Assembly (NCBI GenBank): GCA_021803005.1
Contig: JAJZQT010000001.1
Coordinates: 34,125-68,032 of the forward strand
Direction: 5' to 3'
DNA length: 33,908 bases
Source of the DNA: Actinomycetes bacterium
GTDB taxonomy: Bacteria > Actinomycetota > Thermoleophilia > BMS3ABIN01
Below, piece by piece: positions 1 to 33,908 of the stretch. Below the pieces are notes generated by a model that was given only the letters and a program-made list of their open reading frames with translations, was not told the DNA's origin and searched no databases. The position numbers were made by a program, and so were the translations under genes. Position 1 is the first letter of the stretch; each line of letters starts with the position of its first letter.

Positions 1-86
1 GTGCGGGCTCCCGAGCGCGCAGCGGCCAGCGCCGCCTCGCAGCCCGCGGGCCCGGCGCCGATCACGGCGACGTCGAAATCGTTCAT
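1..86 (-). CDS. mnmG: tRNA uridine-5-carboxymethylaminomethyl(34) synthesis protein MnmG, N-terminal fragment (runs off window)
   Basis: Minus strand from 86 reads MNDFDVAVIGAGPAGCEAALAAARSGAR (FAD-binding GxGxxG). Its ATG overlaps the mnmE stop as TGATG. Confidence 0.88.
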   Translation of the reverse strand, partial: MNDFDVAVIGAGPAGCEAALAAARSGAR

Positions 87-1468
87 CACTTGCCGATGCA
101 GAATTCGCGGAAGATCGTGTCCAGCAGGCCCTCGATCATCTCTTCGCCGGTGATCTCCCCAAGCGCCCCCAAGGAGGCGCGCAGCTCCTCGGCGATCAGC
201 TCTTCGCCGATTCCCACACGGAGCCCCTGCCGGGCCCGCTCCAGGGCGTCGCGGGTCTGCTCGAGCAGCAGGCGGTGACGTTCGTGGGTGACGATCGGGC
301 CTTCGAGCGGCGGCAGGGCGCCACCGACGACGAGCTCGGCGATCTTCCGTTTGAGCGTTTTCAGCCCTTGCCGGGTCATCGCCGAGATGATGACCGGCTC
401 TCCGGGGAGCAGCCCCTGGTTGAAGCGCGGCACCTGTCCGCGGAAGCGGTCGCATTTGTTGATGACATAGACTGCCTTCTCGCTGGGAACCGAGGTGATC
501 AGGGCGCGGTCGTGGTCGTCCTCCGGCTCGCTGCCGTCAAAGAGGCAGAGGACGAGATCGGCCTCCCTGATGGCGCGGCGGCTGCGGTCGACGCCAATCT
601 GCTCGACCTCATCGGCGGCCGGCCGCAGGCCGGCCGTGTCTATCAATTGAAGAGGGATTCCCTGCACATTGATGATTTCTTCAATGGTATCGCGGGTGGT
701 GCCGGGGATCTCGGTGACGATGGCCCGCTCCCGCATGAGCAGGGCGTTCAGGAGGCTGGACTTGCCGACGTTGGGTTTGCCGACGATGGCGGTCCTGACC
801 CCCTGGCTGAGCACGCGGCCGACGAAAGCGGAATCAATGAGATCGCCGAGCCGCTTCTGTATTTCCGCGAGCAGGCCTCCGGCCTGCTCGCGGTCAAGTT
901 CCTCGATATCCACGTCGGAGAAATCGATATCGGCTTCGACGGCGGCCATCACTCTCAGGATCGCCTGCCGCAGCTCCCCGATCTCGCGCGAGATGGAGCC
1001 GTCCAGCTGCGCCATTGCCACCCGCAGTCCCGCCTCGGTCTTGGCCGAGATGATCTGGGCCACGCTCTCCGCCTGGGAAAGGTCGATGCGGCCGTTGAGG
1101 AAAGCACGTTTGGTGAACTCTCCCGGAGTTGCCAGCCGCGCCCCGCGTTCGAGGAAGAGCGAGAGGATCTTCTGCTGGACGACGGGACCGCCGTGGCTGT
1201 TGACCTCGACGATGTCCTCCCGGGTATAGGTGCCCGGCGCCCGCATGACCCCGACGAGCACCTCGTCGACGAGCTCGCCGCTGGCCGGATCCTGAATGGC
1301 TCCGTAGCCCAGTCCGTGTGACCTCATTGCCGACAGCGAATCACCGCTGGCCAGGTGGCAGACTTCCTGGCAGATGGCGACAGCCTGGGGACCGGTCATG
1401 CGCACGATGCCGATGGCGCCGGTGCCCAGGGGCGTGGAAATGGCCGCTATGGTGGATACGTCCCGCAT
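86..1468 (-). CDS. mnmE: tRNA modification GTPase MnmE
   Basis: MRDVSTIAAISTPLGTGAIGIVRMTG start, G domain GKPNVGKSSLLNALL...DTAG...NKCD, C-terminal DTIFREFCIGK. The 683-aa track ORF is over-extended upstream of 1468. Confidence 0.97.
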   Translation of the reverse strand: MRDVSTIAAISTPLGTGAIGIVRMTGPQAVAICQEVCHLASGDSLSAMRSHGLGYGAIQDPASGELVDEVLVGVMRAPGTYTREDIVEVNSHGGPVVQQKILSLFLERGARLATPGEFTKRAFLNGRIDLSQAESVAQIISAKTEAGLRVAMAQLDGSISREIGELRQAILRVMAAVEADIDFSDVDIEELDREQAGGLLAEIQKRLGDLIDSAFVGRVLSQGVRTAIVGKPNVGKSSLLNALLMRERAIVTEIPGTTRDTIEEIINVQGIPLQLIDTAGLRPAADEVEQIGVDRSRRAIREADLVLCLFDGSEPEDDHDRALITSVPSEKAVYVINKCDRFRGQVPRFNQGLLPGEPVIISAMTRQGLKTLKRKIAELVVGGALPPLEGPIVTHERHRLLLEQTRDALERARQGLRVGIGEELIAEELRASLGALGEITGEEMIEGLLDTIFREFCIGK

Positions 1469-1475
1469 GGCCAGT

Positions 1476-1484
1476 ATTATATCA
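1476..1484 (-). promoter_or_regulatory. Extended -10 promoter element TGATATAAT, 7 nt before the mnmE ATG
   Basis: Minus strand reads TGATATAAT-ACTGGCC-ATG. No recognisable -35. Confidence 0.55.
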
Positions 1485-1651
1485 GCGGCGCCGGCAGTGA
1501 GGACCGCGCAGCGCCATTCGTGTGGGCGGAGCGGCGCCGGCCGACACCGCACTTCAAGAAAAGGTAAAATATCCGGGTTGCTTTCCCGTGAAATTGGGAA
1601 GCGCCCGGCCTGCGGCCGGCCGCTGCTCCCTTCTTTAGGCAAAGGAAATAA

Positions 1652-3463
1652 ATGGCGGCAGACAAGAAACAAGAAAAATCCGCGGCTCCCGGTTTCCGTT
1701 TTTCCCCCAGGCCCAACCGCGCCGGGCGGATCAACTGGCAGCCCTGGAGCGAGGAAGCCTTCAGCCGGTCCCGGCAGGAGCACAAGCCGGTCCTGCTGGC
1801 GATCTCGGCCGTGTGGTGCCACTGGTGCCATGTCATGGACGAGATCACCTATTCTGACGAAGAGGCCATCGCGCTCATCAACGACGGCTTCATACCGGTG
1901 CGGGTCGACAGCGACCAGCGGCCCGACGTCAACGCCCGCTACAACCAGGGCGGCTGGCCGACCATCGCCCTGTTGACCGGCGACGGCGAGGTGATCGCGG
2001 GAACGACCTACATCCCGCCGGAAGAGCTGCGCCGCCTGCTGGGCGACATCCGCTCCCTCTACCTCAACCACAACGCCGAGCTCCGGGCCGCGGTCGAGAC
2101 TGTCCGCGAGCAGCGGCGCGAACTTGCCGGGCAGCATCCTGAAACCGCGAACATGACTGCCGCCGTCTCGGCCTACCTGCTCGAGGTGGTGGGCGACGTC
2201 TACGATTCAGAGTTCGGCGGCTTTGGCAGCAACACGAAATTTCCCTATACGAACGTGCTTTCCCTGATCCTGACCATCCTCGCCGAGGGCTCCATTTCCG
2301 AACTCGAGGACATGCTGGACCGGACCCTCGACGCCATGGCCGCCGGCGGCATGAACGACCAGGCCGGGGGAGGATTCTTCCGCTATTCGACCGACCGCGA
2401 GTGGCGGGCGCCCCATTACGAAAAACTGCTCGAGGATAACGCCGGCCTGATGGCCGTTTATGCCGAGGCCGCGCATATCCTGCAAAACGGCAAATACGAA
2501 GGGGTCGCGCGCAACGTCTACCGTTATCTGGTCACGGTCCTGCTCGATCCGGCAACGGGCGCTTTCCGCGGCAGCCAGGATGCGGACGAGCGCTATTACG
2601 GGCTGGATGCGGCCGCGAGGGAGATGGCCGCCGCTCCATATGTGGACCCGACCGTGTTTTCCGGAGGGAATGCCCTGACGGCATCGTCCCTCTACCGCTG
2701 CTTCCAGATTTTCGGGGACCTGGAAATGCGCGACCGCGCCACCGCGGCCCTGGATTTCGTCTGGCGGCACCTGTGGGACGCCGAGGCGGGCCTGTACCAT
2801 TATTATCATGACGGCGAAGCCAGGTTGCCCGGGCTTCTGGGCGACAACGCCCGGCTGATCTCCGCCTGCCTTGATGCCTACGAGAGCGGCGCCGGTGACG
2901 CCTGGATAGACCGGGCCCTGAAGGCCGCGGGCTGGCTGCTTAACAATCTCGAGGCGGAAGAGCCGGGCGGGTTTTATGACTGTGTCGAGCCTCCCGGCGG
3001 CGAGGGGCCGGCGGCCGAGCGCTCGCGGCCGCTGGTGGAGAACTCGATCGCCGCGTCGGCCCTGGTCAGGCTGGCGCAAAACAGCGGCCAGCCCCGCTTT
3101 GGCGAGGCCGCCGAAAGGGCGCTTGCCTATTTTTCGACGAGCTACAAGGACAGCGGGCTTTTCGCAGCTGATTACGCCATCGCCGTCGAGCGCCTGCTCG
3201 ACCCGCCCGTGCGCGTGAGCATTACCGGGCCTCCCGGCGAGCCGGCCACGATCGGGATGATCAGGGCGGCCCATCTGGCGCGCATCCCCTTTCGTTCAGT
3301 CGAAGTCCTGGACCCCGCCGTTCATAACGAGGAGCTGGATGCGGCCGGGTACGGTTACGCCGGACGCCCCGTCGCCTATATCTGCATCGGCGCCAGCTGC
3401 CAGCCGGCGGTAACGGACCCCAAGGATCTTCCCGGCCGCCTGGAGGCGGGCAGGGTTCGCTAA
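1652..3463 (+). CDS. DUF255 / YyaL-like thioredoxin-domain protein with (alpha/alpha)6-barrel-like C-terminus
   Basis: PWSEEAFSRSRQEHKPVLLAISAVWCHWCHVMD (CHWC thioredoxin-like motif), YNQGGWPT, GGGFFRYSTDREWRAPHYEKLLEDNA. Confidence 0.88.
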   Translation: MAADKKQEKSAAPGFRFSPRPNRAGRINWQPWSEEAFSRSRQEHKPVLLAISAVWCHWCHVMDEITYSDEEAIALINDGFIPVRVDSDQRPDVNARYNQGGWPTIALLTGDGEVIAGTTYIPPEELRRLLGDIRSLYLNHNAELRAAVETVREQRRELAGQHPETANMTAAVSAYLLEVVGDVYDSEFGGFGSNTKFPYTNVLSLILTILAEGSISELEDMLDRTLDAMAAGGMNDQAGGGFFRYSTDREWRAPHYEKLLEDNAGLMAVYAEAAHILQNGKYEGVARNVYRYLVTVLLDPATGAFRGSQDADERYYGLDAAAREMAAAPYVDPTVFSGGNALTASSLYRCFQIFGDLEMRDRATAALDFVWRHLWDAEAGLYHYYHDGEARLPGLLGDNARLISACLDAYESGAGDAWIDRALKAAGWLLNNLEAEEPGGFYDCVEPPGGEGPAAERSRPLVENSIAASALVRLAQNSGQPRFGEAAERALAYFSTSYKDSGLFAADYAIAVERLLDPPVRVSITGPPGEPATIGMIRAAHLARIPFRSVEVLDPAVHNEELDAAGYGYAGRPVAYICIGASCQPAVTDPKDLPGRLEAGRVR

Positions 3464-3483
3464 AAAGGACAGGGAGCAGAGTC

Positions 3484-4206
3484 GTGGCCAAAGAGTCGAA
3501 GGGAGGCACAGTCATGACCAAGGTGGCGAAAGAGGCTCCCGGCGAGGATGCCGCCACCCGCATTCAGGACCTGATCCGGCCCGTGATCGAAAGCTTCGGC
3601 GCGGCGGGCGGCCGGCAGCCCTTGACCGCCTCGCCGCAGTACAAAAAATACCTCGCGGCTGAGGAAGAGCTCCGCGGCTTCGATCCCGTCCTGCTGGAAT
3701 CACGGGAGCAGAGGTTGACATTCTGGATCAATATTTACAATGTCACCGCCATCGATCGCAAGGCTTGCGACATCGGCGGCGCTATCTATTCTCTCGATGA
3801 CATCGAGTACGGGATCCTCAGGAGCAACGCCCGCCGGCCTTACCGTCCCTGGAGGCATCTGCGCATCTGGGACCGCCGCCGCCGGCTGTCGCCCGATCCT
3901 CCCGAGCCGCGCGTCTGCTTCGCCTTGGCGCGTCCGGGCTCGGGTCTGTCCCCGCGTTTCTATGAATGCGGCACCATGGAAAGCCAGCTGCACAAAGCCG
4001 CCGTGGATTTCCTCAGCTCCGGCGGCGTGGTGATCGATCCGGAAAAGCAGACCATCCTGCTGGCGCCGCTGCTGCGGGATTGCGCCGCGGATTTCGGCGG
4101 CGGGCAGGGGCTTATGAGTTTCATTGCCGCCCACCTGGAGTCGACCGATGACGCCGCCTTCGTCTACTCGCGGGCGGGACGGGTTGACATCAGGTTCCAA
4201 AAGTAG
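3484..4206 (+). CDS. DUF547-like protein
   Basis: FWINIYNVTAI and a distal FYECGTMESQLHKAAVDFLSSGGVVID block, typical of DUF547. GTG start, or possibly ATG at 3514. Confidence 0.65.
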   Translation: MAKESKGGTVMTKVAKEAPGEDAATRIQDLIRPVIESFGAAGGRQPLTASPQYKKYLAAEEELRGFDPVLLESREQRLTFWINIYNVTAIDRKACDIGGAIYSLDDIEYGILRSNARRPYRPWRHLRIWDRRRRLSPDPPEPRVCFALARPGSGLSPRFYECGTMESQLHKAAVDFLSSGGVVIDPEKQTILLAPLLRDCAADFGGGQGLMSFIAAHLESTDDAAFVYSRAGRVDIRFQK

Positions 4207-4360
4207 CATTTGGGCTCCCACTCTCAAGCTCAACTAGAGGTATATTCATAGCCTTATTATAAATGTCTGCAATTTGCGGAATAAACTTTTGCGCCGCCCC
4301 CTTTACCCGGCCGTGCCGTGTGGATATGATGGCTATCTAAGGCAGGAAATTGGCAGCGAA

Positions 4361-4408
4361 CCACGAAATGTAGTGTATCGCCGCCAATTCAGCAACAATA
4401 CCTAGTGA
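4361..4408 (+). promoter_or_regulatory. Tandem NrdR-box-like pair (4361-4376 and 4393-4408)
   Basis: ccacgaaatgtagtgt and caacaatacctagtga compared with the consensus acaCwATATATwGtgt (about 12/16 and 11/16). Starts are 32 bp apart, directly upstream of nrdR. Confidence 0.6.
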
Positions 4409-4423
4409 TGACAGGGTTTTTCC

Positions 4424-4867
4424 TTGAAGTGCCCTTTTTGCGATTCCACCGAGATAAAAGTGGTGGACTCCCGAGACGATGAGTCACGGGACGCTATTCG
4501 GCGTCGGCGAGAGTGCATCAGCTGCCAGCACCGTTTTACTACTTACGAGCGCATCGAGGAAACGCCTCTGACAGTTATCAAACGAGCGGGAGAGCGCGAA
4601 GTTTTCTCCCGCTCGAAGCTTCTTAATGGGCTGCTGCGGGCGTGTGAGAAGCGGCCCATCGAGACGGCAACGCTGGAGCGGCTCGTCGATGAGATCGAGG
4701 CTGGGTTGCGCAACGAGTTCAAGACGGATGTGCCCTCGGTGGAGATCGGCGAGCGGGCCCTGGTAAAGCTGAAGGATCTGGACAAGGTGGCGTATGTCCG
4801 TTTCGCCTCTGTCTATCGCAAGTTTGAAGATGTGGAAGAGTTCCAAAGGGAACTGGCCGAGCTTTAG
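4424..4867 (+). CDS. nrdR: Transcriptional repressor NrdR (TTG start)
   Basis: KCPFCDSTEIKVVDSRDDESRDAIRRRRECISCQHRFTTYERIE: zinc ribbon plus ATP cone. Confidence 0.96.
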   Translation: MKCPFCDSTEIKVVDSRDDESRDAIRRRRECISCQHRFTTYERIEETPLTVIKRAGEREVFSRSKLLNGLLRACEKRPIETATLERLVDEIEAGLRNEFKTDVPSVEIGERALVKLKDLDKVAYVRFASVYRKFEDVEEFQRELAEL

Positions 4868-5002
4868 GCCGTCCCTGAAGGATTGCGGGTTTGTGGGGAC
4901 CCAGCAAATGATGGTCCGATCAGGGCGCTCATGTGCGGTTACGTCCGACGGACGGTCTAAAATCTGGAAACTGCAGTATTTGCAAGAAAGGGGAGAACCA
5001 GC

Positions 5003-7291
5003 ATGCTAGCCAACCAACCTCACGAGGTCTCCGAGAAAGCTTCTCGCATAACCGCCCATCCGTTGCAGCCGCAACTCTCCCCTAATGCCATGAAAGTGCT
5101 GGAGAAGCGCTACCTCAAGAAGGACGAGGAGGGCAATCCGGTTGAGACGCCGGTAGAGATGTTCAGGCGCGTGGCGCGCACGATCGCCGCCGCCGACCTG
5201 CAGTACGATTCCGAGGCCGATGTTGACGCGGTGGAGGAAGAGTTCTACCGGATGATGGCGCGGCTCGAGTTTCTCCCCAACTCGCCGACGCTGATGAACG
5301 CCGGCCGCGAGCTCGGCCAGCTGTCGGCCTGTTTTGTCCTCCCCGTGGGCGACTCGATGGAGAGCATCTTCGACGCCATCAAGAACACGGCGCTCATCCA
5401 CAAGAGCGGCGGCGGCACTGGCTTTTCCTTCTCCCGGGTGCGGCCGAGCAGCGACGTGGTGCTCTCCACCAAGGGCGTTTCCAGCGGCCCGATTTCCTTT
5501 ATGACCGTATTTGACGCCGCTACCGAGACGATCAAGCAGGGCGGCACCAGGAGGGGCGCCAACATGGGCATCCTCAGGGTGGACCATCCCGACATCCTCG
5601 ACTTCATAGTCTGCAAGCAGAGCAACGACAAGCTCAACAATTTCAATATCTCGGTGGCGCTCACTGAAGAGTTCATGGAAGCGGTCGAGAGCGGTGGCGA
5701 ATACGACCTGGTCAATCCCCGGACCGGCGAGGTCGCAAAGAGCCTCGACGCCCGGCGTGTCTTCGACATGGTCGTCAACCTTGCCTGGAAGAACGGCGAC
5801 CCCGGCATCATCTTCCTCGACCGCATCAACAGCTGCAATCCCACGCCGCACATCGGCGAGATCGAGAGCACCAACCCCTGCGGCGAGCAGCCGCTGCTCC
5901 CCTACGAATCCTGCAATCTGGGCTCGATCAACCTCTCCAAGGTGGCCGGCGCCGCCGGCGGCATCGACTACGAGCGGCTGGGACGGATAGTCGACAGCGC
6001 CGTCCATTTCCTGGACAACGTCATCGATGTCAACAACTATCCCCTGCCGGAGATAGCCGAAATGACCCGGTCCAACCGCAAGATCGGCCTGGGCGTGATG
6101 GGTTTTGCCGATCTGCTGATCGAGATGGGCATTGCCTACGATTCCGACGAGGCCGTCAGCGTGGCCGAAGAGATAATGGATTTCATCCAGGAGCGCGCCT
6201 GGAAATATTCGGTGAAGCTGGCCGGGGAGCGCGGGGTCTTCCCGAATTACAACGGCAGCGTCTATGACACCGAGGGTGGGCTCAGGGTCCGCAACGCGAC
6301 CACGACCACCATAGCGCCGACCGGCACCCTGAGCATCTTGGCCAACTGCTCCAGCGGCATCGAGCCCCTGTTTGCCATTTCCTACATCCGCAACGTGCTC
6401 GACAACACCGAGATGGTGGAGACGCACCGAATTTTCGAGGAGATGGCAAAAGACGGCGGCTTCTACAGCGAGGAGCTGATGAAGGAGATCGCCAAGCGGG
6501 GCTCCGTCGCCGACCTGCCCGAGGTGCCCGACAACGTCAAGTCTCTGTTCGCGACCGCCCACGACGTCAAGCCCGAGTGGCACGTTCGCATGCAGGCCGC
6601 CTTCCAGAAATATACCGATAACGCTGTCTCCAAGACCGTGAACTTTTCACACGACGCCAGCATCGCCGACGTGGAGCAGGTCTACCGGCTGGCATATGAG
6701 ACCGGGTGCAAGGGAGTCACCATCTACCGCGACGGCAGCCGCGAAGCCCAGGTGCTGAACATCGGCGGCGTCAAGCGCGCCGGGGCCGGGGAAGTCCTGG
6801 CCCCCGGTCAGGTCAAGCCGCGGCCGCGGCCGGAAGTCACCCGCGGCGAGACCATCAAGGTAAACACCGGCTGTGGCAGCCTCTATGTCACCATTAACGA
6901 GGACGACCACGGGCTCTGCGAGGTTTTCTCCTCGATGGGCAGGGCGGGCGCCTGCAAGGCGGCCCAGTCGGAGGCGGTCAGCCGGCTGATCTCCCTGGCG
7001 CTGCGCTCCGGAGTCGACACGGCCGCGATACTGAAGTCGATCAAGGGCATCCGCTGCCCGTCACCGGCGCTCGGCGGCGCGGCCTCCTGCCCGGACGCCA
7101 TCGCCAGGGCGGTAATCGATCGCATGGAGCGGGCCCCTCATCTGGGAGAAGACGGCGCCAATGCCAACGCCGAGCTGCGCTCCTCGGCCGAGATCAGCGC
7201 CTGTCCGGAATGTCCGGAGTGCGGCGGTATGGTAGAGTTCGGCGAAGGATGCGTCTTCTGCCGCAGCTGTGGTTTTTCCAAGTGCGGCTAG
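5003..7291 (+). CDS. nrdJ: Vitamin B12-dependent (class II) ribonucleoside-diphosphate reductase
   Basis: [56 protein letters not shown]-terminal [29 protein letters not shown]. No intein insertion evident. Confidence 0.96.
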
Positions 7292-7367
7292 CGGCGATTT
7301 CTTAAGGGAGGCTGAGGCTGACGCGGGTTTGGCAGGAAGAATCGTGTTGACTCAGTAAATATACTTT

Positions 7368-8342
7368 ATGACCTCAGAGCCCAGATTACAGCCCCAAAGG
7401 GCCGAAGGCAGATCCAGCGCCGGCCGGCGCCGGACGGCGCCGGCCGGCAAGGCTGCGCGCGACCAGGCGCCCACCAAGCCCAGGCGCCTGTTTGGCTCCC
7501 GGCTCGACAGCCGCCGCACCAAACGCCGGTTGATCATACTGGCGCTCATCTGCGCCAACTTCTTCATTCTCTGGCTGGCGCTAAAAGTTTTTGCCCAGGC
7601 AGATTTCTGGCCGTTGCTCGCGGCGCCCATCCTGGTTTCGGCCTGGTTTTTCTATGAGGCTGGCGCCATCGCCACCATCGCCATCACCGCCCTGCTGCTG
7701 GTCCAGACCTCTTTTGAGAAAAACGGGGCGATCTTCATCGCCATCGGCACCTTTGCCATCCTCGGCGTCCTGCTCGGTTGGGGCCAGCGGCGGCAGCGCC
7801 GGGTCCACCGGCACGTGCTGCGCTCCTCGCTCACCGATTCCCTCACCGGGCTCTACAATTTTGGCTCCTTCATGGAATGCCTGGACCGGGAGATCCGCCG
7901 GGTGGACCGCTACGGGGGCGCCGTCACCCTGGTGATGTTCGACCTTGACCATTTCAAGATGTTCAACGACCGCTTCGGCCACCAGGCCGGGAACGAAGCC
8001 CTGAAAGCCGTGGCCGCGACCCTGAAACAGCAGAAGCGTGAATCGGATGTCGTGGCCAGGTTCGGAGGCGAGGAGTTCGTACTTCTCTTCCCCGGGAAGG
8101 AAACCGCCGGCATCGAAGCCGCCCGGCGCATGCGCAAGGCCATCTCGCAGATCCGTGTCCCCACCGGCGGCGGCGCCACTACCGGGATCACGGTCAGCGC
8201 CGGAGTCGCCTGCTACCCCAATGGCGCCGCGTCCAAGGAAGAGCTGCTGGACAAGGTCGACCAGCTCCTTTACGCTTCCAAGCGAAAGGGCCGCAACCGC
8301 GTCAGCGTCGCCCCGGCCCGCCACCGCCTGGTAGCCTCCTGA
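7368..8342 (+). CDS. Membrane-associated diguanylate cyclase (GGDEF domain)
   Basis: Hydrophobic N-terminal segments, then DSLTGLYNFGSF...FDLDHFKMFNDRFGH...RESDVVARFGGEEF. GGEEF active site with RESD (RxxD I-site) five residues upstream. Confidence 0.92.
   Translation: MTSEPRLQPQRAEGRSSAGRRRTAPAGKAARDQAPTKPRRLFGSRLDSRRTKRRLIILALICANFFILWLALKVFAQADFWPLLAAPILVSAWFFYEAGAIATIAITALLLVQTSFEKNGAIFIAIGTFAILGVLLGWGQRRQRRVHRHVLRSSLTDSLTGLYNFGSFMECLDREIRRVDRYGGAVTLVMFDLDHFKMFNDRFGHQAGNEALKAVAATLKQQKRESDVVARFGGEEFVLLFPGKETAGIEAARRMRKAISQIRVPTGGGATTGITVSAGVACYPNGAASKEELLDKVDQLLYASKRKGRNRVSVAPARHRLVAS
7419..7448. repeat. Perfect 13-bp all-G/C inverted repeat with 4-nt loop
   Basis: gccggccggcgcc-ggac-ggcgccggccggc; the arms are exact reverse complements. 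Confidence 0.9.
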
Positions 8343-8347
8343 AAGGA

Positions 8348-8629
8348 ATGCCCGAGATGCCAGGACAGCCACCACATTTGAACACCGAGAAGATCCGTGT
8401 CAGTATCGAGACCTGCAGCTGCACGATCGTGGGCACGGTGCATACCCCGGCCACCTCCTACCGCAGCCGGCTGTCCGACCTGCTCAACCAGAAGGAAGCA
8501 ACCTTTCTGTCGGTGACCGATGCGGCCGTTTACCGGCTTGACAACATGGAAGAGCCGGCTTATGCCACGCCCTATCTCGCGGTCAACCTAAGCAGCATCG
8601 AGATGGTCCGTCCCCTGGAGGAAGGCTAG
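8348..8629 (+). CDS. Small conserved-looking hypothetical protein (93 aa)
   Basis: Follows the GGDEF ORF by 5 nt. IRVSIETCSCTIVGTVHTPATSYRSRLSDLLNQKEATFLSVTDAAVYRL, globular composition. Confidence 0.7.
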   Translation: MPEMPGQPPHLNTEKIRVSIETCSCTIVGTVHTPATSYRSRLSDLLNQKEATFLSVTDAAVYRLDNMEEPAYATPYLAVNLSSIEMVRPLEEG

Positions 8630-8640
8630 CAGCCGGTTTT

Positions 8641-9090
8641 TTACAGCGTCCCCTGGGCCGGTTGCAGCAACAGGTAAGCCACCCAGAACAGGAAGAAGGC
8701 CTCCCCCACCGTCAGCATCCCCGTCAACAACAGTAGAAACCGGGCCGGACCGGTGCGCGTGCTCCCCTGGGACAGCCGCCTTTTTTCCACGCGCCCGATC
8801 ACCAGGTAAAAAATATGGATGACGCCGAAAACAAAGCCGCCGTAAAAAAACTGCCACTCGGGACCGGCATAGCGTAGCAGCAGGTAATAGTAGAGGATCT
8901 CGATCAGCAGCAGCAGGTTGTTGACACGGTACCCGGCCTCGACCATGGTCTGGAACTCAGCCTCGGGCAGCTCTTCCTTGAGGCGCTGCCGCTCCATGCC
9001 GACATCCCTGAGCGCCCGGGGGATAAGCGCCAGCGTCAAGGCGCTGCCGCCGATCATTAACAGCGAGTAGATGAACATGAATATGCGCAT
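8641..9090 (-). CDS. Small multi-pass membrane protein, unknown function
   Basis: 149 aa with about four hydrophobic segments; convergent with the 8348-8629 ORF. Confidence 0.72.
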   Translation of the reverse strand: MRIFMFIYSLLMIGGSALTLALIPRALRDVGMERQRLKEELPEAEFQTMVEAGYRVNNLLLLIEILYYYLLLRYAGPEWQFFYGGFVFGVIHIFYLVIGRVEKRRLSQGSTRTGPARFLLLLTGMLTVGEAFFLFWVAYLLLQPAQGTL

Positions 9091-9126
9091 TCGCAGGCTC
9101 CCGGCAGCCGGTTATGACTCGATTAT

Positions 9127-9187
9127 GACCCCCTGGACGGTTACGATCCCCTGGACGGTTACAATCTCCCGGACGGTTACGATCCCC
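9127..9187. repeat. 18-bp tandem repeat, 3 full units plus a partial
   Basis: Units 9127-9144 gaccccctggacggttac, 9145-9162 gatcccctggacggttac, 9163-9180 aatctcccggacggttac, then gatcccc. Confidence 0.9.
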
Positions 9188-9953
9188 GCCCGCCGTCCCC
9201 GTGCCGCCCGCGGTTTTCGCCGGGCTCCTCCAGAAAACGCCGGTAAAGCAAGTCGCCGTTAACCAGCAGGAACGCGACAGAAAGAAGCGGCAGCGCCGGC
9301 ACGCCGATCCCGAGGGTGACCCCGGCAATCATCGTGGCCACGAATGAAGCCGCGAGCACCAGCGCCGCCGTCAGGCGTCTGAGGCGCCAGATCAGGGTAC
9401 AGCCGACAAACAGTGAAAAGAATACGATGTCGCTTACGCCCAGGCGCGAGACCGCGTTTGCACCGAAGACCGGCAGGCTGATCGTGAAATAGTCGATCCA
9501 GGGCCCGCCGCTCTCGACCATCTTCTTGGTTGGACCCAAGAAGACGCTCCAGAAATCGACGAAGATGATCAACGCCGAGATCAGCAGTACCTGGCTGATC
9601 GAAGTTAGCATGAGGGCCAGCCAGAGACCGGCGGTGGTGGCGAACACGATCTTGGCGACGGTCTCGACGTGGGTCCATCCCAGCGTGAAAGCGCCGGTGG
9701 CGATCAGCCCCGACGACAGGGTCAAAAGCAGCAGGCGATGCCGCAGATTGATGAGGAAGGCCAGGCTTGATGAAAGGCCGCAGGCGGCTATGAGCCCGAG
9801 TGCGAAAGAGACCATGAGCCGGGTGTCCGAGTCGGCGCCGAGCGTGCCGGTAGCCAGCAGCGCGGTCAGAGCCGCGCCCAGAGCGGCGATGATGCCGGCA
9901 AAGGTCAGAGCCGCGCGCAGCTCGGCGCCAAGGTTGATGCTGGGCGTCCGCAT
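9177..9953 (-). CDS. Multi-pass membrane protein, unknown function
   Basis: MRTPSINLGAELRAALTFAGIIAALGAALTALLA..., many hydrophobic helices. AGGAG ribosome-binding site before the ATG at 9953; the longer track start lacks support. Confidence 0.72.
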   Translation of the reverse strand: MRTPSINLGAELRAALTFAGIIAALGAALTALLATGTLGADSDTRLMVSFALGLIAACGLSSSLAFLINLRHRLLLLTLSSGLIATGAFTLGWTHVETVAKIVFATTAGLWLALMLTSISQVLLISALIIFVDFWSVFLGPTKKMVESGGPWIDYFTISLPVFGANAVSRLGVSDIVFFSLFVGCTLIWRLRRLTAALVLAASFVATMIAGVTLGIGVPALPLLSVAFLLVNGDLLYRRFLEEPGENRGRHGDGGRGS

Positions 9954-10011
9954 TGGAACTCCTTTCGGATCCCGGCCCGGGTGGAGCCTGGCAACACGGC
10001 TTTGTTCCACC

Positions 10012-10614
10012 CTAGTACGGCGGTAATGACTCGTACCAGTCACCAAGGATCTTGAAGGCTTTCCAGAAACGGGTTTTTCGTCGTTGATCATTGAGGGAAG
10101 TGTCGATCTCGGGGGTTATGAGCGCTTCCGAAGTCGGTGTGAACGGCTGGATTTCCCCCGGGCGGTACTGCAGTTCCCTGGCCAGCGGGAATTCCATGCG
10201 GTTGACAGCCTCGAGGGTCTGTTCGCCCATGACGACCACCAGTTTCGGCTGAATGACCATCAGCTCCCGCACCAGATACCGTGGGCAATTCTCCCGGGCC
10301 TCCTCTTCGGTCGCGGTAGCGCACTTTATGATGTTGGTGCCATACAGCAGCAGCGAATCAATGCCGAGCTTCTGGCAGCCCTTCATGACCGCTTCGCCGG
10401 AGCGGCCGTAAAAAGCGACGCCCTCGGATGCTTCGCTGGGCAGGGTCCTGTATTTGATCAGGAAGATGTCCGCGAGGGGATGGCCCGAACCGATGACCGG
10501 CACCGCCCGGCCGTGGACACACTTCTCACAGTGGGTCAGCTCGCGGCAGAGCTCGTTGATGTCGGCGATAGCGCGGGTAAGATGCTTGTCGTAGATATCG
10601 TCGGGATTAGGCAA
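10012..10614 (-). CDS. Uracil-DNA glycosylase family 4/5-like Fe-S protein with divergent motif I
   Basis: CEKCVHGRAVPVIGSGHPLADIFLI...VAFYGRSGEAVMKG...YGTNIIKCATATEEEARENCPRYLVRELMVIQPKLVVVMGEQTLEAV resembles UDG4, but no GE(A/G)PG. Confidence 0.72.
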   Translation of the reverse strand: MPNPDDIYDKHLTRAIADINELCRELTHCEKCVHGRAVPVIGSGHPLADIFLIKYRTLPSEASEGVAFYGRSGEAVMKGCQKLGIDSLLLYGTNIIKCATATEEEARENCPRYLVRELMVIQPKLVVVMGEQTLEAVNRMEFPLARELQYRPGEIQPFTPTSEALITPEIDTSLNDQRRKTRFWKAFKILGDWYESLPPY

Positions 10615-10712
10615 TGACTTCCTTCTTGTGAAAAAACGGCGTATTTCCTGCCCGCAAGCTATTAGTTATTAGCCGCTCGCCGGACAAATCCTTTAAGCGC
10701 CGGAAAGAGGCC

Positions 10713-12071
10713 TCAGCCGCGTTCGAAGAGAGAAACCGTCTCGATATGGGGGGTGTGCGGGAACATATCAACCGCGCCGACGCGCACCAGGCGGTAGCCG
10801 CTTGCGGCCAGCTGCGAGGCGTTTGACGCCATGGTGGAGGCGTTGCATGATACATATATCAGGCGTGGCGCTCCGAGGTCGATGATACGCTGTACCTCTT
10901 TCTTGCTGGCGCCAGCCCTGGGTGGGTCCAGCATGATTGCGTCGGGCCTGCGTTCGAGTTCGATGTCTTTGAGCATGGTCCTGACCTTGCCGGAAACGAA
11001 CGTGTAATTGGTGATGCCGTTGGCTTTGGCATTCTCGCGCGCCAGCCGCACGGCGTCCTCAACTATCTCCACGCCGAAGACCTCCGAACAGGACCTTGCC
11101 ATGAGCAGTGCGATAGAGCCGATGCCGCAGTAGAGGTCGAAAACAAACTCGTTTTCCTTAAGATTGGCGTAACTAAGCGCCCGCGCGTAAAGCTGCTCGG
11201 CCATGGCTGTGTTGGTCTGCATGAAGGAGGGCGGCGCGACCTTGAGTCTAAGGCCGCGGATCTCTTCGAAAATGTGGTCTCGACCGGCGAGCACCGTAAA
11301 CGGAAACCCGGTGGCTATTGAGGCGCGGGTGGTGTTGACGCTCCAGATCAGGGAGGCGATCCGCGGAAAGTCCGCGGTCAGACGTGCCGCAAAATTCCCG
11401 GCATCGGGGAACGCTCCGGGGCCGGTGACGATGTTTACCATTACCTCGCCGGTATTCATGCCCTCGCGCAGGACCAGATGTCGCCAGAACCCGGTTTCGC
11501 TTTGCTGCTCCCAGGCGGCCAGCCCGGTGTCGCGGGCAAAGTTGCGCACGGCGTTGCGGATGGCGTTGGTTGTCTCGGAGTGCAACAGGCAATCCTGGAT
11601 ATTCACTACGCGGCGCCATTCACCGGGCAGATGGAAGCCCAGGTCGAGGTTTTCTCCGGATGAAAAGGAGAATTCCACCTTGTTTCGATAACGCCAGAGA
11701 GGTTCCGCCGCTAATGGCTCGTCGACCTCAAAACCGTGAATCCCGCCGATGTGCTCGAGGCATTCCGTGACCTGGCTTTGCTTGTACCTGAGCTGGGCGT
11801 CGTAAGCAAGCGTCTGCCAGGAGCAGCCGCCACAGACGCCGAAATGGCGGCACCTCGGTTTCACGCGCTCCGGCGAGGAGTTCAGCAGCTTCCTGACCCG
11901 GGCTTCGGCATAGGAGCGCCGGGCGTGCGTCACGACCGCCCGCACCCTGTCTCCCGGTACGGCGCCCTCGACAAAGATGACAAAGCCATCCTGGCGCGCT
12001 ACCCCTCGACCACCGAAGGCAAGGCTGGCAATTGAAAGGTCGAGCTCCTCTGATTTAAGGGGTTTTTTCAT
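10713..12071 (-). CDS. rlmD: 23S rRNA (uracil-C5)-methyltransferase, RlmD/RumA family
   Basis: TRAM-like N-terminus, CRHFGVCGGCSWQ Fe-S motif, FVFDLYCGIGSIALLMA, MLDPPRAG, IYVSCNASTMASNA. Confidence 0.92.
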   Translation of the reverse strand: MKKPLKSEELDLSIASLAFGGRGVARQDGFVIFVEGAVPGDRVRAVVTHARRSYAEARVRKLLNSSPERVKPRCRHFGVCGGCSWQTLAYDAQLRYKQSQVTECLEHIGGIHGFEVDEPLAAEPLWRYRNKVEFSFSSGENLDLGFHLPGEWRRVVNIQDCLLHSETTNAIRNAVRNFARDTGLAAWEQQSETGFWRHLVLREGMNTGEVMVNIVTGPGAFPDAGNFAARLTADFPRIASLIWSVNTTRASIATGFPFTVLAGRDHIFEEIRGLRLKVAPPSFMQTNTAMAEQLYARALSYANLKENEFVFDLYCGIGSIALLMARSCSEVFGVEIVEDAVRLARENAKANGITNYTFVSGKVRTMLKDIELERRPDAIMLDPPRAGASKKEVQRIIDLGAPRLIYVSCNASTMASNASQLAASGYRLVRVGAVDMFPHTPHIETVSLFERG

Positions 12072-12234
12072 GGCAACAGATCATCGGTCCTTTTTGAGAG
12101 GTTCACGGTTACTGCGAGCTCAGCATAGCAGGAGAAAAACCGCAGGGAAAAGAGGCAGTGCCGGTCTTGGGAAGTGAATGGCCGGCGAGCGGCCGGAAAA
12201 CAGTGCCGGTCAGGAATACCCCGACAGCTCCGGG

Positions 12235-12825
12235 TCAGTTGTGCATACCGCCGGAACCACCGCTCGTGGCGTTGGAATTTTCCAGGATTTTGGGGTGGAT
12301 ATAATACTCGGTTACCATGGAGGACATGGTCATCGGGCCGAACATGCTCCAGTCGACATCCTGCGCGGTTACCCGGTTTACAAAAACCTTTGACGCTATT
12401 TCGTCGCTCTTCGCGCCCTGCGTGACACCGTACATGGTCATCGATACGCTGGACACTTCGGGATACTCGAAGAGGGTCGGCATGACCTTCCGGGATAATG
12501 ATGACATGGTCGCCTCGACAGAACCATCTTCACAGGTGGCCGGACGGTCCACTGCAATGCTGATATCCAGGCTGTTTGTATCGCCAGAGAGTATTGCGGA
12601 TCGCACCTGGGCTGTTTCGCCGAGGCGGCGAGCAGCAACTTCCCGCAGACTGTCCTGGGTGAGCGGGGGGGTCACGAAATTATTGTGAACCGTCATGCCG
12701 CCGCCGGTTGAGGCCTTGTCGAATCCACATCCGCAGACCATCAGCGCCAGAGCCAGCACGGCCATGATTCCAACAATCGTTACAATCGCGTGATCGATTA
12801 CATATTTACTGTTTTTGGCGTTCAT
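12235..12825 (-). CDS. Putative lipoprotein, unknown function
   Basis: Hydrophobic N-terminal helix ending in ALALMVCGCGF (lipobox-like), then a soluble domain. Confidence 0.65.
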   Translation of the reverse strand: MNAKNSKYVIDHAIVTIVGIMAVLALALMVCGCGFDKASTGGGMTVHNNFVTPPLTQDSLREVAARRLGETAQVRSAILSGDTNSLDISIAVDRPATCEDGSVEATMSSLSRKVMPTLFEYPEVSSVSMTMYGVTQGAKSDEIASKVFVNRVTAQDVDWSMFGPMTMSSMVTEYYIHPKILENSNATSGGSGGMHN

Positions 12826-12897
12826 CCCATCAACTGTCTTTGTGGCCTGTTTTTAATTTCCCGAGGTTTCTTCTAACCAGTTGCCATCAATATAGCC

Positions 12898-12915
12898 TAG
12901 CGAATTCCGTGCCAA
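12898..12915 (-). promoter_or_regulatory. Sigma-54-like -24/-12 promoter facing the lipoprotein gene
   Basis: Minus strand TTGGCACGGAATTCGCTA against YTGGCACG-N4-TTGCW: one mismatch, GG/GC spacing preserved, about 75 nt upstream of the ATG at 12825. Confidence 0.6.
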
Positions 12916-13210
12916 CAATCGCGAATTCCGCGCCACCCCGGAATTGATCGCCGAGAGCCCCCGACTTAGCCGTTCCTGCCCAACGCTCATGGCTGTGGAA
13001 GCGAGCAATTTAATCCGGCTTCCGTGGCATATCGCACAGAAGTTGTAGCGTATGCGTCAATTTTAATGTCGTTTACAGGAAATCCTGAGGGCAATCTTCT
13101 CAGTTCCGCGAACGAAGTCCGCCCGCCGTCCCTTTTGCTCCACTCAAAAAAATGACAAATTTGGTAGGAATTATCTTCAGGACGACTATTTTTTCTAATT
13201 TTCATTCAGG

Positions 13211-13228
13211 TTGGCACGGTATTTGCTA
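13211..13228 (+). promoter_or_regulatory. Sigma-54 -24/-12 promoter, full consensus match
   Basis: TTGGCACG-GTAT-TTGCT(A) matches YTGGCACG-N4-TTGCW at every defined position. Confidence 0.75.
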
Positions 13229-13299
13229 CGTAAGGAAAAGAGAAAGCGGTATTTGCGCCCTCAAATCGGTCCGGGTCAAAGCTGCCTTTTTGTTCATCC

Positions 13300-13556
13300 T
13301 TCGGCTCCGGCTGGTCACCGGAGCCAGAAAATTACCGGTGATAATAACCGGTTAGCCCACCCCAGATGATGGCGGCCCAAGTATCGCAGACAAGGGTTCG
13401 GGCTCTCTCAAACCTTGGTGGGGATAGGGGTAAATAGTGGGGATCAACATTGAACTCTGGAGGTTGCTTTGCTTCCAGAGCTGATCCGTTTTCTCTTCCT
13501 TTTTCCACCTTTCGCCGGAGAAGCCGCAAACTGAACTAGGTTTTGTTAGGAGGTGG
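13300..13556 (+). ncRNA. Putative structured 5' leader RNA of the split-Soret cytochrome operon
   Basis: Successive inverted repeats: ggctccgg/ccggagcc (13303-13325), accggt/accggt (13334-13352), caaggGtt/aaccttg (13391-13418), ggatca/tgatcc enclosing ctctgga/tccagag (13441-13487), ccacct/aggtgg (13505-13556). Confidence 0.5.
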
Positions 13557-13627
13557 TACGCCAAGAGGTGAAGACTTAACACGCGTTTAACCCTATTAAT
13601 GTGTGAACGAGTGATGAAGGAGTGAAA

Positions 13628-14554
13628 ATGAAGGACGACCAGATTAATAGCGATTTAGAGGAATGCTCATCGTGTTCCGAGGCTCGCGGCAGCGTGATAT
13701 CGAGGCGTAAGTTCTTAGGCAGGGGCGCACTCGCTGTCGGCGCTGCCGGGGCTACCGTTGCCGCCACCGGGGGATTGGGGTTGCTCACCAACTCCTTCGC
13801 GGGGGCCACTACTCCACCCCCAACCTGCGCGACTGTTCCCGGCACCGTCAAACATCCCCGAGGCACGTGGGGTTATCCCACGGGTGGTCTGGACCCGGCT
13901 GTTTGCGCCGAGCGGGCGTACCACAAGTTCTTCACGCTGTTCTGCTGTGGAGCGGTAATGGATGGCATAATCGGCACGCTGCAGGAAACGCTGGGGTCTC
14001 CCTACACCAACATTGATACCAATATGTTCAAGTTCGGCGGAGCCGGCATCAACGGCTGGGGTACGGTCTGCGGCACGGCTCTGGGCGCCGCGCTGACTAC
14101 CAATATCATCGCCGGCGTTGACGGCACGGTGGACAATGGTAGCGCCATGTCCAATGATCTGATGGCATATTACGCTGCCACGGCGATGCCGGTTTATGTA
14201 CCGGTTTCATCGGAGTACACGACGCGTGGCGGTACCTGCCCCGCTTTTCAGCCTGGTGGGACATTCCCCACGTCGACAGCCGTTTCACCGCTGTGTCACG
14301 TATCGACAAACAAATGGATGAAGGCGGCAAACTCGGCGCCTGTCCACCCGAGCTATACGATCGTCAGCGGCAGCATCGAGAGGAAAGAAAGATGCGCCCG
14401 GTTGTCGGGAACCATGGCTTACAAAACTGTCGAATTGCTCAACGCCTGGAAGGCCGGCACCTATACCTCTGGTGCCTGGGGTGGTCCTGGCGTAGGCAAC
14501 CCCGGCGGATCGCCCGCCCAGAACAACTGCTCTGACTGTCATACACCAGTCTGA
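13628..14554 (+). CDS. Tat-exported split-Soret-cytochrome-c-like protein (C_GCAxxG_C_C-like) with one c-type heme motif
   Basis: SRRKFLGRGALAVGAAGATVAATGG Tat signal; FFTLFCCGAVMDGIIGTL...FGGAGINGWGTVCGTALGAAL; C-terminal NNCSDCHTPV (CxxCH). AAGGAG 5 nt before the ATG. Confidence 0.75.
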   Translation: MKDDQINSDLEECSSCSEARGSVISRRKFLGRGALAVGAAGATVAATGGLGLLTNSFAGATTPPPTCATVPGTVKHPRGTWGYPTGGLDPAVCAERAYHKFFTLFCCGAVMDGIIGTLQETLGSPYTNIDTNMFKFGGAGINGWGTVCGTALGAALTTNIIAGVDGTVDNGSAMSNDLMAYYAATAMPVYVPVSSEYTTRGGTCPAFQPGGTFPTSTAVSPLCHVSTNKWMKAANSAPVHPSYTIVSGSIERKERCARLSGTMAYKTVELLNAWKAGTYTSGAWGGPGVGNPGGSPAQNNCSDCHTPV

Positions 14555-14599
14555 CCATATACCCAGAATAACTTCGCAAACAACCAGGAGGAGAAGGAA

Positions 14600-15061
14600 A
14601 TGAAGTTAATAAAGAGACTGGGTCTGGTGGTGGTCACTGTGGGCCTGATGACCCTGGTGCTGATACAGGGGATAGGCGCCATGGGCAACGCGGCAGTTGG
14701 TGAGTATTCATGTTACTGCACGCAGCCTGTCCTGAGACTGACCCAGGAAAACGTATATTGGGGCAGCTATGCTGATTATACAAACAGAACCCTGTCGATC
14801 GATTACGATGTAAGCAACGACTCCGCCAATTATGCGAACGCTCACAATCTGCAGATACTTGGCACCAGCAACACCGCCGGAGTTTCCTCCATCGACCACG
14901 GACGGAACATCAATATGGTCTCAGCCGGCGAATGCGAGCTGGTTACGGTTAAATACAATGTGCCTCCAGGAGTTGGCTCTTTCAACACCAGGGTATACGC
15001 GACGACCAGGGATCAATGTGGAAATTCCTACGACTACCCGGGTCCGATGCCTTTGTTGTAA
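14600..15061 (+). CDS. Small secreted protein, probable beta-sandwich, unknown function
   Basis: Signal peptide MKLIKRLGLVVVTVGLMTLVLIQGIGAMG, then a beta-rich region with a few Cys. GGAGGAGAAGG ribosome-binding site before the ATG. Confidence 0.7.
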   Translation: MKLIKRLGLVVVTVGLMTLVLIQGIGAMGNAAVGEYSCYCTQPVLRLTQENVYWGSYADYTNRTLSIDYDVSNDSANYANAHNLQILGTSNTAGVSSIDHGRNINMVSAGECELVTVKYNVPPGVGSFNTRVYATTRDQCGNSYDYPGPMPLL

Positions 15062-15113
15062 GGCCGGTATCGCTCGATGGAAAGCCTGCAATGGATCGCG
15101 AGAGGAGGATGCC

Positions 15114-15254
15114 ATGTTCGACAAACAGAACCACTGCCGGGAGCCATATGTGAAGCCCGAGTTGTCAGTGCATGACAATCTAAGGGAGATCACCTTTGAG
15201 TGCCCCCAGTGGCAGTGCAGCGTGACAGTTCCGCCTCCGCCGACGGGAGGTTAA
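15114..15254 (+). CDS. 46-aa putative RiPP precursor peptide
   Basis: MFDKQNHCREPYVKPELSVHDNLREITFECPQWQCSVTVPPPPTGG; AGGAGG 5 nt upstream of the ATG; YxxPxL...LREIT leader-like pattern followed by a CPQWQC segment. Confidence 0.6.
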   Translation: MFDKQNHCREPYVKPELSVHDNLREITFECPQWQCSVTVPPPPTGG

Positions 15255-15380
15255 ACCGCCGGAGAAAGATGAAATACAGGGGGTGGCTGCCTGCGCGGGG
15301 CCGCTCCCTGAAGAAAGTACAATGTAGATAAGCATTGCCGGAGGGTTGCCAAGCGCATTTTTCTCCTGCAATTCGTCAAA

Positions 15381-15409
15381 TTGACATGCCCCGACCCGTA
15401 TCCTAGAAT
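15381..15409 (+). promoter_or_regulatory. Housekeeping-sigma-type promoter of tatA-tatC
   Basis: TTGACA (15381-15386), 17-nt spacer, TAGAAT (15404-15409). GTCAA-A-TTGAC palindrome (15375-15385) overlaps the -35. Confidence 0.75.
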
Positions 15410-15480
15410 GACTTAGGGCATAAAGTTTCAGCCACCAGGGCATAATTGCCTTTCTGTTCACGCGAGATTCGAGGTGCCGA

Positions 15481-15762
15481 ATGTTCGGCGAACTGCTTTC
15501 ACCAATGCACATGCTCTTCATCCTGATTGTCGTGCTGATAATCTTTGGGCCGAAACGCCTGCCCGAGATCGGGAAATCCCTGGGCAGGGGCATCAAGGAA
15601 TTCAAAAAGGCCACCACTGACATTCAGGACAAGCTCAGTGACGAGGACGCCTCGGCGGCCAAGATTGAAAAGGCCGAAACCGAGAAGGTCGCGGAGCCGA
15701 TGCAGGCGCCTGAGGCCAAGGTCGCTCCAGAGCCCCAGAGTCCCGAAACAAAAACAACCTAG
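15481..15762 (+). CDS. tatA: Sec-independent protein translocase TatA/TatB-like subunit
   Basis: [40 protein letters not shown]. Confidence 0.92.
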
Positions 15763-15792
15763 CCGCCGCCGGCGGCCCGATCCAGCCCGGTT

Positions 15793-16563
15793 GTGTTCGA
15801 CTCTTCCGACGACCGCGTGATGTCCCTCATCGGGCATCTCGAGGAACTCCGCAAACGACTCGTCATCTGCGCATTCGCCCTGGCGATCGGCATGGTCATC
15901 TGCTTCATCTTCAAGGGCTATCTGCTCGACCTCCTGGTTCAGCCTCTGGGCGACCGGAAACTGATCACCCTGACGCCGACCGAATCCTTCATGACCGTCT
16001 TCAAGGTCGCCGCCTACGTGGGCATGATCGTGGTCTCCCCGGTCATCATCTACCAGATCTGGGCGTTCGTGTCGCCCGGTCTCAAGGGCAAGGAAAAAAG
16101 GGTAATCGTCTTTGCCTCTTTCTTCACCAGCATCCTTTTCCTCTGCGGTGTGGCCTTTGCCTGGCTGCTGGTGCTGCCGCGGGCGCTGAATTTTCTGCTT
16201 ACCTACCAGGATGACTTCTTCAACCAGCAGGTCCAGGCGGCGAGGTATTTTTCCTTTGTCGCCCTTTTCCTGCTCGGCTTCGGGCTGATCTTCGAGCTGC
16301 CGGCGCTGCTTCTGACCCTGGTGCGGCTGGGCATCGTCACCCCGAAAAAACTCGCCCAGAACCGCAGGTACGCGGTGCTGGCCGGCTCGATTCTGAGCGC
16401 GGCGCTGACTCCCAGCCAGGATTTCTTTTCCATTCTGGCCATGGCGATTCCCTTTTACGTCCTCTACGAGATCAGCATCCACCTCGGCAAGCTGGTCCAG
16501 AAGCGGAGCCGCGGCAAGGCCGAGGTCATCGACGGGGGTCCGGAGGGCGAGGCGGCAGGATAA
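15793..16563 (+). CDS. tatC: Sec-independent protein translocase TatC (GTG start)
   Basis: SLIGHLEELRKRLVICAFALAIG, FMTVFKVAAYVGMIVVSPVIIYQIWAFVSPGLKGKEKR, LTPSQDFFS. Confidence 0.96.
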   Translation: MFDSSDDRVMSLIGHLEELRKRLVICAFALAIGMVICFIFKGYLLDLLVQPLGDRKLITLTPTESFMTVFKVAAYVGMIVVSPVIIYQIWAFVSPGLKGKEKRVIVFASFFTSILFLCGVAFAWLLVLPRALNFLLTYQDDFFNQQVQAARYFSFVALFLLGFGLIFELPALLLTLVRLGIVTPKKLAQNRRYAVLAGSILSAALTPSQDFFSILAMAIPFYVLYEISIHLGKLVQKRSRGKAEVIDGGPEGEAAG

Positions 16564-17406
16564 TTGAGTTCTATTCTGGACAGGGACGAGAGCGCGGCCG
16601 CGAGCCCGACTCTCGCAGCCGACGAGCCCCGGCCGCCGTTTGCGGGAACGGTCGAGCTGTCTCTTGTCATCCCCGTTTTCAACGAGGAAGAGCGGATTGT
16701 CAACACGATTACGCTGCTTGACGCCTACCTCAGCCGGCAGAGTCTCAGCTACGAAGTCATAATCTCCGACGACGGCAGCCGTGATGACAGCCCGGCGCTG
16801 GTGAGGAAAAATTTTGCCGAAAGCGGCGTCGTGCGCCTGATCCGTGACCGGCAGAACCGCGGCAAGGGCGCGGCCGTTCGGCGGGGAATCCTGTCGGCGC
16901 GGGGAGAGATAATAGTCTTCACCGATGCCGATCTGTCGTTTCCGGTGGAGACGATCGGCATGTGCGTCGAGGCGCTGCAGGAGTACGACGTGGCCGTGGG
17001 TTCGCGCAACCTTCCCGAGTCCGGCATCGAGATCACGCCGCCGCCGCTGCGCCGCCTGGCGGGGCCGATTTTCAAGACGATCGTGAGGGGGCTCGTGATC
17101 GGCGGCTTCACCGACACCCAGTGCGGATTCAAGGGATTCCGAGCCCAGGCCGCCCATGACATCTTTATGAACAGCGCCATCAACGGGTTTTCCTTCGACG
17201 TGGAGGTCCTGGCCCTGGCGCGGCTGTTCGGTTACAGCATTACCGAGGTGCCGGTGCGGCTCCTGGTGGACTCCTCGGACTCGAGGATCAACCTCACCTC
17301 CGACCCCTTCCGCATGATCGGCGAGCTGTTTGAGATCAGGCGCCGCCTCCGGGAGATCGAGAAAGAAACGCAGCCGGCGACGCACAAGCGCACCAACTCT
17401 TCCTAA
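16564..17406 (+). CDS. Family 2 glycosyltransferase, dolichyl-phosphate glucose/mannose synthase-like (TTG start)
   Basis: ELSLVIPVFNEEERI, YEVIISDDGSRDDSP, NRGKGAAVRRGILSARGEIIVFTDADLSFP, DTQCGFKGFRA. Confidence 0.88.
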   Translation: MSSILDRDESAAASPTLAADEPRPPFAGTVELSLVIPVFNEEERIVNTITLLDAYLSRQSLSYEVIISDDGSRDDSPALVRKNFAESGVVRLIRDRQNRGKGAAVRRGILSARGEIIVFTDADLSFPVETIGMCVEALQEYDVAVGSRNLPESGIEITPPPLRRLAGPIFKTIVRGLVIGGFTDTQCGFKGFRAQAAHDIFMNSAINGFSFDVEVLALARLFGYSITEVPVRLLVDSSDSRINLTSDPFRMIGELFEIRRRLREIEKETQPATHKRTNSS

Positions 17407-17420
17407 TACCACAATTCTCC

Positions 17421-18332
17421 CTAGCGCACCAGCTCTTCGAACCCGGCCAGCCCCGTGTCATTTCTCACGCGATAGCGCCAGAGGGTCAGCGGAGTGCTGC
17501 TGCTCTGCACCTCACCAGCCTTGGTCGTTACCGCCAGCAGGTACCCCGATGACCGGGCGAGGCTGACGACGGTGTCGTCGTATTTGCCGGCCGGATAGCA
17601 GAGCCAGTAGACCGGGTGTCCCAGATATGTCTGCAGTATCTGGGCGGAGCCGGTGAATTCATTCAGGGCCTCGGCTGACGGGATCTCGGTAAGGTCGGGG
17701 TGAGTGGCTGTGTGCGAGCCGATGTCCATGCCCTCGCGGTCGAGCCAGGTGACCTGATCCCAGGTCATGTATTCAGCTTCGCCGACCCTGTCGGAAATAA
17801 TGTAAAAGGTAGCGGGAAAAGCGTACTTCTGCAGGATGGGCAGGGCGACTTCATAGTTGTCCGTGTAGCCGTCATCGAAGGTGATCACGACGGGGTTGGC
17901 CGGCAGCGGCTTGCCGGCGAACAGAGCATTGAACAGTTCTGTCTGCGAGATGGGTTGATATCCAGCGCTTTTGAGATAACCCATCTGGGCGTCAAAATCC
18001 GCGGCCGAAACGGTCAGCCCGCGGCGGATCTTGTCGGCGTCAGCCGGCGGCTCGCCCACGTGGTGGTACATCAGGATCGGCACTTTGAGCTCGCGCGCCG
18101 GTATGGGCGCCGCCGACGGGTAGGCAAGCGGTTCGAACCTGGAAGGTGGCGCGGGGCTCACGGACGGCGCCTCCGCCGGGCTGACGGTCGCCGCTGTTCC
18201 GGTTTCCGGGATGAGCGTAGTGACTGCGGTCATATCACTTGCGGTCGAGAAGCCTCGCCCGGCAAAACCGGCGACGACAGCCAGGACGCAGACGGCAAGC
18301 ACTATCAGCCCGGTGGCAACTCTCCTGTTCAT
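17421..18332 (-). CDS. Polysaccharide deacetylase (NodB-like), membrane anchored
   Basis: VPILMYHHVGEP, PVVITFDDGYTDNYEVALPILQKY, MDIGSHTATHPDL, N-terminal TM segment. Confidence 0.92.
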   Translation of the reverse strand: MNRRVATGLIVLAVCVLAVVAGFAGRGFSTASDMTAVTTLIPETGTAATVSPAEAPSVSPAPPSRFEPLAYPSAAPIPARELKVPILMYHHVGEPPADADKIRRGLTVSAADFDAQMGYLKSAGYQPISQTELFNALFAGKPLPANPVVITFDDGYTDNYEVALPILQKYAFPATFYIISDRVGEAEYMTWDQVTWLDREGMDIGSHTATHPDLTEIPSAEALNEFTGSAQILQTYLGHPVYWLCYPAGKYDDTVVSLARSSGYLLAVTTKAGEVQSSSTPLTLWRYRVRNDTGLAGFEELVR

Positions 18333-19261
18333 GAAGTGGGAGTCGTGGGTGTCGGTGCGGTTGCGGGCGCGGACGGTGTAGCGGCCGCCTGTTTCGATGT
18401 CCGAAGTATCGGGATCAGCAGGTCGGCGGTCGGCTTGACGCCGAAGGCGCCTTTTTCACCGGAAAGAACATAGACCACGGAAACCTGGCCAATGCGGCTT
18501 TCGACGTTGTCCACCGAGGATATGTCCACGCTTTGATACAGGGGAATCTCCGATCTGGGCGCGTCGGAGGGCTCGGTGCCAACCGCCAGCACGCCGTAGC
18601 CCTTCAGATTGAGCAAAAAAAGCTTTTCGAGGTCGGAATACGCCGCCACCTGGTCGTTTTCCCCCCGGCTTATGATAACGACATCGTCCACCGGTAAATC
18701 ATAACTTCCGTTAGCGGATTCCACCAGCGTTCCCTGCAGCGAAGCGAGGAGCCTGGTGCCGCCGCCCCTGCCGATGTCGCGCGCCAGCCCGCGGCCGACA
18801 GCGGAGGTCATCGACGAGTCGTCCACCGAAGCGTAGAGCGGATCACTCTTCAGGTCGTTCTTGACCTTGGCGGTAACCGCGGCGGCATCAAAAAGCGGGT
18901 TGAGAACAGTGGTGCTGACCACCTGCCCCCCGGCGCCGTGCACCGCTGAGGTCAGATTGCGCACGACGTCATCACCGGCTGACGCCGAGGCGACAATAGC
19001 GACTTTCTTGCCCTGCAGCCGGCCGCCGACGATAAACGGGAAGGTGTCGTCCTGGTAACGCAGATTTGTGGCCCGCTCATGGCTGAGCCGATCGTTCTGC
19101 CCCTGCAGCTCGTCGACATTCTTCTGGATATCGTTGACGAGGACATTCTGGCCTGTCTCGACGAGGCCATTGTCGGTCAGGCTTATTCCCACCAGCACTC
19201 CGAGCCCCAGCGCCAGGAACACGGCCACAAGCGACAGCAGATGATATCTCCAGGTCAACAT
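18329..19261 (-). CDS. MctB-like copper transport / envelope protein
   Basis: MLTWRYHLLSLVAVFLALGLGVLVGISL signature plus coiled-coil segment; overlaps the deacetylase start. Confidence 0.75.
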   Translation of the reverse strand: MLTWRYHLLSLVAVFLALGLGVLVGISLTDNGLVETGQNVLVNDIQKNVDELQGQNDRLSHERATNLRYQDDTFPFIVGGRLQGKKVAIVASASAGDDVVRNLTSAVHGAGGQVVSTTVLNPLFDAAAVTAKVKNDLKSDPLYASVDDSSMTSAVGRGLARDIGRGGGTRLLASLQGTLVESANGSYDLPVDDVVIISRGENDQVAAYSDLEKLFLLNLKGYGVLAVGTEPSDAPRSEIPLYQSVDISSVDNVESRIGQVSVVYVLSGEKGAFGVKPTADLLIPILRTSKQAAATPSAPATAPTPTTPTS

Positions 19262-19315
19262 GCCGGGCGCTCCTGACTGCCGGTCTTCCCGGCCGATTTT
19301 TTCGAAGGGGTCATG

Positions 19316-21148
19316 CTAGAGGTTCACCAGCAGTCTTAATTTGACCGCAAACAGATTGGCTAGGGACCTCAATGGAGGCGATGACGAGATTACCGCCGCC
19401 ATCGGCACGACCGCCGCCATCAGCAGCACGCTGATCTCGATGGCAAGTTGCGCGGGGGACGGATCGGACAGGCCGGCGATGAGCCTCTTGCCACCAGAAT
19501 TACCGCCCCCTGCCAGGGCGCCGTTTATTACGGCTCCGTTGCCGCCTGCAGTCATTGCCGCTTCGGAATCCCGTGTGGAAGCGGTTCCCTCAAGAGACCA
19601 GGCGACCAGCCGCTGCCAGGCGGCCGGCCCGGCCTCGCGGGCTTTCAAAAACAGCAATAAGGCCAGGGGTGGACCGAATACGATCAAAACTCTCAATGGT
19701 TTTTGTATATCCATGGGAACCGGGGCATGCCACCAGAAGCCGTCGAAGAACATGACGCTGAAGGAAAAGGCAAGCGCGGCGACATACATGTAGCGCCAGG
19801 GCCTCAAAGCCACCAGGCCCAACCCCAGCGTCAGATACCAGGGCTGAAACCAGAATAGCGCAAGCGGCGTCATCAAAGCCAGCCCCGCCGCTCCCGATAT
19901 CAGGCCGTTGAAATTCTTGACGCCGATCAGGTGCCAGAGCAGATAACATAGCAGGATCGCCGCCAGGGCTCCCTGAACGATGGAGTTGGAAAGCGACAGC
20001 TGCAAGTGGTCGGCGGCGGTATCCCTGAGCAGCGCCGAGATCGTGAAATTGGTCTTCTGCCCGATGGTCGTCAGATACAGGAACGTATCGCTGCCGGCCC
20101 AGAGGGGCAGATAGCTGACCACGGTTATCACCGCCGGCAGGCCCAGCGCCGCGGCTCCGAAGGCCAACTTGCGTGAAAACCCTTTTTGCTGGCGGACGGC
20201 CAGCGCAATATATATCAGCAGAAGCGGCAGGGCGATGAACTTGACCAGGGTGGCCAGGGTGATACAGGCAATCCCCAGCAGATAGCGCCGGTTGAGGAAG
20301 CACAGCAGGCCCGCCAGCACAAAAGTCAGCATCAGGATGTCGTTGTGAGCGTTGGCGACCACCAGGGCCAGCACAAACGGGTTCCAGCCGTAAAAGACCA
20401 TCGCCTTGCGCTCCAGCCCCGGCCTGATTCGCGCCGCTATCTTCCATATCAGGCCCAGGTTAACCAGGTTCATGCCGATGAAAAATCCCTTGAAGAGCAG
20501 CAGGTTGGCGCCAATACCGTCACCGGCCAGGCGCGCCAGCGCTCCCGTCACATAGACATGGAGGGATCCGTAAACAGCGCCCGTGCCGACCCAGCCTCCC
20601 AGAGAGAAGAACGGGTCCTGGGGAAAATACGTCGCCGGCACCAGCAGCGGATTCTCTCCGTATAGCGCAAATATGCGTCCGTGCCGGATGTAGTCGAAGA
20701 TATCGGTCGAGAGCAGGAACGGCGTCAGGAACATAAGCACGTGGAAGAGTACGGCAAAACCGAAGATGATCTGGTTGGTGCGGGCCGACCACACGCCCGG
20801 TTTCTCGGCGGTTCCCGGATTTTCCTCGGTCTCATTGCCGGGGCCGCCGCGGCCGGCGCTTACAGATCTCAAAGCCAGCAAATAGAAGCCGAACAGCGCC
20901 AGGGCGTTGACGCCGATTCCCGTGTATAGCAGGTAATAATGCGAGAGGTCGAAACCGCTTTCCGGCAGGGCCAGATAGGGGGGAAAGTGCGTGGCGTCGG
21001 TATTGGGAATGAAGAAAGCGACCAGCGCGAACATCGTGTATGCCAACAGGCTGACCGAGCCCGCCAGCAGCAGTACCGGCAAGGGCCTGGAGGCGGTCGC
21101 CCGCCAGAGTTCTGCGAGTTTCCGGTGAATTGTTGTCGGATATCTCAT
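19316..21148 (-). CDS. Polytopic GT-C type (mannosyl)transferase-like membrane protein
   Basis: About a dozen TM segments; DIFDYIRHGRIFALYGENPLLVPATYFPQDPF and YGWNPFVLALVVANAHNDILM are typical of polyprenol-dependent hexosyltransferases. Confidence 0.7.
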   Translation of the reverse strand: MRYPTTIHRKLAELWRATASRPLPVLLLAGSVSLLAYTMFALVAFFIPNTDATHFPPYLALPESGFDLSHYYLLYTGIGVNALALFGFYLLALRSVSAGRGGPGNETEENPGTAEKPGVWSARTNQIIFGFAVLFHVLMFLTPFLLSTDIFDYIRHGRIFALYGENPLLVPATYFPQDPFFSLGGWVGTGAVYGSLHVYVTGALARLAGDGIGANLLLFKGFFIGMNLVNLGLIWKIAARIRPGLERKAMVFYGWNPFVLALVVANAHNDILMLTFVLAGLLCFLNRRYLLGIACITLATLVKFIALPLLLIYIALAVRQQKGFSRKLAFGAAALGLPAVITVVSYLPLWAGSDTFLYLTTIGQKTNFTISALLRDTAADHLQLSLSNSIVQGALAAILLCYLLWHLIGVKNFNGLISGAAGLALMTPLALFWFQPWYLTLGLGLVALRPWRYMYVAALAFSFSVMFFDGFWWHAPVPMDIQKPLRVLIVFGPPLALLLFLKAREAGPAAWQRLVAWSLEGTASTRDSEAAMTAGGNGAVINGALAGGGNSGGKRLIAGLSDPSPAQLAIEISVLLMAAVVPMAAVISSSPPLRSLANLFAVKLRLLVNL

Positions 21149-21379
21149 AAAGGTCAGGCGGGTCTGCCGGGCGGCTGGCCAAGCCGATGTGGAGCTGTCG
21201 GGAAGGATATTCTATTCAACCGCAATATCCTATAGAAAGACGTGCTAATGCTCAAGCTCGCAAGCTGCCGCCGCTTTCGGCTGCTCTGCCCTTTGTACTC
21301 CCTGGCGCGTCTAATATACTTACGCAAACCGGCTGGTCTCAAACGCAGCCGGGCATTTCGCGACCGGAGGTCGTAATCC

Positions 21380-22774
21380 ATGTCAGATAAAAAAGGGCCG
21401 GCGGCAGCAGCCGCAAGGGGGGGCGGGGTCAGGATTTTCGGCGCGACCTGGGTGCTTCCGATCGTAAGCGATCCCATCCACAAGGGGGCCGTGGCCGTCG
21501 AAGGCGATTCAATAAAGGCGGTAGGCAAGGCCGAAGAGATGACCGCGGCTTTTCCTGACGCGGAGGTAACGGATTTTCACCATGCCATCGTCATGCCCGG
21601 GTTTGTGAATTGCCACAGCCATGTTGAGTATGCCGTCTTCCGCGGCATCATGGACAACAAGAACTTCGGCCCCTGGATACTCGAATTCCTCGATCACAAG
21701 GGCAAGCTTTCCCACGATGATTATGTGGTGAGCGCGATGTTGGGCGCCTCGGAATGTGTCTCCTCGGGGTTGACCACTTCCGCTGACTCGATGTATTCGG
21801 GCGCCAGCCTCGGCGCCATCGTGCAGGCGGGCCTGAGGGCGCGCGTCTACCAGGAGGTCTTCGGACTGGATGACAACAAGCTCGATGATACCATGTCACA
21901 ACTCATCGACAAGATCAATGAGCTCGAGGAAAATACGGGCGATCTGATCGAAGTGGGCATCGCGCCGCACGCCACCTACACCGTGAGCGCCAGCCTGTAC
22001 CGCGCCGTCGCCGAGCTGGCCCGTGAGCGGGGCATGAAAATAACCACCCACCTGGCGGAGAGCAGGGCGGAGTCGGTCTACATCAGGTCCGGATCCGGGA
22101 TCCTCGCCCTCGATTTCCGCGAGAAAGTCGGCTGGGATTATTTAAGCCACGAGCCCTTCGGCGTCACCCCGGTCAAATACCTGCAGCAATGGAACGTCTT
22201 CGGCCCCGGTTTTCTTGCCGCCCACTGCGTGCATGTCACACCGGCGGATATCGAAGCCCTGGCCAGATACGATGTCGCCATAGCGCACTGTCCCAAGAGC
22301 AACGCCAAGCTCGGGTGCGGCATAGCGCCGCTGCCGGCCTTCCTGCATGCGGGCATCCGCGTCGGTTTCGGCACCGACAGCCCCGCCAGCAGCAACATCA
22401 TGGACATGTTCGGCGAGATGCGCACGGCGATCTTCCTTCATAGGGGCGTCGAGCGCGACGCCGCCGTGCTGGGCGCCGCCGAATGCGTGCAGATGGCCAC
22501 TCTGGGAGGAGCCAGGGCGCTGGGCATGGAGGACCGAATCGGCTCGCTGGAGCCCGGCAAACAGGCCGATATCATCGCCGTCGACATGGAATACAGCCAT
22601 TTCACCCCCATCCACGACCCCTACTCGGCGCTGGTCTTCGGCGCCAACCAGGAGGACATATTCTTCACCATGGTCGCCGGCCGGCCGCTGTACACACGGA
22701 AAGTTCTCCTGACCATGGATGAGGAAGAAATCACCAAAAAAGCACGGGAGGTCAAAGAGAAGCTTTGGCAGTAA
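21380..22774 (+). CDS. Amidohydrolase, MTA/S-adenosylhomocysteine deaminase-like
   Basis: MPGFVNCHSHVEY, ITTHLAES, AAHCVHV, GFGTDSPASSNIMDMFGEMR, GSLEPGKQADIIAVD. Confidence 0.82.
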   Translation: MSDKKGPAAAAARGGGVRIFGATWVLPIVSDPIHKGAVAVEGDSIKAVGKAEEMTAAFPDAEVTDFHHAIVMPGFVNCHSHVEYAVFRGIMDNKNFGPWILEFLDHKGKLSHDDYVVSAMLGASECVSSGLTTSADSMYSGASLGAIVQAGLRARVYQEVFGLDDNKLDDTMSQLIDKINELEENTGDLIEVGIAPHATYTVSASLYRAVAELARERGMKITTHLAESRAESVYIRSGSGILALDFREKVGWDYLSHEPFGVTPVKYLQQWNVFGPGFLAAHCVHVTPADIEALARYDVAIAHCPKSNAKLGCGIAPLPAFLHAGIRVGFGTDSPASSNIMDMFGEMRTAIFLHRGVERDAAVLGAAECVQMATLGGARALGMEDRIGSLEPGKQADIIAVDMEYSHFTPIHDPYSALVFGANQEDIFFTMVAGRPLYTRKVLLTMDEEEITKKAREVKEKLWQ

Positions 22775-22784
22775 TGCAGGAATA

Positions 22785-22814
22785 CTGGCATTTAAGCAGA
22801 ATGTAACGTATAAT
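22785..22814 (+). promoter_or_regulatory. Putative promoter of the DEAD-box helicase with ~120-nt leader
   Basis: CTGGCA (22785-22790), 18-nt spacer, TATAAT (22809-22814). Confidence 0.4.
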
Positions 22815-22937
22815 CCATCTAGTATATCCACGTTAAGACTCGGTTGTCCCCGTTCCTTTTCTGTAACCTTAAGGATCAACTGCGTCTGCTACATGCAGTG
22901 CGATCCCCAATGGGCGCACAGAAAAGGAGTATTTATT

Positions 22938-24179
22938 TTGTTTGAAAATCTCGGTTTGGAAGAGCGCCTTCTCAAGGGCGTCAAAGCCATGGGCTACACC
23001 ACGCCCACCCCCATCCAGGAAAAAGCAATCCCGGTAGCTCTCGAAGGCAGGGACATCGTCGGCTGCGCCCAGACGGGCACCGGCAAGACCGCCGCCTTCA
23101 TTCTGCCGCTGCTTCAGAATATGGGCACCCAGCGCGGCGTCAAGGCGCTGGTCGTGACCCCGACCCGCGAACTGGCGGGACAGATCGTCGAAGTCGCACG
23201 TGAGTGCAGCCGGTACACCGGGCACAAGGTCGCGGCTGTTTACGGCGGCGTCGGCTATCAGCCGCAGAAGGACAAGCTCCGTCGCGGCGTCGACCTGCTC
23301 GTCGCGACTCCGGGCAGGCTCCTCGACCTCTCAGGCCGGGGCGACGTCAATCTGAGCCAGGTCGAGGTTCTGGTCCTGGACGAGGCCGACCGCATGCTCG
23401 ACATGGGCTTCTGGCCGGACGTCAGGCGCATCATGAAGCTGCTGCCGGCAAAACGCCAGAACATGCTGTTCTCGGCGACGATGTCGCACCAGGTTCTTGG
23501 TGTCATCGGTGATACTTTAAGCAGGCCCGTCCGCATCGACGTGGCGCCCAGCGCTACGCCGATCGAGGCGATCGAGCAGGCAGTCTATCCCGTCGGCAGC
23601 ACCCAGAAGGGCGATTTGCTGGTCAAGCTGCTCGAAGAGCGCGATCTCGACCGGGTGCTCGTCTTCACGCGCACCAAGCATCGCGCCGACCGTGTCTGCC
23701 GCACGCTTTCCCGCAAGGGCATCAAGGGTGTCGCCATTCACTCGAACCGCAGCCAGACCCAGCGCCAGCAGGCGCTTGACGGCTTCAAGAACGGCAAGTA
23801 CCGCGTTCTGGTCGCCACCGACATCGTCGCCCGCGGCATCGATGTGGACAACATCTCCCACGTCATCAATTTCGACATGCCCAACAAGGCCGAGGATTAC
23901 GTTCACCGCATCGGGCGGACGGCGCGCGCCGGCAACGACGGCACCGCGCTCAGCTTCCTTTCTTCAGAGGAGACTTCGGCGCTGCGGGAGATCGAGGGTC
24001 TGATCGGTACGACTCTGCCCTGCGAGGATGTCGAGGGCTTCGATTACGATTACCGGGTTGTTCCCGATCCCGGCCGCGAGGCCACCAAGGTCAGGAAACT
24101 CGTTTACAACGGCGGCGCCCTGTCAGGCAAGCGCCGCCGCAGCAGAAGGCCGGGACGCAGCATGGCCCGCGCCCGCTAA
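22938..24179 (+). CDS. DEAD-box ATP-dependent RNA helicase (TTG start)
   Basis: GYTTPTPIQEKAIP, AQTGTGKT, PTRELA, DEAD, SAT, HRIGRTARAG. aaaaggag site before the TTG. Confidence 0.95.
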   Translation: MFENLGLEERLLKGVKAMGYTTPTPIQEKAIPVALEGRDIVGCAQTGTGKTAAFILPLLQNMGTQRGVKALVVTPTRELAGQIVEVARECSRYTGHKVAAVYGGVGYQPQKDKLRRGVDLLVATPGRLLDLSGRGDVNLSQVEVLVLDEADRMLDMGFWPDVRRIMKLLPAKRQNMLFSATMSHQVLGVIGDTLSRPVRIDVAPSATPIEAIEQAVYPVGSTQKGDLLVKLLEERDLDRVLVFTRTKHRADRVCRTLSRKGIKGVAIHSNRSQTQRQQALDGFKNGKYRVLVATDIVARGIDVDNISHVINFDMPNKAEDYVHRIGRTARAGNDGTALSFLSSEETSALREIEGLIGTTLPCEDVEGFDYDYRVVPDPGREATKVRKLVYNGGALSGKRRRSRRPGRSMARAR

Positions 24180-24200
24180 GCGCTGACACAGAACACGATC

Positions 24201-24235
24201 AAGGGGACACATTACAAGAATGTGTCCCCTTTTTT
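24201..24235 (+). terminator. Intrinsic terminator after the DEAD-box helicase
   Basis: aaggggacacatt-acaag-aatgtgtcccctt: perfect 13-bp stem followed by T residues. Confidence 0.88.
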
Positions 24236-24363
24236 ATCCTGTTGGGCTTCGCTTTGGTCTATAATATTCGAGGTTGTTAAATAAGCACTCTTTTCGGGCC
24301 GTCGTCTGCGATGGCCTTGAAAATATCCTGATATCATCAAACCCGCACGGGTGGGTAAAAAAT

Positions 24364-25047
24364 ATGCTACTGGACAGAAAGAGAATAAATCGCTGGACGC
24401 GCTGGTTTGCCATCATCCTGGTGGTTGTCTTTGCCCTGGGAACCGTATTTATGGGCGTCGGCTCCAAAACCGGCAACATCTTCGCCGGCTGCGCCAAGGG
24501 CGCGCCCTCGGCGTCGTCGCAATCTTTCGAGGACCGCGAGGCGTACTACAAGGACCAGATCAGCCAGAATCCGCAGGACAACGTCAGCATGCTGGCGCTG
24601 GCCAATCTCTACGCGGACGACACCGTTGGCCGCTATGACGACGCCATCACCTGGTTCAACAATGCGCTGGCGCTCGATCCCAGCAACGCGGATCTGCAGC
24701 TGCGCATCGCCAGCATCTACATGAACAAGACCCAGAACTATGACGCGGCCATCAAGGTCCTGACGGACCTTACTGCCAAGGCGCCCGACAACGCCAACGC
24801 CTTCCTCTACCTGGGCCAGGCCGCGAAGTCGGCCGGCCAGAACCAGACGGCGATCCTGGCCTGGACCCGTTACCTGGCGCTGGCGCCCACGAGTGAGTTC
24901 GCGGCGACGCTCAAGGACGAGATCACCAAACTCTCGGCTCTGCCGGCGGTGACTCCCTCCACGTCCACCGTGCCGGGCAGCTCCGGAGCCACGTTGCCCG
25001 CCAGCCCTGGGGCCTCGTTGCCAGCGACTCCGGCGCAGAACCCCTGA
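24364..25047 (+). CDS. Membrane-anchored TPR-repeat protein
   Basis: N-terminal TM WFAIILVVVFALGTVFMG; A/Y/L-pattern TPRs (ITWFNNALALDPSNADLQLRIASIYM); Pro/Ser/Thr-rich tail. Confidence 0.82.
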   Translation: MLLDRKRINRWTRWFAIILVVVFALGTVFMGVGSKTGNIFAGCAKGAPSASSQSFEDREAYYKDQISQNPQDNVSMLALANLYADDTVGRYDDAITWFNNALALDPSNADLQLRIASIYMNKTQNYDAAIKVLTDLTAKAPDNANAFLYLGQAAKSAGQNQTAILAWTRYLALAPTSEFAATLKDEITKLSALPAVTPSTSTVPGSSGATLPASPGASLPATPAQNP

Positions 25048-25230
25048 CCCTTTCGTGACCGTATTTTTCAACCCTGGGTTTAGGCAAACCACGGGTTGGA
25101 AAAGACTATGCCCGGTGGGCAGTTTGGGGCAGGATGTCGACATAACCTTCCTCGATGTGCTATAAACCTTCCTTGTTCACGGTCGATAGAAGGACCGGTT
25201 TTTCCGGTCACACTATACAAAGGCGGTTTT

Positions 25231-27354
25231 TTGAAACTCATAATCACGGAAAAAGATACGGCGGCGAAGAAGATCGCCAGCATATTGGGTGGCGGCAAGG
25301 TGACCGCCGGCTCGTATCAGAAGGTTCCCATCTATACCTTTTCCGCCGATTCGGAGGAATTCACCTGCATCGGCCTCAAGGGCCACATCGTGCAGCTCGA
25401 GTATCCCGAGGAGTATTCCGACTGGCGCAAGGTCGAGCCCCGCGAGCTGATCGACGCCGAGCTGATCAAGGCGCCGTCGGCCAAATCCGTGGTAAACGCG
25501 CTCAAGAAAACCGCCAAGGACGCGCACGGCGTCATCATCGCCACCGACTTCGACCGCGAGGGCGAGCTGATCGGCCTCGAGGCGCTGGAGCAGACCGTTG
25601 AAGCCAATCCGGCCCTGTCGCAGGGGGTGCGGCGGGCCCGCTATTCCGCCCTGACCGCCGAGGAGATCAACCGGGCGTTCGCTGATACCACCGAGCTTTC
25701 GATCCCGCTGGCGCAGGCCGGCGAGGCCCGGCAGGACATCGACCTCATCTGGGGGGCCACGCTCACCCGCTTTATTTCACTGGCCACCTCGAGGCTGGGC
25801 AACCAGTTCCTCTCCGTCGGCCGCGTGCAGAGCCCGACGCTGGCGCTGATCGTGGGGCGCGAGCTGGAGCGGCGCGCCTTCGTGCCCGTTCCCTACTGGC
25901 AGGTGTTTGCCGAGCTGGGTTCATCCCAGGGCGATTTCACCGCCCAGCACAAGACCGACCGTTTCCTGGAGCAAAAAGAAGCCGAAGCGGCGCAGGCCAA
26001 CGCCGGCGCAGCCGCCACCGGCACCGTCACGGCGGTCAAATCGACCCAGAAGAAACTGCAGCCGCCGGCGCCGTTCAACACCACCGCCTATACCAAGGCG
26101 GCCACGGCGCTGGGCATGTCGGCGGCGAGGGCCATCCGCCTGGCGGAGGACCTCTATCTCGGCGGTTTCATCAGCTATCCGCGTACGGACAATACCGTCT
26201 ATCCCCCGTCGCTCGATCTCAAGGAAATTTTGGTAGAGCTGAAGAAGAGCCGCGAGCTGGAGCCGGCGGCCAGCGGGCTGCTGGGGCGGCCGGAGCTCAA
26301 ACCCACGCGGGGCAAGAAGCAGACCACCGACCATCCGCCGATCTATCCGGTCGGGGTTCCCGCCGCCGGAGACAAGCTCGACGACGCCCACTGGAAGATC
26401 TGGTTCCTGGTGGCGCGCCGTTTCCTGGCGACCCTGAGCGAAGAAGCGGTCTCCGAGAGCAACCGTGTCGACTTCGACATCGGCGGCGAGCCTTTCGCGG
26501 TCAGGGGCTCGCGCATCATCAAGGACGGCTGGCTGGGCGTCTATCCCTACTCGCGCAGCCGGGACGAGGAAGTGCCGCGCCTCGAGGAGGGCGAAGAGGT
26601 CAAGGTGAACCGGGTCTACGGCGAGCAGAAGGAGACTCAGCCGCCGGGACGCTACGGCCAGGGCCGCCTCATCGAGCTCATGGAGCAGAACGGCCTGGGC
26701 ACCAAGGCCACCCGCCACAGCATCATCCAGAACCTTTACGACCGCGGCTACATCAAGAACACTCCGGTCGAGCCGACCGAGACCGGCATCGGCATGGTCG
26801 AGGCGCTCAACACCTACGCCGACCGCATCACCAAGCCGGAAATGACCGCCGAACTCGAGGAAGAAATGAACTCCATCGCCGAGCAGGCCATGACCAAGGA
26901 CGAGGTCGTCAGGCGCTCGCGCGAGCTGCTGCACCTGGCTTATTCCTCGCTGGAGGAGCACAAGGAAGAACTGGCCGGCATCATCGTCAAGGGCATCCAG
27001 GAGGACAAGGTCGTCGGCGCCTGCCCCAAGTGCGGCAAGCAGCTGAAGATCATCCGTTCCAAGAAGACCAAGAAGCGCTTCGTCGGCTGCGACGGCTATC
27101 CGGATTGCGATACGACCTATCCGCTGCCGCAGATGGGCAGGCTCATCCCCATGCATGGGGAATGCCCCGAGTGCCATTCGCCCAAGGTCAAGATAATTAC
27201 GCGCGGCCGGCGCCCCTGGGAGCTGTGCATCGACCCCGAATGCCCGACCAAAGAGGAGTACCGCAAGAAGGCGGCGCTGAAGAAGGCGGAGAAGGCCGCG
27301 GAAGCGGCCACCGCGACCAAGACGGTCAAGCGGGCGAAGAAAAAAGCTTCCTGA
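25231..27354 (+). CDS. topA: DNA topoisomerase I (type IA), archaeal-like architecture (TTG start)
   Basis: KLIITEKDTAAKKIASILGGG, IIATDFDREGELIG, SVGRVQSPTLALIV, FISYPRTDNTVYP, C-terminal CPKCGKQLKIIRSKKTKKRFVGCDGYPDCDTTYPLPQMG. Confidence 0.93.
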   Translation: MKLIITEKDTAAKKIASILGGGKVTAGSYQKVPIYTFSADSEEFTCIGLKGHIVQLEYPEEYSDWRKVEPRELIDAELIKAPSAKSVVNALKKTAKDAHGVIIATDFDREGELIGLEALEQTVEANPALSQGVRRARYSALTAEEINRAFADTTELSIPLAQAGEARQDIDLIWGATLTRFISLATSRLGNQFLSVGRVQSPTLALIVGRELERRAFVPVPYWQVFAELGSSQGDFTAQHKTDRFLEQKEAEAAQANAGAAATGTVTAVKSTQKKLQPPAPFNTTAYTKAATALGMSAARAIRLAEDLYLGGFISYPRTDNTVYPPSLDLKEILVELKKSRELEPAASGLLGRPELKPTRGKKQTTDHPPIYPVGVPAAGDKLDDAHWKIWFLVARRFLATLSEEAVSESNRVDFDIGGEPFAVRGSRIIKDGWLGVYPYSRSRDEEVPRLEEGEEVKVNRVYGEQKETQPPGRYGQGRLIELMEQNGLGTKATRHSIIQNLYDRGYIKNTPVEPTETGIGMVEALNTYADRITKPEMTAELEEEMNSIAEQAMTKDEVVRRSRELLHLAYSSLEEHKEELAGIIVKGIQEDKVVGACPKCGKQLKIIRSKKTKKRFVGCDGYPDCDTTYPLPQMGRLIPMHGECPECHSPKVKIITRGRRPWELCIDPECPTKEEYRKKAALKKAEKAAEAATATKTVKRAKKKAS

Positions 27355-27426
27355 GCGGCGAGCCGGCGGGCAGCCAGCAGGACGGCGGCGCTACGGGCCA
27401 AACAATTTATTGCGTGCGGGAGCTCC

Positions 27427-28053
27427 ATGTACTTCATCACTTTTGAGGGAATCGATCAAAGCGGGAAATCGACGCAGCTGAAACTGCTGGCTGGCTCCGC
27501 GACCACGGCCGGCATCGATACGCTCAGCGTTCGCGAGCCCGGAGGCACGCCGCTGGGCGAGCAGATCCGCGAGATCCTGCTGGGCCCCGAGCACGCCAAC
27601 ATGGACGCCTGGACCGAGGCGCTGCTTTACGCCGCGGCCAGGGTGCAGCTGGTTAAGGAAGTTGTAAAACCGGCGCTGATGCAGGGAAAGATCGTTCTCT
27701 CCGACCGCTACATCGACTCCTCGCTGGTCTACCAGGGAATCGCCCGCGGGCTGGGCATCGACCGCGTTCTCGATCTCAACCTGGGCGCCACCGGCGGGCT
27801 CATGCCCGACCTTACTTTTGTCTTTCATCTGGGCGTGGCCGCGTCACGCGAGCGCCTGGCCGGACGCGATACAGCCGAGGACCGCATCGAGGGCGAGCCG
27901 CTGCCCTTCCATGAGAAGGTCGAGGCCGGCTACCGGCAGCTTGAGGAGATGTACCCCGGCAGGATCGCCGGCATCGATGCGGGCGGCAGCATCGAGGAAG
28001 TGCACGCCAGGGTCGTTGCCGTCTGCCACGAGCGTCTCGGCCTGGAGCTGTAG
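27427..28053 (+). CDS. tmk: Thymidylate kinase
   Basis: MYFITFEGIDQSGKSTQLKLL, REPGGTPLGEQIREILL, LSDRYIDSSLVYQGIARGLG. Confidence 0.96.
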   Translation: MYFITFEGIDQSGKSTQLKLLAGSATTAGIDTLSVREPGGTPLGEQIREILLGPEHANMDAWTEALLYAAARVQLVKEVVKPALMQGKIVLSDRYIDSSLVYQGIARGLGIDRVLDLNLGATGGLMPDLTFVFHLGVAASRERLAGRDTAEDRIEGEPLPFHEKVEAGYRQLEEMYPGRIAGIDAGGSIEEVHARVVAVCHERLGLEL

Positions 28054-28161
28054 CCCGGTTCTGGCTTTGCGCTCGCACACGCTTTGATTTAGCCCGAGCT
28101 TTTCCATTCGCCCCACTTGTAGGACAATAGGTTCCGCCGGAAAAATTCCCCGAAGGTATTT

Positions 28162-29271
28162 ATGACTGAGTTACCAACAATCTTCAGAGGCCTCATCGGC
28201 CAGGACCGGGCCGCGAGCATGCTGGCGGCGGCCCTGGCCCAGGGTGAGCCGAGCCACGCCTACCTGTTCCATGGCCCCCGCGGCGCCGGCAAGTTCCCGG
28301 CGGCGCTGAAATTCGCCGCGGCGCTCTGCTGCGAGCAGGGAGGCTGCGGAGAGTGCCCTTCCTGCGAGAAGGCGGCCCGGGGCGTCCATCCCGACATCGA
28401 AGTCATCGCGCCGGTCGGCTCGTTCGTCACTGTGGACCAGGTGCGGGAGATCAACCGCAACCTCAATCTGCGGCCGCATGAGAGCCGGGCGCGCGTCTTC
28501 ATCATCAGGGGCGCCGGCAGCTTCAACTCCGAGAGCGCCAACGCCTTCCTCAAGTCGCTCGAGGAGCCGCCGCCGTTCGTTTACTTCCTGCTGCTGGCCG
28601 AGCGCGTCGCAAGCACTCTGGCAACAATCGTCTCCCGTTGCCAGCCGGTCCGCTTCGGCCCGGTGCCGGCGGCCGACATCGAGGCCTACCTGCTGGAGCA
28701 CTACCAGGTAAGCGAAGTCGTGGCCCCGGCATATGCCCGCGTCTGCCGCGGCGACCTGGAGCTGGCCAAGGCGCTCTGCATCGATCCCGACCTGCCCGCG
28801 CGCCGTCAGAGTTACCTGCAAATCGCCGAAAATTTAAGCCGTGGCAGTTGGGAGGGCGGCGCCGGCCAGATGGCCGCCGCGATCATGGCGGCAGCCTCCC
28901 GGGCGGGCGAGACCGCCGAAGCGGAGGAGGACGAGGCCGTGCCCGAGGGTTTTCTGACGGCGCCGAAGAAACGCCGCGAGCAGGACGCCCACCGGCGCGC
29001 CGGTCAGGCGCAGCGGCGCGAGCTGCACCTGGCGCTCGACTTCCTGGAGTCCTGGTTCCGCGACATGATGGCGATGGCGGCCGGGGCCGGCGACGCGGTG
29101 CTCAACCGCGATTACGAGCTGGAACTGGAAAATCTGGCGCTGCCGTCGAAGCTCGGCAACTATCGCCGGGCTCTCGAAGCCATCGAGGCCGCCCGTTCGA
29201 AACTGAGCTATAATGTGGAACTGGAGCTTGCTTTGCAGGCCATGTTCTATCAGTTGCAGGAGGTTTTGTAG
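28162..29271 (+). CDS. holB: DNA polymerase III subunit delta'
   Basis: GLIGQDRAASMLAAALAQGEPSHAYLFHGPRGAGKFPAALKFAAALCC, CGECPSC, NAFLKSLEEPP. Confidence 0.92.
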   Translation: MTELPTIFRGLIGQDRAASMLAAALAQGEPSHAYLFHGPRGAGKFPAALKFAAALCCEQGGCGECPSCEKAARGVHPDIEVIAPVGSFVTVDQVREINRNLNLRPHESRARVFIIRGAGSFNSESANAFLKSLEEPPPFVYFLLLAERVASTLATIVSRCQPVRFGPVPAADIEAYLLEHYQVSEVVAPAYARVCRGDLELAKALCIDPDLPARRQSYLQIAENLSRGSWEGGAGQMAAAIMAAASRAGETAEAEEDEAVPEGFLTAPKKRREQDAHRRAGQAQRRELHLALDFLESWFRDMMAMAAGAGDAVLNRDYELELENLALPSKLGNYRRALEAIEAARSKLSYNVELELALQAMFYQLQEVL

Positions 29272-30251
29272 TGCCGGAAGTCGCAGAAGTCGTATTCAGG
29301 AATGGCTGCAAGGTCTATTCCTTCGATCCGGCCGGGCTCGAGCTCGACGTCGCCGACCAGGTCATCGTCAGGACCAGCCGCGGCATCGAGATCGGCAAGG
29401 TTGTCGTCGCCAATCACGAGATGCCGCCCGAGGAGATCGTGGCGCCCCTGGAAAAAGTCGTGCGCAAGGCCACCGACAGCGATCTCGCTGCCGTTGAGCG
29501 CAACGACAAGCTGGCGGTGCGCGTCGGCCAGGTCTGCGAAGAGAAGATCGCGGAATACAGCCTGGACATGCGCCTCATCAATACCGAGGTCGTCTTCGAC
29601 GGCGGCAAGATCATCATCTCCTTCTTCGCCGAGGAGCGGGTGGATTTCCGCAAACTGGTCGAGGACCTGGCCAAGAAATTTCGCACCCGCATCGAATTCC
29701 GCCAGGTGGGCGTGCGCGACGAGGCCCGCCTCATCGGCGGCTACGGCCCCTGCGGGCGGCGCATGTGCTGCACCATGTTCGCCGGCGATCAGCAGCCGGT
29801 CTCGATCAAGATGGCCAAGGAACAGAACCTGCCCCTCAACCCCATGAAGATATCCGGCATCTGCGGCCGGTTGATGTGCTGCCTGAAATATGAGCAGGAA
29901 GCTTACAAGGATTTTAAGTGCCGGGCGCCTGGCAAGGGCTGCATGGTCATGACCGACAAGGGCGAAGGCCGGGTCGTTGATTACCTGGTGCCCAAGGAAA
30001 AAGTTCTGGTCAACCTGGGAGAAGCCGGACAGACCGAGGCCTCACTGGAAGAGATCAAGGCGGCATCGGAGCGGCCCAGGCCAGACCGCGACCGCCCCGG
30101 GGGAGGCGGCGAGCGAGGCAAGGGTAACGGCGGCGGCAAGACTCCGGAAAAAAGCGGCGGCCGCGCCGAGGCCAAGGGCGGGCAGAATACGGGACGGCGC
30201 CCAGGCGGAGGCGGGCGCGGCGGACGGGGTGGCCGCAGGAGAAGGCGCTGA
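29271..30251 (+). CDS. ricT: PSP1 / RicT (YaaT) domain protein (GTG start)
   Basis: RTSRGIEIGKVV, EERVDFRKLVEDLAKKFRTRIEFRQVGVRDEARLIGGYGPCGRRMCC, MKISGICGRLMCCLKYE; start overlaps the holB stop (TAGTG). Confidence 0.92.
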   Translation: MPEVAEVVFRNGCKVYSFDPAGLELDVADQVIVRTSRGIEIGKVVVANHEMPPEEIVAPLEKVVRKATDSDLAAVERNDKLAVRVGQVCEEKIAEYSLDMRLINTEVVFDGGKIIISFFAEERVDFRKLVEDLAKKFRTRIEFRQVGVRDEARLIGGYGPCGRRMCCTMFAGDQQPVSIKMAKEQNLPLNPMKISGICGRLMCCLKYEQEAYKDFKCRAPGKGCMVMTDKGEGRVVDYLVPKEKVLVNLGEAGQTEASLEEIKAASERPRPDRDRPGGGGERGKGNGGGKTPEKSGGRAEAKGGQNTGRRPGGGGRGGRGGRRRRR

Positions 30252-30252
30252 T

Positions 30253-31077
30253 TTGGACCCGCGCCCGATAGGCATGTTCGACTCCGGCGTCGGCGGCTTG
30301 ACCGTCCTGCACGAATGCCTGGTCTCTCATCCCCACGAAGATTTCATTTACCTCGGTGACACCGGGCGCTTTCCCTATGGCCCGCGCAGCAGCGAGGAGA
30401 TCCGGGCATTCGCCTTCCAGATTGCCTCCCACCTGCTGCTTCTGGACGTCAAGCTGCTGGTGGTGGCGTGCAATTCGGCCACGGCGGCGGCCCTTCCCTG
30501 GCTGCAGGAGATGTTGAGCGCCTCGATCATCGGGGCCGTTCACCCCGAGGCTGAGGCCGCGGCGCAGACCACCCGCAACCGCCGCGTTGGCATCCTGGCC
30601 ACCGAGGCCACGGTAGCCAGCGGCAGTTACGAGCGGTCGCTGCTGAACCTGGATGCCGGCCTCGGCGTCTTTTCGCAGCCTTGTCCCAAGCTGGCCTCGA
30701 TGATCCAGAGCGGCGACGTCTCATCGCCGGAAATGGTCGAGACGGTCAAGGGCTACGCGGCGCCGCTCAAGCAAGCCGGCGTGGATACGGTCATTCTGGG
30801 ATGCACGCATTACCCCCTGGTGACCCCGATGCTGCAGCGGGTTTTTGGCAGGGGCGTAACTCTGGTAAACTCCGCCGAGGAAATCGCCCGCGAGGTCGGC
30901 GAGGTTCTGGAGCGCAGAGAGATCGGCAACGATCCGGCCCGGGAAGGAAAATATTCGTTCCTTTGCACCGGTGACGTAGATACCTTCGTGGAAGTTGGAG
31001 CACGCTTTTTACAGATGCCGTTCGAGAACGTGCAACGAGTCGATACAGCGGAATTGGAAAGGATTGGTGTAGCGTGA
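30253..31077 (+). CDS. murI: Glutamate racemase (TTG start inside a longer track ORF)
   Basis: RPIGMFDSGVGGLTVLHE, YLGDTGRFPYGPRSSEEI, VVACNSATAAAL, ILGCTHYPLV. Confidence 0.95.
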   Translation: MDPRPIGMFDSGVGGLTVLHECLVSHPHEDFIYLGDTGRFPYGPRSSEEIRAFAFQIASHLLLLDVKLLVVACNSATAAALPWLQEMLSASIIGAVHPEAEAAAQTTRNRRVGILATEATVASGSYERSLLNLDAGLGVFSQPCPKLASMIQSGDVSSPEMVETVKGYAAPLKQAGVDTVILGCTHYPLVTPMLQRVFGRGVTLVNSAEEIAREVGEVLERREIGNDPAREGKYSFLCTGDVDTFVEVGARFLQMPFENVQRVDTAELERIGVA

Positions 31078-31280
31078 ATCTGAAGACAGTTACGCGCGGC
31101 GGCGTAATCGCCGCCATGTGCGTCGTGCTTACCGCGACCCCCGGGCTCTGGATCGGCCTCGCGGGATTCCCGGCCCCGGTAATCTTCAACGCCCTGGGCG
31201 TCATGGCCGCGCTGGCGGCGCCGCTCTTCGTGATGCTTAAAAGGAACCCGGAGCTCATCGGGCTGGAGAAGAGGCTATAA
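31074..31280 (+). CDS. 68-aa membrane microprotein
   Basis: GTG start overlaps the murI stop (GTGA); stop overlaps the rph start (TAATG). Two hydrophobic segments. Confidence 0.65.
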   Translation: MNLKTVTRGGVIAAMCVVLTATPGLWIGLAGFPAPVIFNALGVMAALAAPLFVMLKRNPELIGLEKRL

Positions 31281-32014
31281 TGGCCGTCGAGCGGCCGGAC
31301 GGCCGCGGCGCTGGCGAAATACGCCCGATGAAGATCACGCCCGGTTTCCTCGAGTTTGCGGAGGGCTCGGTGCTGATCGAGGCCGGCAAGACCAAGGTCA
31401 TCTGCGCCGCCAAGATCCAGGACGGCGTGCCCAACTGGATGCGCGGCCACGGCAACGGCTGGGTCACGGCCGAGTACAGCCTGCTGCCGGCTTCAACCCC
31501 GCAGCGCACCTTCCGTGAAGCCGTCAAGGGCAAGCAGGGCGGCCGCACCCTCGAGATCCAGCGCCTTGTCGGCCGCAGCCTCAGGAGCGTCGTCGACATG
31601 CGCGCCCTGGGCGAGCGCACCATCTGGCTCGACTGCGACGTCATCCAGGCCGACGGCGGCACCCGCTGCGCCTCGGTTTCGGGAGCCTACGTGGCCCTTT
31701 ACCTGGCCCTGGCGCATCTGGTCGACCAGGACCTGATCACCGATATGCCGCTTAAAGATTCACTGGCCGCTGTCAGCGTCGGCGTCTGGGAAGGGGAGGC
31801 CATCCTCGACCTCGATTACGCCGAGGACAGCACCGCCGAAGTTGATATGAACGTGGTCATGACCGGTGGCGGCGAGGTCGTCGAGTTACAGGCTACGGCG
31901 GAGAAAACAGCCTTCTCGCGCGCCACTCTCGACGAACTCATAGATCTGGCGGGTTCGGGGATAGAACAGATCGCAGCCGAGCAGCTGCGGGTGACCGCGG
32001 GTCTCAGAGGCTAG
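31280..32014 (+). CDS. rph: Ribonuclease PH
   Basis: EFAEGSVLIEAGKTKVICAAKIQDGVPNWMRGHGNGWVTAEYSLLPAST, RSLRSVVDMRALGERTIWLDCDVIQADGGTR. Confidence 0.95.
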   Translation: MAVERPDGRGAGEIRPMKITPGFLEFAEGSVLIEAGKTKVICAAKIQDGVPNWMRGHGNGWVTAEYSLLPASTPQRTFREAVKGKQGGRTLEIQRLVGRSLRSVVDMRALGERTIWLDCDVIQADGGTRCASVSGAYVALYLALAHLVDQDLITDMPLKDSLAAVSVGVWEGEAILDLDYAEDSTAEVDMNVVMTGGGEVVELQATAEKTAFSRATLDELIDLAGSGIEQIAAEQLRVTAGLRG

Positions 32015-33908
32015 GGGTCCAGCACCGTCCCCAGGACCTCGTTCATGTGATTGCTCCAGAGCACGCGTTGCGAGGCCAGCACCGGCCGCCGGTCGCCGCT
32101 CATGGCGTAGTTGCCGCCGGTGACGTAAGCCCTCACCTCCACCGGACCCCCCATCAACCCTCCGAAGCTCGGCGTGACCATGCCGCCATCGGCCTCCAGG
32201 CCGTAGGTCCCCCTGACAACGCCACTAACGAGAACTTGCACGGTGACACTCTCGGAGTTTGGGTTGGTCACCACGACCCAGTTTCTTGACCCCGTGGAAT
32301 AATTGTCGTACCAGGTCCAGTGGTAAGAGCTCGACAGCGACGGGGAGGGCGTTGAAACATCCGCGAATCCCGGAACCTCTTCGAAAGATTTGTCCCACAG
32401 CGTTCGCTGCGAGGCGATGACGTTGGCCGGGCTGTTGCAACTGCCGTCAGAGGCAAAGGCGGCGCCACAGCCCCTAACCTCGACGGGGCCGCCCATGACG
32501 CCTGGAAAGGTCGGCGTTACCCGGTCGCGCCCTTCAGCATCCCCCATGGGCTGCAGCGTGCCGTACTGGCAGCGGCTGGCGTCGCCGATGTTGCAGCCCC
32601 CGGCGATACTGATTTGATAGTTGACGGAGCCGCCGGCGCTGGGATTGGCAACCAGCACCCAGTTTTTGGCATCCGGTGACTGCTGGTCGTACCAGGTCCA
32701 GAGATAATCGTCCTTGAGGTCGCTTGCCGGAGTACCGTTGACCTCGTTGAAAGCGGTATCGTCAAACATGAGTACACGCTGTGATGCCATGATTTTGGCG
32801 GGGCTGCCGCAACTGCCGTCAGGGGCAAAGGCGGCGCTGCACGCCTGAACCACGACCGGGCCTCCTATAACTCCCGGGAAAAGCGGCGTGGCGCGGCCAC
32901 CGGGCTCGATAGTGCCCTTGGCGCCCGGCGTAGTGTTCGGATCGACGCCGGGCATCCTGATCTCGTAGTTGACCGGTCTGGCGTAATCGGGGTTGGAGAT
33001 GACGATCCAGTCCTTGTAGCCAGGCGTCTGCATGTCGTACCAGGTCCAGAAATATTTATCCGATATCTTGTCCTGCGGGATTGACAGCGTCTCTTCCAGT
33101 GAATCCCCGAGGAGCACCCGTTGCGAGATCACCTGGGGCAGACCCGACAGCGTATTCACCATCAGCGGCCCATCCATGGATCCAGGAAAGGTCTGCATCG
33201 TCGAAGTCCCCGGCGCCGCCGCGTTATAGGTCGAGGGGCCAGCGCCCCTTACTCCCAGTTGTGTCTGGAAGTGTGAGCTGGTGGAGTATATGGCCGCGTT
33301 CGACATCAGCAGCCAGTCCTTCATTCCGGGCGTCTGCATGTCATACCAGGAAAAATAACTGCGCTTGCCAAAAGTAAGGGTCCAGTCAAGCAACTGGGGG
33401 GATTGCGACAGATAGGTCGGGGCCGGGCCCCTGGTCAACCAGGCTCGCAGCTTGATCTGGGGGAATAGAATCGGATCCAGCCAGGCCAGCCCGATGGGAC
33501 TGCTGCGGAAGCCGCCGCTGTTTCCGGGCAGATACAGGTCACTGACGACGTTGCCATCCGCGTCGAGCACCTGAAGCTTGACGTCGCCCCCGTTCAGAGC
33601 TGTATTGAACAGAACCTCGCCCCAGGTCTGGTTGGACGGGTCGGTCCTGGAGATAACGGGGGTGTCGATGTATCCATACTCGGCAAACGAAGCATCGTTT
33701 GGCGGCGGTTGATGCGAGAGCTGAATATAGTCGCACTGTGGGGGGCCCGCCGAGGCCCAGGGGCATTCTCCATTGTTCGTATCAACCTGAAAGGCTTGCG
33801 AAGGAGTTGTCTCGACAAGGCTCAGGAAATCGACCCAGGAGGTTCCCGAAAACATGTTGTAATTGGCCTGCGCGGTGACCTTTTGAAACGAAGCCGTGAA
33901 CCTGATGT
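32011..33908 (-). CDS. Large extracellular-type repeat protein, C-terminal part (runs off window)
   Basis: Four tandem WYD...NW...NP...PG..GGPV.V...SQRVLW...EV repeats. The frame stays open upstream of Met at 33855 to the window edge (IRFTASFQKVTAQANYN-MFSG). Confidence 0.82.
   Translation of the reverse strand, partial: IRFTASFQKVTAQANYNMFSGTSWVDFLSLVETTPSQAFQVDTNNGECPWASAGPPQCDYIQLSHQPPPNDASFAEYGYIDTPVISRTDPSNQTWGEVLFNTALNGGDVKLQVLDADGNVVSDLYLPGNSGGFRSSPIGLAWLDPILFPQIKLRAWLTRGPAPTYLSQSPQLLDWTLTFGKRSYFSWYDMQTPGMKDWLLMSNAAIYSTSSHFQTQLGVRGAGPSTYNAAAPGTSTMQTFPGSMDGPLMVNTLSGLPQVISQRVLLGDSLEETLSIPQDKISDKYFWTWYDMQTPGYKDWIVISNPDYARPVNYEIRMPGVDPNTTPGAKGTIEPGGRATPLFPGVIGGPVVVQACSAAFAPDGSCGSPAKIMASQRVLMFDDTAFNEVNGTPASDLKDDYLWTWYDQQSPDAKNWVLVANPSAGGSVNYQISIAGGCNIGDASRCQYGTLQPMGDAEGRDRVTPTFPGVMGGPVEVRGCGAAFASDGSCNSPANVIASQRTLWDKSFEEVPGFADVSTPSPSLSSSYHWTWYDNYSTGSRNWVVVTNPNSESVTVQVLVSGVVRGTYGLEADGGMVTPSFGGLMGGPVEVRAYVTGGNYAMSGDRRPVLASQRVLWSNHMNEVLGTVLDP
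32014..33360 (-). repeat. Four tandem ~100-127-aa protein repeats (DNA of the WYD domains)
   Basis: Repeat starts near 33360, 33057, 32709 and 32328, each opening with Y-x-x-[ST]-W-Y-D. Confidence 0.82.

Follow-up and report, generated by a model that had tools for sequence, protein, structure and literature searches.

What joins a Tat-exported cytochrome, a secreted protein and a small leader-bearing peptide in a single operon? The question arises from a stretch of 33,908 nucleotides (hereafter the window) in the genome of an Actinomycetes bacterium of the class Thermoleophilia, where a preliminary description had proposed these three genes as the defining unit of a sigma-54-driven module. 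We followed the components through related genomes and sequence collections.

A cytochrome operon behind a sigma-54 promoter

The three genes lie close together on one strand, as had been described, with 45 nt between the cytochrome gene and the 153-aa gene and 52 nt between the latter and the peptide gene, upstream of which stands GAGAGGAGG. The operon and its surroundings are as follows.

12235-12825, minus strand: divergent lipoprotein-like gene, a neighbour kept in congeners and absent beside the operon in G007, a relative from another genus
12899-12914, minus strand: sigma-54-like site TGGCACGGAATTCGCT, one mismatch, before the divergent lipoprotein-like gene
13212-13227, plus strand: sigma-54 promoter TGGCACGGTATTTGCT, 0 mismatches to TGGCACN5TTGCW
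13268-13323, plus strand: conserved 5' leader element GGTCYGGGT...CTCCGGYTGGYCACCGGAG with an 8-bp hairpin
13628-14554, plus strand: gene for the Tat-exported split-Soret-type cytochrome c (ATG at 13628, stop at 14554, GGAG upstream)
14600-15061, plus strand: gene for the 153-aa secreted protein, with an N-terminal signal-like hydrophobic segment and a C-terminal Ig-like domain, SADY
15114-15254, plus strand: gene for the 46-aa RiPP-like precursor, predicted leader 15114-15197, predicted core 15198-15251 (ECPQWQCSVTVPPPPTGG)
15481-15762, plus strand: tatA-like gene, a downstream neighbour kept in congeners, not in G007
15793-16563, plus strand: tatC-like gene, likewise kept in congeners, not in G007

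The tatA-like and tatC-like genes (15481-16563) are named from sequence features rather than from a library search. Neither the 153-aa protein nor the 46-aa peptide matched any Pfam or NCBIfam entry, and the lipoprotein-like gene gave no informative match in the same two libraries. Elsewhere in the window, a gene for a GGDEF diguanylate cyclase is followed by one for a DUF6812 protein (7368-8626).

Taken alone, the count of sigma-54 patterns is not significant (2 sites at one mismatch or less, against 1.05 expected). Two further facts lift the promoter above chance: four other genomes have a perfect site before the same operon at a comparable distance, and the organism's own genome encodes RpoN (E 1.6e-57); a conserved -24/-12 element and its sigma factor are thus both present. 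The site before the divergent lipoprotein-like gene departs from the pattern at one position and has a counterpart at the same place in three congeners. The proposed leader holds up as well, since its element occurs once per genome in all five operon genomes and in none of 15 others (a control pattern gave 0), and the hairpin shows one compensatory pair change among the five sequences. Rfam yielded no match, either to the window as a whole or, at higher sensitivity, to the operon region, so that the element belongs to no family known to Rfam.

The cytochrome matches the split-Soret cytochrome c of Desulfovibrio desulfuricans (PDB 1H21, E 2.5e-20) over query residues 75-273, and it also matches NF047622 (E 1.5e-30) and PF09719 (E 7e-6). 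It differs from that class in scoring 106.5 bits against NF047622, under the equivalog cut-off of 400 bits, in having a single CxxCH motif, the C-terminal CSDCH, and in being encoded in an actinobacterial operon together with a peptide and a secreted domain protein. Its Tat motif, SRRKFL or SRRKFM, is conserved among orthologues. Both the Tat-exported, split-Soret-like character of the cytochrome and the secreted nature of its partner, as first proposed, are supported.

Synteny had been named as the check on the proposal, and it bears the operon out. Among 99 genomes searched, five close orthologues of the cytochrome were found, the window's own included, at 73-100% identity, and all five, from two genera, have the 153-aa homologue, the peptide and a perfect sigma-54 site upstream; the count covers close orthologues, beyond which come more distant cytochrome homologues at 33-43% identity. 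Four of these genomes, the window's among them, belong to one genus and share the lipoprotein-like gene, tatA and tatC as neighbours. The fifth, G007, has different ones, and the conservation of the operon is thus more than that of the region.

The tail domain and its peptide

The 153-aa protein leads beyond the operon. We call its C-terminal Ig-like domain SADY, after the SYADY motif; it spans 120 residues, of which W21, Y27, L32, G61 and V62 (numbered as in the domain alignment) are conserved. The protein matches the domain profile (E 2.1e-43 in its own genome), and an AlphaFold2 model (pLDDT 92.9) is an all-beta sandwich whose nearest PDB folds by Foldseek are Ig-like appendage domains, at E 2.6e-3 or weaker and with no specific relative among them. 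Domain and peptide are both confined almost entirely to one family of Thermoleophilia. All 19 genomes of that family have 4-12 peptide matches each (six good loci in the organism's own genome) and 11-39 domain matches, while the other 80 genomes of the class yielded two weak peptide matches in total and a single weak domain match fell outside the family. A scan of 84,980 species genomes returned 75 peptide loci, all from uncultured bacterial genomes and mostly labelled Thermoleophilia, Gaiellales or Actinomycetes (for example DeMMO3_11, SURF_19 and BMS3Abin01). IMG/VR and a plasmid collection contained no relative, so the peptide is not evidently phage- or plasmid-borne.

In 59 of 76 fetched peptide loci, a SADY domain ends 32-130 nt upstream of the peptide on the same strand. 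The domain closes its protein at the C-terminus in these paired loci, with a tail of at most 19 aa, and the rest of that protein varies: it may be a rhodanese, an ethylbenzene-dehydrogenase-like heme domain, a multiheme cytochrome, a set of Ig-like repeats or a stretch without any known domain. Thus it is the tail-domain protein with its peptide that recurs, rather than the cytochrome triple of the preliminary description, and elsewhere this pair has numerous other partners and lacks the sigma-54 arrangement. A perfect site at operon distance occurs at the cytochrome loci only, and a few other loci have scattered sites. We therefore reject sigma-54 as the regulator of all peptide loci and regard its control in this arrangement as peculiar to those with the cytochrome. 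One peptide copy (L079) follows an rpoN-like gene at a distance of a few hundred bases.

The 76 loci were selected by the peptide, and the reverse rate is read from the domain search of the organism's own genome, where an intact peptide adjoins 3 of about 18 domain loci; protein tails were read at all but the last five of these. A strict one-to-one pairing is thereby ruled out. A fourth locus (L006, G000:C24) is broken: it has a run of N, a repeated 5' half of the peptide and a domain-protein remnant before it, and is probably an assembly gap. Of the peptide loci left unpaired, 2 are at contig ends and 15 lack the domain. About 11 of the latter are lone copies, convergent with hemC-like and hemA-like genes and often preceded by genes of LOG-like and helicase-like type (L009, L048, L054, L056, L064, L071, L074, L080, L086, L088 and L098). 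Other loci, such as L052, L063, L077 and L102, have domain-peptide pairs in tandem, and between the pairs stands a lipoprotein-like gene, followed by a second HprK-related kinase gene; the C-terminus of the lipoprotein-like product (e.g. GGIEIVVPPSP) is similar to the end of the peptide core. All of the co-occurrence falls inside a single clade and so may amount to one evolutionary event.

Does the pairing mean that the peptide acts on the domain? It could instead be a signal or effector, made alongside surface proteins and bound to none of them, so that the pairing reflects shared expression only. The lone copies beside hemC, the near-invariance of the core across copies and the many domain proteins that have no peptide would all suit a free molecule. 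Shared expression alone, however, does not predict that 59 of 76 copies sit directly behind one domain while its partners vary, and we consider this alternative unlikely.

PEP-CTERM, LPXTG and T9SS tails likewise place one conserved module at the C-terminus of secreted proteins that have nothing else in common. SADY differs from these in having neither a transmembrane anchor nor a basic tail, in being Ig-like and in being paired with a downstream peptide gene. We found no description of such a pairing in the open-licence literature.

A lasso-type leader without a lasso

In the family alignment of the peptide, Y12, P15 and T27 are invariant and L17 nearly so. With T27 placed at -2, these become Tyr(-17), Pro(-14), Leu(-12) and Thr(-2), the exact register of lasso precursors, in which the residues at these four positions are reported to be necessary for recognition by B1 proteins (PMC10368454). 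The leader as a whole reads Y..P.L..H.NL..IT, and lasso leader models match some other members of the family (NF033521, E 0.0011; NF033528, E 0.0048). The predicted core begins at E29 and reads (F)ECxxWxCSVxVPPPP: a tryptophan is flanked by two invariant cysteines (CxxWxC), the serine (Ser36) is invariant too, and the tail is rich in prolines. Its positions 7-9 are Cys-Ser-Val in nearly every copy, without the Asp or Glu that a lasso ring needs. These family-wide alignments uphold the earlier view of a RiPP-like peptide: a precursor with leader and core is encoded and so are processing enzymes, and we infer the link between enzyme and substrate.

As for these enzymes, the organism's genome encodes exactly one PqqD/B1 protein (PF05402, E 6.5e-18) and one B2 cysteine peptidase (PF13471 Transglut_core3, E 3.6e-17), whose genes adjoin each other on contig C75, away from the peptide loci. 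B2 passes the lasso model NF033537 (47.7 against a cut-off of 33 bits); B1, with 59 bits against NF033536, stays below the NCBIfam lasso cut-off of 80. B2 is found in 16 of the 19 family genomes, two of the three exceptions being 69% and 78% complete, and above cut-off in 5 of the 80 other genomes of the class. The order HprK-related kinase, B1, B2 and DUF2079 membrane protein is recognisable in most relatives, where genes were called by simple ORF picking, and the cassette of G007 has an NTP_transf_5 gene as well. Kinases of the HprK type and nucleotidyltransferases are known to tailor lasso peptides (PMC8498205, PMC10368454). In 12 of the fetched stretches, peptides are accompanied by a second HprK-related kinase paralogue, in one case as a contig-end fragment (E 2.6e-6).

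Might the peptide simply be an unmodified small protein, its resemblance to lasso leaders a coincidence and the B1/B2 cassette meant for other substrates? The matches to leader models are weak and the cassette does not adjoin the peptides, as this would have it. Yet the four determinants keep their exact register across the family, each genome has a single B1/B2 pair, and a paralogue of the cassette kinase stands beside the peptides; we judge such a coincidence quite improbable.

The opposite view, of an ordinary lasso peptide whose leader is removed by B1 and B2 and whose macrolactam is closed by an unlinked asparagine-synthetase-like cyclase, draws on the lasso-type leader, B1, B2 and kinase, and on the AsnB-like proteins that do occur in these genomes. 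Against it, none of 20 genomes has a cyclase above the NF033535 cut-off. The AsnB-like proteins, the nearest candidates, score better with asparagine synthase or XrtA amidotransferase models, lie off the B1/B2 contigs in the genomes compared and are also present in families without the peptide, and the core has no acidic residue at positions 7-9. We thus reject a canonical lasso peptide, given no cyclase above cut-off in these 20 genomes and no acceptor acid, and consider the version with an unlinked enzyme very improbable. Three of the AsnB-like proteins (L282, L283 and L289) start with MSGIAG, Ser replacing the glutaminase Cys, and in several genomes two such matches lie close together on one contig.

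The system nonetheless invites comparison with lasso clusters that have split B1/B2 proteins and an HPr-kinase homologue (paeninodin, pseudomycoidin, BsfA type; PMC8498205, PMC10368454). It shares with them the same four leader residues, a PqqD-type B1, a B2 cysteine peptidase, an HprK-type kinase and, in G007, the nucleotidyltransferase. It differs in the absence of a cyclase above cut-off, in a core with CxxWxC and no acceptor acid, in many precursor genes scattered over each genome behind genes for secreted proteins, and in a cassette in which no ABC transporter was recognised; no exporter for the peptide was identified.

A peptide proposed to serve surface proteins

To explain these results we propose a multi-locus system in which a lasso-type-processed, cyclase-free peptide serves SADY-domain surface proteins, the cytochrome operon being one sigma-54-controlled instance of it. 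Judging from sequence, we give this reading a probability of roughly 0.5. That the locus is merely a respiratory cytochrome operon under sigma-54, extended by two accessory genes and of no wider meaning, is scarcely credible: operon, promoter and leader are indeed conserved in five genomes, but domain and peptide stand together at 59 loci, mostly without that cytochrome.

In the system that we propose, the leader of the 46-aa precursor would be bound by the single PqqD/B1 protein and cut off by the B2 cysteine peptidase encoded next to it, releasing a short core. Of the steps envisaged, this one we regard as probable. Linked HprK-type kinases may then phosphorylate the core, perhaps at the invariant serine, which is plausible, if a little short of even odds. 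Once exported, the mature peptide would act outside the membrane. From the pairing of the genes we suggest, tentatively, that it docks on, or is joined to, the Ig-like C-terminal domain of the secreted proteins made with it, which would thereby share a mark for fixation at the surface or for assembly. In the operon, the client would be the 153-aa protein, co-expressed under sigma-54 with the Tat-exported split-Soret-type cytochrome. The picture in full, of a lasso-type-processed CxxWxC peptide delivered to the shared Ig-like domain of otherwise unrelated secreted proteins as a ribosomally made tag or as an element that fixes them at the cell surface, we put forward as a rather doubtful extension.

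It is mainly as secreted natural products that ribosomal peptides of the lasso processing type are known. In this system, numerous precursors that are nearly identical lie scattered over the genome beside secreted proteins with the tail domain, some of which have heme or cytochrome domains. The peptide looks set for lasso-type trimming but is unable to become a lasso, and it may therefore be part of an undescribed way of equipping surface proteins. Where a lasso-type RRE has no co-occurring lasso cyclase, the authors of RRE-Finder allowed for either a false positive or a RiPP class still to be characterised (PMC7470986). Should the peptide act on the domain, surface proteins would be finished or fixed by a so far undescribed means, and some of these cyclase-less RREs would have a role. 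In any case, the system is a testable handle on an uncultured deep-subsurface actinobacterial lineage.
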